The notes under the pieces are model-generated. The model was not told the origin of the DNA. It saw only the letters and a list, made by a program, of their open reading frames with translations, and did no database searches. Positions 1 to 64,000 of a stretch of 64,000 nt of DNA are shown here, one piece after another. The stretch spans positions 124,001-188,000 of the forward strand of contig NZ_VFIY01000006.1 in NCBI RefSeq assembly GCF_006385175.1, read 5' to 3'. The translations under genes were made by a program, and so were the position numbers. Source of the stretch: Emcibacter nanhaiensis. GTDB lineage: Bacteria > Pseudomonadota > Alphaproteobacteria > Sphingomonadales > Emcibacteraceae. The first letter of the stretch is position 1, and every line of letters begins with the position of its first letter.

Positions 1-1305
1 GTCTTTCAGGCAGACAAGGGCCTTGGCCAGATGCAGCCGGGGATGGTCTCGATAGACCTCTTCCGGCAGCAGGGCGACGGCTTGTCGGATACGGGACATA
101 CCCTCCTTGTTCCACAACATGACCCCCCCGGCTTTTTCAACGGCTATGGCGCCGATTTCTGGTGTGCCGGCTTTCAGGGAATGTTTGATGGCCTGGATGA
201 TGTCCCCGGTGTCGCTATACATCATCGCTGCCTTGCGGTGAATTTCCCTGAAATGTGCAGGGTTTGTCTCTTCAAGATGAGAGATCAGGGCCTCACGTAA
301 TAAGGGGTGTATCCGATAACTATTTTCTGCTGGACCACTGATGTAAAGGAACTGGCCGTCAAGACTGTTCAACGTGCCCAATAGAGCCAGGACGTCGCCT
401 TCCGGCCGCATGTCCTGCAGGATATCCCGATCAATATTTTCGAAGATACAGAAATCCAGCAAAAGGCCTTTTTGCAGGGAAGAAAGCGGTGAAAATACGG
501 TTTCGATAATATAGTCGCGCGTGTTTTTCTCTGCCCCGCTATAGGATGTCAGGGCCTGGGACGGGTCGCTGTTTTCCGCAAGGATGTTTCTTACCAATTG
601 AACTGCCGCGGGCCAGCCCTCCAGTTTTTCGGCAACCCGGGCGATATCCTTCCGTTCCAGGTAACCATCCAGGAATTCCTCGATTTCGAAGGGTGTGAAT
701 TTGAGGTCGTTGCCGGAAATTTCCGTGACCTGCCCCTGAAGCTTGAGCCTGGATAATGGCAGGTCTCCACAGTGCCGGCCTGCGAGTACAAGATGCAGGT
801 TGTCCGGCATATAAAGCAGAACAGGATCCAGTATCTGCTCTATGCATTGTTCCGGCAGGTTTTCCACGCCGTCGAGTATGAGCACAATCCGCTCGTCATA
901 GTTTCTTATCGCGGAAAGAAGAACACCGATGGTGACGGTTGGTTTCGTGTTGTCGCTGAAGCCTTCCGGTTGAAGCCGGCTGATCTCTTCATACAAACCG
1001 GCCTCTGCCAGGGAATAGGCCAGGTAAAGGGCGAATAGGCCCGGGTCGCTATCCTGTTCGTCAAGATTCAGCCACCCTGCGGCAATTCCGTCTGCCTGAA
1101 GATCCCCGTACCAGTCCCCGAGAAGCGTTGACTTTCCATATCCGGCAGGCCCAATGACAAGGGAAAGTTTTTTATTCAATCCCTGATTCAGAATACGGCA
1201 GAGTTCCTTCCGATGCAGGACGGGTAAGGATTGCTGTGCAGCACAGGTTTTGGAGTGGAGCAGCCAGGCAGGGAAGAATGCGTTATCGGCTTGGGTTTCG
1301 GCCAT
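1..1305 (-). CDS. MalT-like LuxR-family ATP-dependent regulator, N-terminal part (runs off left edge)
   Basis: Reading the minus strand from ATG at 1305-1303 gives an open frame of 435 codons to the window edge. The protein begins MAETQADNAFFP. A P-loop (GPAGYGKST) lies about 65 residues in, and a Walker B-like strand (ERIVLILDG) follows about 100 residues later. The order matches the NTPase domain and the first helical repeats of MalT-type regulators (signal-transduction ATPases with a C-terminal LuxR DNA-binding domain). The DNA-binding end would lie outside the window, so LuxR membership is inferred. It is a distant relative of the full-length protein at 14916. The signal sensed is unknown. 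Confidence 0.8.
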   Translation of the reverse strand, partial: MAETQADNAFFPAWLLHSKTCAAQQSLPVLHRKELCRILNQGLNKKLSLVIGPAGYGKSTLLGDWYGDLQADGIAAGWLNLDEQDSDPGLFALYLAYSLAEAGLYEEISRLQPEGFSDNTKPTVTIGVLLSAIRNYDERIVLILDGVENLPEQCIEQILDPVLLYMPDNLHLVLAGRHCGDLPLSRLKLQGQVTEISGNDLKFTPFEIEEFLDGYLERKDIARVAEKLEGWPAAVQLVRNILAENSDPSQALTSYSGAEKNTRDYIIETVFSPLSSLQKGLLLDFCIFENIDRDILQDMRPEGDVLALLGTLNSLDGQFLYISGPAENSYRIHPLLREALISHLEETNPAHFREIHRKAAMMYSDTGDIIQAIKHSLKAGTPEIGAIAVEKAGGVMLWNKEGMSRIRQAVALLPEEVYRDHPRLHLAKALVCLKD

Positions 1306-1362
1306 TTGTGAATATGTTTTCTGTTACGGATACATGTAATGGAGCAGTATAGCAACAGAGCC

Positions 1363-1415
1363 CGTGGAAGGCGATACCCAAAGGCAGGCGGGATGTACTA
1401 CATCTGATCCACGGG
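1363..1415. other. Inverted repeat between the LuxR-type and LysR genes
   Basis: CCCGTGGA at 1363-1370 pairs with TCCACGGG at 1408-1415, and a near-palindrome GATGTACTACATC lies inside. It sits just after the 3' end of the LysR gene, which is read on the minus strand. It may be a factor-dependent terminator or operator; no T-run is present. Confidence 0.3.
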
Positions 1416-1420
1416 AAAGA

Positions 1421-2317
1421 CTATTTACGAATCGATTCCTGTAGGAGTCTCATCAATTCTTCCTCCATCGACGCATTTCTGCTTTTCGGCTTGAAAAGAG
1501 CGTACCAGGCGACCGGTTTTGGGTCACTCAGAATAGGGAGCAGGCGCAGCCCCAGTCGCCTTGCCTGGTTGCCAATAGCCAGTTCAGGTAAAATTGTCAC
1601 GGCTTCGCCTGTCAAAAGGATTTCGGTCAAGGCCTGCGTTCTGCCCGCGCTGATCACGCGTTTGGGCAACAGGTTTAATGGTCTGAAAATGGTCTCATAT
1701 TCCCTGCCTTTTTCAGGATAAGTATGATGGGTGACATAGGTATAGTTTATGATGTCCCTGGGATCGGCTACATTATTGTGAGTCAGGGGGTGGCCCGAAG
1801 CCATCACTGCGACAAGTCTGTCATCGGTCAGCTTGAGGCATTTGATGTCCGGCCGTTCAACGGGGGTCGCCGTCAGGACCATATCAGCGCTGTTGGTTGC
1901 GAGCAATGCGGCCGGATCTTCCGACGTCTCAGCCACGATTTCAGCCGTGCAGTTTGGGTGCCGTGCTTCCAGGGATTTCAGAAAACCTGGAAACCAACCA
2001 AAACCGGCATAGCAGGCCGCGCCGATGCGGATGATTGTGTCAACGCCTCTGCAGAGCTGCTCGATGTCTTTCTCGGCACTTTCGAGTTCGGACAGTATAT
2101 TTGCCGCGGCGCCTAACAATCGCCGGCCAGCCTGGGTCAGGGCAATCGAATGGCCTTCGCGCCGGAAAAGTGAGGCGCCGGCGCGTCTCTCGGCTTCTTT
2201 CATCCTGTGGCTTACGGCTGATTGACCAAGCCCTAATTCCCGCGCCGTCGCCGAGACGTTTCCTGTCATGCCCAGGCTTTTGATCATCGCGATATGATGC
2301 AGCCCCAATCGTATCAT
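1421..2317 (-). CDS. LysR-family transcriptional regulator, probable regulator of the kyn operon
   Basis: 298 aa, the usual LysR length. The N-terminal winged helix-turn-helix covers residues 1-65 (SATARELGLGQSAVSHRMKEAE, split by the recognition helix). It is followed by a linker helix and a periplasmic-binding-protein-like effector domain from about residue 92. AGGA lies just upstream of the ATG. The gene is divergent from kynA across about 115 bp of AT-rich DNA, the classic LysR arrangement, so control of tryptophan catabolism with a kynurenine-pathway effector is a reasonable inference. The effector itself cannot be read from the sequence. Confidence 0.88.
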   Translation of the reverse strand: MIRLGLHHIAMIKSLGMTGNVSATARELGLGQSAVSHRMKEAERRAGASLFRREGHSIALTQAGRRLLGAAANILSELESAEKDIEQLCRGVDTIIRIGAACYAGFGWFPGFLKSLEARHPNCTAEIVAETSEDPAALLATNSADMVLTATPVERPDIKCLKLTDDRLVAVMASGHPLTHNNVADPRDIINYTYVTHHTYPEKGREYETIFRPLNLLPKRVISAGRTQALTEILLTGEAVTILPELAIGNQARRLGLRLLPILSDPKPVAWYALFKPKSRNASMEEELMRLLQESIRK

Positions 2318-2433
2318 GGGTGTGTCCTTTATTATGAAAAAAATTCATTATATTGTTAAAATTAATTAAATGCACTCAAGTTATTTTACCGCTAGGATCC
2401 TGTCAACAGAGAGCGATATAGGCAGGAATGAGT
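2318..2433. promoter_or_regulatory. Divergent LysR/kynA intergenic promoter region
   Basis: About 115 bp of strongly AT-rich DNA separates the divergent LysR and kynA starts. It must carry both promoters and probably the LysR binding sites (T-N11-A type). No single box is convincing by eye. The Shine-Dalgarno GGCAGGA at 2421-2427 abuts an ATG at 2428 but is well spaced for ATG 2434, which decides the kynA start. Confidence 0.5.
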
Positions 2434-3273
2434 ATGAAAGAGTTTTCAGATAACAGAGACCTGGCCAGCGAAGCTATTCACTGGGACCAGGATATCAGCT
2501 ATGGCGGGTATCTTGATCTTGACCGTTTGCTGGACAGTCAGAACTTGCGGACAGACAGCCACGACGAGATGATGTTTATTATTATACATCAGGCCTCTGA
2601 GTTGTGGATGAAGCTCTGTATTCATGAAATTGGTGCCGCCATGAGGGAGGTTTCCAGGGATAACCTCGGGGCTTCATTCAAGATGCTGGCGCGCGTGTCC
2701 CGCATCCAGGCGCAGCTTCGTCAAAGCTGGGACGTATTGTCGACTATGACGCCTTCCGATTACCTGAGTTTCCGGGACGGTCTGGGGCAAAGTTCGGGCT
2801 TTCAGTCCTTCCAGTACCGGGAAATAGAATATGCCCTCGGCAATAAGAATGCGGCGCTGATGGAAGTTCACCGAGGCATGCCCGAACGTTACCACCGGTT
2901 GAAGTCTGTCCTCGAAGCGCCGAGTTTCTATGATCTGTGCCTGCAGGTTTTAGACCGCAACGGTTTTGATATTCCGGCAGGCCATCTTGATCGGGACTGG
3001 GCATTGCCTTACGAACCGCACCAGGCCGTAGAGGATGCCTGGGCCAAGGTTTATGCCGACCCTGAAAAATATTGGTCCTTGTATGAGCTGGCCGAGAAGC
3101 TGGTGGACCTGGAGCATAATTTTCAGATGTGGCGGTTCAGTCATATGAAAACAGTGGAGCGCATCATCGGCTTCCGCCATGGAACAGGTGGCACCAGTGG
3201 GGTCGCCTTTCTGAAAAAGGCGCTGGATCTGCGGTTCTTCCCGGAACTCTGGACCGTGCGGACCGGACTCTAG
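2434..3273 (+). CDS. kynA: Tryptophan 2,3-dioxygenase
   Basis: 279 aa from ATG 2434 (281 from ATG 2428). It catalyses haem-dependent opening of L-tryptophan to N-formylkynurenine. The family block YGGYLDLDRLL...HDEMMFIIIHQASELWMK is present near the N-terminus. The haem-ligand His is in WRFSHMKTVERIIG near residue 237, followed by the substrate-ammonium loop GTGGTSG. Length equals that of bacterial TDOs. It is the first gene of a tight operon with kynB (8 bp gap), kynU and a CoA ligase. Confidence 0.96.
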   Translation: MKEFSDNRDLASEAIHWDQDISYGGYLDLDRLLDSQNLRTDSHDEMMFIIIHQASELWMKLCIHEIGAAMREVSRDNLGASFKMLARVSRIQAQLRQSWDVLSTMTPSDYLSFRDGLGQSSGFQSFQYREIEYALGNKNAALMEVHRGMPERYHRLKSVLEAPSFYDLCLQVLDRNGFDIPAGHLDRDWALPYEPHQAVEDAWAKVYADPEKYWSLYELAEKLVDLEHNFQMWRFSHMKTVERIIGFRHGTGGTSGVAFLKKALDLRFFPELWTVRTGL

Positions 3274-3281
3274 GTTTTGTT

Positions 3282-3938
3282 ATGACGGATATTATTGATA
3301 TTAGTCAGACCCTGGGGCAGGGACTGCCTGTTTGGCCGGGCGATACGGCATTTGAAAGCAAACCAGTCTGGCAAATTGATGGCGACTGTCCTGTGACGGT
3401 GTCAAAACTGACCCTGTCAACACACAGCGGCAGCCACGCGGATGCACCGTGTCACTATGATCCAGAGGGGGCCGATATGGCTGCGGTCGACGTGCAGGCA
3501 TACATAGGGCCTTGTCTGATCGTTGATGTGTCCGGCCAAAAGGGGCCGGTAATGTGGGAACATGTCGCTGAGGATCTGGAGAGTATTTCCGGTCCGCTCG
3601 AGCGGGTTCTGTTTCGCACCTTCCGGACCTTTCCGCATGACCACTGGCGCAGCGATTTTCGTGCGATCGATGCCGGCCTGATTACAGCGCTGGTGGCGCG
3701 GGGCTGTCTGCTGATCGGCACCGATGCGCCGTCGCTGGATCCTGAAGAGTCAAAAGAATTGCCCGCTCACAACGCTGTCCGCGAGGCGGGCATGGCAATA
3801 CTTGAAGGGCTTGTTCTGGATCAGGTCATGCCGGGGACCTACGAATTGATTGCGCCGCCGTTGAAAATTGAGAAGGCAGATGCCAGCCCTGTGCGCGCCT
3901 TGTTAAGAAAGATTGGAAAAAATGAAAACACTGAATGA
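3282..3938 (+). CDS. kynB: Kynurenine formamidase (arylformamidase), cyclase family
   Basis: 218 aa from ATG 3282; the frame stays open upstream but that part overlaps kynA. It hydrolyses N-formylkynurenine to kynurenine and formate. The metal-binding signature of the KynB/cyclase family, THSGSHADAPCHY (HxGxHxDxP), is near residues 46-58. IGTDAPSLDP further on matches the second conserved block. Its position between kynA and kynU, with only 8 bp after kynA and overlap with kynU, fits pathway order. The closest alternative would be another cyclase-family hydrolase, which the context makes unlikely. Confidence 0.93.
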   Translation: MTDIIDISQTLGQGLPVWPGDTAFESKPVWQIDGDCPVTVSKLTLSTHSGSHADAPCHYDPEGADMAAVDVQAYIGPCLIVDVSGQKGPVMWEHVAEDLESISGPLERVLFRTFRTFPHDHWRSDFRAIDAGLITALVARGCLLIGTDAPSLDPEESKELPAHNAVREAGMAILEGLVLDQVMPGTYELIAPPLKIEKADASPVRALLRKIGKNENTE

Positions 3939-5163
3939 TTTTAATGCCCATGACCTGGACCGACAGGATCCACTGGCCAGGTTCCGTGACCGTTTTGAGA
4001 TGCCCCAGGGTGTCATTTATATGAACGGTAACAGCCTGGGACCGCTTACCCGTGATGCCAGGGAGCGGATGGCGCGCACCGTCAGCGAGGAATGGGGGGA
4101 AGATCTGATCAGGGGCTGGAATACCGCCGGCTGGTATGATCTGGCGCGCCGGGTCGGCGACAAAATCGGCCGCCTGATTGGCGCGGATGCCGGGGAAACG
4201 GTAATGTGCGACAGCACCTCCGTCAACCTTTTCAAGGCTGTGTCATCGGCCCTGGACCTGCGGCCCGGGCGGACAAAAATTGTGACCGAGGCCGGTAATT
4301 TCCCAACCGATCTGTATATGCTGGACGGGATCAACCGATTCAGTGCAGAAAAATATGACATTCAGATTCTGCCGCGCGATCAAATCGCTGACGCCATCGA
4401 TGAAGAGACCGCCGTCGTGGTCTTGACCCATGTGCATTATGTAACCGGAGAGATTTTCCCGCTGCGGGAACTGACCGCCCGCGCGCATGAGATGGGGGCG
4501 CTGACAGTGTGGGATCTCAGTCATTCGGTCGGGGCGGTGGACGTCAGGCTGAACGACTGGGGCGCGGATTTTGCGGTTGGCTGCGGCTACAAACACTTGA
4601 ATGGCGGGCCGGGTGCCCCGGCCTTTCTGTTCGCGGCACGACGGTATCATGAAACAATGCGGCAGCCCCTGAGTGGCTGGTTCAGTCACAAGTCCCCCTT
4701 CGCATTCCGGGACGATTTTGAGCCGACGGTCGGGGCCGGACGCATGCTGTGCGGGACGACCGGTGTTTTGGGGGGCTCGGCGCTGGAAGCTGCGGTCGAT
4801 TTAATGCTGGAAAGCGACCAGGCGGAACGTCTTGAGAAAATGAAATTGCTCAGCCGCTATTTCCAGTTGCTGGTGGGTGAGCGCTGTCAGGGTCTGGGCC
4901 TCGACTGTGTTTCGCCTGACGACGTGGAGAAGCGTGGCGCCCACCTGTCGTACCGGCATGAAAATGCCTATGCGGTAATGCAAAACCTGATTGCCCGCGG
5001 GGTCATTGGCGATTTCAGGGCCCCGGACCAGATGCGATTCGGCTTTTCTCCCCTGTTCATGAGTTTTAGCGATATAAAGAATGCAGTGGATATCCTCGCA
5101 GATATTCTTGGGCGTGGGTCCTGGCAGGCGGCAGAATATCAGACCAGGAACGCAGTTACCTGA
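3922..5163 (+). CDS. kynU: Kynureninase
   Basis: 413 aa, PLP enzyme of aminotransferase fold class I, cleaving kynurenine to anthranilate and alanine. ATG 3922 overlaps the kynB stop by 17 nt, suggesting translational coupling; an in-frame TTG at 3913 is less likely. Substrate and fold marks include MNGNSLGPLTRDAR near residues 34-47 and STSVNLFK. The PLP lysine is in GCGYKHLNGGPG (about residue 224), identical in pattern to characterised kynureninases. Length is standard. Confidence 0.95.
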   Translation: MKTLNDFNAHDLDRQDPLARFRDRFEMPQGVIYMNGNSLGPLTRDARERMARTVSEEWGEDLIRGWNTAGWYDLARRVGDKIGRLIGADAGETVMCDSTSVNLFKAVSSALDLRPGRTKIVTEAGNFPTDLYMLDGINRFSAEKYDIQILPRDQIADAIDEETAVVVLTHVHYVTGEIFPLRELTARAHEMGALTVWDLSHSVGAVDVRLNDWGADFAVGCGYKHLNGGPGAPAFLFAARRYHETMRQPLSGWFSHKSPFAFRDDFEPTVGAGRMLCGTTGVLGGSALEAAVDLMLESDQAERLEKMKLLSRYFQLLVGERCQGLGLDCVSPDDVEKRGAHLSYRHENAYAVMQNLIARGVIGDFRAPDQMRFGFSPLFMSFSDIKNAVDILADILGRGSWQAAEYQTRNAVT

Positions 5164-5215
5164 CCCCTGAAAGGTCCAGAATGAAGTGCAATATTCGGGA
5201 AAAAAGGCAGTTAAA

Positions 5216-6838
5216 ATGACGTATCAATTGGGACCATCCGGACATGAGGACACTTTCGCGCGGGATAATCTGCCGCCACCAGACCAGCAGCCGGAGTTTT
5301 TGCTGGACGGGTTTACCTATCCTGAATGGCTGAATGCGGGGGTTGAACTTACCGACCGCATGGTCGAGAAGGGATTTGGCGACCATATCGCCCTGATCGG
5401 CAACGGACGGGTGCGCACCTACAAGGAACTGGCGGACTGGACCAACCGCATCGCCCACGCCCTTGTGGAGGACTATGGCATCAAGCCGGGAAACCGGGTC
5501 ATGATCCGCTCCGCCAACAATCCGGCCATGGTGGCCTGCTGGCTGGCGGCAACCAAGGCCGGAGCGGTGGTGGTCAACACCATGCCGATGCTGCGTGCCG
5601 CTGAGCTGGCGAAGATCGTCGACAAGGCTCGGATTGAATTTGCCCTTTGTGATACGCGCCTGCTGGAGGAACTGGAAAGTTGTGCGGGCGAGAGCCAATA
5701 TCTCAACACAGTGGTTGGTTTCGACGGCACCGCCAACCATGAGGCGGAACTGGACCGGGCCGCGCTGAACAAACCGGTCCGGTTTGAGGCGGTTCGCACG
5801 GGGCGGGATGATGTGGCCCTGCTGGGCTTTACCTCCGGCACGACCGGCATGCCAAAGGCGACCATGCATTTTCACCGCGATCTGCTGATCATTGCTGACG
5901 GCTACGCGCAAGAGGTTCTGCAGGTAAAGCCTTCGGATGTCTTTGCCGGCTCGCCGCCGCTGGCGTTCACATTCGGTCTCGGCGGCCTGGCGGTTTTTCC
6001 ACTTCGCTTCGGGGCTGCCGCGGCCTTGTTGGAGAACGCCAGCCCGCCCAACCTGATCGAGATCATTCAAAAATACCGCGTCACCATCTGTTTTACGGCG
6101 CCGACGGCCTACAAAGTGATGCTGGAGGCAATGGAAGAGGGCGTGGACCTGTCCACACTTCGCTGTGCGGTGTCTGCCGGCGAAACGCTGCCGGCGCCGG
6201 TGTTTAACGCCTGGAAAGAGAAAACCGGCAAGCCGCTGCTGGACGGGATCGGGGCGACCGAGATGTTGCATATTTTCCTGACCAATCGGTTCGAAGACGC
6301 CCGCCCTGGCTGTACCGGAAAACCGGTCTCCGGTTATGAGGTTCGTGTGGTGGACGATGGCATGAACGACGTTCCGGACGGAGAGGCGGGAAGGTTGGCT
6401 GTGCGCGGTCCGACCGGCTGCCGCTATCTGGCCGATGAGCGGCAGAAAGACTACGTGCAGGACGGGTGGAACCTGACCGGCGACAGCTTTATCAGGGATG
6501 CGGAAGGCTATTTCCATTTTGCGGCGCGTTCGGACGACATGATTATTTCGGCTGGCTATAACATTGCAGGGCCGGAAGTTGAAGCCGCGCTGCTGGGGCA
6601 TGCCGCCGTCGCCGAATGCGCGGTGATCGGTGTGGCGGATGAAGATCGCGGCCAGCTGGTAAAGGCCTTTGTGGTGCTGGCGCCGGGACAGACGGCAAGT
6701 GCAGATCTGGCCAAAACGCTGCAGGATCATGTGAAGGCCACCATTGCCCCCTATAAATACCCGAGGGCGGTGGAATTTATTGAGGCGCTACCCAAGACGC
6801 CGAGCGGAAAAATCCAGCGTTTTGCCCTGCGGCGGTGA
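5216..6838 (+). CDS. 2-aminobenzoate (anthranilate)/benzoate-CoA ligase-like enzyme
   Basis: 540 aa from ATG 5216. AMP-forming acyl-CoA synthetase with the ATP loop TSGTTGMPK, the aromatic-acid-ligase block SPPLAFTFGLGG, the adenylate block GATEMLHIF, and a C-terminal catalytic lysine in PKTPSGKIQR. The sequence style matches 2-aminobenzoate-CoA ligases. It lies about 50 bp after kynU, whose product is anthranilate. The simplest reading is activation of anthranilate to anthraniloyl-CoA. The next enzyme (2-aminobenzoyl-CoA monooxygenase/reductase) is not in the window. A broader benzoate-CoA ligase activity cannot be excluded. Confidence 0.85.
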   Translation: MTYQLGPSGHEDTFARDNLPPPDQQPEFLLDGFTYPEWLNAGVELTDRMVEKGFGDHIALIGNGRVRTYKELADWTNRIAHALVEDYGIKPGNRVMIRSANNPAMVACWLAATKAGAVVVNTMPMLRAAELAKIVDKARIEFALCDTRLLEELESCAGESQYLNTVVGFDGTANHEAELDRAALNKPVRFEAVRTGRDDVALLGFTSGTTGMPKATMHFHRDLLIIADGYAQEVLQVKPSDVFAGSPPLAFTFGLGGLAVFPLRFGAAAALLENASPPNLIEIIQKYRVTICFTAPTAYKVMLEAMEEGVDLSTLRCAVSAGETLPAPVFNAWKEKTGKPLLDGIGATEMLHIFLTNRFEDARPGCTGKPVSGYEVRVVDDGMNDVPDGEAGRLAVRGPTGCRYLADERQKDYVQDGWNLTGDSFIRDAEGYFHFAARSDDMIISAGYNIAGPEVEAALLGHAAVAECAVIGVADEDRGQLVKAFVVLAPGQTASADLAKTLQDHVKATIAPYKYPRAVEFIEALPKTPSGKIQRFALRR

Positions 6839-6886
6839 CGATCGACGATCTTCCGCCGTTACCTGGCACAGCTGCAACGTCTATTT

Positions 6887-6920
6887 GAAAAGTGCGAAAA
6901 TGCTGCGCACTTTTCTTGTT
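6887..6920. terminator. Hairpin terminator between convergent genes
   Basis: GAAAAGTGCG (6887-6896) pairs perfectly with CGCACTTTTC (6906-6915) around a 9-nt loop. The A-run and T-run in the stem make it work in both directions. It ends the kyn/CoA-ligase operon on the plus strand and the fap-like operon on the minus strand. Confidence 0.75.
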
Positions 6921-6940
6921 GACCCACTGGGATATAGGGT

Positions 6941-6990
6941 TTTTCCGGTACATTTCGGCCGCACCATTCTCTTCTCCCGGAAATTTTATT
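6941..6990 (+). repeat. Copy A of a hairpin-associated intergenic repeat
   Basis: Starting about 24 nt after the hairpin, the block TTCCGGTRCMTYTCGG (degenerate form), followed by CCGCACCATTCTCTTCT, recurs at 24743-24793. There it also follows a GTGCG/CGCAC hairpin by the same distance and lies between convergent genes. Roughly three quarters of positions agree by eye. Confidence 0.55.
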
Positions 6991-7030
6991 CCGGTCATTT
7001 CCAAGAGTCTGTCACCAGACGAATTCGAAT

Positions 7031-8119
7031 TCAGTGACGCAGACTGAACAGGCTGATCTGGCGTGCCAGCTGTGTGATATCTTTCTGAACCCGGGCGATA
7101 TCCTTGATCTTGGAAACATTTTCAAGCGTTATGTTCAAGGTAACGGTCTGTTGGATGTTGGCATTGTTGAGCCGGTTGGTCAGGAGCGTGATGTGTTCTC
7201 CACTGGTCTGGTGAATAATTTCCGCCATGGAGTCGGGAACAGAAGGGGCGCTCTCTGCAGCGGTGGCGGAGGATGGTGCCGGGGTGGATGTGACTGTGGC
7301 ACTGGCAACATCGGAATCGGCAACGGATTCCGCAGCGCCGGTTTGGGGCACGGTTGTGGCTGTTGTGGTCGCAGCTGTCGGTGCTGCATCATTCGTTGTA
7401 ACAGGGGTCTCGGTGGTGCTGAGCTCGGGGCCGCGTGTTTTTACTTCGTTCAGGGGAAAATCCGCTGATACGGTCTCGGCTTGTGGCGCTTGGTTGCTGG
7501 TTGCGGGGACAACTGATGCAACGGTGGCGGACGCGGCCGGCACGGCTTCCGCAGCGGCGGAATTATCGATGTCATAGCCGGAGTTCCCGCTGAGAGAAAG
7601 GGTGGCGGGCGCCGGATCCATTGCCGAGGCGGACGTATTGCTGGTTTCTGCCGGCGAATCATTGATTGCGGCGTTGGTCTCGGTCTGGATATCCTCGATC
7701 ATGCTGTTGGTCATATTTTGCGCCAGATTCTTGATCTCGCTTCCGAGATGAACAAGGCCGTTTTTAGAATCGAGGGAATAATTGGTGGAGACTTCCAGGA
7801 AGCCATCAATTGTCGTTTTGATGGAAACGCCCACATCTACTTCGAGACCCGCCACGGAGAAGCCGCCCCTTTGCTTCTCGAGCGTTTCATCTTTCAGAGG
7901 AGAAAGGTCACCGAAGGCGTCATTATCATTCCCGGCACGGGCTCTCTCGATCCAGTTGATCTGTCCCCCGTTGCCGGTCAGGAGAGCTTCCGGCGACACG
8001 GCGATCAAGGAGATCGAAAGCATCAGGCGCCGGGCAAATTGCCGGCTGATCCCGTGATTGCCGGGTGCAGCTGAGGAATATTGTTCCCTGATCGTAAGTC
8101 TGTGTGTTTTAGACAGCAT
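7031..8119 (-). CDS. Exported Ala/Thr-rich protein of the fap-like locus, function unknown
   Basis: 362 aa. The N-terminus is basic, followed by a hydrophobic stretch (LMLSISLIAVSPEALL, about residues 33-48) that could be a signal peptide or anchor with an over-long leader. Residues 100-150 are mixed helix/strand, 155-290 are low-complexity Ala/Thr/Pro/Ser, and the last 60 residues (NRLNNANIQQTVTLNITL and onward) look amphipathic. It begins 8 bp after the C39 peptidase gene and is last in the minus-strand operon. The position is that of a fap accessory gene, but I do not recognise FapE or FapA in it. Possibly a surface or chaperone-like component. Confidence 0.55.
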   Translation of the reverse strand: MLSKTHRLTIREQYSSAAPGNHGISRQFARRLMLSISLIAVSPEALLTGNGGQINWIERARAGNDNDAFGDLSPLKDETLEKQRGGFSVAGLEVDVGVSIKTTIDGFLEVSTNYSLDSKNGLVHLGSEIKNLAQNMTNSMIEDIQTETNAAINDSPAETSNTSASAMDPAPATLSLSGNSGYDIDNSAAAEAVPAASATVASVVPATSNQAPQAETVSADFPLNEVKTRGPELSTTETPVTTNDAAPTAATTTATTVPQTGAAESVADSDVASATVTSTPAPSSATAAESAPSVPDSMAEIIHQTSGEHITLLTNRLNNANIQQTVTLNITLENVSKIKDIARVQKDITQLARQISLFSLRH

Positions 8120-8127
8120 GGTGACAC

Positions 8128-9084
8128 CTAAAAGCTGTTAAGGGTTCCTGTTAGATGGACGGAGAAACTGGCCAGGCTCTGGCGACTGAGCGCGCTTCCG
8201 AAGGGCGCTTTGCTGCGGACTTTCCAGTCTCTTTCAAGATTGAAATGCTTGCGCCCCTGACTTACTTGGGAGCGGACGACGAAGATAATGCCGTTCCAGC
8301 TGTTGAGAAAATCTTCCCGGGACCAGACCCGCACCCCAAGGGCTGGATCGCCGACCAGCACTTCCTGGTCGGACAATCCCTTGACAATCACAAAATGTTT
8401 GTAGCCGTTGGTGTTGATGAGAACAATGGCTGGCACGCGCGCTTTTTCCAGCCTTTCAAGGCCAACCCGGAAGCCATCCGAGTTGTACCCGACGCTGGCG
8501 AGGTATTTCTTCATGTCGAGGAGGGAAAAGCCATAGCGGCGGATGCGCGCCTGGTCGCCTTCCTCGAACATTTTTGTAAACACGCTGTTTTCCGAAACCG
8601 GGTGGTTGTAATGGAAGGTCAGGAGTGACGCCAGGGCGGCGGAGCCGCAGCTGAAATCATATTGTTGTTTGATCACCGTCTGGAACCGCGCTTCTTTGAG
8701 GCTGACCACTTTGACGCGCGCCGGCCCGCCAAGGGGCGAGGGGATAAAGATGGTTCCCGCATTCGCCGGGGCAGTCAACAACGGTATTATGAAGCCAATG
8801 AGAAAAGCTGCCAGGATCAGGACCGCAGTCAGATGCCGCCGGTCCAGAAATTTTTGGCTATTTTGGCTATTTTGGCCTTTTGCGGACCGGTTGAGATGCC
8901 GGCACTGCCCCGTCAGATATGCAGGCGCGAGTGCCAGGGGCGGGAGAATATGCGGCAGAATATTGTTTGCACTGACCTGTTTCCCGGCCTGTTTCCGGGC
9001 CTGTTTCCCGGCCTGTTTGTGCGCGTTTATGGATATGTCAGTAATCCTGTTTGCCAGCTTTCGCATTGTTCTGTCTATCTTCAT
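8128..9084 (-). CDS. C39-family cysteine peptidase domain protein (FapD-like)
   Basis: 318 aa from ATG 9084 (an in-frame TTG lies at 9099). Residues 1-80 are a basic Gln/Lys/Asn-rich leader partly made by DNA tandem repeats. A transmembrane or signal segment (AVLILAAFLIGFIIPLL, about 87-103) precedes a C39 domain. Catalytic Cys146 (DFSCGSAAL), His230 (YKHFVIV) and Asp246 (VGDPALGV) are all present. No ABC-transporter domain is attached, unlike bacteriocin exporters. Free-standing C39 proteins of this size next to a coiled-coil beta-barrel are typical of FapD in Pseudomonas amyloid operons. The long leader before the membrane segment is odd, and the start is uncertain. Confidence 0.78.
   Translation of the reverse strand: MKIDRTMRKLANRITDISINAHKQAGKQARKQAGKQVSANNILPHILPPLALAPAYLTGQCRHLNRSAKGQNSQNSQKFLDRRHLTAVLILAAFLIGFIIPLLTAPANAGTIFIPSPLGGPARVKVVSLKEARFQTVIKQQYDFSCGSAALASLLTFHYNHPVSENSVFTKMFEEGDQARIRRYGFSLLDMKKYLASVGYNSDGFRVGLERLEKARVPAIVLINTNGYKHFVIVKGLSDQEVLVGDPALGVRVWSREDFLNSWNGIIFVVRSQVSQGRKHFNLERDWKVRSKAPFGSALSRQSLASFSVHLTGTLNSF
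8852..8876. repeat. 9-bp tandem repeat in the C39 gene leader
   Basis: The unit TTTTGGCTA is present twice plus a partial third copy. On the coding strand it gives an Asn-Ser-Gln repeat just before the membrane segment. It is a multiple of three, so slippage keeps the frame. Confidence 0.7.
8976..9018. repeat. 12-bp tandem repeat, about 3.6 copies, in the C39 gene leader
   Basis: Units CCTGTTTCCCGG / CCTGTTTCCGGG / CCTGTTTCCCGG plus CCTGTTT. On the minus strand this encodes Lys-Gln-Ala-Gly/Arg repeats at the N-terminus of the peptidase. Copy-number change would lengthen the leader without a frameshift. Confidence 0.8.
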
Positions 9085-9170
9085 TAGGTTTTGGGCCAAT
9101 TGTTCGGTACAAAAACTACGATAGGAATGTCCGGGTCAGTCCGATGGAGTTTGTCCGGGACGGCTGGACG

Positions 9171-9605
9171 TTACTTGACGAAAATATTGATCAGCATGTT
9201 ACTCTGGAAATTTACGTTGTTTCCGGTGTTGAACATCAGGGTATTTATGCCGCCAATGTCGTTGAGATTGAGGTCCTGGATCTTCCCGGTTTCCACATTG
9301 CCGTCGACGCTGTTGCCGATCAGGGATGAGGAATTGGTTGCCAGATTGATCCCGACATCACCGAACGAAGTCTCCGTGCCTCCGCTATATTGTGACATTT
9401 CCCCGGGCGATATGCTTTGCCATCCGGAAAATTCATCCTGCTGAAGGGATGAGTCATTCATGGCTGTAGTTCCGGCGGCTTCCTTGTCATTTTCATCTTG
9501 GGCCCAACTGTGGCATTGAAAACTGCAGGTCAGGATGCTGCCGATCAACAGTGCGACCAGGCGAGGCCGCGCAATGATCATTTTTCTTTCGAACACAAAA
9601 GCCAT
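9171..9605 (-). CDS. Small secreted protein of the fap-like locus, shares C-terminal domain with the Asp-rich repeat protein
   Basis: 144 aa from ATG 9605. A signal peptide fits residues 1-35 (hydrophobic LVALLIGSILTC, then a CHSWA/Q cleavage site). Residues 36-80 are polar. Residues 82-144 contain GDVGINLATNSSSLIGN, TGKIQDLNLNDIGGI and NTGNN, which line up with residues 279-350 of the neighbouring repeat protein. Asn/Gln/Gly-rich strands like these are a feature of Fap and curli-type subunits. It lies downstream of the repeat protein, separated by a strong hairpin. A role as minor subunit or nucleator is inferred. Confidence 0.65.
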   Translation of the reverse strand: MAFVFERKMIIARPRLVALLIGSILTCSFQCHSWAQDENDKEAAGTTAMNDSSLQQDEFSGWQSISPGEMSQYSGGTETSFGDVGINLATNSSSLIGNSVDGNVETGKIQDLNLNDIGGINTLMFNTGNNVNFQSNMLINIFVK

Positions 9606-9643
9606 TACCTTAACCTCAATTTTGGTTGTTGTGGGAAGAGGAG

Positions 9644-9672
9644 TCATATCAGCGGACTGGCCGCTGATATGA
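9644..9672. other. Perfect 12-bp intercistronic hairpin
   Basis: TCATATCAGCGG (9644-9655) pairs exactly with CCGCTGATATGA (9661-9672) around a 5-nt loop, between the Asp-rich repeat gene and the small secreted-protein gene. There is no T-run on either side. It looks like an mRNA-stabilising or partial-termination element setting different levels of the two products. Confidence 0.7.
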
Positions 9673-9711
9673 TTTGGGTTTACGGATGCACCTTCACTGT
9701 CGCTGCAGTGA

Positions 9712-10779
9712 TTAGTTGGTGGTGCTGCTTCCCATATCCACCTTGGCACTGATGGAAATATTGTTGGTCTGTGAAGCGACACCCGTGTTCTGGTTGATCT
9801 GGGTAATGCCCCGGGCATTTGAGATGCTGGTCTCGGAAATATCACCGGTTGTCAGGGTGACCTCCGCTTTCCGGGCCGGATCATAGACCAGATAGTTGCC
9901 GGATACAGAACTGGACAAGGCGTTCAAATTCACAGCAACGTCACCCATGGTGATGTCCAGGTCTAATCCGTCGTCATCACTATTGTCGGTATAGCTGTTG
10001 TCAATGTTGCCGTCATTGTCAATGCCATCATCATCGCTGTTGTCGTCGGTGGACATGGCAAAGTTGTGGCTCTTGTCGATGGTGCCGTCATTGTCGAAAC
10101 CATCATCGTCGCTGTTGTCATCTTTTGAGTAAGATTTCGTGTTGCTGTTGTCGATGGTGCCGTCATTGTCAAAGCCATCATCATCGCTGTTGTCGTCGGT
10201 GTTGCCAATGTTCACCGGCGCATCAATGTCGTTTACGTCGTCATCGCTGTTGTCATCTTTTGCATAAGATTTCGTGTAGCTGTTGTCGATGGTGCCGTCA
10301 TTGTCAAGGCCATCATCATCGCTGTTGTCGTCGGTTGACATGGCGAAGTTGTGGCTCTTGTCGATGGTGCCGTCATTGTCAAGACCGTCATCGTCGCTGT
10401 TATCGTCGGTTGTTTCGGTCTTGGTGTAGGTCTTGGTGTAGCTGTTGTCGACAGTGCCGTCATTGTCAAAACCGTCGTCGTCGCTGTTGTCATCAGTTGT
10501 CGATGAATTGTTGGCCACGTTGTCCAAATCCAGTTTGTCTGTATCTGAACTGTTGCCGCCATCACCGGACTGGGATCCCAGTGCGGACGCGTTGGTGCCC
10601 GCTGACTGGCCATCATCCACGGCGTTAGCGCCCGCTGCCTGGTTGTTGCCGCCGGTGGTTGCCGCTTGTGATGATTCATCGGCATCAGAGTTCTGTTCGG
10701 GTTCGGCATATGCAATATTAGCCAAGCCTATGATACAGGCGATGGCAGAAATGCTGCCCAATAGTTTCAGTCTGTTCAT
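9712..10779 (-). CDS. Secreted Asp-rich repeat protein, candidate fibre or matrix subunit
   Basis: 355 aa from ATG 10779, with GGAG well placed upstream. Signal peptide residues 1-25 (cleavage NIAYA/EPEQ). Residues 26-94 are low-complexity Ala/Gly/Ser/Asn. Residues 95-275 hold eight repeats of DDNSDDDGxDNDGTIDNS type with Tyr/Thr/Lys or KSHNFAMS spacers. The NSDDDG core resembles DxDxDG calcium loops as in thrombospondin type 3 repeats. The C-terminal domain (279-350: GDVAVNLNALSSSVSGN, then INQNTG) is shared with the 144-aa neighbour. Calcium binding and extracellular location are inferred. The sequence is not recognisably FapC but holds its operon position. Confidence 0.75.
   Translation of the reverse strand: MNRLKLLGSISAIACIIGLANIAYAEPEQNSDADESSQAATTGGNNQAAGANAVDDGQSAGTNASALGSQSGDGGNSSDTDKLDLDNVANNSSTTDDNSDDDGFDNDGTVDNSYTKTYTKTETTDDNSDDDGLDNDGTIDKSHNFAMSTDDNSDDDGLDNDGTIDNSYTKSYAKDDNSDDDVNDIDAPVNIGNTDDNSDDDGFDNDGTIDNSNTKSYSKDDNSDDDGFDNDGTIDKSHNFAMSTDDNSDDDGIDNDGNIDNSYTDNSDDDGLDLDITMGDVAVNLNALSSSVSGNYLVYDPARKAEVTLTTGDISETSISNARGITQINQNTGVASQTNNISISAKVDMGSSTTN
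9955..10497 (-). repeat. Eight-copy Asp-rich coding repeat array
   Basis: Eight copies of a DDNSDDDG core repeat within the secreted protein. Copies 2-3 and 6-7 share a longer unit with the KSHNFAMS spacer, pointing to segmental duplication. Copy 4 is degenerate and copy 8 truncated. DNA copies are very similar, so recombination and assembly collapse are possible here. Confidence 0.9.
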
Positions 10780-10814
10780 AATATACTCCATGTCATAGTT
10801 GAAATGTGTAATCC

Positions 10815-10838
10815 GGCTCGGCAGTAAATACTGAGCCC
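10815..10838. other. Hairpin in the 5' leader of the Asp-rich repeat gene
   Basis: GGCTC/GAGCC and CAGTA/TACTG arms form a stem-loop in the roughly 90-nt leader between the predicted sigma-54 start site and ATG 10779. A further GC-rich structure lies next to it. No known riboswitch pattern was recognised. Confidence 0.4.
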
Positions 10839-10880
10839 CTCGCTCACGATGGGGCCATGGCCGCCATCCTGTTCTTAATA

Positions 10881-10896
10881 AGCAACAAGTATGCCA
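10881..10896 (-). promoter_or_regulatory. Sigma-54 (-24/-12) promoter for the Asp-rich repeat gene and downstream operon
   Basis: On the minus strand the site reads TGGCATACTTGTTGCT, against the consensus TGGCACG-N4-TTGCW. The invariant GG and GC are correctly spaced by 10 bp. Transcription would start near 10869, about 90 nt upstream of ATG 10779. A sigma-54 activator gene lies 2 kb upstream in the same locus, which supports the assignment. Confidence 0.75.
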
Positions 10897-11335
10897 AAGA
10901 ATAATTTGCATGTAACATATTGTAATATAAGGAAGATTATTGGAGATGCAGGAGGTTCGACCGGTGCCGGATACGGGGCGTCTTCCCAGGCTGATAAAAC
11001 TGTAAACCTGGTGTTACATTCTCACAATTTCGGCAGTTTATTTTTTGCAGCAACCTGTCTGCATGAAGGGGTGTGAAGGGAAAAGACGGCTTAATCCTGC
11101 CAACTGTGTTGTAACTCTTTGCCGGTACTGGATAAATAAATTTAGGTTATTCTTATATAATTTTACGGCAGCCCGGAAGGTACATGCGGCCAAGGCGAAA
11201 AGTGTAACTCTCCGGCGACATCGCCGGAGGACGGCGCGGAATGACTGTTCTTGGACAAGGAAAATGGATGCCGGCGCACGACCGGACAAAGCCACCTGAA
11301 AAAGGCCGGTGTCCAAAACCGCCCCGTGTGCAGGT
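10897..11335. other. Non-coding stretch upstream of the sigma-54 promoter
   Basis: No convincing gene on either strand. This is where activator (enhancer) sites for the sigma-54 promoter would be expected. The clearest structure is an inverted repeat CTCCGGCGA (11210-11218) / TCGCCGGAG (11221-11229). Confidence 0.5.
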
Positions 11336-11359
11336 AAAAAAAAGCCCGGGAGACCGGGC
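11336..11359 (-). terminator. Rho-independent terminator of the outer-membrane protein gene
   Basis: On the minus strand GCCCGG pairs with CCGGGC around a short loop, followed by eight T residues (A-run at 11336-11343 on the plus strand). It lies about 50 bp after the stop of the FapF-like gene, so the sigma-54 promoter at 10881 begins a separate transcript. Confidence 0.88.
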
Positions 11360-11407
11360 GTTGAAGTTTGGGGGGAGGAAAGGAAAACAATATGGCTGGT
11401 TCTGGCA

Positions 11408-12736
11408 TCATTCAAACAGCATGACCGAGAACGGCATGCGCAGAGTGAATTCCACATCCGGAGAATCGTCGGTTACCCCTACAGCCACATTCATGCTCAG
11501 GCCGGTACGATCGCCAAGCCCCAGGGACATGCCGAGCAACAATGAACCAACCTGGAAATCCCGGGAATTTGTGAAATCTCCGTTGATTTCCGTTTCGGTA
11601 CCAAAGATATAATTATGCTGGTAACCGAAACTCATGGACATGGTTTCGTTGAGGGCAAACCCCACGCCGAAGTTGCCGGTAATGGAATCCCCGGGGTCAA
11701 TATGACCGATCAGGGTGTTGCCACTCTGATAATTAACATCACGCCCCATGTTCCAGACATAACCAAAGTTTGTGAAGAACACAGCCGGGTCGGCCTGGTA
11801 GATCATGGTCAGGCTGGGTTCAAGACTCCAGAAGCCTGAACCGGTAGCCAGTTCGGTTTCAAGGCCGTCTTCGTCCCGGCTGACATCGAAAGGCCCGGTG
11901 CCGGTGGTGGACTTGGCGCGCATATTGGCAATAAAGTAGGGCCAGTTGTCATGGCCGTTGTTGAGCTGGTACTGCAGGCCGAACTCAATATCGCCCAGTC
12001 CCTTGCCGGTAAGGTCCTGTAAGGTGGTAGAACTGCCGTCATTGTCATTCTGCTCGCTGACAATCGTCGACTCCACCCGGTCATCGCGATAAATCAGCGG
12101 CACCTTGGCAGAGAGTTCGAGCCGGTTGGTCAGCCCGTATCGGAAACCGAACTGGCCGGAGACATAGTTGCGGCTGGTTTCTGTTGCCTCAATAACCCCG
12201 ATCAGAACAGAATCGACAAACTCAACCCCCTGGAAAAAGAAGCGATTGCTGGAGGTATGGGAAGCTGACAGGGTTGGCTCTATGGTCAGTTGTCCTTTTG
12301 GTGTCAATACCCCGCCGACATCGGCAATGACGGTAATTTCCTGTTGCGGCCGTGACTCCTCAGGTGGTCGTGTGGCGGCGTCTGCCGGGGCCGCTTCCAC
12401 ATTGTTGGCTGTGGCCGTTTGTCGGGCGGTACTGCTTTGTTTCTCGACAGTCTGGGGCTGTTCCTGCGGGGCCTGCTGCGCGGGAGGTTGTTCCGCGCGG
12501 GCCTGTTCGCCGGTTGACTGGCCGGCCAATTGGTCGAGGCGTTGTTTTTGAAGTTGCAGTTCCCTCTGTTGCTGTTCAAGAAGGCGTGCCTGCGCCTGGA
12601 TCTGTTGTGCCTGGGATTCCAGGATTTTTCTCAGTTCAGCAATGTCGGTCTGCTGGGTTTCCTGAGCCATGCCGGCTTGTGCCAGCACACCGCTGAAAAT
12701 GACGGCTATACCCGTCATGGAATTCCGGCTATTCAT
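11408..12736 (-). CDS. Coiled-coil plus beta-barrel outer-membrane protein (FapF-like transporter)
   Basis: 442 aa from ATG 12736, one base after the upstream gene's stop, with GGGGAG as ribosome site. Signal peptide residues 1-25 (ending AQAGMAQ). A Gln-rich coiled coil (about 30-75), a Pro/Ala/Gln linker to about 130, then roughly 300 residues of alternating amphipathic strands of the MetA-pathway phenol-degradation porin type. Pseudomonas FapF has the same plan: a coiled-coil plug and a 12-stranded barrel that secretes amyloid subunits. Export of the neighbouring repeat proteins is inferred. A plain solute porin is the alternative. Confidence 0.78.
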   Translation of the reverse strand: MNSRNSMTGIAVIFSGVLAQAGMAQETQQTDIAELRKILESQAQQIQAQARLLEQQQRELQLQKQRLDQLAGQSTGEQARAEQPPAQQAPQEQPQTVEKQSSTARQTATANNVEAAPADAATRPPEESRPQQEITVIADVGGVLTPKGQLTIEPTLSASHTSSNRFFFQGVEFVDSVLIGVIEATETSRNYVSGQFGFRYGLTNRLELSAKVPLIYRDDRVESTIVSEQNDNDGSSTTLQDLTGKGLGDIEFGLQYQLNNGHDNWPYFIANMRAKSTTGTGPFDVSRDEDGLETELATGSGFWSLEPSLTMIYQADPAVFFTNFGYVWNMGRDVNYQSGNTLIGHIDPGDSITGNFGVGFALNETMSMSFGYQHNYIFGTETEINGDFTNSRDFQVGSLLLGMSLGLGDRTGLSMNVAVGVTDDSPDVEFTLRMPFSVMLFE

Positions 12737-12737
12737 C

Positions 12738-14243
12738 TTACTTCTCCCCTTGTGAGACAGTTTCTCCATTTACAGGTTTCGGAATGTCAAGCCGTTTCAT
12801 CAGGCGATAGAGTGAGACACGGGAAACCTGCAGCTCCTCGGCCGCCTTTGAAATATTGAAGTTGTTACGCACGAGCCTGGCATGAATAAAACGGCGGTCA
12901 AAATCTGCCCGGGCCTCGGCCAGGGAACTTGCCATGTCCCTGACATCCTCCAGGGTTTCCCCCAAACCCAGGTTTTCCGGCTGGATAAAACGGGTTTTGG
13001 CAAGGATGGTCGCCCTGCGTATGGCGTTTATCAGTTCACGCACATTTCCGGGCCAGGCATATTTGTTCATCAGTTCATAGGAAGCGGCCGTGAAAGAAAG
13101 TTTTGGCTTGTTGTAGGTCGTCCTGAATTTCTCAAGATAATGGTCTGCCAGCAGGCGAATATCTTCACAACGTTCCCGCAAGGGAGGGACGTGAAACGAA
13201 AGCACATTCAGACGATAAAAGAGATCTTCCCGAAATTGCCCATTTTCAATGGCATCATACAAATTGACATTGGTGGCAGCGATAATGCGGGCATTGATTT
13301 TAATGTTTTTCAGGCCACCAACCCGCTCAAAGCTCGAGTTCTGGAGAAAACGCAGGAAGCGGCTCTGCAGGTCGATTGGCATGTCACCAATCTCGTCGAG
13401 AAACAAGGTTCCGTTGTCAGCCAGTTCCACTTTGCCGATCTTGCGGCTCAGTGCGCCGGTAAAGGCGCCGACTTCATGACCAAACAGTTCTGATTCAATC
13501 AGGGAGGCGGGAAGGGCGGCACAATTTATCGCCACAAAGGGGCGGTTACGGAATGGTGAATGCTTATGGATGGTCAGCGCAATAGCTTCTTTGCCGGTGC
13601 CGCTTTCACCGGTGATCAGGATGGGACTGTCGACCCGGCTGATACGATTAATTGTGCTGTATATTTTCTGCATCGGCGCGGATGTTCCGATCAGGTGACC
13701 ATAGCCTTTGGCAGTCTGCTTGAGTGGCAGGAGCGGGGAGTTGCGTTCCAATGCAACCAGCCCCTGGATATGGCCGAGACAATAGAGCAAGCGGGATTTG
13801 TCTGCCGGAAGGGAGTGGAAATCATAGATCAATCCCTGACGAAGCAGGTATCCCAGTCTTTCCCACACAACCGGATTCTTGCCGGCAAGGGCGATCAGGC
13901 GTAAATGCGGCCATTTGTTTACGAGACGGGAGAGTTTCTGATCCGAATAGAAGAGCTCGTCACTCTCAGCTTTGGCATCAATGAGGACGGCGGCACACTC
14001 ATCACCCTTGCGGCTCATTTTTTCCAGCTGCTGGACTATATCGTGGAATGACTGGCTGCACACAATATTATAGTCGTGTTCAGCCAACCAGTTGCACAGG
14101 TCAGAGAATTCATGCTTGTGGCGTCTGGAATACAGAATTATCTGGTTTGGAAAAGCTTCCTCGTTTAAACGCTCAAGGGCCTTTCCATTCCCGGTTTGCC
14201 AAAAATTATTTTCTACATTTCTGCTTTTTAGCTCAAGAAACAT
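12738..14243 (-). CDS. Sigma-54-dependent activator with VpsR-like N-terminal domain
   Basis: 501 aa from ATG 14243 (AGAGGGG upstream). Residues 30-165 form a receiver-like domain; the stretch LLRQGLIYDFHSLP and the following LGHIQGLVALER resemble VpsR. Then comes an AAA+ domain with Walker A GESGTGKE (212-219), the sigma-54 contact loop GAFTGA (259-264) and Walker B GTLFLDEIGD. A Fis-type helix-turn-helix closes the C-terminus (NISKAAEELQVSRVSLYRLM). VpsR in Vibrio activates biofilm genes in response to c-di-GMP. By position this protein should drive the -24/-12 promoter at 10881. c-di-GMP sensing here is inference. Confidence 0.88.
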   Translation of the reverse strand: MFLELKSRNVENNFWQTGNGKALERLNEEAFPNQIILYSRRHKHEFSDLCNWLAEHDYNIVCSQSFHDIVQQLEKMSRKGDECAAVLIDAKAESDELFYSDQKLSRLVNKWPHLRLIALAGKNPVVWERLGYLLRQGLIYDFHSLPADKSRLLYCLGHIQGLVALERNSPLLPLKQTAKGYGHLIGTSAPMQKIYSTINRISRVDSPILITGESGTGKEAIALTIHKHSPFRNRPFVAINCAALPASLIESELFGHEVGAFTGALSRKIGKVELADNGTLFLDEIGDMPIDLQSRFLRFLQNSSFERVGGLKNIKINARIIAATNVNLYDAIENGQFREDLFYRLNVLSFHVPPLRERCEDIRLLADHYLEKFRTTYNKPKLSFTAASYELMNKYAWPGNVRELINAIRRATILAKTRFIQPENLGLGETLEDVRDMASSLAEARADFDRRFIHARLVRNNFNISKAAEELQVSRVSLYRLMKRLDIPKPVNGETVSQGEK

Positions 14244-14300
14244 TATACCATCCCCTCTAAGGATTTGGACGCTGTTCCCTGGAACTGCCTTGGGGGTCAC

Positions 14301-14915
14301 GGGCGCCAGCCTCCGGGCTGGACCCTACCTCATTTTGAACCCTGATTTGTTTTGTTAGACACCCTGTTTTTATTGTACGGCTGCGGGCCACTCTCTGAGT
14401 TAAACTGTACTACAAAATAACAGAATACTTCGTGAATCTTTTCTGACGCCGCCCTATCTTCTGTCCGGAGAAATATTAGCAGGGCGTTAAAAACAAGAAA
14501 AAAGGAAAAAGACCTGCGTCAAGGAAAAGTCCCGCTAACAGGATTTCTTTTCTTCTTTGTCGTCATGCCTGTGGATACGCTGATTTGTATCGCAGAATAG
14601 TTAGGGTCAGGCCTGTTAACGCTGGCTTTTTATACTATCAATTAGATACTGGAACATAAATTAGAAGTTCTACATGATATATTTTTTTTTATTTTTTTCA
14701 ACAGGTTTTGAAAATTATTGCCTATAGAACATAGTGTTGAAGGCCCTTTGCAGGGATCCGGACGAGAAGGAGGCCATAAGCTTCTTGCCGGAGCGTTTTC
14801 ACACAGAATTAGCTGAAATACCCAACTAAAGAACAAGTTTACATTGGAAGTCTTTTGGAACTACCCTTAGGGAGTACTGAAAGTAAACCAAAGTAACGGC
14901 TGTTCCGTTTGAAAA
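14301..14915. other. Divergent intergenic region between the sigma-54 activator and the MalT-like regulator
   Basis: About 600 bp without a supportable gene. A hairpin CCAGCC-TCC-GGGCTGG near 14305-14322 lies in the leader of the activator gene. The rest is A/T-rich with poly-A/T tracts. Near 14860-14875 there is a weak dyad ACT-n-CC...GG-n-AGT that might be an operator for the plus-strand regulator. No -24/-12 promoter was convincing. Confidence 0.5.
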
Positions 14916-17663
14916 ATGATTACCGACCTGATCATAACCAAGCTACATCCTCCAGGGAGCCGGGCTGACCGCATTAGCAGGCCCCAGCTGGAAAATCTTT
15001 TTGACCGGGAAGGATTCCGCAAGGTTACGCTGCTGTCTGCCGGTGCCGGGTTTGGTAAAACAACCCTGATGGCAAGCTGGTTTCACAAGATGAAGGCACG
15101 GGGGGTTGCCGCGGCGTGGGTCAGTCTGGACAGCCGGGACCAGGACCTGGGACAGTTCCTGAACTATCTGATTGCGGCCCTGAAAGTCGCCGGGGCGGTG
15201 AAGGGAGACAATGCGGAAAGCATCCTGCAAAACAAACTGGACAACCGCTATTTCGCGGCCCTCGGCGCCCTGATCAATGAGCTTGCCACGGCTCAGCAAG
15301 AGGTTGTGCTGTTCCTTGATGACTATCATCTGGCAGACGGCAGGGAGGTCAGCCAGTTGATGGAGAGCTTTATCAGTCTGGCGCCGGCGGGATTTCATTT
15401 TGTAATTTCCAGCCGAACCAAACCGCAGCTGCCCCTGGCCAGCCTCAAGGTCCAGGACCAGGTGGTTGTGTTGTCCGAGCAGGACCTGAGGTTTTCAGAT
15501 GGTGAAACTGCTGAGTTTCTCAAGGAAATAAAGGGACTGGATATTTCCAGAAATGATCTCGATCATCTTGTCCGTTCCACAGAAGGGTGGGTCGCCGGGT
15601 TGCAATTGATCGCCCTGGCGCTACGGGACAATCTTCTGGAGAAAAATTTCCTGCAACAATTCTCCGGCAGCAGCCGGGACGTCGTCGACTTCCTCACCAC
15701 AAATGTACTGGCCAACCAGCCGCCGCATGTGCGGGAATTCATGCTTGTCACTTCTGTTCTGGAACGGTTTAACGCAGAAATCGCTGAGCAACTGACCGGC
15801 GGGCAGGATGTTCAGGGCACCATCGAATATCTCGAAGACAATAATCTGTTTATCTTTCCCCTGGACCAGAACCGGGGCTGGTATCGGTATCACCAGCTTT
15901 TCAGGGAATTTCTGCTCAGTCAATTGAAACGCAGCCATCGGGACCGGATCCCGGAACTCAAGAGAAAAGCAGCCCAGTGGTTTGCCGATGCCGGATTGAT
16001 CGTCGAGGCTGTGACGCTGGCCCATGAAAGTGGCGATTCAGATTACCTGGCGGAACTGGTGGAAATACACGCCGATACCATCCGGCGCCGCGGTCACATG
16101 CCGCTGATGCTCGACTGGTGCAAGAAGATCCCGGAGGATCTTGCCCGGACCCGTCCCCAAATTCCCATCTACGAGGGATATGCCCTGTTTCATATGAGGC
16201 GTCCGATCGAAGCCGCCGGTGCGGCTTACCGGGTGGAGAAAGCGATTGAGGAGGCGGAAAAGAGGAACCTCTTTTCACCGGAGGAACTTAATATCTGGCG
16301 CCAGGATATCAAGGTGATCAAGACCGGTGTGGCAATTGCAGCGGACGATGTGGTCGAGGCGGAAAAACTGGCCTCGGTGACACTGGAAGTTGATGGCCCC
16401 CAGGCGGGATTCCTGAAGGGGGCCATGAATAACATGCTGGGCTATGCCTGTACCTCGCTGAACAAGTTTGACAAGGCCAGGATGGCGCTGGACAAGGCGC
16501 GCGAAGCCCACACCACAGTCCGATCCGTCTATGGCGTAGTCTATGCCGACTGTTTCACCGGTATTCTGGAAATGGCGCAGGGTAATCTGCGCCGGGCCTA
16601 TGACTGTTTTGTCCATGCCGAACAGACGGTTGCCGGAGACAATCTCCCCAATTCGCCGGCCATCGCTGTCAGCCGTCTTTATCAGGGACTGGCCTTCTAC
16701 GAGTGGGGCAGGCTGGAAGATGCCCTTCGACTGATTACGGAAAATATCGAGCTGGTGGAGGAATGTGGACAGGCCGAGGCGCCGATCATGGGGTATGCGA
16801 TCCTGGCCCGGCTCTACCGGGCGCTCGACCGGCCAGAAGATATCTATGTTCCGCTGGAACAGGCCGCCAGGATTTGCCAGCAGGACAAGCTGCACCGGCT
16901 GCATGTCCTGACCGAATATGACTATATTCAGCAGCTGATCCTGGATGACAGGATTACAGAGGCGCTGGAGAGAGCCCGACGAACCGGTATCGATCTGGCG
17001 TCCCTGGACGAAGATTTCGCAATCGGGGAATGGGACCGGATCAAATGCGTGCGTTCCCTGACCAAGGCCAGACTGCTGATGGCGGCAGGAAACGCCGGAC
17101 AGGCCATATCCCTGCTGCAACATCTCGAGGAACTGGCAAATAAAGTGGGACGCACCCGGCGCCTTCTGGAGATCAGGATATTGCTCGCCCTTGCTCTGGA
17201 TGCTGCAGGGAACAGGGAAGAGGCGCTGGAGTATCTGCGCAGTGCGGTACTGTTGGGCCAGCCGGAAAGATATGTTCGGGCCTTTGCCGATGAAGGTTCT
17301 GCGGTTGCGCCGTTGCTCAGGGCACTTTTACACCGCAACGATATGATTGATCCGTCGGTTGGTGAGTATGTCTCAGAACTGGCAACTGTTTGCGGTCCGG
17401 AGGATCTTGGCCGTTCTCCAATGCTGCCTTCTGCAGTCAAAGCCTCTCCAGTTGATAAACGCTATATCCTGGAACCGCTTAGCGAACGGGAACTTGATGT
17501 GCTTCGCCTGCTGTCCATGGGCTATTCCAACCAGAAAATCGGCAAGGAACTCTCCATTGCCGAGAATACGGTGAAATGGCATATCAAGAATCTGTTCGAG
17601 AAACTCGACGTGAAAAATCGTACCTCCGCCGTTCTGGCAGCACAAGATCTCGAGTTGATCTAG
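14916..17663 (+). CDS. MalT-like LuxR-family ATP-dependent transcriptional regulator
   Basis: 915 aa, full length for the family. The N-terminal NTPase has Walker A SAGAGFGKTT near residue 45 and a Walker B-like VVLFLDDYH near residue 130. A long alpha-helical TPR-like middle follows. The C-terminal LuxR helix-turn-helix (LSERELDVLRLLSMGYSNQKIGKELSIAENTVKWHIKNLF, about 855-895) is complete. Such proteins are activated by a small inducer plus ATP. It is transcribed toward the amidase-deacetylase-receptor-amidohydrolase operon and is its likely activator. The ribosome site is weak. The inducer is unknown. Confidence 0.9.
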   Translation: MITDLIITKLHPPGSRADRISRPQLENLFDREGFRKVTLLSAGAGFGKTTLMASWFHKMKARGVAAAWVSLDSRDQDLGQFLNYLIAALKVAGAVKGDNAESILQNKLDNRYFAALGALINELATAQQEVVLFLDDYHLADGREVSQLMESFISLAPAGFHFVISSRTKPQLPLASLKVQDQVVVLSEQDLRFSDGETAEFLKEIKGLDISRNDLDHLVRSTEGWVAGLQLIALALRDNLLEKNFLQQFSGSSRDVVDFLTTNVLANQPPHVREFMLVTSVLERFNAEIAEQLTGGQDVQGTIEYLEDNNLFIFPLDQNRGWYRYHQLFREFLLSQLKRSHRDRIPELKRKAAQWFADAGLIVEAVTLAHESGDSDYLAELVEIHADTIRRRGHMPLMLDWCKKIPEDLARTRPQIPIYEGYALFHMRRPIEAAGAAYRVEKAIEEAEKRNLFSPEELNIWRQDIKVIKTGVAIAADDVVEAEKLASVTLEVDGPQAGFLKGAMNNMLGYACTSLNKFDKARMALDKAREAHTTVRSVYGVVYADCFTGILEMAQGNLRRAYDCFVHAEQTVAGDNLPNSPAIAVSRLYQGLAFYEWGRLEDALRLITENIELVEECGQAEAPIMGYAILARLYRALDRPEDIYVPLEQAARICQQDKLHRLHVLTEYDYIQQLILDDRITEALERARRTGIDLASLDEDFAIGEWDRIKCVRSLTKARLLMAAGNAGQAISLLQHLEELANKVGRTRRLLEIRILLALALDAAGNREEALEYLRSAVLLGQPERYVRAFADEGSAVAPLLRALLHRNDMIDPSVGEYVSELATVCGPEDLGRSPMLPSAVKASPVDKRYILEPLSERELDVLRLLSMGYSNQKIGKELSIAENTVKWHIKNLFEKLDVKNRTSAVLAAQDLELI

Positions 17664-17693
17664 GGTCTAACTAAATATTTTATAAGAACTTTT

Positions 17694-17728
17694 CTTCGCC
17701 CCTACTTTCGGGTGGGGGAAGTTTTTTT
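17694..17728 (+). terminator. Terminator of the MalT-like gene
   Basis: CTTC-g-CCCC on the left pairs with GGGG-g-GAAG on the right, followed by seven T residues, about 30 bp after the stop codon. Confidence 0.85.
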
Positions 17729-17786
17729 AGCTGTTCCCTACTTTCGTGTCGGGCGCAATGCCCGGTTCCGGGATAGTTTTAGCTGA
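17700..17786 (+). promoter_or_regulatory. Upstream region of the amidase operon with repeated motifs
   Basis: CCCTACTTTCG occurs at 17700-17710 and again at 17736-17746, and TTTTAGCTG at 17725-17733 and 17777-17785. Small hairpins (CCCGGTTCCGGG at 17761-17772) are also present. The repeats partly overlap the terminator. They may be binding sites for the adjacent MalT-like activator, whose relatives bind repeated short boxes. Confidence 0.4.
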
Positions 17787-17832
17787 AACGGGTTGCCCGG
17801 CAGTTATTCGGGCAGGTATCAGGGACCAGTGA

Positions 17833-19278
17833 ATGAAACTTTCGGAATATGCAGAATTTGACGGGCTTGGACTAGCTGACCTGGTGAGAACCGGCCAGGT
17901 TTCCGCTCAGGAACTTGCCCATGCCGCCAGAAAGGCTATTGATCTTGTCAATCCGCAACTAAATGCAGTGGTGGAGGTATTCGAGGATGCCCCGAAAGCC
18001 GGCACTGATATGCCGGACGGACCGTTCCGGGGCGTGCCCTTTCTGATCAAGGATGCCGTGCTGCATGCCGAAGGGCGCAAGTGCGAAATGGGATCCCGGC
18101 TGGGAGAAGGCCTGGTTTTGCCCCATGACAGTGACCTGATGAAACGTTTCCGCGCTGCGGGGTTTAATACCATTGGCCGCACCTCTGTGCCGGAAATGGC
18201 CTTCAATGTGGCCACGGAATCCCTGCTGCACGGTCCCTGTCGTAATCCCTGGAATACCGGTGTGATTACCGGCGGCTCCAGCGGCGGCGCCGCTTCAGCG
18301 GTGGCGGCCGGGATTGTCCCCATTGCCCACGCCAATGACGGTGGTGGCTCCACCCGAATTCCTGCTTCCTGTTGCGGCTTGGTCGGCCTCAAGCCGACAC
18401 GTGGCCGGGTGCCGATCGGACCCGACGCAGGTGATGGCCTGAATGGTCTCGGGATTGAACTGGCCGTGACCCGGACCGTGCGTGATACCGCAGCAATCCT
18501 TGATGCGGTGGAAGGCCCGGCGAGCGGGGATCCTTACGTCATTCCGCGGCCGGAAAAACCCTATCTGGATTTGATCGGGCGGCCGCCGGAAAAGCTGAAG
18601 GTCGCCTATGCAACGGTACCGCATTCCGGGGTCAATGTTGATCCCGAGGTTTCGTCCAGTCTCAAAAAGACAGCGGTGACCCTGGCGTCCCTGGGTCATG
18701 ATGTGGAGGAAGCAAGCCCACCTCTGGACCATGACGCCTATCTTGATGCCACCATGAAAATCTGGTGCGGCAATATCGCCAACTGGATCGACCAACTGGC
18801 CATGGCCACCGGTCGCACGGTGTCGCTGGATACGCTGGAAAGCGCCACACTCGCCTGTTACGAAAAGGGAAAAGGCCTGTCGGCGACGGAGCTTTTGGGG
18901 GCATTTGACGTGATGAATATTGTCACCAGGACAGTTGCGCCTTTCTTTGAAGACTATGACATCATGCTGACCCCGACCGTGGCGCTGCTGCCGCAGCCGA
19001 TCGGCACCTATGACGCCAACAAACCCGGCTGGACCGCGGAAGGCTGGGTTGACAATATTTTCGGCTTTGCCGCCTTCACCAGTCTCTACAATATGACCGG
19101 CCAGCCGGCCATCTCACTGCCGCTGCACTGGAGCAGCAATGGCCTGCCCATCGGTCATCAGTTTGTTGCGCCTTACGGCCGCGAAGACCTGTTGCTGCAA
19201 CTGGCCGGACAGCTTGAGGAAGAAGTGCCGTGGGCGGCGCGCTATCCATCCTGCAGCGTTTGGAAAATGGAGAACTAA
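17833..19278 (+). CDS. Amidase (amidase-signature family)
   Basis: 481 aa. The Ser-cisSer-Lys triad is visible: Lys73 (PFLIKDAV), cis-Ser150 (GGSSGGAAS) and nucleophile Ser173 (GGGSTRIPAS), followed by GLVGLKPTRGRVP. It hydrolyses a C-N amide bond; the substrate cannot be read. There is no signal peptide, so it is cytoplasmic. It is first in an operon and its stop codon abuts the start of the deacetylase-like gene. It is not a GatA, since no gatB or gatC is nearby. Confidence 0.9.
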   Translation: MKLSEYAEFDGLGLADLVRTGQVSAQELAHAARKAIDLVNPQLNAVVEVFEDAPKAGTDMPDGPFRGVPFLIKDAVLHAEGRKCEMGSRLGEGLVLPHDSDLMKRFRAAGFNTIGRTSVPEMAFNVATESLLHGPCRNPWNTGVITGGSSGGAASAVAAGIVPIAHANDGGGSTRIPASCCGLVGLKPTRGRVPIGPDAGDGLNGLGIELAVTRTVRDTAAILDAVEGPASGDPYVIPRPEKPYLDLIGRPPEKLKVAYATVPHSGVNVDPEVSSSLKKTAVTLASLGHDVEEASPPLDHDAYLDATMKIWCGNIANWIDQLAMATGRTVSLDTLESATLACYEKGKGLSATELLGAFDVMNIVTRTVAPFFEDYDIMLTPTVALLPQPIGTYDANKPGWTAEGWVDNIFGFAAFTSLYNMTGQPAISLPLHWSSNGLPIGHQFVAPYGREDLLLQLAGQLEEEVPWAARYPSCSVWKMEN

Positions 19279-20385
19279 ATGACACGCAAAACCGGCTTTG
19301 TCTGGCATGAAATCTATATGTGGCACGATACAGGCACCCATGCGGGTGTGCTGCCGGCCGGTAATCCGATCCAGCCGGGCACCCATGCGGAAAGCCCGGA
19401 AACCAAACGGCGTTTCAAGAACCTGCTGGAAGTGTCCGGTCTGTACGAACAGTTGCTGCAGATTGCGCCGCGCCCGGCCACGGATGAGGAAATTCTCCGG
19501 GTGCATACCCCGGATTATATTGACCGGCTGAAAGCGGAGAGTGCCTCACCGCGCGGTGGCGATGGCGGTATGCTGACCCCGTTCGGGCCTGGCAGCTACG
19601 AGATTGCCGCCCTGTCCGCCGGCGGGGTGATTGCCGCAGTGGATGCGGTGCTGGACGGCAAGGCAGATAACGCTTATGCCCTGGTGCGCCCGCCGGGGCA
19701 TCATGCGGAACCGGATATGGGAATGGGGTTCTGCCTGCTGGCCAATGCGGCCATTGCCGGGCGTCATGCCCTGGAAGCGCGCGGCCTCGAGCGCATCGCC
19801 TATGTGGACTGGGATGTGCATCACGGCAACGGTACGCAAAAAGTTTTCTGGGAAGACCCGCAGGCCCTGACCATTTCCATCCATCAGGACCGGAATTTTC
19901 CGCCGGACAGCGGCTTTATGAGCGATATCGGCGGGGGCGCCGGGGAGGGCTACAACATCAATGTGCCGCTTCCGGCGGGCAGCGGGGTCGGTGCCTATGA
20001 AGCCACTTTCGAGCGGGTAGTGCTGCCGGCGCTCCGGGCCTTCAAGCCGGATCTGATTTTTGTGCCCAGCGGTTTTGACGCCGGCGCCCATGACCCGCTC
20101 GGGCGCATGATGATGCACGGGGAGGGTTACCGCTCCCTGACCAACAAGCTGCTTACCGTTGCAGATGAGCTGTGTGACGGCCGGATCGTGATGAGCCACG
20201 AAGGTGGCTATAACGCCCCGACGGTGCCCTTTTTCGGATTGGCCGTCATGGAGGCCCTGAGCGGTATCAAGACAGAGGTGGAAGACCCGTTCATGCCGTT
20301 GTTCAGTGGAATGGGCGGGCAGGAACTGCAGCCGCACCAGGAGCAGCTGATCAGCGAAGCCGAGAGGCTGATTGAGCGGTTGTAA
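19279..20385 (+). CDS. Class II histone-deacetylase-like amidohydrolase
   Basis: 368 aa. Zinc-dependent deacetylase fold. RPPGHHAEPDMGMGFC gives the catalytic His141-His142 pair, and YVDWDVHHGNG gives zinc ligands Asp179 and His181. The third Asp is in SGFDAGAHDPLG. Bacterial members deacylate acetylpolyamines or other small amides. It starts directly at the amidase stop codon, so the two should be coupled. Together they suggest breakdown of an N-acylated compound. Confidence 0.88.
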   Translation: MTRKTGFVWHEIYMWHDTGTHAGVLPAGNPIQPGTHAESPETKRRFKNLLEVSGLYEQLLQIAPRPATDEEILRVHTPDYIDRLKAESASPRGGDGGMLTPFGPGSYEIAALSAGGVIAAVDAVLDGKADNAYALVRPPGHHAEPDMGMGFCLLANAAIAGRHALEARGLERIAYVDWDVHHGNGTQKVFWEDPQALTISIHQDRNFPPDSGFMSDIGGGAGEGYNINVPLPAGSGVGAYEATFERVVLPALRAFKPDLIFVPSGFDAGAHDPLGRMMMHGEGYRSLTNKLLTVADELCDGRIVMSHEGGYNAPTVPFFGLAVMEALSGIKTEVEDPFMPLFSGMGGQELQPHQEQLISEAERLIERL

Positions 20386-20428
20386 TCATAATATCGATCA
20401 AGATAATAATGGAGAAAGGGAAGGAACT

Positions 20429-22855
20429 ATGAGCATACAGAAAAATATTAAGTCCTCCAGCCGCAGGGCATTACTGCTGTCCACGGCCGTCAGTGCCGCG
20501 GCGGTATTGCCGGCCCCGGCCTATTCCGCGGATATGATGCTGGAAGAGGTCGTCGTGACAGCGCAGAAGCGGGAACAGGGCATCAATGACGTGGGCATCA
20601 CGGTCAATGCCTTCACCGGTGACATGCTGCAGGAACGCGGCGTCGCCAGCGCCGAGGATATCGCCATCCTGACGCCGGGGCTGACGGTCAATGAAACGGC
20701 CGCCACCGGTGTGCCGCTCTATACCATTCGCGGCATCGGCTTCCAGGATTATTCCACCGCGGCGTCCTCGACAGTCGGTCTTTACTTTGACGAAGTGGCG
20801 ATGCCTTATGCCGTGATGACCCGCGGGCTTCTGTTTGACATGGAACGGGTCGAGGTCCTGAAGGGACCGCAGGGCGATCTTTACGGCCGCAATACGACTG
20901 CCGGCCAGATCAACTTTATCAGCAAAAAGCCCACCGAAGAGTTCGGCGCCGGGATGACGGCCGGCTACAGCAGCTTTGAAACCCTGGACCTGGAGGGCCA
21001 TGTCAATGTGCCTGTGGTTGACCGGATCAATGCCCGCCTGGCCTTTAAGACCACCCAGTCCGGCGAGGGCTGGCAGGAAAGCCTGACCAGGGACGACAAG
21101 CTAGGCAAGAAAAATGTCTATGCCGTCCGCGGCCTGGTGGATTTTGAGCTGAGCGACAGCGCCAGCCTGCTGATCAATGTGCACTATACCGACGACCAGT
21201 CCGACAACAAGGCCAATACGACCTACGACGGCACGCTCATCGGCCTCGGTGAATTTGCCGCACCCTATCTGCAGTTGTTCCCCTATGTGGTCAGCGGAGA
21301 CACGCCGCCCTGGTATTCCACTGGCGACAACCGGGCAGCGGACTGGACAAATTCCTACACGGATCCCGATGGCAATAGCTATGATATCCGGCCGAAACGC
21401 GACAACCAGCTTTTCGGTACCTCGGCAAAGCTGAACTGGGATATTTCCGATGACATTACGCTGACCTCGATTGTCGGCTATGACAAGTTCGACCGGGTGG
21501 AAGCCAACGACTGGGACGGCTCTGCCGCCAATGATTCCAGTAACATCAACACCACGGACCTGGAGGTTTTCTCTGCCGAGGTGCGCCTGACCGGTCAGAC
21601 CGACAAACTGCTGTGGATTGCCGGCGCCTATTACTCCGAAGACGAGATGGATGAACTCTACAACTATTTCATGTCTGACTCGGTTTACGGCAATGGCGCC
21701 GTGCCGTTCGGGGTGTCGCCTTTCATGTTTGCGCCGATCCTGCAGCTGCACACGCGCTATAACCAGAAGACAGACTCCCAGGCTCTGTTTGGTCATGTGG
21801 AATATAATTTCACCGACAAGCTGCGCGTGACCGTAGGGGCGCGCTATACGGAAGAGGACCGCAGCTGGTCCGGCTGTACTTTTGATGCCGGTGACGGCTC
21901 CCTGGCGGGCTTCCTGAACTTTGCCTTCGGGGCAAACCTCTCCCCGGGGGATTGCGGGACCATTGACGATGATCCGAACTCCCCCAATTATATCTTTGCC
22001 GCGGCGGATCCCAATGACGCTTTCCATGTCTATGAGGAAACCATCGAAACCAACAAATGGATGTGGAAATTCGGCCTGGATTATGCTGTCAATGACGACA
22101 TGCTGCTGTATGCCACCGTATCCCGGGGCTTCAAATCCGGCGGTTTCAACGGGGCGAACTCCAACACAACCCAGCAGTTGAAAGCCTATGGCGCCGAAGA
22201 GGTGACCTCTTACGAAGCCGGCCTGAAATCGACCCTGCTGGAAGGGGCCATGCAGCTGAACCTGTCCGGCTTCTATTACGACTATAAAAACAAGCAGGAG
22301 CAGGACCGGGCGGTGACGTTCGTCGGTCTGATCAGCGGCCTGACCAATGTACCCAAATCGGAAATTTACGGGGCGGAACTGGACCTGCAGTGGATGCCGG
22401 CTGACGGCTGGTATGTCACGTTCGGGGCGGCCTACCTGAAATCCAAAATTCTCGAATGGGAAACAACCGCCGATTCAAGTGCCTGGCCGGTTCGGGTGAC
22501 GGAGGATTCTTCCGGTCAGGAACTTGCCATGACCCCCAGGTGGCAGTTGAATGCCTCCGTCGAGTATGAATGGCAGCTGTCCACTGACCTGATGATGAAG
22601 CTGGGGGGGGATGTCAGCTACAAGGATGACACCACCGGCGGCGTTCAGCCCTCTGACGCGACAGACGCTTATGCCCTGGTCAACCTGCGGGCCAGCCTGA
22701 CCAGCATACAGGACAACTGGAGCGTGATGGTCTGGAGCAAGAACCTGTTCGACGAATATTATTATCCGGCCGCCTACCAGGGCGGGAATGGTCCCTACGT
22801 TCGTAGTGTGGGAATGCCGCGTACCATCGGCGTTTCCATTTCCTACGACTTCTGA
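20429..22855 (+). CDS. TonB-dependent outer-membrane receptor
   Basis: 808 aa from ATG 20429 (GGAAGGA upstream). Signal peptide residues 1-31 end near PAPAYS/A. The plug follows with VVVTAQKREQGINDV, IRGIGFQ and VEVLKGPQGDLYGRNTTAGQINF. A 22-strand-type barrel ends in an aromatic residue (SISYDF). It imports a large or scarce substrate across the outer membrane using TonB energy. The position suggests the substrate of the neighbouring hydrolases, not iron. Confidence 0.93.
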   Translation: MSIQKNIKSSSRRALLLSTAVSAAAVLPAPAYSADMMLEEVVVTAQKREQGINDVGITVNAFTGDMLQERGVASAEDIAILTPGLTVNETAATGVPLYTIRGIGFQDYSTAASSTVGLYFDEVAMPYAVMTRGLLFDMERVEVLKGPQGDLYGRNTTAGQINFISKKPTEEFGAGMTAGYSSFETLDLEGHVNVPVVDRINARLAFKTTQSGEGWQESLTRDDKLGKKNVYAVRGLVDFELSDSASLLINVHYTDDQSDNKANTTYDGTLIGLGEFAAPYLQLFPYVVSGDTPPWYSTGDNRAADWTNSYTDPDGNSYDIRPKRDNQLFGTSAKLNWDISDDITLTSIVGYDKFDRVEANDWDGSAANDSSNINTTDLEVFSAEVRLTGQTDKLLWIAGAYYSEDEMDELYNYFMSDSVYGNGAVPFGVSPFMFAPILQLHTRYNQKTDSQALFGHVEYNFTDKLRVTVGARYTEEDRSWSGCTFDAGDGSLAGFLNFAFGANLSPGDCGTIDDDPNSPNYIFAAADPNDAFHVYEETIETNKWMWKFGLDYAVNDDMLLYATVSRGFKSGGFNGANSNTTQQLKAYGAEEVTSYEAGLKSTLLEGAMQLNLSGFYYDYKNKQEQDRAVTFVGLISGLTNVPKSEIYGAELDLQWMPADGWYVTFGAAYLKSKILEWETTADSSAWPVRVTEDSSGQELAMTPRWQLNASVEYEWQLSTDLMMKLGGDVSYKDDTTGGVQPSDATDAYALVNLRASLTSIQDNWSVMVWSKNLFDEYYYPAAYQGGNGPYVRSVGMPRTIGVSISYDF

Positions 22856-22872
22856 TTTCTCCCTTGCCTACT

Positions 22873-22902
22873 GGGCTGCAGCACAAGCTGCAGCCCCTTT
22901 TT
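22873..22902 (+). terminator. Intrinsic terminator or attenuator inside the operon
   Basis: A perfect 10-bp stem GGGCTGCAGC/GCTGCAGCCC with a 4-nt loop (22873-22896), followed by five T residues. It ends only about 15 nt before the next gene's start, so readthrough rather than a new promoter probably expresses the amidohydrolase at a lower level. Confidence 0.85.
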
Positions 22903-22916
22903 ACAGGAGAGGTATA

Positions 22917-24650
22917 ATGACAATACTCAAACAACATAATCTGGGGCTGATCGGCGGCCTGGTGCTGACGGTCCTATCGGGTTCAACCGCCCTGGCGGGC
23001 GAGGCGGCCGACAAGATCTTCTTTAACGGTCATATCTATACCGTGGAGCAGGAACAGCCCTGGGCGGAAGCGGTGGCGATTACAGACGGCAGGTTCGTGG
23101 CCGTCGGCACAGACGCTGAAATCAGAAAGCTGGCGGGTAAAAACACCGAAATGGTTGACCTGGAAGGCAGGATGGCGATGCCGGGCCTGAATGACGGGCA
23201 CAGTCATCCCACCGACGGGGCGATTGCCAATCTGTTCAGCTGCAAGTTTGAATTCACTGCCACACCGGAGGAGATCGCCGAAATCCTTCAGGAGTGCGTC
23301 AGGCGCAACCCGGACTCCGACTGGATTGTCGGCGGACGCTGGGACAGCAACTTTTTTGAGAATTACGATATTCCGTCCCCGCGTGAATGGCTGGATCAAT
23401 ATTCCGGCGGCAAGGCGGTCTATTTCAGTGACGATTCCGGTCATAATGGCTGGGCCAACAGCAAGGCCCTGGAACTGGTCGGCATGACCAAGGAGACCCC
23501 GGACCCCAAGGGCGGCACCATTGTGCGCGATCCTGCCACCGGCGAACCCAGCGGTGTGCTGCTGGAAGAAGCGCAGATTTTGATGGAGAGCCAGCTTCCC
23601 GATTGGTCCGGGAAACAATACCGGGCTGCCGTTATAGAAATGGCGCGGATCGCCAACGGCTACGGCATAACCGGGATCAAGGACGCCAACGCCCGCGAGC
23701 CGATCCTCAAGGCCTATCATGATGTTGACCAGGCCGGTGAGCTGAATATTCGCGTGGCGGCGGCCATTTCCACGCCCTACGGCCATCGCGAAGTGCCACT
23801 GGACTATGAAAGGATTTCCCGGCTGCAGAAGGAATATGCGTCCGACCGTGTGAATACCTGGTTCGTGAAGCTGTTCGACGACGGGGTACCGACCGTTTCA
23901 CGTACCGCCGCCATGCTGGAACCCTATATCCACGACGATCATTTTCCGGAAAACTACCGCGGCCAGCTGCACCTCAGTGAAGACGTGATGACGGCGGATG
24001 TGGCGGAACTGGAAAAGCGGGGCTTCACGGTCAAAATCCACACCGCCGGCGACCGGTCGGTGCAGACAGCGCTCAATGCCATTGAGCGGGCTCATGAAAT
24101 CAGCGGACGCTCCGACCTCCGGCATGAGCTCGCCCATTCGGAATTTATCTCCGCGGAGGATCTGCCCCGCTACAAGGCGCTGAATGTGGTGGCTGACCTG
24201 TCGCCCTATCTCTGGCATCCATCGCCGATCGTGCAGTCGATCTTCGATGCGGTGGGGGAGGAAAGATCCCGCAAGAACCTGTGGCATATCCGCGATCTCC
24301 TCGAGGCCGGGGCGCCGGTGCTGGCCGGGTCCGACTGGCCGGCCGCGGTGCCGTCCATGGACCCCTGGATTGCGATCGAGGCCATGATCACCCGCAAGGA
24401 CCCTTACGGGAAAACCCCGGGGGTTCTGGGACCGGACCAGGCAATTACCCTGGCACAGGCGCTACATATATTTACGGTCGATGGCGCCAGGGCGCTCAAA
24501 CTTGAAAAGGTGAGCGGCTCGATTGCGCCCGGTAAATCAGCAGATCTGATCGTCCTGAACCAGAATTTGTTTGAGATTCCGGCGGAGGATATTGCTGAAA
24601 CCAAAGTGGAAATGGTGGTCCTTGCCGGCAACACGGTATTGAACAGGTAG
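22917..24650 (+). CDS. Exported YtcJ-like metal-dependent amidohydrolase
   Basis: 577 aa from ATG 22917, with GGAGAGG as ribosome site. Signal peptide residues 1-24 (LTVLSGSTALAG), so probably periplasmic. Amidohydrolase-3/YtcJ family: N-terminal NGHIYTVE, metal site LNDGHSHPTDG, later metal ligands around KIHTAGDRSV and RHELAHSEF, and C-terminal ALKLEKVSGSIAPGKSADLIVL. Substrate unknown. It probably acts on the imported amide before the cytoplasmic amidase. Confidence 0.88.
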   Translation: MTILKQHNLGLIGGLVLTVLSGSTALAGEAADKIFFNGHIYTVEQEQPWAEAVAITDGRFVAVGTDAEIRKLAGKNTEMVDLEGRMAMPGLNDGHSHPTDGAIANLFSCKFEFTATPEEIAEILQECVRRNPDSDWIVGGRWDSNFFENYDIPSPREWLDQYSGGKAVYFSDDSGHNGWANSKALELVGMTKETPDPKGGTIVRDPATGEPSGVLLEEAQILMESQLPDWSGKQYRAAVIEMARIANGYGITGIKDANAREPILKAYHDVDQAGELNIRVAAAISTPYGHREVPLDYERISRLQKEYASDRVNTWFVKLFDDGVPTVSRTAAMLEPYIHDDHFPENYRGQLHLSEDVMTADVAELEKRGFTVKIHTAGDRSVQTALNAIERAHEISGRSDLRHELAHSEFISAEDLPRYKALNVVADLSPYLWHPSPIVQSIFDAVGEERSRKNLWHIRDLLEAGAPVLAGSDWPAAVPSMDPWIAIEAMITRKDPYGKTPGVLGPDQAITLAQALHIFTVDGARALKLEKVSGSIAPGKSADLIVLNQNLFEIPAEDIAETKVEMVVLAGNTVLNR

Positions 24651-24692
24651 ATCTGTTTTCAGTTGTTATCAGAAGTTTCACTCAAGCGGAAG

Positions 24693-24720
24693 GAAGTGCG
24701 CAAATACTGCGCACTTCTTC
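24693..24720. terminator. Hairpin terminator between convergent genes
   Basis: GAAGTGCGC (24693-24701) pairs with GCGCACTTC (24709-24717) around a 7-nt loop, followed by a T/C-rich tract. It ends the amidohydrolase operon and may also stop transcription from the LysR gene on the minus strand. Confidence 0.75.
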
Positions 24721-24742
24721 TTCTAACTAACCATATCAGTTT

Positions 24743-24793
24743 GACCTTCCGGTGCCTCTCGGCCGCGCCAATCTCTTCTTTTCCAGTTTTATA
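24743..24793 (+). repeat. Copy B of the hairpin-associated intergenic repeat
   Basis: Diverged copy of the block at 6941-6990, at the same distance from a similar hairpin and again between convergent genes. The best-kept parts are TTCCGGTGC and CGGCCGCGCCAATCTCTTCT. No reading frame is conserved. Confidence 0.55.
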
Positions 24794-24805
24794 AAGGTGC
24801 TTCTG

Positions 24806-25654
24806 TCAGCGCCTGTGAGCGCTTTTGAGCATTTGCCTGAGTTCCGTGCCGAGATAGTCGATAATCATTGAAATGTTGTTGCTAACCGGAAAACCTGCGC
24901 GGTGGAGCAGCCAGAGCTCACTGCCCCAGCGGGGTTCCGGTTCCTCGATCCGAACCAGGTTCGGGATCTTATCGGCCAGGAAAGTCCAGAGCCAGGCGGA
25001 GCCCATGCCGGCGAGGAACGCCTGTTTCATCTGCGGCCAGTTGTTTACCCGGACGCCGGCCCCATCTTCGGAACTGTTGGCGGCCGTCCATTGACCCGGC
25101 AGGGAAATTTCCATTTCATGGCCCCACAGGAGGCGTTTCTCCGGATTTGTTCCCTTGCAGCAATAGCGGGCTTGATGGACGGTGCCAATATGCAGTCCCT
25201 CCGTTCTGCGGGGGCGCTTGTCAATCAGGGCGATGGCGAGGTCGGCCTTGCGCTGGGTAATCGCCTCAATCGGGTCAAGTTGTCCCATCACCTCGAGGGA
25301 GACTGCCGGATGCCGGCTTTGGAAATGCTCGAACAGTTCCAGAAACTCCACACCGATTGACGCGCTGCTGGCAATGCGAATGGTGGCTTCAGCAACGATA
25401 TTCTGGCTCACTTCCAGGCGCATTTTATCCATTTCGGCTTCCATGTGACTTGCGGCCTTAAGCAGAAAATTTCCCGCTTTTGTGGGTTCCGGACCGGCGG
25501 GCGTATAGCGATAAAGCTCCGCGCCAATGGCCTTTTCCAAGGCAGAGACCCGTCGTCCGACTGTCGTGCGATCAATGCCGAGTTCCTTGGCTGCGGCGGA
25601 GTAGGAGCCGGACCTGACAGCCGTCAAAAAAATATATAAATCATTCCAGTTCAT
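24806..25654 (-). CDS. LysR-family transcriptional regulator
   Basis: About 282 aa from ATG 25654 (MNWNDLYIFLTAVRSGSY); ATG 25663 and TTG 25684 are in frame upstream. The winged helix-turn-helix is SAAAKELGIDRTTVGRRVSALE, followed by a shortened effector domain. It is divergent from the Rieske oxygenase at 25775, and a strong dyad overlaps its 5' end. Control of that oxygenase and of itself is inferred. No clear Shine-Dalgarno was found, so the start is uncertain. Confidence 0.87.
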   Translation of the reverse strand: MNWNDLYIFLTAVRSGSYSAAAKELGIDRTTVGRRVSALEKAIGAELYRYTPAGPEPTKAGNFLLKAASHMEAEMDKMRLEVSQNIVAEATIRIASSASIGVEFLELFEHFQSRHPAVSLEVMGQLDPIEAITQRKADLAIALIDKRPRRTEGLHIGTVHQARYCCKGTNPEKRLLWGHEMEISLPGQWTAANSSEDGAGVRVNNWPQMKQAFLAGMGSAWLWTFLADKIPNLVRIEEPEPRWGSELWLLHRAGFPVSNNISMIIDYLGTELRQMLKSAHRR

Positions 25655-25665
25655 TCCGTGCATTA

Positions 25666-25684
25666 TTGCACGGTCACTGTGCAA
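25666..25684. promoter_or_regulatory. Dyad operator TTGCAC-N7-GTGCAA
   Basis: TTGCACGGTCACTGTGCAA is a 19-bp dyad with perfect 6-bp arms, placed between the divergent LysR and Rieske genes and overlapping the LysR start region. Position and T-N11-A-like geometry fit a LysR autoregulatory site. A second palindrome, ACAAATTTGT, lies at 25741-25750. Confidence 0.65.
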
Positions 25685-25774
25685 TTCAAGATTTTGTTGG
25701 AAAATTGTATGCTTCCCCTTCGTTTATTGGGAAAGAGCAAACAAATTTGTGCATTTGATAAAGGAGGCCTCAAC

Positions 25775-26857
25775 ATGGCTAAAACCGAAGACTATGGACT
25801 GGGAGAATATGTATTTCCTCGTGGCTGGTTCATGATTGCTCCGGCAGCGGAAGCGACTACCGTCCCGAAGGAAGTGCGCTTCTTTGGCGAGGATATGGTG
25901 CTGTATCGCGGCGAGAGTGGGACGCCGCATCTGGTGGAAGCCTATTGCCCCCATATGGGCGCGCATCTGGCGAGGAATACAACTTCCTACGTGGTGCATG
26001 ACGGCGAACATGTTCAGGGTGAGTCCATCCGCTGTCCGTTTCACGGCTGGCGTTTCGGGCCGGACGGCCAGTGCGATGATATTCCCTATGCGGAAGGATT
26101 TATTCCCAAGGCGGCCTGCATCAGGACCTATCCCGTTGTTGAGCGGGCGGGCATTATCTGGATGTGGCATGATCCGGAACAAAAGGAACCTGATTTCCCA
26201 TTGCCGGGCTTTGGCGGGCACTGGGATGAGCCGGGCTGGGTGCACTGGAAAATTGACCATATGGGGGATCTGAACTCTCATCCCATTGAGATTGTGGATA
26301 ACATGGCGGATGTGGCCCATTTTATTCCGATCCACGGGTCCAGCAATATCTCCTATTTTGCCAACGAATTTATAGATCACATTGTTCATCAGTATTTCTC
26401 TGCCGGTCACCGGACGCTTGTTTCTGAAGAAGATCAGGACCTGACACTGGATACCTGGTATGAAGGCCCGTCAATTCTGCAGTCAGAGATGGCCGGGGAC
26501 TACCCGTCCTTTATCATGATTGCGCATACTCCCATCGAAGACGGACTGACCAGGGTGTGGCATGGTTTGATGGTGAAGGTGAACGATGGCTCGAAACCAA
26601 TTACGGAAGAAGATCGGGCAGCAGCACTACAATATCAGGAAGCCAGTCGTCTGGCTTTGGCGCAGGATGTCGAAATCTGGCAGTACAAGCGGGCCTGCAC
26701 CAGGCCGATGGTGTTGAAGTTTGACGGACCGTTTGCGAGACTGCGGAAATGGTACGGACAGTTCTATAATCAGCGGTCAGAGGCTGGAGAAGTCCACAAA
26801 AAGGTCAACGGCCTTGTCGCGACGGTGGACAAACGGAAGAAGGATCAGGTGGCCTGA
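25775..26857 (+). CDS. Rieske non-haem iron oxygenase, terminal oxygenase component (KshA-type)
   Basis: 360 aa from ATG 25775, preceded by a perfect AAAGGAGG. Rieske [2Fe-2S] ligands Cys58-x-His60 and Cys87-x2-His90. The mononuclear iron site is Asp179-x2-His182-x4-His187 (ADVAHFIPIHG). Length and layout resemble 3-ketosteroid 9-alpha-hydroxylase oxygenase subunits and related steroid Rieske enzymes. The island context supports a steroid substrate. A reductase is not adjacent; the ferredoxin at 32283 could donate electrons. The exact position hydroxylated cannot be told. Confidence 0.85.
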   Translation: MAKTEDYGLGEYVFPRGWFMIAPAAEATTVPKEVRFFGEDMVLYRGESGTPHLVEAYCPHMGAHLARNTTSYVVHDGEHVQGESIRCPFHGWRFGPDGQCDDIPYAEGFIPKAACIRTYPVVERAGIIWMWHDPEQKEPDFPLPGFGGHWDEPGWVHWKIDHMGDLNSHPIEIVDNMADVAHFIPIHGSSNISYFANEFIDHIVHQYFSAGHRTLVSEEDQDLTLDTWYEGPSILQSEMAGDYPSFIMIAHTPIEDGLTRVWHGLMVKVNDGSKPITEEDRAAALQYQEASRLALAQDVEIWQYKRACTRPMVLKFDGPFARLRKWYGQFYNQRSEAGEVHKKVNGLVATVDKRKKDQVA

Positions 26858-26866
26858 TCACCGGTT

Positions 26867-27649
26867 TCATTCTGGTCCGTCTTGTTCGGTACGGAACTGA
26901 TTGGCAAGCACCCGATGGACCGGCGGTTCCCCGCCGCCGGTGACTTCAAGGGAGGCGCCGCTGACATAGGAGGCGGCGCTTGAGGCCAGGAACAGGCAGG
27001 CGGAGGCAATGTCTCGCGGTGTTCCGAAGCGTTTTAGCGGCAGGCTGTCGGCGATTCTGTCAATACCGTCCCGGCCTTCGTAATGATCTCCCGCGGCCTC
27101 GGTCTGCATCAGGCCTGCGATGATACAATTTACCCTGATTTCAGGTCCCCATTCCTGGGCTAGTGATTGCGTCAGGTTGATCAGTCCCGCCTTTGCTGCG
27201 CCATAGGCGGCGGTGCCCGGCGACGGGCGGATGCCGGAGACGCTGGCGATATTGATGATGGAGCCGCCACTGGCGCGCAGGGAGGCATGGGCTTTCTGGC
27301 TGAAAATGAGCGGCGCGATCAGATTGAGCCGGATTACCGACTCTGAAAAGCGCGGTGAGGCGCTGGCCGCCTCTACTTCCGGACTACCGCCGGCATTGTT
27401 GACCAGGATATCAAGCCGTCCGGTTTCCTCCAAAATATGATCGATGACGGATTGCACCTGTTCCTCGTTGCGGACGTCGGCTTGGACGAACCGGGCGGGC
27501 CGGCCATGATATTCCGGCAGGCTGTCCGGGGCTGACCGGCCGCAGACATATACTTCCGCGCCGTCGCGCAGGAAAGCGGCGGCAATTCCCCTGCCGATGC
27601 CGCGCGTACCGCCGGTTATGACTACAGTTTTTTTCGCGAATTCCGACAT
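26867..27649 (-). CDS. Short-chain dehydrogenase/reductase
   Basis: 260 aa from ATG 27649 (AGAGG upstream). Cofactor motif TGGTRGIG near residue 13, NNAGG, and catalytic Tyr-x3-Lys in AYGAAKAGL. Classical SDR length. The 3' end faces the Rieske gene. Probably a hydroxysteroid or hydroxyacyl dehydrogenase of the island. It shares an intergenic region carrying the 28-bp element with the first Lrp gene. Confidence 0.85.
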   Translation of the reverse strand: MSEFAKKTVVITGGTRGIGRGIAAAFLRDGAEVYVCGRSAPDSLPEYHGRPARFVQADVRNEEQVQSVIDHILEETGRLDILVNNAGGSPEVEAASASPRFSESVIRLNLIAPLIFSQKAHASLRASGGSIINIASVSGIRPSPGTAAYGAAKAGLINLTQSLAQEWGPEIRVNCIIAGLMQTEAAGDHYEGRDGIDRIADSLPLKRFGTPRDIASACLFLASSAASYVSGASLEVTGGGEPPVHRVLANQFRTEQDGPE

Positions 27650-27694
27650 TTGCCTCTTCCCGTTCTGGGTGTTTACATAAAAAGCGTCATTTTC

Positions 27695-27766
27695 ATTACG
27701 CAAACAATTTTTCACAAAAGGTTCGATTTGTCCATAAGCGTAAATAAAAAATAAAAATATACGCAA
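27695..27766. promoter_or_regulatory. 28-bp-type element, copy 1 (SDR / Lrp pair 1)
   Basis: GCGTAA (27738-27743) and ATACGC (27759-27764) face each other with 15 bp between them, one less than in the other copies. An extra half-site TTACGC lies at 27696-27701, about 42 bp upstream. The region is otherwise A/T-rich and separates two divergent genes. Confidence 0.6.
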
Positions 27767-27911
27767 AGTGTCAGTGGGGGCGTGAAATAATAATGATGTC
27801 ACCGGTTGAGTCGAAAAAAATAGCCAATGGGGAGAGGTCGGGTTATTGTAGGCTCCGAATAATTCCGGTTCTTTTGGGGAGGCGGAAAACAAACAGTAAA
27901 AACAGAAGGGT

Positions 27912-28409
27912 ATGCGAGTGACTGCAGATCATTCTCGAATAACACTGGACGGATTGCCCGGTCTGGATGAACTGGATAAGAAAATCGTCATGCTTCTGCG
28001 CGAAGACGGTCGCATGTCGGTCCAGGAAATGGCGAGCCGTAGCGGGGCAACTCCTGCCACCATTCGTTCACGCATGACAAAGATGGAGGATGCGGGAATG
28101 CTCCGGGTGGTGGCGGTCACGGATTTTGCCGCTGCCGGCTTTGAGCTCCTGCTGGCCATCGGTATCGTGGTCGACAGCCGGCCGGCCCGGGATATTGCCA
28201 ACGAGCTTGTCCAGTTGGATGATGTCTTTTCTGTAACCCTGACGACAGGGGAATATGACATCGAAATTCTGGTGGCAGCCCGAAACTTCTCCGATCTTTC
28301 GGTCTTTCTTCAGGAAAAAGTGGCGGCGATACCTGGGATTGCCAGGTTATCCCCCGGAATGGCGATGGACGTGCTGAAATATCAATCTGAATGGACTCCC
28401 GAATTATGA
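27912..28409 (+). CDS. Lrp/AsnC-family regulator, pair 1 first member
   Basis: 165 aa. N-terminal helix-turn-helix LDELDKKIVMLLREDGRMSVQEMASRSGATPATIRSRM, then an RAM effector/oligomerisation domain from about residue 75. The stop overlaps the next start (ATGA). The closest relative in the window is the protein at 34348: both keep DxxGRxxxQ, MLRVVAVTDFAAAGFE-type and DxxFSVTL...YDIE-type blocks. Control of the steroid island is inferred from position. Confidence 0.9.
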   Translation: MRVTADHSRITLDGLPGLDELDKKIVMLLREDGRMSVQEMASRSGATPATIRSRMTKMEDAGMLRVVAVTDFAAAGFELLLAIGIVVDSRPARDIANELVQLDDVFSVTLTTGEYDIEILVAARNFSDLSVFLQEKVAAIPGIARLSPGMAMDVLKYQSEWTPEL

Positions 28410-28882
28410 AAAAGCGCGAAATAGACGACGTGGATCGCAAGATCCTGGAACACCTGTCACGGGACGCCAGAATGAGCAATCGGGAAATCGCCTCCCATAT
28501 CGGGGTGACCGAAGGAACGGTGCGTGGCCGGATCAAGCAGCTGCAGAAAGAGAAAATCATCAAGATCACCGCGGTCATGAGTACGCCGCAGCAGGCCAGC
28601 AACTATATCATGGCCTATATGGGAATCCGGGCGGACCTCAATCGACTCAAAGAGGTGGCTGAACAGATTGCCGAGTTCGAATTTGTGCGCTTTGCCGCCA
28701 CCATGCTCGGCCGATACGATATTCTTGCCTTTGTGGTGGTGTCTTCCGGGAACGAGCTTCTGGACGTGGTCAACGATCAGGTCATGCGGGTCGACGGTGT
28801 TCGCCACGTGGAAACCACATTGGCAGTGCAGTCCCTGAAATATGACTATCGTTGGGGTCGGATCGTCGACCGGGAAGATTGA
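28406..28882 (+). CDS. Lrp/AsnC-family regulator, pair 1 second member
   Basis: 158 aa from ATG 28406, overlapping the previous stop by 4 nt. Helix-turn-helix IDDVDRKILEHLSRDARMSNREIASHIGVTEGTVRGRI, then an RAM domain with MLGRYDILAFVVV. It ends in LKYDYRWGRI. The closest relative here is the protein at 34814, which has the same VTEGTVRGRI, FVA-MLGRxxILA and KYDYRWGRI blocks. Tight coupling suggests the pair forms a mixed oligomer. Confidence 0.9.
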   Translation: MKKREIDDVDRKILEHLSRDARMSNREIASHIGVTEGTVRGRIKQLQKEKIIKITAVMSTPQQASNYIMAYMGIRADLNRLKEVAEQIAEFEFVRFAATMLGRYDILAFVVVSSGNELLDVVNDQVMRVDGVRHVETTLAVQSLKYDYRWGRIVDRED

Positions 28883-28956
28883 GTCTGATGTGCCAGGGGG
28901 AGCACGGCGATGCAAAGGCCTCGCGAAGCACTTACATTATTATTTTGTCGGAAAAC

Positions 28957-28985
28957 GGGCTGAAGCTTTCTGCTTCGGCCCTTTT
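28957..28985 (+). terminator. Terminator after Lrp pair 1
   Basis: GGGCTGAAGC pairs with GCTTCGGCCC (one G-T pair) around TTTCT, followed by TTTT. It lies about 75 nt after the stop codon. Confidence 0.85.
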
Positions 28986-29097
28986 CCGTTCGCCCGTCTT
29001 GCAGCCGGGAGGTCGGGATTTGTCTGCCATGTAATGCCGTTATAAATGGCGGCCTGGGGTGCGTATATAATTGCTAAGTCAACACGAGATTTATCCA

Positions 29098-29140
29098 TTG
29101 CGTATTTAATACATATAAATATTACGAAAATACTTGATCA
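29098..29140 (+). promoter_or_regulatory. 28-bp element, copy 2 (TonB receptor)
   Basis: GCGTAT (29100-29105), 16 bp, then TTACGA (29122-29127), followed by AATACTTGAT. An extra half-site GCGTAT lies at 29061-29066, 39 bp upstream. It lies about 110 bp before the receptor start. Confidence 0.65.
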
Positions 29141-29238
29141 TGTGATTTCTATTGTATAGAGTGCGTGATCATAAGGCGGAGAAACCCGACCGGGAGAAGA
29201 TGATCGGGTCCGCGGAGGTAATTCGGGAGGATATATTG

Positions 29239-31437
29239 ATGAAATATTTCAAGAACAGAGAGCAGGCAGTTCAGTTGATGATGTCGACCATCATCGCTTC
29301 AGGGGTTTTTGCCGGTACAGCAATCGGGGCAAAGGCGGCGGAGGATGCCGACGGCGGTTTGGTGCTCGAAGAGATTGTTGTGACCGCGCAGAAACGAGAG
29401 CAGAATCTTCAGGAAACGCCGATTTCGCTGGCGGCCTTTGACCGGGATGCCCTGGAAATGCAGTCGATCGAGGATATCAGCGATGTAAGCATGCATACCC
29501 CGAACCTGCAGATTGCGCCGTCACCGGGCGGGAATGCCGGCGCCACGGTCGCCATTCGCGGTGCAACGACAGTGAACCCAGCTGTGACCTGGGAGCCGGC
29601 CGTGGGGATCTATTTCGACGGTGTCTTTGTGGCCAAGAATGTGGGTGGCTTGTTTGATGTGGCCGAACTGGAGCGGATCGAGGTTCTGCGCGGACCGCAG
29701 GGTGCCCTGTATGGGAAAAACACCACAGGCGGCGCGATCAACCTGATCACCCGCAAGCCTTCCGGCGAACTGGGTGGGTTTGTCAAGGGAGGTGCCGGCA
29801 ACTACGGTTCCTATGAATTCGGAGCCTCTGTTGACCTGCCCAAGATTGCTGACCTGGTAAGTCTCAATATTGCCTATAGCAAAAGGGAACATGACGGCTT
29901 CTATACAAATCTGGCCGCAGCATTACCCGGTGCAAACCCGCTGTTAAGGGATGAATTTAATGCATTTGACGCGGAAGCGCTTCGTGTCGCCGCTTTGTTT
30001 GAGTTTTCTGAAAGTTTCAGTGCCTATTACACTTTCGACTGGTCCCAGCGGGACAATACCCCCGCTTTCGGGCAGTTTGAACTGGGTGAGCTGAGCCCTA
30101 CCTACGAAATTCTTGGCCCCGGAGAACTGAAGCGTTTGGATGAGGGGGCTCTCGACGGCACATTGTTTGATACCTCCAAATCCCAGGGACATGCCCTGCA
30201 CCTGACCTGGGATATCAATGATAACATGACTTTGAAATCCATCACCGGTTACCGCGAGATGCAGTTTCATGACATGAACGACTACGACGGCTTTCCTATT
30301 ACCGGCTTTCATGCGGAACGCGATGTGGATCATTCCCAGACGTCGCAGGAATTCCAGCTGGTGGGGAATATGGAAAGCCTGAACTATGTGTTGGGTCTGT
30401 TCTATTTCAATGAAAAGGCGGATGCCATCAATCCCTATGATTTTGGCTTTGGTATTCCGGTCCGAAACTTCTATGGCGTGGAAAGTAATTCCTACGCCGC
30501 CTTCGGTCAGGTGGACTGGGCTATTGACGATCGATGGACATTTACTGTGGGTGCCCGCTACACCAAGGAAGACAAGGACGCCTATATCCGGCATCCGGAC
30601 GGCTATTATATCTATGCCGATACTTTCGAGTTCGAAGGCAGTGATACATGGAACAATTTCTCGCCGTCAGCAACCATCAGCTACAAGCTGGATGAAGATG
30701 TGAATTTCTACGCCAAGGTGGCGCGCGGCTGGAAAGCCGGCGGATTTAACGGTGAGGCTGCTTCTGCCGCCGTCGCCATGGTGCCCTATGACGAAGAGAC
30801 GCTGACATCCTATGAAATCGGTATGAAGGCCCGCTGGATGGATGGCCGGGTGCAGACCAATATTGCCGGTTTCTATAACAAGGTGAATGACCTGCAGCTG
30901 TCCAACTTCCTTGGCGCCTATTCCCAGATCGAGAATGCCGGTGAGGCCTCCGTGAAGGGGATCGAGTTCGAAGGTATTTTCCTGGTCACGGAATCCCTGA
31001 CAGCTTTCCTGAACTATGGTTACATGAAGGGGGATTACCAGGACTTCTCTGTCGGGGGCGTGCAGCATAAGGATACGGCCAAATTCCCCTATACGCCGAA
31101 GAATAAAATCTCCATTGGTCTCGAGCATTCTGTTGACCTGGGTTTCGGGGAGTTGCGCAGCCGGGTGGATTACAGCTGGACAGATGAACAATATTTCTTC
31201 CATGAGGAAGCATCCGCTTTACTCACCAAGGCTGAGTCCTATGACCTTCTGAATGCGCGTATCGCGCTTCTCGTGCCACTGGACGACAAACGCAGCGTGG
31301 AGCTTAGTGTCTGGGGTAAAAACCTGACGGATACGGAATATCGTCTGCATGGTATTCCGATCACGTCCAACTTCTATGCCATCAACTATTATGGCGATCC
31401 CCGGACGTACGGTTTCGGTGCCAAGATCATTTTCTAG
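29239..31437 (+). CDS. TonB-dependent outer-membrane receptor of the steroid island
   Basis: 732 aa from ATG 29239, preceded by GGGAGG. Signal peptide near residues 1-33 (GVFAGTAIGAKAA). Plug blocks VVTAQKREQNLQETP, AIRGATTV and IEVLRGPQGALYGKNTTGGAINL; the barrel ends YGFGAKIIF. It lies between Lrp pair 1 and steroid genes and carries the island's shared promoter element. Steroid or bile-acid uptake is therefore likely, but not shown by sequence. Confidence 0.92.
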   Translation: MKYFKNREQAVQLMMSTIIASGVFAGTAIGAKAAEDADGGLVLEEIVVTAQKREQNLQETPISLAAFDRDALEMQSIEDISDVSMHTPNLQIAPSPGGNAGATVAIRGATTVNPAVTWEPAVGIYFDGVFVAKNVGGLFDVAELERIEVLRGPQGALYGKNTTGGAINLITRKPSGELGGFVKGGAGNYGSYEFGASVDLPKIADLVSLNIAYSKREHDGFYTNLAAALPGANPLLRDEFNAFDAEALRVAALFEFSESFSAYYTFDWSQRDNTPAFGQFELGELSPTYEILGPGELKRLDEGALDGTLFDTSKSQGHALHLTWDINDNMTLKSITGYREMQFHDMNDYDGFPITGFHAERDVDHSQTSQEFQLVGNMESLNYVLGLFYFNEKADAINPYDFGFGIPVRNFYGVESNSYAAFGQVDWAIDDRWTFTVGARYTKEDKDAYIRHPDGYYIYADTFEFEGSDTWNNFSPSATISYKLDEDVNFYAKVARGWKAGGFNGEAASAAVAMVPYDEETLTSYEIGMKARWMDGRVQTNIAGFYNKVNDLQLSNFLGAYSQIENAGEASVKGIEFEGIFLVTESLTAFLNYGYMKGDYQDFSVGGVQHKDTAKFPYTPKNKISIGLEHSVDLGFGELRSRVDYSWTDEQYFFHEEASALLTKAESYDLLNARIALLVPLDDKRSVELSVWGKNLTDTEYRLHGIPITSNFYAINYYGDPRTYGFGAKIIF

Positions 31438-31461
31438 AGGGTGACCTCGGGAGTTAAATTC

Positions 31462-31493
31462 GAAGGCCGGCCAGGTTTCATCGGCCGGCCTTC
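31462..31493 (+). terminator. Hairpin after the TonB receptor gene
   Basis: GAAGGCCGGCC (31462-31472) and GGCCGGCCTTC (31483-31493) make a perfect 11-bp stem with a 10-nt loop. Only a weak T-tract follows, and the next gene starts 27 bp later, so some readthrough is likely. Confidence 0.75.
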
Positions 31494-31520
31494 AGTTTGA
31501 GCAGGATGAAAGGAAGGGGA

Positions 31521-32279
31521 ATGTTTCCACAGGGAGTAGCGGTCGTCATTGGCGGCAGTGGCGGCGCGGGACGGGAGATCTGTATCAAGCTGGCACAGGC
31601 AGGTACTGATATTCTGTTTACCTACAACAGTAATAAACGGCGGGCGGACGAACTGGCCGCGGAGCTCGCCGGGACCGGTGTGCGGGTAGCGTGTGATCAG
31701 CTGGATGTGCGTAATGAAGGGTCGGTTGCGGCTTTTTTTAGCAGGGCATCTGAAGACTTTGGGCGCATCCACACCGTGGTGATGGCCGCGGGGTATAACA
31801 TTCCGCAGCTGTTGATCGGTGAACTGACCACGGAGCTCTGGCGCGATGTGATCGACCAGGATCTCAATGGATTCTTCAATATATTGCATCATTCGCTGCC
31901 GGCGATGCGCCGGGAAGGGGGCTCCTATGTGCATATCAGTTCAGCCGGTCTGTTGAAGTGGCCGGAAAAGGATGTCCTGTCCGTGGCGCCCAAAGCGGCG
32001 ATCGAATCCCTGATCCAGGGGGTGGCCAAGGAAGAAGGAAAAAACAATATTCGCGCCAACAGCGTGCTGCTGGGCGTGATTGAGACCGGTATTTTCTTAC
32101 GTCTTCGGGATGAGGGGGTATTTGACCAGGCCTGGACCGATGCCGTGATCAGCGGGCTCGCGCTCAAGCATTTCGGCAAGCCGGAGGATGTTGCCGAAGC
32201 GGTGCTGTACCTCGCGTCCGATCGGGCGTCCTATGTCACCGGCCAGACCATTTCGGTGGCCGGCGGATATGGGATCTAG
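31521..32279 (+). CDS. Short-chain dehydrogenase/reductase
   Basis: 252 aa from ATG 31521 (AGGAAGGGGA directly upstream; ATG 31506 is an alternative). The cofactor loop is atypical, VIGGSGGAGREI, but still of Gly-rich SDR form. Active-site region HISSAGLLKWPEKDVLSVAPKAA: the usual catalytic Tyr of YxxxK is replaced, reading V-A-P-K. Function as a dehydrogenase is therefore uncertain. It ends with the standard YVTGQTISVAGG tail. It could be an inactive or altered-mechanism SDR. Confidence 0.8.
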   Translation: MFPQGVAVVIGGSGGAGREICIKLAQAGTDILFTYNSNKRRADELAAELAGTGVRVACDQLDVRNEGSVAAFFSRASEDFGRIHTVVMAAGYNIPQLLIGELTTELWRDVIDQDLNGFFNILHHSLPAMRREGGSYVHISSAGLLKWPEKDVLSVAPKAAIESLIQGVAKEEGKNNIRANSVLLGVIETGIFLRLRDEGVFDQAWTDAVISGLALKHFGKPEDVAEAVLYLASDRASYVTGQTISVAGGYGI

Positions 32280-32282
32280 GGG

Positions 32283-32600
32283 TTAATCTTCCTCGGCTAC
32301 GGTCAGAGTAAGACCGTCCAGATCGGGGGTCAGGGGGATCTGGCAGGACAGACGGCTGGTCGGGGTGCGATGTTCTGAATCGGCCAGGAGCTCCTGTTCA
32401 TTCTCATCGGTGAGCGGCAGCTTTGCAAACCACTCAGGGGACAGATGGACATGGCAGGTGGCGCAGCTGCACACCCCGCCGCAAATGGCGTCGATACCCT
32501 CGACGGCCGCGTCGCGCAGGGCGTCCATGAGGCTGGCGCCTTCCTGCGCAGACAGGGTGACCTGGCTTCCGTCTCGATTGGTGACATGCAGTTTAATCAT
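32283..32600 (-). CDS. [2Fe-2S] ferredoxin, adrenodoxin/plant-type fold
   Basis: 105 aa. Cluster ligands are in ICGGVCSCATCHVHL (C-x5-C-x2-C pattern, with loop variation) plus a later Cys in RLSCQIPL. The length fits the adrenodoxin-like ferredoxins that serve Rieske oxygenases and P450s. It is divergent from the FadD3-like gene across a region with the 28-bp element. A ferredoxin reductase is not seen in the window. Confidence 0.9.
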   Translation of the reverse strand: MIKLHVTNRDGSQVTLSAQEGASLMDALRDAAVEGIDAICGGVCSCATCHVHLSPEWFAKLPLTDENEQELLADSEHRTPTSRLSCQIPLTPDLDGLTLTVAEED

Positions 32601-32652
32601 GGTTTGTCCCTCGTTTATAAAAAGTGCACTTCAGGTTTGAGTTTGGGAAAAG

Positions 32653-32724
32653 TTCGCAAAATATATAAACCCGATCCACATCAATACATAATTCGTAAAA
32701 ATATACAAATAATAATACTAAAAT
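32653..32724. promoter_or_regulatory. 28-bp element, copy 3 (ferredoxin / FadD3-like)
   Basis: TCGTAA (32693-32698), 16 bp, then ATACTA (32715-32720). An extra half-site-like TTCGCAAAA lies near 32653. It sits between divergent genes. Confidence 0.6.
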
Positions 32725-32795
32725 AAATAGATTGCGTGCCGAGGGCGTGTTAAAAGCGGAACCAAAAAGTGAATCTGGAAATAAGAGAAGAGGAC

Positions 32796-34358
32796 ATGAA
32801 TACCATACCATCCATTGTTGTCCGGGCTGCGGAAATATATGGAACGGCTTGCGCATTGGAAGAAGCCGGTCGTGTGCTGACCTTTGCCGACCTTGAGCTG
32901 CAGATGGATCGCGCCGCGGCGGCTTTTCTCCGCGCGGGTCTTGAGCCCGGTGACCGGGTGGCGATCTGGGCGCCGAACAGCGGTGACTGGATTATGGCGG
33001 CCCTGGGGGTGATGGCTGCCGGCGGCGCCATCGTGCCGCTCAATACCCGGATGAAGGGCGAGGAGGCGGCTTATATCCTGAACAAGAGCCGGGCAAGCTT
33101 CCTGGCCACCGTGTCCGGTTTTCTGGATATTGATTATCCGGCGTTGTTGGAAGGCTGCGACCTGCCGCACCTGAAAGAGATTATTCTTTTGGACGGGAAA
33201 AGCGACGTGTTGACGGTCACCCCGTGGTCTCAATTCCTGGAGGCAGGGCAGGGAGTTTCCGCGGCTGCGGTCGCGGCTCGCCGTGCGGCGGTGACTGAAG
33301 AGGATGTCAGTGACATCATCTTCACTTCCGGTACCACCGGTAAGCCCAAGGGGGTGCCGCTGTCCCATGGTCAGACCGTGACCATGTTTGATGTCTGGTG
33401 CGATCATGTGGGCTTGCGGGAAGGGGATCGGTATCTGATCGTCAATCCGTTCTTCCATACCTTCGGCTACAAGGCCGGCTGGCTTGCTTGTTTGCTGCGC
33501 GGGGCGACCATTTTGCCCCAGGCGGTGTTTGATGTGCCCGTTATTCTCGAGCGGGTGGCCCGGGAAAAAATCTCAGTCCTGCCCGGCCCGCCCACCCTAT
33601 ATCAGTCCTTGTTGTCTGATCCGGCGCTGGAGACGGCGGATATTTCCAGCCTGCGGCTGGCGGTGACCGGCGCGGCGGTGATTCCTGTCCAGTTGATCGA
33701 GGATATCCGCGCCCGTCTTAGTATTGCTACGGTGGTGACGGCCTATGGCCTGACCGAGGCCTGCGGACTGGTGACCATGTGCTATCCCGATGATCCGGTG
33801 GAGAAAATCGCCGGCACCTCCGGCCGGCCGGTGGCGGGCGTGGAAGTGCGTCTCGTTGACGATGAGGGGCGGGAGGTGGCCCAGGGCGATCCCGGGGAAA
33901 TTCTTGTCCGGGGCTATACGGTGATGAAGGGCTATTTCGAGGATGAGGAGGCCACCGCGAGTACCCTGACCGGTGACGGCTGGCTCAGGACCGGCGATAT
34001 TGGAATTATGGACGAGCAAGGTTATCTGAAAATCACCGACCGAAAAAAAGACATGCTGATTATTGGCGGCTTCAACTGCTATCCGGCCGAGGTGGAGAAC
34101 ATCATGTTGGGGAATCCGGATATTGTCCAGGTGGCGGTGGTCGGCAAGCCGGATCAGCGCATGGGAGAGGTGCCGGTTGCTTTTGTCGTATCGAAGGAAA
34201 AAGGCCAGACAGAAGAGGAAATTGTGCGCTGGTGCCGTCTCAATATGGCCAACTACAAGGTGCCGCGGGAGATTCATTTTGTTGACTCCCTGCCTCTTAA
34301 TGCAGCGGGTAAAGTGCAGAAATTTGCCCTTCGGGAAAGGCTGACTGATGCAACTTGA
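32796..34358 (+). CDS. fadD3: Acyl-CoA synthetase, FadD3-like (HIP-CoA ligase)
   Basis: 520 aa from ATG 32796 (GAGG upstream; an in-frame GTG at 32769 is possible). AMP loop FTSGTTGKPKGVP, adenylate block AYGLTEACGL, hinge TGDIGIMDEQGYLKITDRKKDM, and C-terminal lysine in NAAGKVQKF. FadD3 activates the C/D-ring propanoate HIP in steroid catabolism. The assignment rests on family resemblance plus the Ipd/EchA20/FadE30 genes nearby. A steroid side-chain ligase is the alternative. The stop overlaps the start of the next Lrp gene. Confidence 0.75.
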   Translation: MNTIPSIVVRAAEIYGTACALEEAGRVLTFADLELQMDRAAAAFLRAGLEPGDRVAIWAPNSGDWIMAALGVMAAGGAIVPLNTRMKGEEAAYILNKSRASFLATVSGFLDIDYPALLEGCDLPHLKEIILLDGKSDVLTVTPWSQFLEAGQGVSAAAVAARRAAVTEEDVSDIIFTSGTTGKPKGVPLSHGQTVTMFDVWCDHVGLREGDRYLIVNPFFHTFGYKAGWLACLLRGATILPQAVFDVPVILERVAREKISVLPGPPTLYQSLLSDPALETADISSLRLAVTGAAVIPVQLIEDIRARLSIATVVTAYGLTEACGLVTMCYPDDPVEKIAGTSGRPVAGVEVRLVDDEGREVAQGDPGEILVRGYTVMKGYFEDEEATASTLTGDGWLRTGDIGIMDEQGYLKITDRKKDMLIIGGFNCYPAEVENIMLGNPDIVQVAVVGKPDQRMGEVPVAFVVSKEKGQTEEEIVRWCRLNMANYKVPREIHFVDSLPLNAAGKVQKFALRERLTDAT

Positions 34359-34800
34359 CGATCTCGACCGGCAGATTATTGAGCTTCTGCAGCAGGACGG
34401 GCGCCTGACCAGTCAGGATCTTGCCCGTCAGCTCGATGTCACTGCAGTGACTATCCGCAATCGTGTCAAGCGACTGGAAGATGACAACATGATGCGGGTG
34501 GTCGCCGTGACCGATTTTTCCGCCGCCGGTTTCGAGGCGTTGATCGCCGTCGGGGTCGAGGTCCAGAACCGAAGTGCCGAAGAGGTGGCGCGAGAGCTTG
34601 CCCGCTTCGAACAGGTTTTTTCCGTCAGTCTGGTGTCCGGGACCCAGGATATTGAAATGCTGGTGGTGGCAGAGGATTTTGAGGCGTTGCAGAAATTCAT
34701 GGGAGAGGAGCTGTCCCGGGTGGCGGGTATCAGTAACCTGAGTCCCGCCCTGGCTCTCGATGTCATGAAATTTCAGTTCAACGCGGCGCCATTGTCATGA
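34348..34800 (+). CDS. Lrp/AsnC-family regulator, pair 2 first member
   Basis: 150 aa; the start overlaps the FadD3-like stop by 11 nt. Helix-turn-helix LDDLDRQIIELLQQDGRLTSQDLARQLDVTAVTIRNRV, RAM domain with MRVVAVTDFSAAGFEALIAVGVEV. Paralogue of the protein at 27912. Confidence 0.9.
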   Translation: MQLDDLDRQIIELLQQDGRLTSQDLARQLDVTAVTIRNRVKRLEDDNMMRVVAVTDFSAAGFEALIAVGVEVQNRSAEEVARELARFEQVFSVSLVSGTQDIEMLVVAEDFEALQKFMGEELSRVAGISNLSPALALDVMKFQFNAAPLS

Positions 34801-34813
34801 GGGATGAGGTGTA

Positions 34814-35281
34814 ATGTCAAAAAAGCTTGATGACCTTGATCAGCAGATCCTGGAATATCTCTCCCGTGATGCGACAATCTCCAATCGCAAACTGGCGACG
34901 ACTTTGGGGGTCACCGAGGGGACGGTGCGTGGTCGCATCAAACGCCTTCAGGAAGACAAGATGATCCGCATTACTGCGGTGACGGATATTGCCCGGTATG
35001 AAAAAACGGTTCTCGCCTATATAGGCGTCCATACGGAACATACCCGGGTTGTGGAGGTCGCCAGACTGCTGGCGGCGCAGCCGGAAATCAGGTTTGTTGC
35101 GAGCATGCTCGGCCGCTTCAATATTCTGGCGATGACCAGGATTGAGGAGCCGGAGCAGCTGGTGGACCTGGTCAATAATTCGATTGCCACTATACCCGGG
35201 GTCAAGCATGTGGAGACCTCCCTGGGGCTTAAATTCATCAAATATGACTATCGTTGGGGGCGTATCCTGGATAACGATTAA
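34814..35281 (+). CDS. Lrp/AsnC-family regulator, pair 2 second member
   Basis: 155 aa, starting about 13 bp after the previous stop. Helix-turn-helix LDDLDQQILEYLSRDATISNRKLATTLGVTEGTVRGRI, RAM domain with MLGRFNILAMTRI, tail IKYDYRWGRI. Paralogue of the protein at 28406. It is cotranscribed with the CoA ligase, so its level should follow pathway expression. Confidence 0.9.
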   Translation: MSKKLDDLDQQILEYLSRDATISNRKLATTLGVTEGTVRGRIKRLQEDKMIRITAVTDIARYEKTVLAYIGVHTEHTRVVEVARLLAAQPEIRFVASMLGRFNILAMTRIEEPEQLVDLVNNSIATIPGVKHVETSLGLKFIKYDYRWGRILDND

Positions 35282-35320
35282 AGCCCTTCGTGCAGTTATA
35301 ACGACAATAAATTATAAAAA

Positions 35321-35390
35321 TCGTAAAAAAATATAATGAAAAATACGAATATAAGTTTACATGACCCTATGGTTATGACAGTATACGCAA
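35321..35390 (+). promoter_or_regulatory. 28-bp element, copy 4 (hsaA operon)
   Basis: TCGTAA (35321-35326), 16 bp, then ATACGA (35343-35348). An extra half-site ATACGC lies at 35383-35388, 40 bp on. It is about 80-100 bp upstream of the HsaA-like start. Confidence 0.65.
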
Positions 35391-35427
35391 AATAGATGTA
35401 TAATATTGGTTGTGCGTGAAGGTGATG

Positions 35428-36621
35428 ATGGAACAGGATACAGATCAGGAAAAACTTCGGGAAACAATGGTGGCGAAAGCGCGGGCGATGATACCTGCTT
35501 TACAGGAGCGTTCGGCTGCCGCCAATCGGAACCAGACCCTCCCGGCAGATACTATTCAGGAATTTCAGGACGCCGGATTCTTCAAGGTTCTCCAGCCCAG
35601 ACGCTATGGCGGCTTCGAAATGGATCCGCAGGTGTTCTTTGATATCCAGTTGACCCTGGCGGAAGGTTGTATGTCCAGCGCCTGGGTTTACGGCGTGGTG
35701 GCGGTTCATGCCTTCCAGCTGGCACTGTTTGATGACCGGGCACAGCAGGATGTCTGGGGTGAGGATAATTCGACCCTGATGTCGTCTTCCTATCAGCCGG
35801 TGGGCAAGGTGGAGCGGGTTGAGGGCGGGTTCCAGCTTTCCGGTCATTGGTCCTTTTCCTCCGGCAGCGAGCATTGCGACTGGGTGCTGCTCGGGGCAAT
35901 GGTGCCGCCGGAAAAGGAAGGCGAGGCACCGGATATGCGCACCTTCCTGGTGCCGAAAAGCGATTACCGGATTGTCCGCAACTGGGATGTGTTCGGTCTG
36001 CAGGGCACCGGCAGTCATGACATTATTGTCGAAGGCGCGTTCGTGCCGGACTATCGCACCCACCGGTCTGCCGACGGCTTTAGCTGCGACAACCCGGGCA
36101 ACAAGGTCAACACCGGGCCGGTTTACCGGATTCCCTGGGCGCAGATTTTTGTCCGCGCTGTGGCGTCTTCGGCCATTGGCGCCACCCAGGGGGCGCTGAA
36201 CAGTTTCCTCGAGATCGCCGCGGCGCGCATCTCTTCCAACACCGGTCAGAAAACGGTGGATGATCCCGATGCCCAGCAGGCGGTGGCTGCCGCTATGCGC
36301 CGCATCGACGAACTCAAACTGATCCTGTACCGCAATCTGGACCATATGACCGACAAGGTGAAGGCGGGCGAGGAAATCGCCATCGAGGACCGGGTTCGCT
36401 TCCGGCTGGATTCCGCCCAGGTGCTGAGCAAATGTATCGAGGTAGTTGATCCGCTCCAGACCCTGTGCGGGGCCCGGGGGATCTTTTTCGGCAAACCGAT
36501 TGTGCAGTATTTTCTGGACCTGCATGCCGGCCGGTCCCACGTGGCCAACGAGCCGACGCGTTATCTGAATAATCTTGGCGGTATGTATCTCGGCCATCAA
36601 AACAGGGACTTCTTTATCTAG
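35428..36621 (+). CDS. hsaA: Flavin-dependent monooxygenase oxygenase component, HsaA-like
   Basis: 397 aa from ATG 35428 (TTG 35410 and ATG 35425 are in frame). Acyl-CoA-dehydrogenase fold of group D flavin monooxygenases, with blocks QPRRYGGFE, GCMSSAWVYGVVAVH, GHWSFSSGSEHCDW and WDVFGLQGTGSHDI. HsaA (TesA2) hydroxylates 3-HSA to the catechol 3,4-DHSA using reduced flavin. Length equals characterised HsaA. The partner flavin reductase HsaB is not in the window. It is first in the operon with the hydrolase and KstD-like genes. Confidence 0.88.
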   Translation: MEQDTDQEKLRETMVAKARAMIPALQERSAAANRNQTLPADTIQEFQDAGFFKVLQPRRYGGFEMDPQVFFDIQLTLAEGCMSSAWVYGVVAVHAFQLALFDDRAQQDVWGEDNSTLMSSSYQPVGKVERVEGGFQLSGHWSFSSGSEHCDWVLLGAMVPPEKEGEAPDMRTFLVPKSDYRIVRNWDVFGLQGTGSHDIIVEGAFVPDYRTHRSADGFSCDNPGNKVNTGPVYRIPWAQIFVRAVASSAIGATQGALNSFLEIAAARISSNTGQKTVDDPDAQQAVAAAMRRIDELKLILYRNLDHMTDKVKAGEEIAIEDRVRFRLDSAQVLSKCIEVVDPLQTLCGARGIFFGKPIVQYFLDLHAGRSHVANEPTRYLNNLGGMYLGHQNRDFFI

Positions 36622-36632
36622 GGAGAAGGTAA

Positions 36633-37475
36633 ATGGGAGAGGTAGAAAGGGGCGCTCCGCCGGTGGCCAACAGGGCGGACGTCGGAAACGCTATCGAGCT
36701 TCACTATCATGACCTGGGGTCCGGCCCCACCGTGATCTTTATTCACGGCAGCGGACCCGGCGCTTCCGGCTACAGCAATTTCAAGCTCAATTATCCGGAA
36801 TTTGTTAAAGCCGGATACAGGGTTATTGTGCCTGACCTGATCGGTTATGGCTACAGCAGCAAGCCCACAGACCAGCCCTACAGCCTTGATCTGTTTGCCG
36901 ATACCCTCAAGGGGCTGATCGATCATCTCGGGATCACGTCCTGTGTGTTGGTCGGCAATTCCCTTGGCGGGGCCATCGCCCTGAAACTGGCGGTGGACTT
37001 CCCGGGGCTGGTGAAAGGCATGATCATGATGGCGCCCGGCGGGATCGAGGAACTGCCGGATTATTTCGCCATGCCGGGCATCCAGAAAATGATGAGCGAC
37101 TTTTCCTCCGGTGCGCTGGATTTTAACGGCATGAAGGGGCTGCTTCAGCTTCTGGTCCATAATCCGAAGCATGTCACTGATGAGCTGGTGGCGGAGCGTC
37201 TGGCCATTGTCGAGACCCAGCCCAGGGAAGTGCTGTCCACCATGCAGATACCAAACCGGGCGGACCGGATACCGGGTGTGAAATGCCCGGTTCTCGGTTT
37301 CTGGGGCATGGATGACCAATTCTGTCCGGCCAGCGGCGCCCAGCGCTATCTCGACAATTGTGAGACGGTGCGCTTTACCCTGATCAACAAGTGCGGTCAC
37401 TGGGTGATGGTGGAATATGCCGGCCTGTTTAACCGGGCCTCGGTGGAATTTCTGCAGGAACTGGATCTCGCCTGA
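36633..37475 (+). CDS. hsaD: meta-Cleavage product hydrolase, HsaD-like
   Basis: 280 aa, alpha/beta hydrolase. Oxyanion block HGSGPGASGYSNF, nucleophile Ser110 in VGNSLGGA, acid Asp227/228 in WGMDDQFCP and His256 in CGHWVMVE. HsaD (TesD) splits the ring-A cleavage product 4,9-DSHA into HIP and a C5 dienoate. The neighbouring HsaA and HsaC homologues give confidence over a general BphD-like hydrolase. Confidence 0.88.
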   Translation: MGEVERGAPPVANRADVGNAIELHYHDLGSGPTVIFIHGSGPGASGYSNFKLNYPEFVKAGYRVIVPDLIGYGYSSKPTDQPYSLDLFADTLKGLIDHLGITSCVLVGNSLGGAIALKLAVDFPGLVKGMIMMAPGGIEELPDYFAMPGIQKMMSDFSSGALDFNGMKGLLQLLVHNPKHVTDELVAERLAIVETQPREVLSTMQIPNRADRIPGVKCPVLGFWGMDDQFCPASGAQRYLDNCETVRFTLINKCGHWVMVEYAGLFNRASVEFLQELDLA

Positions 37476-37514
37476 TATAGTGAGGCGAACAACAATAAAA
37501 AGAAGGGGCGAAGA

Positions 37515-39191
37515 ATGCCGGACCGGGAGAATGAGATTTCCTGCGATGTGCTGGTGGTGGGCACCGGGGCAGGGGCATTGACCGCGGCCATTGCCGCCCA
37601 TGATGCCGGGGCGCAGGTGCTGATCGTGGAAAAAAGCGACCAGTATGGCGGCACCTCGGCCACGTCCGGCGGCGGCATCTGGATCCCCAATAATCATCAT
37701 TTGTTTGAAGAAGGCGGCGACGACAGTCTGGACGACGCCCGGGCCTATATGGCGGTCATGGTCGGCAATGCGGTGTCCTCAGATCGTATCGATGCCTATC
37801 TGGATCAGGCGCCGAGAATGGTCAGATATCTGGAGGATCATACCCAGGCCCGATTTGCCGCCATGCCCTATCCCGATTATTTTCCGGAACAGAAAGGCGG
37901 CAAGCGCGGCTATCGCACGCTGGAACCGTTACCGACCCACGCGAAGATTTTGGGTGCGGAATTCGCAAACCTGCGCCCGCCGCACAAACAGGTCACGGTT
38001 TTGGGGCGGATCTGCATCACCATGAAGGAAGGCCGGGCCATGCTGACCCAGGCCAAAGGCTCCATGCTGCTGGCTGTGAAGCTGATGCTGAAATACTGGC
38101 TGGATATACCCGGCCGGTTGCAGGGCAGGCGGGACCGGCGCCTCACTATGGGCGGGGCCCTGGTGGCACGCCTCCGGGCGTCGCTCTTGGATCGTAAGGT
38201 GCCACTGCTGCTTTCCTCTCCCCTGACCGAATTGGTCTACGACCAGGACCGTGTGATCGGCGCCGTCATTGAACAGGATGGCCAAAAGAAAACGATCACG
38301 GTGCGCAAGGGGGTGATCCTCGGCGCCGGCGGTTTTGAGCATAACCAGGCGCTCCGGGAAAAATTCCTGCCCAAACCAAGCAGCAGAAACTGGACCGCAG
38401 GCAATGTGCACAATACCGGCGATACCCTTGTGGCGGCTATGGATATCGGGGCGAAAACCGATCTGATGGACTCCGCCTGGTGGGCGCCCAGCATCAAGGT
38501 GCCGGGAGATGATCGGGCCTATATCCTGTTTGCCGAGCGCTCGCTGCCCGGCAATGTGATTGTCAACAAGGCCGGCGAGCGGTTTGCCAATGAAGCTTTT
38601 CCCTATCTGGAATCCGGCTATGCCATGTACCAGGCCGACAGCATCCCGTCTTTCTGCGTCTTTGATGCCACCTTTCGCCATAAATACCCTTTCGGCCCCT
38701 TGATGCCGGCCAGTGTGCAGAGCGACGACAAGTTGCCGTCGCGTATCTGTGACCTGCTCTTCAAGGCGGACAGTATTGAGGAACTGGCGGAGCGGATGGG
38801 AGTGGATGCCGCCGGGCTCCGGAAAACCATCGAGAAAAACAATCAATATGCCGCAACCGGCCGTGATCCGGACTATGCCCGCGGCGACAGTTTCTATGAT
38901 CAATATTACGGCGACAGCCATTCGGGCAAAAATCCCTGCATTGCCGCCATCGAGAAGGCGCCTTTTTACGGCATCGAAGTCTTCCCAGGCGATATCGGCA
39001 CCAAGGGCGGCCTGCTGACCGATGCAACTGCCCGGGTCCTTGCCGAAGACGGGTCGGTGATCGAGGGGCTTTATGCCATCGGCAATACCTCCTCCTCGGT
39101 GATGGGCCGCTCCTATCCCGGCGCCGGTTCCACCATCGGGCCGGCCATGACTTTCGGCTTTATTGCCGGGCATCATGCGGCCGGGAGCTAG
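37515..39191 (+). CDS. kstD: 3-Ketosteroid delta1-dehydrogenase-like FAD enzyme
   Basis: 558 aa. FAD dinucleotide site VLVVGTGAGALTAAIAAHDAG at the N-terminus with EKSDQYGGTSATSGGGIW. The C-terminal SYPGAGSTIGPAMTFGFIAG matches the KstD signature including the catalytic Tyr-Pro-x2-Gly. It introduces the ring-A 1,2 double bond that, with 9-alpha-hydroxylation, opens ring B. It lies 40 bp after hsaD in one operon. A delta4-dehydrogenase is possible, but the signature favours delta1. Confidence 0.88.
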   Translation: MPDRENEISCDVLVVGTGAGALTAAIAAHDAGAQVLIVEKSDQYGGTSATSGGGIWIPNNHHLFEEGGDDSLDDARAYMAVMVGNAVSSDRIDAYLDQAPRMVRYLEDHTQARFAAMPYPDYFPEQKGGKRGYRTLEPLPTHAKILGAEFANLRPPHKQVTVLGRICITMKEGRAMLTQAKGSMLLAVKLMLKYWLDIPGRLQGRRDRRLTMGGALVARLRASLLDRKVPLLLSSPLTELVYDQDRVIGAVIEQDGQKKTITVRKGVILGAGGFEHNQALREKFLPKPSSRNWTAGNVHNTGDTLVAAMDIGAKTDLMDSAWWAPSIKVPGDDRAYILFAERSLPGNVIVNKAGERFANEAFPYLESGYAMYQADSIPSFCVFDATFRHKYPFGPLMPASVQSDDKLPSRICDLLFKADSIEELAERMGVDAAGLRKTIEKNNQYAATGRDPDYARGDSFYDQYYGDSHSGKNPCIAAIEKAPFYGIEVFPGDIGTKGGLLTDATARVLAEDGSVIEGLYAIGNTSSSVMGRSYPGAGSTIGPAMTFGFIAGHHAAGS

Positions 39192-39206
39192 TGCCGCTAT
39201 GTCTTG

Positions 39207-39278
39207 ATACGCACAAATATGATTATTTCTTATAAAAATATCTTATTGCGTAAAAAAAGATCAAAAAAAATACTAAAA
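39207..39278 (+). promoter_or_regulatory. 28-bp element, copy 5 (long HsaC-to-thiolase operon)
   Basis: GCGTAA (39248-39253), 16 bp, then ATACTA (39270-39275). An extra half-site ATACGC lies at 39207-39212, 41 bp upstream, and TTGCGAAAA near 39309. It should control the operon from 39407 to 54202. Confidence 0.65.
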
Positions 39279-39406
39279 AAGTTGATATGAGGGTTTTTCT
39301 ATCCTATATTGCGAAAAGAAAGTCACGCTTCGCGGTGTGACTGACTGGGAGTGCGCCCGGCATCAGCCTATTGCAACAGATGCCGATAAAAATGGAGAGA
39401 CTAAAT

Positions 39407-40306
39407 ATGGCGGTCAAATGCCTTGGCTATCTTGCCCTGCAGGTGAAGGATAAAAAGGAAATTGAAAAACTGGCCTGCACCATTATGGGGATGCAGAAAG
39501 TGGCGGGACCGTCTGTGGGGGCGGAGAATGATTACTACCGGATCGACCAGCGGGCACACCGCTTGATCGTCATGCCGGGAGAGGAAGACAAGCTCTATTG
39601 TGCCGGCTGGCAGGTGGCCGATAGCGCGGCTCTCGAGGAAGTGCGGGACAAGCTTTCGGCCCGAGACATGAAATGGGAAGAGCTCAGTGAAAAAGACTGT
39701 GCTGTGCGCGGTGTCGATGAGGGGCTGGCCTTCCTGGATCCGGCGGCAAACCGGCATGATGTCTGTGTCGGGGAGCTTGAGGCCGATGACCCCTTCCAAT
39801 CACCTGTCGGCGTTTCCCGTTTTATCACCGGCGACATGGGTATGGGGCATGTGGTCCTGCCGGCTCCCGCGTTCGAGGAAACTTTTGAGTTTCTCAGGGA
39901 AGTGCTTGGCTTCGAGCTGTCCGACGAGCTTCCGGTGCCGATGGGGGCGGGCGGGCCGGTGCTGCGGGTGCGGTTCATGCACTGCGCCAATCCGCGCCAT
40001 CACAGCCTGGCGATCTTTGAAGGCCAACATCCGGCCGGTTGCGTGCACTGGATGTTGGAAGTGCCCGATTTGGATACGGTCGGACTGGCGATGGATCGGG
40101 CGGAACAGCAAGGAATGCCGCTGTTCGCCACCCTCGGCCGTCATACCAACGACAATATGCTGTCGGTCTATTTCATGTCGCCGGGCGGTATCGGCGTGGA
40201 ATATGGCTGCGACGGCCTGCAGATGGACTGGAAGGACTGGAAGCCCACGATCCTCGAAAGCGGCGATCTCTGGGGCCATCAGTATGCGATGATGAAAGAC
40301 CTGTAA
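39407..40306 (+). CDS. hsaC: Iron-dependent extradiol dioxygenase, HsaC-like
   Basis: 299 aa from ATG 39407 (GGAGAG upstream). Two-domain type I extradiol dioxygenase. Iron ligands His148 (GMGHVVL), His214 (GCVHWMLEV) and Glu265 (GVEYG); active-site His199 and His246 are also present. FITGDMGMGHVVL and CANPRHHSL match HsaC closely. It cleaves the ring-A catechol 3,4-DHSA between carbons 4 and 5. First gene of a long steroid operon, 2 nt before the CoA-transferase genes. Confidence 0.9.
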   Translation: MAVKCLGYLALQVKDKKEIEKLACTIMGMQKVAGPSVGAENDYYRIDQRAHRLIVMPGEEDKLYCAGWQVADSAALEEVRDKLSARDMKWEELSEKDCAVRGVDEGLAFLDPAANRHDVCVGELEADDPFQSPVGVSRFITGDMGMGHVVLPAPAFEETFEFLREVLGFELSDELPVPMGAGGPVLRVRFMHCANPRHHSLAIFEGQHPAGCVHWMLEVPDLDTVGLAMDRAEQQGMPLFATLGRHTNDNMLSVYFMSPGGIGVEYGCDGLQMDWKDWKPTILESGDLWGHQYAMMKDL

Positions 40307-40307
40307 C

Positions 40308-41189
40308 ATGCTTGATAAAACCATGACCATCTCCGGCATCGTGGACCGGATGCGTTCCGGCATGACCCTTGGGATTGCCGGCTGGGGCGGACGTCGCAAA
40401 CCCATGGCGATCATTCGCGAAATGCTGCGCCGGGACGAGTTGAAGGACCTGACCATTGTTGCTTATGGCGGCGCTGATGTGGGACTGCTGGCCAGCGCCG
40501 GGAAAATCAAGAAGCTGGTGTTCGGCTTTGTCTCCCTCGATGCGATCCCGCTCGAAGCACACTTTCGCAAGGCGCGGCAGGCCGGGGCATTCGAGATCCT
40601 GGAACTGGACGAGGGTATGCTGCAGCTGGGATTGAAAGCGGCGGCGAGCCGGGTGCCGTTCCTGCCGACCCGGGTCGGGCTCGGCACCGATATCCTGACC
40701 CATGCGCCGGAGATCAAAACCATCACCTCACCCTATGCGGACGGGGAGACCCTTGTGGCCATGCCGGCCCTGAAGCTGGATATGGCCATTGCCCATGTCA
40801 ACAAGGCAGACAAGCTCGGCAACAGCTGGATTTACGGCCCGGATCCCTTTTTTGACGAATGGTTCTGCCGGGCGGCGACAGAAAGCTATCTCAGCTGTGA
40901 AGAGCTGGTGGAAACTTCGGAGTTCAACGATCCGGCCATGGCAGTGAAAATGCCGATCGAGCGCTCCCTGGTGGCGGGGGTCGCAGAGGCGGCGGGTGGT
41001 GCTCACCCGAGCTCCTGCGCCCCCGACTACGGCATCGATGTGGCCCACCTCAAGGATTATTCAAAGACCGCCAAAGAAGGCTTCGACGGCTATCTCGACA
41101 GTTTCGTCCATGGTCAGGATCAGGACAGCTACCTCAAGGCGGTGGGCGGCATCGAGGCGGTGCGCAAGCTGCCGTTACCGATTTTTTAG
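40308..41189 (+). CDS. ipdA: CoA-transferase family subunit alpha, IpdA-like
   Basis: 293 aa, type I CoA-transferase fold with the N-terminal block RMRSGMTLGIAGWGGRRKPMAI in place of the usual GGFG. IpdAB is a COCHEA-CoA hydrolase that opens the last steroid ring, despite its CoA-transferase ancestry. Followed by IpdB after 24 bp. Confidence 0.88.
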   Translation: MLDKTMTISGIVDRMRSGMTLGIAGWGGRRKPMAIIREMLRRDELKDLTIVAYGGADVGLLASAGKIKKLVFGFVSLDAIPLEAHFRKARQAGAFEILELDEGMLQLGLKAAASRVPFLPTRVGLGTDILTHAPEIKTITSPYADGETLVAMPALKLDMAIAHVNKADKLGNSWIYGPDPFFDEWFCRAATESYLSCEELVETSEFNDPAMAVKMPIERSLVAGVAEAAGGAHPSSCAPDYGIDVAHLKDYSKTAKEGFDGYLDSFVHGQDQDSYLKAVGGIEAVRKLPLPIF

Positions 41190-41213
41190 GGCGCAGGGAA
41201 AGGATTAGCAGAC

Positions 41214-42002
41214 ATGAGTTACAGTCTTGCAGAATTATGCATTTGCGCCGGGGCGGAAGCTTTCCGCCATGACGGGGAAAAGATGGCGACCCTGATCGGG
41301 GTGGTGCCGCGCCTGGCCGGCGGCCTGGCCAAGCTTACTTTCAATCCCGGCCTGATGATGACCGAGGGCGAGGCCTATCTGGTCAGCGAACCGGTGCCGC
41401 TCGGCCCGCGCGGCGACTATCAGCCCAAGATCGAAGGCCTCATGACCTATGAGCGGGTATTTGACATCGTCTACCGCGGCGACCGCCATTGTTTTGTCGG
41501 ACCGGTGCAGGTGGACCGTTATGGCCAGATGAATATATCGGTGATCGGCGGTACTTACGAGCAGCCCAAGGTCGCCCTGCTCGGCGCGCGCGGCTTTCCC
41601 GGCAATACCATCAACAATATCAACAGCATGTTTGTGCCCAAGCACAATACCAAGGCCTTTGTTGATGGCGAGGTGGATATGGTCAGTTCCGTGGGTTACA
41701 ACCCCACCCGCTGGCCGGACGGCAAAAAACCGCCCTATCTGGAGCTGCGCCATATTATCACCGACCTCTGTGTGATGGACTTCGGCGGCGCGGACAATGC
41801 GATCCGGGTGATCAGCCTGCACCCGGGGGTGAGCTTTGACGAGGTGCAGGACAACACCGGCTTCCCGCTGGAAAAGATCGACGGGCTGGGCGACACCCCG
41901 GCGCCGACCGAGGATCAGCTGGAGCTGATCAGGAAACTCGATCCCCATAACCTGCGGGCCACTGTGTTCGAGGGCAACCCGCCCGGCGACAGGAGGGCAT
42001 GA
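41214..42002 (+). CDS. ipdB: CoA-transferase family subunit beta, IpdB-like
   Basis: 262 aa. Beta-subunit fold with ELCICAGAEAFRHDGEKMATLIGVVPRLAG, GARGFPGNTINN and DLCVMDFGG. It is the partner of IpdA for hydrolytic C-ring opening in the HIP pathway. The conserved catalytic Glu region of transferases is not obvious, as expected for the hydrolase group. The 3' end almost touches the next gene. Confidence 0.88.
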   Translation: MSYSLAELCICAGAEAFRHDGEKMATLIGVVPRLAGGLAKLTFNPGLMMTEGEAYLVSEPVPLGPRGDYQPKIEGLMTYERVFDIVYRGDRHCFVGPVQVDRYGQMNISVIGGTYEQPKVALLGARGFPGNTINNINSMFVPKHNTKAFVDGEVDMVSSVGYNPTRWPDGKKPPYLELRHIITDLCVMDFGGADNAIRVISLHPGVSFDEVQDNTGFPLEKIDGLGDTPAPTEDQLELIRKLDPHNLRATVFEGNPPGDRRA

Positions 42003-42003
42003 C

Positions 42004-42909
42004 ATGACCGACGACCTGACAGATCCGGTACAGGCGGACATCACTTATGAAACGGAAGAGCCGGTGCTGTACCGGACCGAGGGACCGCTGGCGTATATCA
42101 CCCTCAACCGGCCGCAGTTTCATAACGTGCAGAATTCCCAGATGACCTATGCCCTGGACGATGCCTTCCAGCGCGCCACCGATGACGACGAGATCAAGGT
42201 GATTATCCTGAAATCGGACGCCAAGCATTTCTCCGCCGGGCATGACATCGGCACGCCGGGGCGGGATTTCGACAAAAGCTTCGATCGCCGCCTGATGTGG
42301 TACGACCATGCCAACAAACCGGGCGCGGAAAAGGCCTTTATCCGGGAGCAGGAAGTCTATCTCGGCATGTGCCGGCGCTGGCGCGACATCCCCAAACCGA
42401 CCATCGCCCAGGTGCACGGCGCCTGCATTGCCGGTGGCCTGATGCTGGCCTGGGTCTGCGACCTGATTGTCGCGTCGGACGATGCTTTTTTCCAGGATCC
42501 GGTGTTGCAGATGGGCTTTCCCGGGGTGGAATATTTCGCCCACAGTTTTGAACTGAACGCCCGGATTGCCAAGGAGTTCCTGTTCCTCGGCGAGCGCATG
42601 CCGGCGAGCCGCGCCTATGAGATGGGCATGGTCAATAAGGTGGTGCCGCGGGCGGAGCTGGAAGACTGTGTGAAGCAGATGGCGGAGAAGATCGCCGCCC
42701 AGCCGCGGCTCGGCCTGCTGCTCACCAAGCAGGCCATCAACCATATGGAAGATCTGCAGGGCAAGCGCACCGGCATGGATGCGGTCTTTGCCATGCATCA
42801 TTTCGCCCATGCCCAGAACCAGCTGGTGAAGGGCGATTATATCGCCGGCTTTGACGGCAAGAGCATGGCCAAAGCCAATAAGGACAAGGAAGAGGGCGGG
42901 GATAAGTAA
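42004..42909 (+). CDS. Enoyl-CoA hydratase/isomerase (crotonase) family protein
   Basis: 301 aa, starting 1 nt after ipdB. Crotonase core with LKSDAKHFSAGHDIG and HGACIAGGLMLAWVCDL as oxyanion blocks. Longer than typical hydratases, with an N-terminal extension and a Lys-rich tail. One of two crotonases in this operon; the other is the EchA20-like protein. Substrate is a steroid-derived acyl-CoA by context only. Confidence 0.85.
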   Translation: MTDDLTDPVQADITYETEEPVLYRTEGPLAYITLNRPQFHNVQNSQMTYALDDAFQRATDDDEIKVIILKSDAKHFSAGHDIGTPGRDFDKSFDRRLMWYDHANKPGAEKAFIREQEVYLGMCRRWRDIPKPTIAQVHGACIAGGLMLAWVCDLIVASDDAFFQDPVLQMGFPGVEYFAHSFELNARIAKEFLFLGERMPASRAYEMGMVNKVVPRAELEDCVKQMAEKIAAQPRLGLLLTKQAINHMEDLQGKRTGMDAVFAMHHFAHAQNQLVKGDYIAGFDGKSMAKANKDKEEGGDK

Positions 42910-43994
42910 TGAGCGCCTTTGAGACAGCTCTTACCGAAAAGCTTGGCTGCCGCCATCCGGTGATCCAGACCGCTATGGGTTGGGTCTCGTCACCGGATCT
43001 GGTGGTGGCCACCTCGGAGGCTGGTGGCTTCGGTTTCCTGGCCGGGGCGGTGATGACGCCGGCGGAAGTGGAGGCCGGGATCAGGGACATCAAGGCCCGG
43101 ACCGACAAGCTGTTCGGCGTCAATTTCCATATGTTCCAGCCGGGCGCCAAAGAGATTGTCGAGATCATCCTGTCCCATAGTGACCGGGTGCGGGCCATTT
43201 CCTACGGCCGTGGTCCGGACGGGGCGACAGTCAAGCGCTTCAAAGAGGCCGGGGTGCTGTGCATACCCACCGTGGGCGCGGTGCGTCATGCGGTCAAGGC
43301 GGTCAAGCAGGGCGCCGACATGGTGGTGATCCAGGGCGGCGAAGGCGGCGGCCATACCGGCGCCGTGCCGACCACGCTGCTGCTGCCGCAGGTGCTGGAT
43401 GCGGTGGATGTGCCGGTGATCGCCGCCGGCGGCTTCCGCGACGGACGCGGCCTCGCGGCGGCGCTGGCCTTCGGCGCGGCGGGTATCGCCATGGGCACGA
43501 GATTCTTGCTGACGCAGGAAAGCCCGGTGCCGGTTCAAACGAAAGAGAGATATCTGCAGGCGGGGGTCGACCAGATCCCGGTCTCTAGGCAGGTGGACGG
43601 CATACCGCAGCGCATGGTGATGAACCGGGTGCTGGCCGATCTGGAAGGGGCGAGCAAACCGGGCCTGCTGCTGCGCGGTATCCGCAATGCCCTGGCCTTC
43701 AAGAAACTGACCAATGCCAGCCTGACCGCCATGCTGAAGTCCGCTTGGAACATGGCGAAAAAGACCGACATGACCATGGGGCAGGTGATGATGTCCGGTA
43801 GTGCCCCGGTGCTGATCCAGCGCGCCATGGTCCAGGGCCATCCGGATGAGGGCGTTCTGCCCTCCGGACAGGTGGCGGGACTGATTGAAGATATTCCCAC
43901 GGTTGCGGAACTGATCGGCGGGATCATGGGCGATGCGGAACAGAGGATCTCAAGCCTCTGTGGTGACAAAGAGGGACAGGGACATGCCGATTAA
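42909..43994 (+). CDS. ipdC: Nitronate-monooxygenase-family flavoprotein, IpdC-like
   Basis: 361 aa; the ATG overlaps the previous stop by one base. FMN-binding TIM barrel with blocks QTAMGWVSSPDLV, VIQGGEGGGHTG, IAAGGFRDGRGLAAALAFGAAGIAMGTRF. In steroid clusters this family member (IpdC) is a reductase of the HIP pathway acting on 5-OH-HIPE-CoA. True nitronate oxidation is the generic alternative. Confidence 0.83.
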   Translation: MSAFETALTEKLGCRHPVIQTAMGWVSSPDLVVATSEAGGFGFLAGAVMTPAEVEAGIRDIKARTDKLFGVNFHMFQPGAKEIVEIILSHSDRVRAISYGRGPDGATVKRFKEAGVLCIPTVGAVRHAVKAVKQGADMVVIQGGEGGGHTGAVPTTLLLPQVLDAVDVPVIAAGGFRDGRGLAAALAFGAAGIAMGTRFLLTQESPVPVQTKERYLQAGVDQIPVSRQVDGIPQRMVMNRVLADLEGASKPGLLLRGIRNALAFKKLTNASLTAMLKSAWNMAKKTDMTMGQVMMSGSAPVLIQRAMVQGHPDEGVLPSGQVAGLIEDIPTVAELIGGIMGDAEQRISSLCGDKEGQGHAD

Positions 43995-44733
43995 TGTGAA
44001 TATCCATGACGGGATCGGGGAGATTATTTTCGACCATCCGCCGGTCAATGCCTTTGACAGCAAGCTGTGGCTGGAGCTGCCGGAACTCGTGACCAACACC
44101 GCTTCAAACCCGGAAGTGAAAGTGGTGCTGATCCGGGCCGAGGGCAAGGGCTTCCAGGCCGGGGTGGACATCAAGGAACTGCAGGCCAAGCCGGATATGA
44201 TCCCGCTGGTCAACCGGGGTAATTTCCTGACCGGTCAGGCCATTCACACCGCAGAGGTGCCGGTGGTCTGCGCCGTGCACGGCTTCATCATGGGCGGCGG
44301 CGTCATTATCTGCGGTGCGTCCGACACTATCATTGCCTCTGATGATGCTTTTTTCGCCCTGCCGGAAATCGACCGCGGGGCCATGGGCGGGGCGTCCCAT
44401 CTGTCACGCATGCTGCCGCTGTACAAGGTGCGCGCGGCCTTCTTCACCGGCAGCAACATCACGGCCGAGGAAATGTACCGCCTGGGCGCGGTCGAAAAGG
44501 TGGTGCCGCGGGACAGGCTCTATGACGAGGCGCTCGCCTTCTGCCGGGTGATCGCCTCCAAGAGCCGCAAGGCCCTGACCATCGCCAAGGAAGCCTTGAA
44601 CGGCATCGAAGCGGCCGATGTGGACCGCAACTACCGCTGGGAACAGGGCTTTACCCTGGAAATGTATATGGAAGAAGACAGCCAGAAAGCCCGTGACGCC
44701 TTCGTCGAGGGCGGCAAGAAGGCGGACTTCTGA
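43984..44733 (+). CDS. echA20: EchA20-like ring-opening crotonase
   Basis: 249 aa from ATG 43984, overlapping ipdC by 11 nt. Crotonase with HPPVNAFDSKLW, RAEGKGFQAGVDIKELQ, GGGVIICGASDTIIASDDAFFALPE and a C-terminal YRWEQGFTLEM. These lines follow mycobacterial EchA20 closely. EchA20 hydrolyses HIEC-CoA to open ring D. Placement beside ipdABC supports it. Confidence 0.87.
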   Translation: MPINVNIHDGIGEIIFDHPPVNAFDSKLWLELPELVTNTASNPEVKVVLIRAEGKGFQAGVDIKELQAKPDMIPLVNRGNFLTGQAIHTAEVPVVCAVHGFIMGGGVIICGASDTIIASDDAFFALPEIDRGAMGGASHLSRMLPLYKVRAAFFTGSNITAEEMYRLGAVEKVVPRDRLYDEALAFCRVIASKSRKALTIAKEALNGIEAADVDRNYRWEQGFTLEMYMEEDSQKARDAFVEGGKKADF

Positions 44734-44735
44734 TC

Positions 44736-45896
44736 ATGGCGCTGGACTATACCGATAAGCAAAAGGCGTTCCGGGCCGAGGTACGGGCCTGGCTCAAAGA
44801 GCATGTGCCGGCCAAACCGCTGCCGTCCTTTGACACCAGGGAAGGCTTCGAGGCGCACCGCGAATGGGAAGCGACCCTGAACCAAGGCAATTATGGCATG
44901 GTGACCTGGCCCACCGAGTATGGCGGGCGCGGCGCGGACCTGATCGACTGGCTGATTTTCGAGGAAGAATATTACGGGGCGGGCGCGCCTCTCAGGGTGA
45001 ACCAGAACGGCATCTTCCTGCTCGGGCCGACCCTGATGGAGTTTGGGACTGACGACCAAAAGGCCCGTTTCCTGCCGCGCATGGCTTCCGGTGAAGAGAT
45101 CTGGGCCCAGGGCTGGTCCGAACCGGGCGCGGGCTCAGACATGGCGGCGATCCGCACCAAGGCGATCCGCGACGGCGATCAGTATGTGATCAATGGCCAG
45201 AAAACCTGGTCGACCCGGGCGGCTTACGCCGACTGGTGCTTCGGCCTGTTCCGCACCGATCCGGACAGCAGCCGTCATCATGGCCTGAGCTTCATCCTTC
45301 TGCCGCTCGATGCGGAGGGCATCACCATCCGGCCGATCCCCCAGCTCAATGGCCAGACCGGTTTTGCGGAAATCTTTTTCGACGATGTGCGGGTGCCGGT
45401 GGAAAACCGGCTCGCCGGTGAAGGCGACGGCTGGAAAGTGGCCATGGCCACAGCCGGGTTCGAGCGCGGGCTGATGCTGCGCAGTCCGGCCCGCTACCAG
45501 ATGGCGGCGAAACGGCTGGTTGAACTTTACCGCAAACATGCGGGCCGGATGCCGGGCAGTGTGCGCCGCCGGGTGCTGGATGCCTGGCTGGAGGCGGAGG
45601 CCTATTGCCTGTCCACCTACCAGACCGCCTCGCGCCTGATGGCGGGCGGGTCCATCGGGTCCGAAGCCAGCCTCAACAAGATATTCTGGTCCGAACTGGA
45701 CCGATCGTTGCACCGGACGGCAGTGATGATCCTCGGCGCGACAGCTGACCTGATGCCTCACGCCCCGGGCGGTGAAGACAACGGTAACTGGCTCGACGGT
45801 TATCTGTTCTCGCTGGCGGGACCGATCTACGCCGGCTCCAACGAGATCCAGCGCAACATTATCGCCGAGCGCCTGCTTGGCCTGCCGAGGGGATAG
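44736..45896 (+). CDS. Acyl-CoA dehydrogenase, large-type subunit of a probable heteromeric enzyme
   Basis: 386 aa, start 2 nt after the previous stop. Typical ACAD blocks WSEPGAGSDMAAIRTKA, GQKTWSTRAAYADW, FFDDVRVPVENRL and YAGSNEIQRNIIAERLLGLPRG. The canonical catalytic Glu just before Gly in the last block is Ala here, as in other steroid FadE proteins where the base lies elsewhere. The next gene is a shorter ACAD, so an alpha2-beta2 enzyme like IpdE1-IpdE2 is likely. Confidence 0.87.
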   Translation: MALDYTDKQKAFRAEVRAWLKEHVPAKPLPSFDTREGFEAHREWEATLNQGNYGMVTWPTEYGGRGADLIDWLIFEEEYYGAGAPLRVNQNGIFLLGPTLMEFGTDDQKARFLPRMASGEEIWAQGWSEPGAGSDMAAIRTKAIRDGDQYVINGQKTWSTRAAYADWCFGLFRTDPDSSRHHGLSFILLPLDAEGITIRPIPQLNGQTGFAEIFFDDVRVPVENRLAGEGDGWKVAMATAGFERGLMLRSPARYQMAAKRLVELYRKHAGRMPGSVRRRVLDAWLEAEAYCLSTYQTASRLMAGGSIGSEASLNKIFWSELDRSLHRTAVMILGATADLMPHAPGGEDNGNWLDGYLFSLAGPIYAGSNEIQRNIIAERLLGLPRG

Positions 45897-45900
45897 GGCC

Positions 45901-46935
45901 ATGGAATTTATCTTCACCCAGGACCAGCTCGATTTTCAGGAGGCCGTCAAAGGCTTCCTCGCCGGGGAATGCGACGTTGCCCATCTGCGCAAGATGGTGG
46001 AACAGGGCAAGACTTTTTCCGAAGATCGCTGGCAGCAGATGGCGGAGATGGGCCTGATGGGCCTGATACTGCCGGAGGAAGTTGGCGGGCTTGGCCTCAC
46101 GATCCGGGACTATATTCTGATCGCCGAGGAATGCGGCTATGCCGCCCTGCCGGAGCCGCTGCTGGAAACGGCGGTTGTGACAGCGCCGTTGCTGGCAGCC
46201 CTGGGCGGGCAGGAAGAATTTCTGCAAGAGGTTTGTAGCGGTGAGGCGATCATCGCTCTCAAGGACAGCCGTTCACCGGTGATTACCAACGGGGATCGGG
46301 CGAAGGCAGTTCTGAGCTATGACGGCTCGGCGATCCGGTTAGATAACACACCTGCTCTGCAGGCGAGTGAAAGTATTGATCCGCTGCGGCCGGTGTTTCT
46401 CTGTGAAGCTAATGGGGTCACGATTTCCGAGGGGGAAAATGCCGTAAGGCTGTGGCAGGCGGCGCTTGAGCGTTCAAGCCTGGTGGCTGCCGCCCAGCTG
46501 TATGGACTCGGACGGCGCATGGTGGACATGGCGGTGGACTATGCCAGGGACCGCCAGCAGTTCGGCAAACCGATTGGCTCCTTCCAGGCGGTCAAACATC
46601 ACCTGTCGTCGGTCATGGTGGCGCTGGAATTTGCCCGCCCACTGATTCACCGGGCGGCTTTCAGCCTGGCGGATGGTGATCCGCTGGCAACTGTTCATGT
46701 GGCCCAGGCCAAGCTCAAGGCCGGGGAGGCGGCGCTTCAGGCGACGGAAAGCGCCCATCAGGTGCATGGCGCCATGGGCTACACTTATGAGGTGGACCTG
46801 CATCTCTGGATGAAGCGGGTTTGGGCGCTCAATGCCGCGGCCGGAGACCTGTTGTTTTTAGAGGATCAACTTGAAAATACTGTGCTGGACGGCGACCTGC
46901 CGCTCGGGCCGGGCGCCACCTTTGGTGCAGCATAA
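45901..46935 (+). CDS. Acyl-CoA dehydrogenase, small-type partner subunit
   Basis: 344 aa from ATG 45901, 4 nt after the previous stop. Shorter than a standard ACAD. N-terminal helical domain clear (FTQDQLDFQEAVKGFL); C-terminal QLYGLGRRMVDMAVDYARDRQQFGKPIGSFQAVKHH and HQVHGAMGYTYEVDLH. The central beta-domain FAD loop is reduced, as in partner subunits of heterotetrameric steroid ACADs. Acts with the 44736 product. Confidence 0.86.
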   Translation: MEFIFTQDQLDFQEAVKGFLAGECDVAHLRKMVEQGKTFSEDRWQQMAEMGLMGLILPEEVGGLGLTIRDYILIAEECGYAALPEPLLETAVVTAPLLAALGGQEEFLQEVCSGEAIIALKDSRSPVITNGDRAKAVLSYDGSAIRLDNTPALQASESIDPLRPVFLCEANGVTISEGENAVRLWQAALERSSLVAAAQLYGLGRRMVDMAVDYARDRQQFGKPIGSFQAVKHHLSSVMVALEFARPLIHRAAFSLADGDPLATVHVAQAKLKAGEAALQATESAHQVHGAMGYTYEVDLHLWMKRVWALNAAAGDLLFLEDQLENTVLDGDLPLGPGATFGAA

Positions 46936-46952
46936 AGTTTGGGAGAGAATAA

Positions 46953-48104
46953 GTGAGTGAAGCCTATATCGTTGATGCGGTGCGCACGCCGGTGGGGCGG
47001 CGCAAGGGATCGCTGGCCCATGTGCATTCGGCTGATCTCGGCGCGGTGCCGCTGAAGGCGTTAATGGACCGTACCGGGGTCGATCCGTCAGCCGTGGAAG
47101 ATGTGATCTACGGCTGCTGCGACACGGTCGGCAGTCAGGCGGGCGATATCGCCCGCACCTGCTGGCTGGTGGCCGGACTGCCGGACCATGTCCCCGGCAC
47201 CACCATCGATCGCCAGTGCGGCTCGTCCCAGCAGGCGGTGCATTTCGCCGCGCAGGCGGTGATGAGCGGGACCCAGGATCTGGTGGTGGCCGGCGGGGTG
47301 CAGAATATGACCCAGATTCCGATCAGTTATGCCATGCTGGCGGCCCAGCCGCTGGGCATGGCCGACCCGTTTACCGGCTCGCCCGGCTGGGTCAAACGCT
47401 ACGGCCCGGACCAGCTGTCCCAGTTTAACTCCGCCCGGATGATTGCGGAAAAATGGAACATCTCCCGCGAGGAAATGGAACGCTTTGCATTGGAAAGCCA
47501 CATACGTGCCGCCCGCGCTCAGGACGAGGGTCGCTTTGAGGGTGAGATTACCTCTGTCGGCGACTTCAAAGCCGATGAAACCATTCGCCGTGACACCACG
47601 CTGGAGAAGATGGCTGAACTTGAACCATTGGATGAAGGAAGTCCGATAACAGCAGGTATTGCAAGCCAGATTTCGGATGCATCAGCCGCATTGTTGATTG
47701 CCTCCGAGCAGGCCGTCAAAGATCATAACCTGACGCCGCGGGCGCGCATTCATCATATCAGTGTGCGGGCCGACGATCCGGTCTGGATGCTGACCGCTCC
47801 CGCTCCGGCCACGGAATATGCCCTCAAAAAATGCGGCATGACAATGCAGGACGTTGACCTGGTGGAAATCAACGAAGCCTTTGCTTCGGTGGTGTTGTCC
47901 TGGGCGAAGGATATGGACGCCGATCTCTCCAAGGTGAATGTGAACGGCGGGGCGATTGCGCTTGGCCATCCGCTCGGCGCGACCGGAGCGCGGCTGATGA
48001 CGACTTTGCTGAATGAGCTGGAACGGACCGGCGGGCGCTACGGGATGCAGACCATGTGTGAAGGTGGTGGCCAGGCCAACGTCACCATTATTGAACGACT
48101 GTAA
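46953..48104 (+). CDS. fadA6: Thiolase, FadA6-like
   Basis: 383 aa from GTG 46953 with GGGAGAG upstream. Catalytic Cys89 (TIDRQCGSSQQAV), His in GHPLGATGAR and Cys in MCEGGGQANVTIIERL. Sequence follows mycobacterial FadA6 (AYIVDAVRTPVGRRKG...GVQNMTQIPIS). FadA6 performs thiolytic cleavage late in C/D-ring degradation. Confidence 0.87.
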   Translation: MSEAYIVDAVRTPVGRRKGSLAHVHSADLGAVPLKALMDRTGVDPSAVEDVIYGCCDTVGSQAGDIARTCWLVAGLPDHVPGTTIDRQCGSSQQAVHFAAQAVMSGTQDLVVAGGVQNMTQIPISYAMLAAQPLGMADPFTGSPGWVKRYGPDQLSQFNSARMIAEKWNISREEMERFALESHIRAARAQDEGRFEGEITSVGDFKADETIRRDTTLEKMAELEPLDEGSPITAGIASQISDASAALLIASEQAVKDHNLTPRARIHHISVRADDPVWMLTAPAPATEYALKKCGMTMQDVDLVEINEAFASVVLSWAKDMDADLSKVNVNGGAIALGHPLGATGARLMTTLLNELERTGGRYGMQTMCEGGGQANVTIIERL

Positions 48105-48116
48105 GGGAACACTGTG

Positions 48117-49025
48117 ATGAGTGGAATTTGTGAGGGACGGGTAGTTCTGGTAACCGGCGCGGGCCGCGGGCTCGGCCGGGAATATGCCTTGGAGCTGGCC
48201 CGGCAGGGCGCCAAAGTGGTGGTCAACGACCTGGGCGTCAGCAACCAGGGTGAAGGTGGAGAAAACACCCCCGCAGAGCAGGTGGTCGCGGAGATCGCCG
48301 CGCTGGGTGGTGAGGCCGTCGCCAACTTCGGCGATGTGTCCGACATGACCTCCGCCGGGGACATGATCAAGCAGGCGCTGGATACCTTTGGTGACCTTCA
48401 TGCCGTGGTCAACAACGCCGGTATCGTGCGCGACCGCATGTTTGTCTCCGCGACCGAGGATGAATGGGACGCCACCATGAAGGTGCATCTAAAGGGCCAT
48501 TTCGCAGTCGCCTCCAATGCCGTGGCCTACTGGCGCGGCAAGGCCAAAGAGACCGGCTCCACCGTGGATGCCCGCATCATCAATACCACCTCCGGCGCGG
48601 GGTTGCAGGGCTCCATCGGTCAGAGCGCCTATTCGACGGCCAAAGGGGGCATTGCCGCTTTGACCCTGGTGCAGGCGGCGGAACTGGCGCGCTATGGCAT
48701 TACCGCCAATGCGCTGGCTCCGGCAGCCCGCACCCGCATGACCGAAGCGGCCTTTGGCGACGCCATGGCGGCACCGGAAGACGGCTTTGATGAAAATGAT
48801 CCGGCCAACTGCGCCCCGATTGTCGCCTGGCTGGCGAGCCCGGAAAGCGCCGGGGTGACCGGGCAGGTGTTCGAAATCAAGGGTGGCATGATCATGCTGG
48901 AAGACGGCTGGCGCGAAGGGCCATCCGTGGATATCCATGCCCGCTGGAAGCCGGAAGATGTCACCGAAGCGGTCAAGGGCCTTCTGGAACAGGCCATGCC
49001 GGCCCGCAAAGTCTGGGGAAGCTGA
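48117..49025 (+). CDS. Short-chain dehydrogenase, 17-beta-HSD4/multifunctional-enzyme type
   Basis: 302 aa from ATG 48117 (a GTG lies directly before). VVLVTGAGRGLGREYALELA cofactor block, NDLGVSNQGEG, and catalytic Tyr-x3-Lys in SAYSTAKGGIAAL. The NDLG and EGGENTP insertion marks the subgroup that acts as 3-hydroxyacyl-CoA or 17-beta-hydroxysteroid dehydrogenase. Role: NAD-dependent beta-oxidation of steroid-derived acyl-CoA. Confidence 0.86.
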   Translation: MSGICEGRVVLVTGAGRGLGREYALELARQGAKVVVNDLGVSNQGEGGENTPAEQVVAEIAALGGEAVANFGDVSDMTSAGDMIKQALDTFGDLHAVVNNAGIVRDRMFVSATEDEWDATMKVHLKGHFAVASNAVAYWRGKAKETGSTVDARIINTTSGAGLQGSIGQSAYSTAKGGIAALTLVQAAELARYGITANALAPAARTRMTEAAFGDAMAAPEDGFDENDPANCAPIVAWLASPESAGVTGQVFEIKGGMIMLEDGWREGPSVDIHARWKPEDVTEAVKGLLEQAMPARKVWGS

Positions 49026-49028
49026 ATC

Positions 49029-50156
49029 ATGAATTTTACTTTTTCCGAAGAACAGAATCTGATCCGGGAAACCGCCCGCGGTTTCCTGGAGGAAATCTCT
49101 CCCTCGACCGCAGTGCGCCAGTGGATGGAGAGCGACAAAGGCTATGATGACGGCATCTGGCAGCAGCTGGCCGAGGACATGGGCTGGGCGGCGCTGGCGA
49201 TCCCTGAAGACTACGATGGCCTTGGCCTCGGCTATGTGGAACTGGCTATCATTATGGAGGAATGTGGCTACCGCCTGACCGGTTCGCCGCTGTTCGCCAC
49301 CATCTGCCAGGCGGCCCAGGCGCTGATCCATGGCGGCACCGAGGCGCAGAAGCAGGCCCATCTGCCGGCCATCGCCGCCGGCCAGACCACGGCCACGCTG
49401 GCCTTTGGTAATGGGGGAAGTTTCGGGCTTGACGATATTACCCTCAGCTACCGCGAAGAAGGCGACGGCTTTATGCTGAACGGCACCGCCGGGCAGGTCA
49501 TTGACGGCGCCAGCGCCGACCTGATTATCACGGTGGCCCGCAAAGAGGGGAGCGCTGACGAAAGCGGCGTGCGGCTGTTTGTTCTGCCCCGCGAAACGAC
49601 AGGTCTTTCTGCGACCACCCTCAAAACCATGGACCAGACCCGGCGTCTCACCCGTCTGGAATTTGCCAATGTGACTGTCGGGTCCGATACGTCACTTGAA
49701 GGCGGCTGGGATTGTTTTTTAAAGACCTGCCGTATCGCTTCCATCATGCTGGCGGCAGAACAGCTTGGTGTGTCCCGCTGGTGCCTGGACGCTGCGGTGA
49801 CCTATGCCATGGACCGCATGCAGTTCGGCCGGGCCATCGGATCGTTCCAGGCGATCAAGCATAAATGCGCCGACATGATGGTGCGGGTGGAAAGCGGCAT
49901 TTCCGGCCTTTATTACGCCGCCTGTGTCATTGATGCGGATACCGATGAACTGGCCGAGGCCTCCCCCATCGCCAAGGCGACCTTGTGCAGTGACGCCATG
50001 AAGAACGCCGCCGAATGCCTGCAGATCCACGGCGGCATCGGCATTACCTGGGAAGCCGACGTGCATCTTTATTTCAAACGCGCCCGGGCTGGAGAGTCCC
50101 AGCTCGGCGCACCGGCCTGGCACCGGGAGCAGATGGCTCTCGCCATGGACTTGTGA
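49029..50156 (+). CDS. Acyl-CoA dehydrogenase, partner-type subunit
   Basis: 375 aa, 3 nt after the previous stop. FTFSEEQNLIRETARGFLEEI start, EQLGVSRWCLDAAVTYAMDRMQFGRAIGSFQAIKHK, and HGGIGITWEADVHLYFKRA near the end. Immediately followed by the FadE30-like gene, repeating the two-ACAD arrangement at 44736-46935. A heteromeric enzyme is likely. Confidence 0.87.
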   Translation: MNFTFSEEQNLIRETARGFLEEISPSTAVRQWMESDKGYDDGIWQQLAEDMGWAALAIPEDYDGLGLGYVELAIIMEECGYRLTGSPLFATICQAAQALIHGGTEAQKQAHLPAIAAGQTTATLAFGNGGSFGLDDITLSYREEGDGFMLNGTAGQVIDGASADLIITVARKEGSADESGVRLFVLPRETTGLSATTLKTMDQTRRLTRLEFANVTVGSDTSLEGGWDCFLKTCRIASIMLAAEQLGVSRWCLDAAVTYAMDRMQFGRAIGSFQAIKHKCADMMVRVESGISGLYYAACVIDADTDELAEASPIAKATLCSDAMKNAAECLQIHGGIGITWEADVHLYFKRARAGESQLGAPAWHREQMALAMDL

Positions 50157-50172
50157 GTGGAGGGAGAGGACA

Positions 50173-51360
50173 ATGGATCTGAATTTTTCACCAGAAGAAA
50201 ATGCCTTCCGCGCCGAAATCAGGAGCTGGCTTGCGGAACATTTGAACGGCGAATTTGCCCATATCAGGGGCCTTGGCGGCACTGGTGAGCAACTGGAAGG
50301 CTTTGAGGAACGCATCAAATGGGAACAGTTCCTCGGCCAATCCGGCTGGGCGGCCATCGGCTGGCCCAAAGCGTTCGGCGGTCGCGGTGCGAGCCTGATG
50401 GAACAGGTGATCTTTGCCGAGGAATATGCCCGGGCCGGGGCGCCGGGACGGCTGACCCATATCGGTCTGGAACTGGCGGCGCCGACCATCATGGCTTTTG
50501 GCAGTGACGAACAGAAAGCACGCTTCCTGCCGAAAATCCGTGATGCCGAGGAACTCTGGTGCCAGGGTTTTTCCGAGCCCGGGGCCGGATCGGACCTGTC
50601 CAACATCCGTACCAAGGCGCGGCGCGAGGGCGATGAATGGGTGATTGAGGGGCAGAAAATCTGGACCAGCCACGCCCAGCATTCCGACTGGTGTTTCCTG
50701 TTGTGCCGGACCGAGGAAGGATCTAGGAATCACAAGGGCTTATCCTTCCTTCTTGTACCAATGGATCAGCCGGGTATTGACGTGCGGCCGATCAAGCAGC
50801 TGACCGGGGATGCTGAATTCAACGAGGTCTTTTTTGACGGTGCCCGCACCAAGGCTGACCTGGTGGTGGGCGGCGAGGGCAACGGCTGGAAGGTGGCCAT
50901 GGCGACGCTGACTTTCGAGCGCGGGGTCTCGACCCTGGCGCAGCAGGCCAACTTCCGCAATGAACTGGACGAGATCATTGCGCTGGCCAAAGCCAACGAT
51001 ACCGCGAAAGACCCCATCATCCGCCAGCGTCTGGCCGAAGCAGAAATGGGCCTTCGGGTGCAGCGTTACAATGCTCTGCGCACCCTGACTAATGCGGAAA
51101 GCGGCACTTTCAGCCGCGAGGGCTATATCGCCAAAATCTTCTGGGCCAGCTGGCACCGGGAGCTCGGCAAGCTGGCCATGGATATCATGGGGCCGGAGGC
51201 GGAACTGATCAGCCAGGACCATGACTACAAGATGAAGCGGCTGCAGAACCTGTTCCTGTTCAGCCGCTCCGACACCATCTATGCCGGCACCAACCAGGTG
51301 CAGCGGAACATCATTGCCGAACGGGCGCTGATGATGCCCAAGGAACCCCGCGGGGCGTAA
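50173..51360 (+). CDS. fadE30: Acyl-CoA dehydrogenase, FadE30-like
   Basis: 395 aa with GGAGGGAGAGG upstream. LNGEFAHIRGLGGTGEQLEGFEERIKWE, LWCQGFSEPGAGSDLSNI, LTGDAEFNEVFFDGART and MATLTFERGVSTLAQQ follow mycobacterial FadE30 almost line for line. FadE30 dehydrogenates 5-OH-HIP-CoA. As there, it is next to the ipdF-like SDR. Confidence 0.88.
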   Translation: MDLNFSPEENAFRAEIRSWLAEHLNGEFAHIRGLGGTGEQLEGFEERIKWEQFLGQSGWAAIGWPKAFGGRGASLMEQVIFAEEYARAGAPGRLTHIGLELAAPTIMAFGSDEQKARFLPKIRDAEELWCQGFSEPGAGSDLSNIRTKARREGDEWVIEGQKIWTSHAQHSDWCFLLCRTEEGSRNHKGLSFLLVPMDQPGIDVRPIKQLTGDAEFNEVFFDGARTKADLVVGGEGNGWKVAMATLTFERGVSTLAQQANFRNELDEIIALAKANDTAKDPIIRQRLAEAEMGLRVQRYNALRTLTNAESGTFSREGYIAKIFWASWHRELGKLAMDIMGPEAELISQDHDYKMKRLQNLFLFSRSDTIYAGTNQVQRNIIAERALMMPKEPRGA

Positions 51361-51370
51361 GGAGAGAGAT

Positions 51371-52150
51371 ATGACGACCATTCCCCCCTATGTGCCGGGC
51401 CACAATCTGCTGGAAGGCAAAAACGTACTGGTGACTGCCGCGGCGGGCACCGGGATCGGCTTTGCCGCCGCCAAGAAGGCGATCGAGGAAGGCGCGCGCC
51501 TGTTCATCAGCGACATTCACGAGGGCCGCCTGCAAAAAGCCGTGGAAACCATTGAAGCGGAAACCGGCCAGCGCCCGGGTAGCAAACTCTGTAATGTGAC
51601 ACAGGAAGAGGAGGTCCAGGGTCTGATTGAGGCCGCCGTGGCCGAGATGGGCCATGTGGACGTGCTGATCAATAATGCCGGGCTCGGCGGCTCAGCACCG
51701 CTGGTCGACATGAGTGACGACCAGTGGAACATGGTGCTGGATGTGACCCTCAACGGCACCTTTCGCATGACCCGGGCCATGCTGCGCCATATGTACGGGC
51801 GGGGCAGTGGCGCCATTATCAACAACGCTTCCGTTCTCGGCTGGCGGGCGCAGAAGGAGCAGGCCCACTATGCCGCGGCCAAGGCCGGTGTCATGGCGCT
51901 CACCCGGTGCAGCGCAGTGGAAGCGGCGGAACATGGCGTGCGCATCAATGCGGTGGCACCGTCCATTGCCATGCATGCCTTTCTCAGCAAGGTGACTACT
52001 GACGAGCTTCTCGCGCAACTGACCGAGCGCGAAGCTTTCGGCCGGGCGGCGGAAGTGTGGGAAGTGGCCAACGTGATGATGTTCCTCGCCAGCGACTATT
52101 CCAGCTATATGACCGGCGAAGTGCTTTCCGTGTCCAGCCAGCACGCCTGA
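51371..52150 (+). CDS. ipdF: Short-chain dehydrogenase, IpdF-like
   Basis: 259 aa, GGAGAGAG upstream. HNLLEGKNVLVTAAAGTGIGFAAAKKA has the TAAAGTGIG cofactor loop typical of IpdF; catalytic YAAAKAGV. IpdF oxidises the 5-hydroxyl of the HIP-derived CoA thioester. The pair fadE30-ipdF is conserved in mycobacteria. Confidence 0.87.
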   Translation: MTTIPPYVPGHNLLEGKNVLVTAAAGTGIGFAAAKKAIEEGARLFISDIHEGRLQKAVETIEAETGQRPGSKLCNVTQEEEVQGLIEAAVAEMGHVDVLINNAGLGGSAPLVDMSDDQWNMVLDVTLNGTFRMTRAMLRHMYGRGSGAIINNASVLGWRAQKEQAHYAAAKAGVMALTRCSAVEAAEHGVRINAVAPSIAMHAFLSKVTTDELLAQLTEREAFGRAAEVWEVANVMMFLASDYSSYMTGEVLSVSSQHA

Positions 52151-52160
52151 GGAGGAGATC

Positions 52161-52619
52161 ATGACACGCGTTTTCAAGAGCCCTCACGAGCTGGCCGGCG
52201 CGGTCGGTGAAACTCTGGGTGCCAGCGACAGCCTGGTCATAGACCAAGACCGTATAAATATGTTTGCCGACGCCACCGGCGATCACCAGTGGATCCATGT
52301 GGATCCGGCACGGGCCAAGGACGGGCCGTTTGGCTGCACCATCGCTCACGGTTTCCTGACCCTGTCGCTGGTCAACATGTTCCTGCCCCAGATCGTCGAA
52401 GTGCAGGGCATTTCCATGGGCGTCAACTATGGCTGCGACCGGGTGCGTTTTCCGGCACCGGTCAAGGTCGGCTCCAGCGTGCGCGGGGTTGGCGAGCTGA
52501 TCGCGGTCGAGGAAGTGAAGGGCGGTGTCCAGGCCACGATCCGGGTGACGGTGGAAATCGAGGGCGAGGACCGGCCCGCCTGTGTGGTCGATACCATCAG
52601 CCGCTTTTATCCGGGGTAG
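52161..52619 (+). CDS. MaoC-like (R)-specific enoyl-CoA hydratase
   Basis: 152 aa hot-dog fold protein, GAGGAG upstream. Hydratase block FADATGDHQWIHVDPARAKDGPFG, with the catalytic Asp/His, and HGFLTLSLVNMF. Hydrates an enoyl-CoA in the steroid pathway; single domain, so it probably acts as a dimer. Confidence 0.88.
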   Translation: MTRVFKSPHELAGAVGETLGASDSLVIDQDRINMFADATGDHQWIHVDPARAKDGPFGCTIAHGFLTLSLVNMFLPQIVEVQGISMGVNYGCDRVRFPAPVKVGSSVRGVGELIAVEEVKGGVQATIRVTVEIEGEDRPACVVDTISRFYPG

Positions 52620-52623
52620 GGCT

Positions 52624-53010
52624 ATGTCGGACATCATCGAAGTCGCAGAACAACGCAGCAAAGTTGTCGAGGCCTATATCCAGGCCTTTGAAGACCGGAA
52701 TGCGGAGGCTGTCATGGCGCTCTATGCCGACGAGGCAACCGTTGAAGACCCCTATGGTACGGAGCCGATAAAGGGCCGGGACGCGATTTATGCCTTTTAT
52801 CAGAAGGCCATGGACCTCAACGCCCGGCTTTCCCTGGACGGCCCGGTGCGGGTCGCCGGAGATATTGCCGCCTTTCCGTTCACTGTGCGTGTCACTGTTG
52901 ATGGGAAACGGCAACAGCTTGAGGTCATCGACACTTTCCGCTTTGACCGGCAAGGAAAAATCATTGAAATGCGGGCCTTCTGGGGGCCGCTGAATAGCCA
53001 GGAAATATAA
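52624..53010 (+). CDS. ksi: Steroid delta5-3-ketosteroid isomerase
   Basis: 128 aa from ATG 52624. The sequence tracks Comamonas testosteroni KSI along its whole length ([32 protein letters not shown]). The catalytic residues are all kept at a constant offset of four: Tyr18, Asp42 and Asp103 for Tyr14, Asp38 and Asp99. It moves the delta5 double bond of 3-oxosteroids to delta4. It is the single most diagnostic steroid gene in the operon. Confidence 0.9.
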
Positions 53011-53020
53011 GGAAATATCT

Positions 53021-54202
53021 ATGAGAGAAGCCGTCATCGTATCAACTGCCCGGACCCCGATCGGCAAGGCCTACCGCGGCGCCTATAACGATACCGAGGC
53101 CCCGGCGCTGACCGGCCATGTGGTGCGCGAAGCGGTGCGCCGGGCCGGGCTTGAGGGGCACGAGGTAGAGGACTGCATTATTGGCGCCGCCGCCCAGCAG
53201 GGCACCCAGGCCTATAACCTTGGCCGCTTGACAGCGGCAACGGCGGGTCTGCCCAATACAGTGGCGGGCATGACCCTGGACCGGCAATGCTCCAGCGGCA
53301 TGATGGCCATTGCCACGGCAGCCAAGCAAGTAATCCACGATGACATGCCCATTGTGGTTGCCGGCGGAGTGGAAAGCATTTCCCTGGTGCAGAACAAGCA
53401 CAAGAATACCTACCGGTCCGTGTCCAAAGCTGTGCTGGAGAGTAGCCCGCATATGTATATGCCGATGATCGAGACCGCCGAAGTGGTGGCCAAGCGTTAT
53501 GGCATCGACCGGGAGGCGCAGGACGCCTACAGCTTCCAGTCCCAGCAGCGCACCGCCGCGGCCCAGGAGGCGGGCAAGTTCGATGACGAGATCATACCGC
53601 TCACCACCAGCATGATTGTAGTGGACAGGGAAACCAAGGAGACTTCCACACAAGAAGTAACGCTGGAAAAGGACGAGGGTAACCGGCCGTCGACGACACT
53701 CGACAGTCTGGCGGGCCTCAATCCGGTGATGGACGGCGGCTGCATTACCGCCGGCAATGCGAGCCAGCTGTCCGACGGGGCTTCCGCCGCCGTGGTGATG
53801 GAAGCGACGCTGGCTGAACAGCGCGGGCTTGAGCCGCTCGGCGCCTATCGCGGTATTGCCGTAGCCGGGGTCAGCCCTGACGAAATGGGCATCGGCCCCG
53901 TCTATGCGGTGCCGAAACTGCTCGAGCGTCACGGTCTCGAGATGGACGACATTGGCCTGTGGGAACTGAATGAGGCCTTTGCCGTACAGGTGCTTTACTG
54001 CCGGGACCAGCTCGGCATCCCCGACGAGATTCTCAATGTGAATGGCGGGGCTATTTCCGTCGGCCATCCCTTTGGCATGTCCGGGGCGAGGATGGTTGGG
54101 CACAGCCTGATTGAGGGCAAGCGCCGCGGCGCCAAATATGTGGTGGTGACCATGTGTGTCGGCGGCGGCATGGGCGCAGCAGGCTTGTTTGAAGTCTACT
54201 GA
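53021..54202 (+). CDS. Acetyl-CoA acetyltransferase-type thiolase
   Basis: 393 aa. Catalytic Cys90 ([13 protein letters not shown]), [10 protein letters not shown] His and a C-terminal Cys in [14 protein letters not shown]. Last gene of the long plus-strand operon. A second thiolase beside FadA6 suggests either side-chain beta-oxidation or final acetoacetyl/propionyl-CoA release; which cannot be told. Confidence 0.88.
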
Positions 54203-54219
54203 TTTTTCTCAAAAGAAAA

Positions 54220-54241
54220 CCACCGGCCCGGAAGCCGGTGG
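54220..54241 (-). terminator. Terminator between convergent operons
   Basis: CCACCGGC (54220-54227) pairs with GCCGGTGG (54234-54241). On the minus strand it is followed by TTTTCTTTT, so it is a good terminator for the Rieske operon and a weaker one for the plus-strand operon. Confidence 0.85.
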
Positions 54242-54268
54242 TGCACAGTTACAGGGGGCTGCCTGAAA

Positions 54269-55240
54269 TCAGGCGGCCCCTTCGACGAAGAACTGGCTGT
54301 ACCATTTGCGCAGATCCATGATCGGACCGTCACCATCGCACAGGCGGATGGTTTTGAGGTGGATCTTGTTGTCCCAGATCGGCTTGTCTTCCTCAAACTG
54401 TTTGATGACCTCCTGGATAAAGGCTTTGGAAACGCCTGCCTTGAAGGTTTCGGCATCTTCTTTCTTCTGCCAGAAGGAAAAGCGCACGTGCACCTTGTCC
54501 CGGGCGATGGGGGTGAGGCTCGAGAGCAGGAAAGTATCGGCAATGCCGCTGAAGCGATTCCAGGCCTCGCCCGGTCCGCGGTTGAAATTCTCAATCTTGC
54601 CCGGTACCACGCCCTTGGGGGTCTGCATTGGGGCGTCGATAAAACCACTGCGCATAGGGCCGTCCACCTTGATGTCCCAGTCGGTGGGGAACTCGCTGGT
54701 GCCGTGGACATATTTGAAATGGGCGACATCGGCGGCGTTCTCCGCCATGTCCAGCGGGTGAGTATTGACGATCCATTCCTTGCGGCCGAATTCCGCCCAT
54801 TCGCTGCTGGTGGTTTCCTCATGGGGTGTCATATCCCACATCGGGGCAGCATCTTCCGGATGGTACCACATCCACACCATGCCGTTGACTTCGGCGGTGG
54901 GCCAGACTTTCATGCAGGGCTTTCTGACCTGGGGCGGGATCTTTTTGGCATAGGGGATATTCACCACCTTGCCGTCACCGTCATATTCCCAGGCATGGAA
55001 CGGGCAGGCCAGATTGTTGCCGATCACCTTGCCGCCGCCGAGATGGGCGCCCATATGTTCGCAATAGGCGTCGAGCGCCCGCGGCGCGCCATCCTCGCCC
55101 CGGAACAGGACAACATCCTGATCAAAATAGGTCAGCGAATGCACGCCATTGGGGCCCAGTTCCTCGCTGTAACAGACCCCGAACCAGCCATAGGGCATGG
55201 GATTGGGAAATCTGATTCCATCTAATGGTCTTTTTGCCAT
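54269..55240 (-). CDS. Rieske non-haem iron oxygenase, second oxygenase of the island
   Basis: 323 aa, GGAGAAG upstream. Rieske ligands Cys60-x-His62 and Cys79-x2-His82; iron site Asp171-x2-His174-x4-His179 (ADVAHFKYVHG). Shorter than KshA of Rhodococcus but with the same order. Diverged from the 25775 protein, so the two probably hydroxylate different positions or substrates. Last gene of a three-gene minus-strand operon. Confidence 0.86.
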   Translation of the reverse strand: MAKRPLDGIRFPNPMPYGWFGVCYSEELGPNGVHSLTYFDQDVVLFRGEDGAPRALDAYCEHMGAHLGGGKVIGNNLACPFHAWEYDGDGKVVNIPYAKKIPPQVRKPCMKVWPTAEVNGMVWMWYHPEDAAPMWDMTPHEETTSSEWAEFGRKEWIVNTHPLDMAENAADVAHFKYVHGTSEFPTDWDIKVDGPMRSGFIDAPMQTPKGVVPGKIENFNRGPGEAWNRFSGIADTFLLSSLTPIARDKVHVRFSFWQKKEDAETFKAGVSKAFIQEVIKQFEEDKPIWDNKIHLKTIRLCDGDGPIMDLRKWYSQFFVEGAA

Positions 55241-55270
55241 GTCTCTTCTCCAGTCTCTCTACCAGTCTCT

Positions 55271-56137
55271 TTAATTGTCCAGTTTGAATACCCTGAGCGC
55301 ATTTTCGCGCAGGAATTTGGGCCACACCTCGTCCTTGAACGGCACCTCGGGCATGTCGCGGAAAATCCGGTCCAGCGACAGGCCCATGGGGAAATAGCCC
55401 GCATACATGATCTTGTCCGCACCCCGGCTGTTGGCGTAATCGATGATCGCCCTGGGATAGTGTTTCGGGGCGAAGGCGCTGGTCGAATAGTAAAGGTTGG
55501 GGTATTTCAGCATCAGCTTGACCGCCAGCTCTTCCCAGGGTTCGCCGCCGTGGCGCATGACGAATTTCAGTTCCGGGAAAAACCAGCAGACCTCGTCAAT
55601 CAGCTCCACCTTCTGCGGCTCCATGGGCAGGCGCGGGCCGGGCACGCCGACACAGCAGACGAAGGGGATATCCAGGTCCACACAGGCAGCGTAGATCGGA
55701 TACCATTTCTTGTCGTTGATCGGCACCTGGGGACACATGCCGGACGGAAACGCGGTTACCGCCTTGATATCATACTCTTTCTTCAGCCGCCGGATGTTGC
55801 GCACTTCTTCCATGCCCAGGTTGGGATTGGGGCTGTAGTCGAAAAAGAACCGGTCCTTGTGATGCTTGAAGGCATGCTGGATTTCCGGCTGCTCCTCGAC
55901 CAGGCCGACCATGGCCCGCTCGATATTGTGTTTGTCCATCTGGGCGATGGTATAGGCGACAAAATCTTCCTGCTGGCCGGTCTGGGGAATGTCCTTGAAC
56001 ATATACTGTGCCGGCATTTCAAACATCTTGCGGCTTTCCTCGTCCAGGATCAGCGGCTTGATGAAATCATACCAGCCGGAGCGGTCTTCGCTCGCCGGAA
56101 TGCCCATCATCAGGTCGATTATCTTGATGTCTTGCAT
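55271..56137 (-). CDS. Amidohydrolase-2-family protein lacking the N-terminal HxH
   Basis: 288 aa. TIM-barrel blocks DYSPNPNLGMEEVRNIRRL, CVDLDIPFVCCVG, MRHGGEPWEELAVKLMLKYPNLYYSTSAF and DKIMYAGYFPMG follow the ACMSD/amidohydrolase-2 group. The usual HxH metal motif after the first strand is replaced by DLMMG, and the C-terminal metal Asp is not evident (MYAGYFP). It may be a lyase/hydratase with altered metal use, or a scaffold. Between a CoA ligase and a Rieske oxygenase in one operon. Confidence 0.75.
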   Translation of the reverse strand: MQDIKIIDLMMGIPASEDRSGWYDFIKPLILDEESRKMFEMPAQYMFKDIPQTGQQEDFVAYTIAQMDKHNIERAMVGLVEEQPEIQHAFKHHKDRFFFDYSPNPNLGMEEVRNIRRLKKEYDIKAVTAFPSGMCPQVPINDKKWYPIYAACVDLDIPFVCCVGVPGPRLPMEPQKVELIDEVCWFFPELKFVMRHGGEPWEELAVKLMLKYPNLYYSTSAFAPKHYPRAIIDYANSRGADKIMYAGYFPMGLSLDRIFRDMPEVPFKDEVWPKFLRENALRVFKLDN

Positions 56138-56150
56138 GGCTCTTCCTGTC

Positions 56151-57833
56151 CTAAAGGCCCAGCTGTTTCAGCAGGTCCGGTTTGATGATTTTACCCAGCG
56201 CCGTGCGCGGGAATGGCTGATCGGTAAAAATGACCTGCTTAGGCACCTTGAAATGGGCCAGGTGGGCGGCAACATAGTCCTGAACGTCGCTTTCGCTGAG
56301 CGAACTTCCTGGTGAGGGGATGATGGCGACGGCGGGAATTTCGCCGAGCCTGTCGTCCGGCAGGCCGAAGGCAGCCACTTCGCGGATCTGGTCATGTTCC
56401 TGCAGCAGGTGCTCCAGCTCGGCGCAGGAAATATTTTCGCCGCCGCTCAGCACCATGTCCTTGATGCGGCCGGTGATAAAGATGAAGCCTTCCTTATCCA
56501 CATAGCCGAAGTCGCCGGAATGCAGCCAGCCATCCTGCATCATCGCAGCAGTGGCCTCTGGATCATCCCAGTAGCCGTCAAAGGCGGCCGCACTCCTGAT
56601 CAGGATTTCCCCGCATTCGCCGGTCGGTAGGTTGTGTCCCTGGTCGTCAATGACCCGGATCTGGACACTGGGCAGGATCCGTCCTGCGGACAGGGCCCGG
56701 TTCAGGTAATCATCGCCGGTGTTGGTGGCGATGGTGCCGCCAACTTCGGTCATACCATAGCCGGTGCCGAGCACGGTGCGGGGAAAGGCGGCCTGCAGGC
56801 GCGCCACCCCATCCGGGGTTTCCGGGGCGCCGCCGATACCAAGGGCCACCAGGCTGTCCAGATTGTGGTTGTTGCGGTCGGGATGATGCAGCACATCCCA
56901 CATCATGGCCGGCACGCCGGACAGGGAGGTGATGCCTTCTTTTTCCACCAGCGACAGGACCTCGCCCACATCCCATTTGGGCACCATGATGATCCGTCCA
57001 CCGATCTGCAGGTTCATCAGGAAGACGGCGTGGGACGCGGCCACATGGAACAGGGGGAAGGCCAGCAGGGCCGTAGGCTGGAAATCCATAGTGGGGTCCG
57101 GTGTGATCCCGGCTTTGAGCATTTTCTGGTAAATGGCGCCGCCGACCATATAGCCGCTGAAGGCAAGATTTTTCAGGGACTGGGCGATGGCGCCATGCCG
57201 GAACAGGGCGCCGCGGGCGTTGCCGGTGGTGCCTGAGGTAAACATGATCAGCGCCGGATCATCAGTAGACGGGCAAGGGGTCGGCCAGTTGTCTCCGTCT
57301 TCCACCTCTTTCAGAAGTGTGTGATAGCCAGGATAGCCGGCAACTTGGTCTTGATCGGTGCCGCCGACAATTAAATCGCATTTGACCGGGCCTTCGCCGA
57401 GCAGCCGGTCAAGACGGCGCGGATCAATGAACACCAGTTTCGGGCTGACGTGGTTGAGCGCCTGTTGCAGTTCCTCGCCGCGGCCCCAGCTGTTAACCGC
57501 CACGGCAATGGCGCCAAGCCCGGTCACGGCCGCAAAGGCGGTCAGCCACTGCGGGTTATTCTGCATGATGATAGCAACCCGGTCGCCGGGGCTGACAGCA
57601 TATCTTTCCTGCAGGAGGTGGGCGAGCTCCCTCACTTCGCCGAAAAATTCACCGTAGCTGTAACGCTTGCCCTCAAAGACAAGGAAGGGGCGGTCGCCGT
57701 AGGCGGCAGCATGATCATAGAGATGCCGCAGGCTGGGCCAGACTTTTTTGAAAGCCGGGCCGCTATAGCCATCCTGTTCAATTCGGGTGATTTCATAATC
57801 CCCGCCGGGGCCGAAGATATCCGGCTCACTCAT
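56151..57833 (-). CDS. Acyl-CoA synthetase, steroid side-chain or fatty-acid type
   Basis: 560 aa. ATP loop MFTSGTTGNARGALF, GTGYGMTEVGG, hinge HSGDFGYVDKEGFIFITGRIKDM and terminal lysine FPRTALGKIIKP. First gene of the minus-strand operon whose promoter region carries the 28-bp element. Different subgroup from the FadD3-like enzyme. Activation of a carboxylated steroid side chain (bile-acid-like) is a fair inference. Confidence 0.86.
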   Translation of the reverse strand: MSEPDIFGPGGDYEITRIEQDGYSGPAFKKVWPSLRHLYDHAAAYGDRPFLVFEGKRYSYGEFFGEVRELAHLLQERYAVSPGDRVAIIMQNNPQWLTAFAAVTGLGAIAVAVNSWGRGEELQQALNHVSPKLVFIDPRRLDRLLGEGPVKCDLIVGGTDQDQVAGYPGYHTLLKEVEDGDNWPTPCPSTDDPALIMFTSGTTGNARGALFRHGAIAQSLKNLAFSGYMVGGAIYQKMLKAGITPDPTMDFQPTALLAFPLFHVAASHAVFLMNLQIGGRIIMVPKWDVGEVLSLVEKEGITSLSGVPAMMWDVLHHPDRNNHNLDSLVALGIGGAPETPDGVARLQAAFPRTVLGTGYGMTEVGGTIATNTGDDYLNRALSAGRILPSVQIRVIDDQGHNLPTGECGEILIRSAAAFDGYWDDPEATAAMMQDGWLHSGDFGYVDKEGFIFITGRIKDMVLSGGENISCAELEHLLQEHDQIREVAAFGLPDDRLGEIPAVAIIPSPGSSLSESDVQDYVAAHLAHFKVPKQVIFTDQPFPRTALGKIIKPDLLKQLGL

Positions 57834-57891
57834 GCGATTGCCTCCCTGGGTCGCTGTTGTTTAAACTGTGACCCTGCCTGTAGCAGGATTG

Positions 57892-57996
57892 TTTTACGCA
57901 ATCTTATAGGTGTTAGGGGTGATTATCAATAAAAAAACAAAAAATAAGTCATTAAAATACTTAAAAACGTAATTATAATTGAAAAATATTACGCAA
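57892..57996. promoter_or_regulatory. 28-bp element, copy 6 (CoA ligase / OYE divergent promoter)
   Basis: ACGTAA (57967-57972), 16 bp, then TTACGC (57989-57994), preceded by AAATACTTAAAA. An extra half-site TTACGC lies at 57894-57899. It lies between divergent operons. Confidence 0.7.
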
Positions 57997-58055
57997 CTTG
58001 ATAATAAGGTGCCATATGGAAGACAAGACGGCGGATATCACGGGAGGATCGGGTC

Positions 58056-59267
58056 GTGGAAATTTTTGAAAGCTGGACCTTGGCCGGCAAGACATTGCGC
58101 AATCGTATTATTAAAACCGCCACGTTCGAGGGTATGTGCCCCGGCGGCAAAGTGACTGACCGCCTGATAGAATTTCATCGCCGCCATGCCGAGGGCGGGG
58201 TGGCGATCTCAACCGTGGCTTACGGCGCCGTGTCCCGCGATGCGCGCACCTTTAATGACCAGATTGTCCTGGAAGAGGAGAATTTCGACGATCTTTGTCG
58301 TCTGACGGCGGCGATTCGTAACGAGGGGGCCATTGCTTCGATCCAGCTGGCCCATGCCGGTGGTTTTACCCAGGCCTCGGGGCGCTCAAGCTGGGTCTCC
58401 AAGGGGCCGAGCGGCGGGCTCAATACCTATGGCATGATGTCCGGTTATCCGATTGCCGTGCCCATGTCTTATGCGGACATGGACCGTACAGTTGAAGACT
58501 ATGGCCGGGCCGCGGCACTGGCCAAGCGGGCCGGGTTCGAGGCGCTGGAAATTCACATGGGGCACGGCTATATGATTTCCCAGTTCCTCAGCCCCGCCAC
58601 CAACAAGCGCAAGGATGAATATGGCGGCAGTCTGGAGAACCGGCTGCGCCTGCCGTTGCGGATTGTGAAGGCGGTACGGGACGCGGTGGGCGAGGATTTC
58701 CCGCTGCTGGCCAAAACCAACTTGTCCGACGGTTTCAAGACCGGTCTGCAGATCGACGAGGCGGTGGAGATCGCCCGGGCGCTGGAGGCGGCCGGGATCA
58801 ATGCCCTGGTCATGTCCGGCGGCTTTGTTTCCAAAACGCCCATGTATCTGTTCCGGGGCGACAGCCCGCTTGCGGAAATGGTGGCGGCGGAGAAGAACCT
58901 TATCCGCAAATGGATGCTGAAGCTGGGCGGGGCGCAGGTGTTCCGGCCCATGAAATTCGAGGAAAATTATTTCCGCGACCAGGCGCTGAAAGTGAGGGCG
59001 GCGGTGGACATGCCGCTGGTGCTGCTGGGCGGTGTGCGCACCAGGGAGAATATGGAAGAGGCGCTCGGCGACGGTTTCCAGGCCGTGGCCATGGGCCGGC
59101 CATTGCTGCATAATCCGGACCTGCCCAACCAGATCAAATCCGGCATGGTGGGCAACGGCTACTGCACCAACTGTAATCTTTGTGTCGGCAAGATGGATAC
59201 GCCTGAGGGAGTCCATTGCGTGCTGACCGGGGAGCCGATGGGTATTCAGGTGACGCCTGCGGCGTGA
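58056..59267 (+). CDS. Old-yellow-enzyme-family NADH:flavin oxidoreductase
   Basis: 403 aa from GTG 58056, with GGGAGG upstream. FMN TIM barrel with IKTATFEGMCPGGKVTD, IQLAHAGG, and the catalytic HMGHGYMISQFLSPATNKRKDEYGGSLENR. The C-terminus has a Cys cluster (YCTNCNLCVG) like the iron-sulphur site of 2,4-dienoyl-CoA reductases, but the FAD/NAD domain of those enzymes is missing. Reduction of a steroid enone is plausible. Its 3' end overlaps the convergent FAD gene by 22 bp. Confidence 0.86.
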   Translation: MEIFESWTLAGKTLRNRIIKTATFEGMCPGGKVTDRLIEFHRRHAEGGVAISTVAYGAVSRDARTFNDQIVLEEENFDDLCRLTAAIRNEGAIASIQLAHAGGFTQASGRSSWVSKGPSGGLNTYGMMSGYPIAVPMSYADMDRTVEDYGRAAALAKRAGFEALEIHMGHGYMISQFLSPATNKRKDEYGGSLENRLRLPLRIVKAVRDAVGEDFPLLAKTNLSDGFKTGLQIDEAVEIARALEAAGINALVMSGGFVSKTPMYLFRGDSPLAEMVAAEKNLIRKWMLKLGGAQVFRPMKFEENYFRDQALKVRAAVDMPLVLLGGVRTRENMEEALGDGFQAVAMGRPLLHNPDLPNQIKSGMVGNGYCTNCNLCVGKMDTPEGVHCVLTGEPMGIQVTPAA

Positions 59268-60901
59268 GCCCCGGCGCGACGGCCGGAAAAGACGCAGTCG
59301 GCGACGGACAATCCGCTCACATAGGCATTTGAGGCAATACCGACGGCCGTGCGACCGGCCGCGTAAAGACCTTTGATCTCGGTGCCGTCTTCTCGCAGCA
59401 CCTCACCGGTCTCCTCGTTAACCTGGAGGCCGCCCAGCGTCAGGGTCGGGCAGGGCAGCACCTTGTTGTCCAGCGACACGTCAATGGCATAATAGGGCCC
59501 CTTGCTCATATCCTGCATATCCGTGACCGGTTTGCCGAAGTCATCCTCCTTCTCGCCCCGGACGGTGGCATTGTAGTTTTCCAGGGTCTCGCGCACTGTG
59601 GCCGGATCCATGCCGACCTTCACCGCCAGCTCCTCGATGGTTTTTCCCTTGTTCGCCTTGAACATCATACTGATGAAGGCGGGAATATACTGGAAGGCCC
59701 GGGCCCGCCACGGCAGGATCTGTCTCAGTGCCCGCCATTTCAATGTGCTGTTGATGATCAGGGTCGTCCGCCCGTCGGCCCTGAGGCACATGGCGTCGCC
59801 GATGGCGGCCCCATAGAGGGTCTCATCCACATATCGCGCCCCTTGATCATTGACAATCATACCGGTGGCCCAGGCATGGGGCGGGTTGATGAAGCGCCAG
59901 GCGGTAATGCGGTCCATGTTTCCGGTTGCCCCACCAACCGACTGGCCGAGCGCAATGCCGCTGCCATTGCAGCCCGAGGTGCCGAGCGCCAGTCCTTTCA
60001 GGTAACGGGGGGCATGGGCCCTCACCATGTCCCGGTTCATGACAAAACCGCCACTGCTCAGGATCACGCCCTTGCGGGCCTGCAGGAACAGGGGCTGGGC
60101 GTGACTGTCAGCGATGGCCTCGGCCTTGCGTCGGTATTTTGCCGCAAGACCAGGGGCATAAAGGTGCCAGTTGTCGGCGCGTCGGGAATATTTGATATAG
60201 TCTTTTTCAGCTTTGCTGTTTGCCGGAAGTTTCCGAATCTCCACACCAATGACCTGTCCGTCCCGCTCCTGTATCAATCTCACCGCCTCCGCTTGCAGGT
60301 AGGGTGTAACGCCGCGGGCAAGGGCGCTATCGCGTAATGGTGCGTAGAAATCCGGATGACCGGTGGCCCGAAGGCGAAACCCGCCATAGGCGATGTGGCC
60401 GCGCGGCGCGGGTCGGGCGAGTTTGGCGTAGCGGGGATTGAGTTCCGATCCGGAATGGTAAAGGTGGATGCCGCTTGGCGGGTAGGAGGTCTTTTTCAGG
60501 GTGCAGCTGGATTTGAACCTAACGCCATGTTTTTCAAGCCATCTGATACTGTCGGCGCTGCCGTCGCAAAAGCGCTGGAGTGTTGGGTCGCCGACAATGC
60601 CGCTGGTTTCCGCCTTCAGGTACTTGAACATATCTTCCGGGGTGTCTTCCACTCCGGCTTCCTGCTGGATATGCGTGCCGCCGCCGGCATAAATCACATT
60701 GCCGCAGATGGCGGTGGCGCCGCCGCCGGAAAAGCGGTCGACAATGGCCACGTCCGCCCCCTGGTCCCGGGCCTCCAGGGCGGCGGTCACACCGGCGCCA
60801 CCGAAGCCGACAATGAGGACATCGTGGGTCTGGTCCCATTTGAGATCCGCCGGACTGCGCAATTTCAGGGGCTCATTTATGCGGTCATGGGTATATTTCA
60901 T
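59246..60901 (-). CDS. FAD-dependent ketosteroid dehydrogenase / fumarate-reductase-family enzyme
   Basis: 551 aa. FAD site HDVLIVGFGGAGVTAALEARDQG, DRFSGGGATAICGN, and a C-terminal YAAGRTAVGIASNAYVSGLSVADCVFSGRRAG. Related to KstD and 3-oxo-5-alpha-steroid 4-dehydrogenases but without the KstD SYPGAG loop. Delta4 rather than delta1 activity is therefore possible. Divergent from SDR genes across copy 7 of the 28-bp element. Confidence 0.84.
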   Translation of the reverse strand: MKYTHDRINEPLKLRSPADLKWDQTHDVLIVGFGGAGVTAALEARDQGADVAIVDRFSGGGATAICGNVIYAGGGTHIQQEAGVEDTPEDMFKYLKAETSGIVGDPTLQRFCDGSADSIRWLEKHGVRFKSSCTLKKTSYPPSGIHLYHSGSELNPRYAKLARPAPRGHIAYGGFRLRATGHPDFYAPLRDSALARGVTPYLQAEAVRLIQERDGQVIGVEIRKLPANSKAEKDYIKYSRRADNWHLYAPGLAAKYRRKAEAIADSHAQPLFLQARKGVILSSGGFVMNRDMVRAHAPRYLKGLALGTSGCNGSGIALGQSVGGATGNMDRITAWRFINPPHAWATGMIVNDQGARYVDETLYGAAIGDAMCLRADGRTTLIINSTLKWRALRQILPWRARAFQYIPAFISMMFKANKGKTIEELAVKVGMDPATVRETLENYNATVRGEKEDDFGKPVTDMQDMSKGPYYAIDVSLDNKVLPCPTLTLGGLQVNEETGEVLREDGTEIKGLYAAGRTAVGIASNAYVSGLSVADCVFSGRRAGAHAAGVT

Positions 60902-60940
60902 CTTAATACTGCCTGAAAAATCAAAATAACTCCCATGAAA

Positions 60941-60979
60941 ATACTAAAAAACGTAAAACATGTATATAATTATTACGCA
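60941..60979. promoter_or_regulatory. 28-bp element, copy 7 (FAD dehydrogenase / SDR divergent promoter)
   Basis: ACGTAA (60951-60956), 16 bp, then TTACGC (60973-60978), preceded by AATACTAAAAA exactly as in copy 6. It lies between divergent genes. Confidence 0.7.
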
Positions 60980-61026
60980 TATAGTGATATAGATGAGGGG
61001 GTAAGCTATAAAACTGGAGGAAAGTC

Positions 61027-61875
61027 ATGCAGGAATGGACGGGGAAGCTGGCGGTCATCACCGGGGCGGCAAGCGGTATTGGCAAGGGGTTGGCGGAAAA
61101 GGCGGCCGCTCTGGGAATGAACCTGGTGCTGGCTGATCTGGACAATTCCGGCTTGTCGCAATTGCAGCAGGAGCTGACCGCCGCCCATGATATCAGGGTG
61201 GAAATGCTGCGCACCGACGTCTCCCGCCCTGATGACCTGCAGGCCCTCGCGGAGCTGGCCTTCGGGAGGTTCGGCTCTGTAGACCTGCTGTTCAACAATG
61301 CCGGGGTGATGATGACCGGCATGACCTGGGAGCATAACCTCAGGGACTGGAACTGGGTGATGGGGGTCAATCTCAACGGCGTCGTCAACGGCATCAGCAG
61401 TTTCCTGCCGCGCATGATGGCGCAGGGGACGCCGGCGCGGATCATCAATACCGGCTCCATTGCCGGGTTCCTGCCGTCACCGACCACCTCAATCTATTCC
61501 GCCAGCAAACGGGCGGTGATCAGCCTCAGCGAAACCCTGCAGTTTGAACTGGAGATGGCGCGCTCCAAGGTGCGGGTCTCGGTGATTTGCCCCGGCGCGG
61601 TGGCGACACAGATTGCCGACGCGGACCGTAACCGGCCCGAGGCAGAGCGACCGGTGGAAGATGCGACGAAGAAAGCCATGAAGGAGCAGTTGCGCCAGGG
61701 CATTGCCGCCAGCGGCATGGATCCGGCGGAACTGGCGGATATGGTGTTCGCCGCCATCGCCGGGGACAAATTCTGGATTATGCCCCATCCGGGCTACCTG
61801 CCACGGATCAGGGAAGAGGCTGACGCGATCGCAAGACTGGAAAACCCGGTCTATACGCCGCTGGTGGATATGTAG
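61027..61875 (+). CDS. Short-chain dehydrogenase/reductase
   Basis: 282 aa, GGAGGAAAG upstream. TGAASGIGKGLAEK cofactor motif, NNAGVMM, catalytic Tyr-x3-Lys in SIYSASKRAV. Probably a hydroxysteroid dehydrogenase. Followed after 9 bp by a second SDR in the same operon. Confidence 0.87.
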   Translation: MQEWTGKLAVITGAASGIGKGLAEKAAALGMNLVLADLDNSGLSQLQQELTAAHDIRVEMLRTDVSRPDDLQALAELAFGRFGSVDLLFNNAGVMMTGMTWEHNLRDWNWVMGVNLNGVVNGISSFLPRMMAQGTPARIINTGSIAGFLPSPTTSIYSASKRAVISLSETLQFELEMARSKVRVSVICPGAVATQIADADRNRPEAERPVEDATKKAMKEQLRQGIAASGMDPAELADMVFAAIAGDKFWIMPHPGYLPRIREEADAIARLENPVYTPLVDM

Positions 61876-61884
61876 GAGGAAGTT

Positions 61885-62760
61885 ATGGAAGCACCATCTG
61901 TCGCCCTGGTCACGGGCGCCAGCCGCGGCGCCGGGCGCGGCATTGCCCTCGCCCTGGGCGAAAAAGGCATGACCGTTTACGTCACCGGCCGCAGCGAGAC
62001 CGAAGGATCTGCGCTTGGCTGGGACGGGACGCCGCTACCGGGCACTATTCACCAAACCGCCGAGGAAATTACTGCGGCTGGCGGCAAGGGTATTGCAGTC
62101 GCCTGCGATCACAGTGATGACGATCAGGTGGCAGCTTTATTTGAACGGATCGCCCGGGAGGAAGAGGGGCTCGATATCCTGTTCAACAGCGCCACCTACA
62201 TGCATCCGCAGCTGATCGAGGATAAGCCCTTTTATGAGAAGGAGCTGGCGGCGGTGGAGATCCTCAATGTGGGATTGCGCTCCGCCTATGTAGCGAGCTG
62301 GCACGCGGCGCGTCTGATGGTGCCGCGGGGACGGGGCCTGATTGCGTTCGGCTCGTCGTTCGGGGCCACCTGCTATATGCATGGGCCCGGCTATGGCGCC
62401 CAGAAGGCGGGCCTCGACAAATTCGCCCATGACATGGCGGTGGATCTGGACGGCACCGGCGTGCGCACCGTTTCCATCTGGATGGGGCCGTTGCTCACCG
62501 AACGGGCGAGGATCGCCGCCGAACTTCATCCCGAGCTCTATCGGGAGTTTCATGCGATGGCAGAAACGCCGGAGTTCACCGGCCGCATTGTTCATGCCCT
62601 TGCCAGTGATCCCGAGGGGGGAGAGCTGAGCGGCCAGACGTTGATCGGGGCGGAAATCTGTAACCGCTACGGTATTACTGACCGCGACGGCAGGGTGCCG
62701 CCGTCCCATCGGGATATGCTGGGCGCGCCTTTGAATTTCAGTCCGGCGATCGTCAGGTAA
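61885..62760 (+). CDS. Short-chain dehydrogenase/reductase
   Basis: 291 aa, GGAGGAAG upstream. TGASRGAGRGIALALG cofactor block. The active-site segment FGSSFGATCYMHGPGYGAQKAGLDK keeps Tyr-x3-Lys (YGAQK). Resembles the DHRS1-type subgroup. Second of two SDRs in this operon; it converges on the next gene with 2 bp between the stops. Confidence 0.85.
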   Translation: MEAPSVALVTGASRGAGRGIALALGEKGMTVYVTGRSETEGSALGWDGTPLPGTIHQTAEEITAAGGKGIAVACDHSDDDQVAALFERIAREEEGLDILFNSATYMHPQLIEDKPFYEKELAAVEILNVGLRSAYVASWHAARLMVPRGRGLIAFGSSFGATCYMHGPGYGAQKAGLDKFAHDMAVDLDGTGVRTVSIWMGPLLTERARIAAELHPELYREFHAMAETPEFTGRIVHALASDPEGGELSGQTLIGAEICNRYGITDRDGRVPPSHRDMLGAPLNFSPAIVR

Positions 62761-62762
62761 AT

Positions 62763-64000
62763 TTAGCCGAGCGGCAGGGAAACCTCCCGCACTTCCATCC
62801 AGTCGACGATGAGGCTGCGGCGCCTGAAAAGCCAGTTCCCGTCCTTTTGCTCGAAACGATCCTGATAGCGGATGTTCCAGGTCATGACCCGGTCCGGCTT
62901 GCCCTTCTCAGGAAACAGGATGTGGTTCGCCGTGCAATAGGTTTCGGCGATACCGGAATCCCCGGAGATTTCGCCAAGCTGCTGCGAAACCACATGCTGG
63001 GTCTTGAGATAATACTGGCCGAGCGCATCGGTGATGCCGAGGACGTCTTTCCGTCCTTCAAGCCTGAAGCCCGGTCCTTCAATGATCACATCATCGGTGA
63101 TCACACTATCGAGGAGTTTGGCATCTTTGCTGTCGACCGCCCGGGCGTAAATGTCTGCGAGCCGGTGGAAGTCCGGGATATCCGCTGCATCCGGGCCGAG
63201 TGTCACCGGTTCGATGGTGCCCAGTTGTCGGTCCAGGTCAGCCACCAGATCGGCGATTGTGGCGGCAATATCATGGCGCCGGTAACCAAGCAGGCGGGCC
63301 TGTTCCGGATCGGGCTCATAGGAAATGATGTTGCCGCGGCCCTGGATGATGGCATAGTCGGGCAGCATCGGGTGTTCCTCGTCCAGGGAGGGGACCTCCA
63401 CTTTGTTGCCGACGGCATCGAAAAAGATCTTGAAATAGTCGGCAAAGGACAGGTTTTCGTCACCGAGCAGATAGGAGGTGCCGCCGACCCCGCGCTCCAG
63501 CGCGCCTGAGATTGCTTCGGACAGGGAGTTCGTCGAGATAAAATTGGTCGCCCCGGCCGGGCCGAACGGCTTGATCTGGGGATAGAGATTGCGCGCGTAG
63601 CCGATATAGGCGGCAAACATGTCATTCTTCATGCCTTCCGGGCAACCGACCACGAAGGGGGCATTCAGGCTCATCGCCCGGAAGCTGTCGTCGGAAAGGG
63701 CGCAGACGCCCTGGTCAGCAAGATAGCGGGAGCGCACATAAGCGTCGCTTTCAATCTTTTCCGGCAAGACCTGCGGATAAAAGCTGCCGATATGGATAAA
63801 GGTGGAAACCCCGGAGTTCTTGGCGAGCGCAGCGAAGGCCGGTACCAGTTCGCCATTGGCCCACAGGAAGTGGGTATCAGCTTCGGCGTCCAGGGGGACA
63901 TGGCGCAAATCGCTTCCGGCGGCAAAGACAATAGCATCGAAACCGCGAAGGTCCGCTTCGCGATAGCTGCCCTCCAGATAGTTGCCCGCCAACCAGTCAA
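62763..64000 (-). CDS. Fusion of an NAD-dependent epimerase-like Rossmann domain and a C-terminal SnoaL/NTF2-like domain (5' end outside window)
   Basis: The frame is open to the right edge, so the N-terminal nucleotide-binding Gly motif lies beyond the window. Residues visible first (FDAIVFAAGSDLRHVPLD, FIHIGSFYPQV, RSRYLADQGV) fit an extended SDR. The last 130 residues (FHRLADIYARAVDSKDAKLLDSVITDDVIIEGPGF onward, with a final LIVDWMEV) form an NTF2/SnoaL-like fold such as used by isomerases and dehydratases. A bifunctional reductase-isomerase/dehydratase acting on a hydroxysteroid is inferred. Confidence 0.78.
   Translation of the reverse strand, partial: DWLAGNYLEGSYREADLRGFDAIVFAAGSDLRHVPLDAEADTHFLWANGELVPAFAALAKNSGVSTFIHIGSFYPQVLPEKIESDAYVRSRYLADQGVCALSDDSFRAMSLNAPFVVGCPEGMKNDMFAAYIGYARNLYPQIKPFGPAGATNFISTNSLSEAISGALERGVGGTSYLLGDENLSFADYFKIFFDAVGNKVEVPSLDEEHPMLPDYAIIQGRGNIISYEPDPEQARLLGYRRHDIAATIADLVADLDRQLGTIEPVTLGPDAADIPDFHRLADIYARAVDSKDAKLLDSVITDDVIIEGPGFRLEGRKDVLGITDALGQYYLKTQHVVSQQLGEISGDSGIAETYCTANHILFPEKGKPDRVMTWNIRYQDRFEQKDGNWLFRRRSLIVDWMEVREVSLPLG

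Follow-up and report, generated by a model that had tools for sequence, protein, structure and literature searches.

A preliminary description of a 64,000-nucleotide stretch of the Emcibacter nanhaiensis genome (hereafter the window) proposed that two secreted proteins encoded side by side, P0001 and P0002, share their C-terminal 65-70 or so residues and differ in the rest. This raises the questions of whether the similarity is real and, if it is, what kind of system would carry the same C-terminus on two different proteins. Published work is cited by PMC number.

The gene cluster in the window

The genes considered here are all on the minus strand and follow one another from position 14300 to 7031 in the order sigma-54 activator, FapF-like barrel, P0001, P0002, FapD-like C39 peptidase and P0005. 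The first (12738..14300) encodes a sigma-54 enhancer-binding activator (Sigma54_activat, 227 bits) and the second (11408..12769) P0003, a FapF-like outer-membrane barrel with an N-terminal region that looks by eye like a coiled coil. P0001 (9712..10779), the candidate major subunit, is a secreted repeat protein of 355 residues with a signal peptide (assigned by eye), and its N-terminal part is a D/N/S-rich array of ~75-bp units that includes DDNSDDDG repeats. P0002 (9171..9605), the candidate minor subunit, is a small secreted protein of 144 residues. Both pairs of coordinates had been given correctly in the preliminary description. P0004 (8128..9099) is a FapD-like stand-alone peptidase; its N-terminus includes what looks by eye like a hydrophobic stretch, and its TTG start is uncertain. 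P0005 (7031..8119) is a secreted protein of 362 residues whose gene follows the C39 gene, as that of FapE does. We refer to the families of P0001, P0002 and P0005 as REP, SM and P5, respectively.

Neither P0001 nor P0002 matched any model in Pfam or NCBIfam up to an E-value of 1, and the 61 SM family members produced only one stray match in each of these databases. P0004 was matched by Peptidase_C39 (E 1.3e-20), which was its sole Pfam match, with no ABC domains, and its residues C151, H235, and D251 are invariant across 11 aligned rows.

Conservation of the cassette

Species genomes were scanned with the C39 alignment and the best 80 loci were retained, which represent at least 31 genera by their record titles, including Geotalea, Marinobacter, Halomonas, Cupriavidus, Duganella, Colwellia, Methylobacter, Thioalkalivibrio, and Brevundimonas. 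SM was present in 78 of these 80 loci (77 by profile and one by position) and a protein in the P5 position in all 80 (72 by the P5 profile, six by the SM or FapE profile and two by position). The barrel was identified in 74 of the 80 and REP in 73, or 69 after four were dropped. SM, C39, P5, and the barrel occur together in 72 of the best 80 loci, and in 65 of them REP is present as well. Our rule of length and position did not find REP in seven of the 80, some of which are on short contigs. Missing parts of the cassette lie partly at contig ends.

The genes, including the activator, remain together in the loci L039-L043, and L044 has the same set without the activator and with two repeat-type genes. 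Among 40 genomes that were searched as relatives, SM was present in seven, counting that of the window itself, and a barrel match in 10. An activator of the broad sigma-54 kind was found at 45 of the best 80 loci (33 of the 54 with full flanks). Sites of the -24/-12 type scoring at least 10/12 were located upstream of 36 of 72 REP genes vs. ~1/72 in shuffles. Within the window, a candidate sigma-54 promoter of this type (TGGCATACTTGTTGCT, 10881..10896, minus strand, two mismatches) is situated ahead of the P0001 gene, and the number of -24/-12 sites in the window is not above chance (15 found, 13.2 expected).

The position of the barrel gene is variable. Among the 74 best loci with a barrel, it is downstream and on the same strand in 29, which gives the Fap-like order of subunits, C39, leader-bearing protein and barrel, and it is on the opposite strand in 45, as it also is in L041-L043. 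In the window the subunit genes come after the barrel gene, so that the order fapABCDEF, or fapBCDEF (fapA is commonly missing; PMC3792158), does not apply. The repeat region varies freely between lineages, being D/N/S-rich, with DNSDNS arrays, or Gly-rich. The cassette is widespread and apparently an undescribed relative of the Pseudomonas biofilm-amyloid (Fap) export system; no description of the cassette or of a FapE leader was found in the titles and abstract starts of open-access papers, a search that excluded subscription papers and preprints.

A C-terminal module shared by P0001, P0002, and P0005

Compared as single sequences by BLASTP, P0001 and P0002 have one segment of marginal similarity (TMGDVAVNLNALSSSVSGN and SFGDVGINLATNSSSLIGN, residues 277-295 and 80-98, 19 aligned, E 0.032), and the remaining three segments have E-values of 0.61 or worse. 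One check that had been proposed for this pair, a comparison of profiles, was significant and well above column shuffles. The mature SM family (61 rows, being 60 of the 62 non-redundant locus rows plus the window) aligned with the REP C-terminus (32 rows, being 31 of 54 plus the window, with mainly Gly-rich rows and rows without a recognizable first half excluded) over 65 columns with Prob 95.7 and E 9.5e-9. The full sets of 90 SM and 81 REP rows gave Prob 90.3 and E 1.5e-6 over 60 columns, with a score of 34.7, whereas none of 60 column-shuffled controls scored above 9.3; four loci were left out of the REP set (L129, L132, L140, and L185), two as wrong-frame ORFs and two because their ends lack the module. 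The suggestion that Asn/Ser/Gly-rich, low-complexity sequences merely resemble each other by chance, for which the pairwise BLASTP value would be the argument, is ruled out by these family profiles and shuffles, and we give it next to no credence.

The extent of the similarity (residues 279-350 of P0001, 9730..9945, and 82-144 of P0002, 9174..9362, both minus strand) is as first proposed, and the motifs GDV, NL, SSS, GN, TG.I, GI, and NTG fall in the same register in the profile alignment. The N-terminal parts do differ, P0001 having its repeat array and P0002 a leader. Structure prediction, the other check proposed at the outset, yielded no usable AlphaFold model of either module (pLDDT 56.5 and 50.4).

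A point that the earlier reader missed is that P0005 also has the tail of the module: a copy of its last ~30 residues is present near the C-terminus (residues 306-334, 7118..7204, minus strand). This assignment is based on the comparison of the SM and P5 profiles (Prob 92.9, E 3.7e-7, 29 columns), which scored 37.1 vs. no more than 10.7 in shuffles. As a single sequence, P0005 gave a weak match to the SM module model (residues 318-334, E 0.0076) and none to the REP module model. The direct comparison of the P5 and REP profiles was not significant (E 0.098; 0.007 with a shorter cut), and the link between all three proteins therefore depends on SM. Since one of the 60 P5-REP shuffles scored higher than the real comparison (an outlier at 128) and a similar outlier (130) occurred among the P5-FapE shuffles, we do not claim a likeness for either of these pairs.

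Similarity of the module to Fap repeats

The last ~35 residues of the module were similar to the terminal repeat of FapB, with E-values of 2.4e-4 for REP and 7.7e-5 for SM against 17 FapB rows (19 minus L244, which is in the wrong frame, and L243, which is FapC-like; 4e-4 and 1.5e-4 with all 19). The respective scores were 20.4 and 22.1, and 60 shuffles reached 11.2 and 15.5. By HHalign probability these matches are weak (43 and 62), as are those of full-length FapB to the modules (E 0.038 for REP, 0.0053 for SM, and 0.71 for P5). P5 had no significant match to the FapB repeat (E 0.43 with 17 rows; 0.56 with 19), and the module models found no copies in the two FapC proteins tested. In the window, GITQINQNTGVASQTN is close to the published consensus of FapB repeat 3, G-hyd-hyd-Q-hyd-N-Q-x-a-G-g-N-x-N (PMC12392863). 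The Fap-repeat-like unit of P0001 is at residues 314-351, and P0001 has a single unit by either module model. In two relatives, the module is present in tandem in the large protein: the SM model finds 24 copies in L080 and nine in L078, and the REP model four in each, both models having been built without these two loci. Based on the likeness to FapB repeat 3 and these tandem copies, our reading is that the module is a Fap-type repeat of the Asn/Gln type, a reading that comes from sequence comparison.

An assembling repeat is not the only function that a common C-terminus might have. The shared tail could instead be an export signal recognized by the barrel or its coiled coil, with the fiber, if there is one, built from the acidic repeats, or with no amyloid at all. 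P0001, P0002, and P0005 all carry the tail at or close to their C-terminus and were found to have no other part in common, and the repeat region is free to vary, as would suit such a signal. However, a signal needed in one copy would not have to be repeated along the L078 and L080 proteins, and the resemblance of the module to an amyloid repeat of FapB also counts against this explanation, which we consider unlikely but deserving of being kept in view. Compatible with the export signal is a further proposal, that the product is a non-amyloid acidic surface polymer or adhesin, with P0001 as a polyanionic stalk that P0002 attaches to the cell and that is exported in the Fap manner. The DDNSDDDG repeats of P0001, and the DNSDNS or Gly-rich arrays of its counterparts elsewhere, would fit a polymer of this kind, but the likeness of the module to a Fap repeat and its tandem copies again argue otherwise; we find this proposal doubtful.

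C39-type leader peptides

De novo motif searches of the families separately identified LxxxRG[GR] in the 90 SM proteins and DxELxxhRGGF in the 92 P5 proteins, and in REP a hydrophobic signal-peptide stretch instead. The residues at -2 and -1 are GG in 90 of 92 P5 proteins, whereas in SM they are GG in 32 and GR in 30 of 90, with Gly at -2 in 78. These motifs correspond to the published consensus of leaders cut by C39 peptidases, L-12 xxx E-8 L-7 xxxx G-2 G-1, of which positions -4, -7, and -12 sit in a groove (PMC6959990, PMC6363468). The consensus is met by the end of the P0002 leader (ISPGEMSQYSGG, 9378..9413, minus strand), which has a hydrophobic residue at -12, Glu at -8, Met at -7, Tyr at -4, and Gly at -2 and -1, with cleavage predicted after GG and before T77. 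It is also met by that of P0005 (LKDETLEKQRGG, 7862..7897, minus strand), with Thr at -8 and Gln at -4 and cleavage predicted before F87. P0001 has no such leader.

The two family matrices found each other's leaders to different extents. The SM matrix exceeded the shuffled 99th percentile in 72/92 P5, 6/9 FapE, 1/81 REP, 0/80 C39, and 13/74 barrel proteins, and the P5 matrix in 34/90 SM, 9/9 FapE, 2/81 REP, 0/80 C39, and 12/74 barrel proteins. A fixed leader pattern, written after the data were seen, gave 56/90 SM, 81/92 P5, 22/22 FapE, 0/81 REP, 0/80 C39, and 13/74 barrel proteins, and in controls 20 of 2136 other ORFs and four of 395 other ORFs with an N-terminal hydrophobic stretch. It was present in none of 17 FapB rows and one of five FapC rows; the SM matrix marked two of the 17 FapB rows and the P5 matrix none. 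P0002, with its C39-type leader, is consequently not simply a FapB.

A de novo search of nine FapE rows alone missed the leader, which was placed in FapE by the SM and P5 matrices. In 22 FapE rows (which include near-copies and represent 11 genera plus L074) the residue at -12 is Leu, Ile, or Val in all, that at -8 Glu in 19, that at -7 Leu or Met in all, and those at -2 and -1 Gly and Arg or Lys, respectively, in all. Position -12 provides an independent check, as it is outside the matrix that placed the sites. For comparison, the fractions with one of LIVMF at -12 and -7 are 0.89 and 0.99 in the P5 family and 0.90 and 0.97 in SM. At -4 the fraction of hydrophobic residues is 0.82 in FapE, 0.59 in P5, and 0.28 in SM (background 0.29). 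Three features of SM weigh against the overall interpretation given below: its degeneracy at -1, the lack of a hydrophobic preference at -4, and its recovery by the P5 matrix in only 34 of 90 proteins. The weakest point of the claim for a FapE leader is the Arg or Lys at -1, a position that is Gly, Ala, or Ser in published C39 leaders (PMC6959990, PMC6363468).

Judging from these motifs, P0004 seems to cut bacteriocin-style leaders off the minor subunits P0002 and P0005, with cleavage being inferred. The published data on FapD itself are that FapC secretion is abolished by its C38A substitution and that N-terminal peptides are missing from FapE (PMC5557850). One published scheme depicts FapD acting on FapC (PMC10638192), and that scheme differs from our reading of a leader on FapE. 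Rouse and co-workers speculated that FapD might cut FapF between its coiled coil and pore (PMC5557850). A leader matrix exceeded the shuffled 99th percentile in 22 of 80 N-terminal parts of barrels (74 from the best 80 loci, five window-type and one Pseudomonas-type FapF). In 21 of these 22 the site lies ahead of the pore, within residues 65-116; IDEEILDQQRGG in L178 is an example. Neither the barrel of the window nor the FapF of L234 had a leader above this percentile.

The combination of a C39 peptidase with double-glycine leaders on small secreted proteins, in which the leader positions match those of C39 bacteriocin leaders (PMC6959990), might also suggest the export of a bacteriocin- or RiPP-like peptide. 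We rejected this because P0004 is without ABC domains and its partner is a FapF-like barrel; P0004 has an N-terminal hydrophobic stretch and the precursors Sec-type N-termini (by eye), and the mature proteins are Asn/Gln-rich with a tail in common with a large repeat protein, all of which make peptide export very improbable.

Comparison with Fap, Fil, and other systems

The best NCBIfam model for P0004 is FapD (158.7 bits, cut-off 330; FilB 125.2, cut-off 475) and for P0003 it is FapF (174.2 bits, cut-off 700; FilC 62.5, cut-off 630). The cut-off for FapD does not by itself exclude P0004, since a Fap-type locus from the same order (L045) has a FapD that is also below it (208.5 bits; FapF 371.9). 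In a quick tree of 117 C39 sequences, the 95 of the cassette form one branch (SH-aLRT 99), and the others fall into branches of 11 FapD (97), six FilB (100), and five from short systems (97). P0001, P0002, and P0005 have no match to the FapB, FapC, or FapE models of NCBIfam up to an E-value of 1, and the genome of the window has no match to FapE at E 0.001 or to FapB at E 1e-5. P0005 has a leader and follows the C39 gene as FapE does, yet it does not meet the criterion for FapE without a match to that model; the mature N-termini of P5 and FapE have a profile E-value of only 0.022. P0001, with one unit, similarly does not meet the criterion of three repeats: FapB and FapC nearly always have three imperfect repeats (PMC12392863, PMC12822426), with exceptions noted (PMC3792158).

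The cassette is like Fap in that its C39 peptidase and barrel score best to FapD and FapF, in its gene order at the 29 loci with a downstream barrel, in the resemblance of the terminal module to the terminal repeat of FapB, and in the leader positions found in every FapE row. Unlike Fap, it has a C39 in its own clade, a leader-bearing small subunit that adjoins the C39 gene, a nearby sigma-54 activator at over half of the best 80 loci, and a P0001 with a single unit as opposed to the three of most Fap subunits. Fil (listed by NCBIfam as a "putative pilus system") shares the pairing of a C39 (FilB) and a barrel (FilC) and has a leader-like site (e.g., DDAALSGVTGQ) in proteins beside the C39 gene in L227 and L228, the latter with a weak match to the P5 profile (11.7 bits), but FilB is a separate clade with other downstream genes. 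P0004 and P0003 do not meet the FilB and FilC equivalog criteria, P0004 is outside the FilB clade, and no REP or SM match was obtained by profiles in L226-L229. Plain membership in Fap or Fil was therefore rejected on models, clade, and repeat number. The C39 ABC exporters PCAT1, LahT, and ComA have the same leader positions (-12, -8, -7, -2, and -1; PMC6959990, PMC6363468), whereas P0004 is a stand-alone and apparently periplasmic peptidase whose proposed substrates are apparently Sec-routed fiber proteins. Curli (CsgA/CsgB) has in common the idea of Gln/Asn-rich repeats with a nucleator and a major subunit (PMC12822426).

Fap was considered in a 2013 survey to be confined to the Beta-, Gamma-, and Deltaproteobacteria (PMC3792158). 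As judged by sequence matches, true Fap-type operons also exist in Alphaproteobacteria: L045, from this class, has matches to FapB, FapC, FapD, FapE, and FapF, all under the curated cut-offs, and the L075 genome has matches to FapB and FapE, with L074 and L075 alike by our own profiles. The same survey saw in the many non-Fap matches to its FapD and FapF models an indication that both are members of larger protein families (PMC3792158), of which the cassette is probably a part.

Proposed mechanism and significance

The computed results are that the modules are homologous, that the cassette is conserved, that leaders with C39 positions are present, and that the C39 peptidases form a clade of their own. 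Our interpretation of them is that the cassette is a Fap-like fiber export system, probably amyloid and sister to Fap, in which the shared tail is an assembly repeat and two minor proteins are leader-processed, and we put its probability at roughly 0.6. It follows closely the original proposal, in which a major and a minor subunit, comparable to FapC and FapB, have a module for secretion or assembly in common. That proposal was largely right: the module is shared and C-terminal, its genes lie together with those of a FapF-like barrel and a FapD-like C39, and it is similar to the terminal FapB repeat; its role in assembly, export, or both is inferred.

In the mechanism that we infer, without experiment, the activator and sigma-54 would switch on the operon and all of the secreted parts would reach the periplasm via Sec. 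There the C39 peptidase would bind P0002 and P0005 by their helical leaders, through the hydrophobic residue at -12 and Leu or Met at -7, and cut after GG; while uncut, these proteins may be kept from export or assembly. The barrel would then export P0001, P0002, and P0005, and outside the cell the shared module, as a Fap-type Asn/Gln repeat, would stack, with P0002 and P0005 nucleating or anchoring the fiber, P0001 extending it, and the acidic repeats of P0001 forming a variable outer coat.

Because P5 retains GG, the FapE leader can be recognized as a version of the same motif in which -1 is Arg or Lys, which predicts an exact, mutable cleavage site. This site is a concrete candidate for FapD, the substrate of which was stated as undetermined in 2018. 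As published Fap screens require homologs of the FapB/C repeats (PMC12392863, PMC12822426), the cassette broadens Fap-like systems past the published counts, with carriers among the best 80 loci in the Geobacteraceae and in Alpha-, Beta-, and Gammaproteobacteria. Of greater consequence than the shared module is the system around it, which is sister to Fap and has a protease code that can be read from sequence; cleavage, export, and amyloid are inferred. A more general proposal, whose chances we see as evenly balanced, is that the cassette is a third broad branch of C39-plus-barrel fiber export beside Fap and Fil. The substrates of periplasmic FapD-type peptidases would be P0002 and P0005, FapE in the Fap of Pseudomonas (cut after R-G-[RK] and before Tyr or Phe), FilA-type proteins in Fil and, in 22 of the 80 examined, the barrels themselves, between coiled coil and pore. 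If this is true, one protease would license both cargo and channel where the barrel bears a leader.

Giant repeat proteins and leader-like sites in compared loci

The C-terminal module common to the window's repeat protein and small protein recurs as tandem QQNNG units in two giant repeat proteins from other genomes, one a 1992-aa open frame (L080:12004-17982, - strand) that is possibly truncated by the end of the locus, the other of 838 aa (L078:3299-5815, + strand). The profile of the small-protein module detected 24 copies in the former and nine in the latter, and the repeat-protein profile four in each.

Short pairs of a C39 peptidase and a barrel are preceded by proteins of about 115 aa with leader-like sites: LDDVQLDALTAG (L046:5655-6005), LSATQMDAVAAG (L085:879-1220; identified by eye) and LNAEQMDSVAAG (L087:2544-2885). 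C39-leader-like sites also lie between the coiled coil and the pore in 11 FapF-like barrels (L124, L131, L140, L143, L146, L158, L173, L178, L186, L189, and L193), where they end in RGG or RGM at residues 72-106.

The frame of the window's own C39 peptidase (8128-9099, - strand) has a long N-terminal extension from a TTG codon, containing HKQAGKQARKQAGKQ repeats; the true start of the gene is probably further inside the frame.

Fil loci and Fap-type operons

In two Fil loci, the proteins preceding the FilB-like genes have, by eye, leader-like stretches past the signal peptide, DDAALSGVTGQ with DGISI after the predicted cut (L227) and DDSALADVTGQ with AGISI after it (L228). Upstream of both sets of Fil genes are what appear by eye to be MalT-type LuxR-like regulators, resembling a 915-aa protein of similar appearance, also judged by eye, in the window (14916-17663, + strand), whose gene is the divergent neighbor of the sigma-54 activator gene.

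Fap-type operons were found at three loci in Alphaproteobacteria (L045, L074, and L075), the assignment of L074 being based on our own profiles. A 2013 survey (PMC3792158) gives Fap as limited to three classes, Alphaproteobacteria not among them. Because a 114-aa protein preceding a FapB-like gene (L235:3410-3754, + strand) has the leader-like stretch EPISDKNLQKVTGR, with GISI after the predicted cut, proteins in the FapA position may, judging from sequence, be processed too in some genomes.
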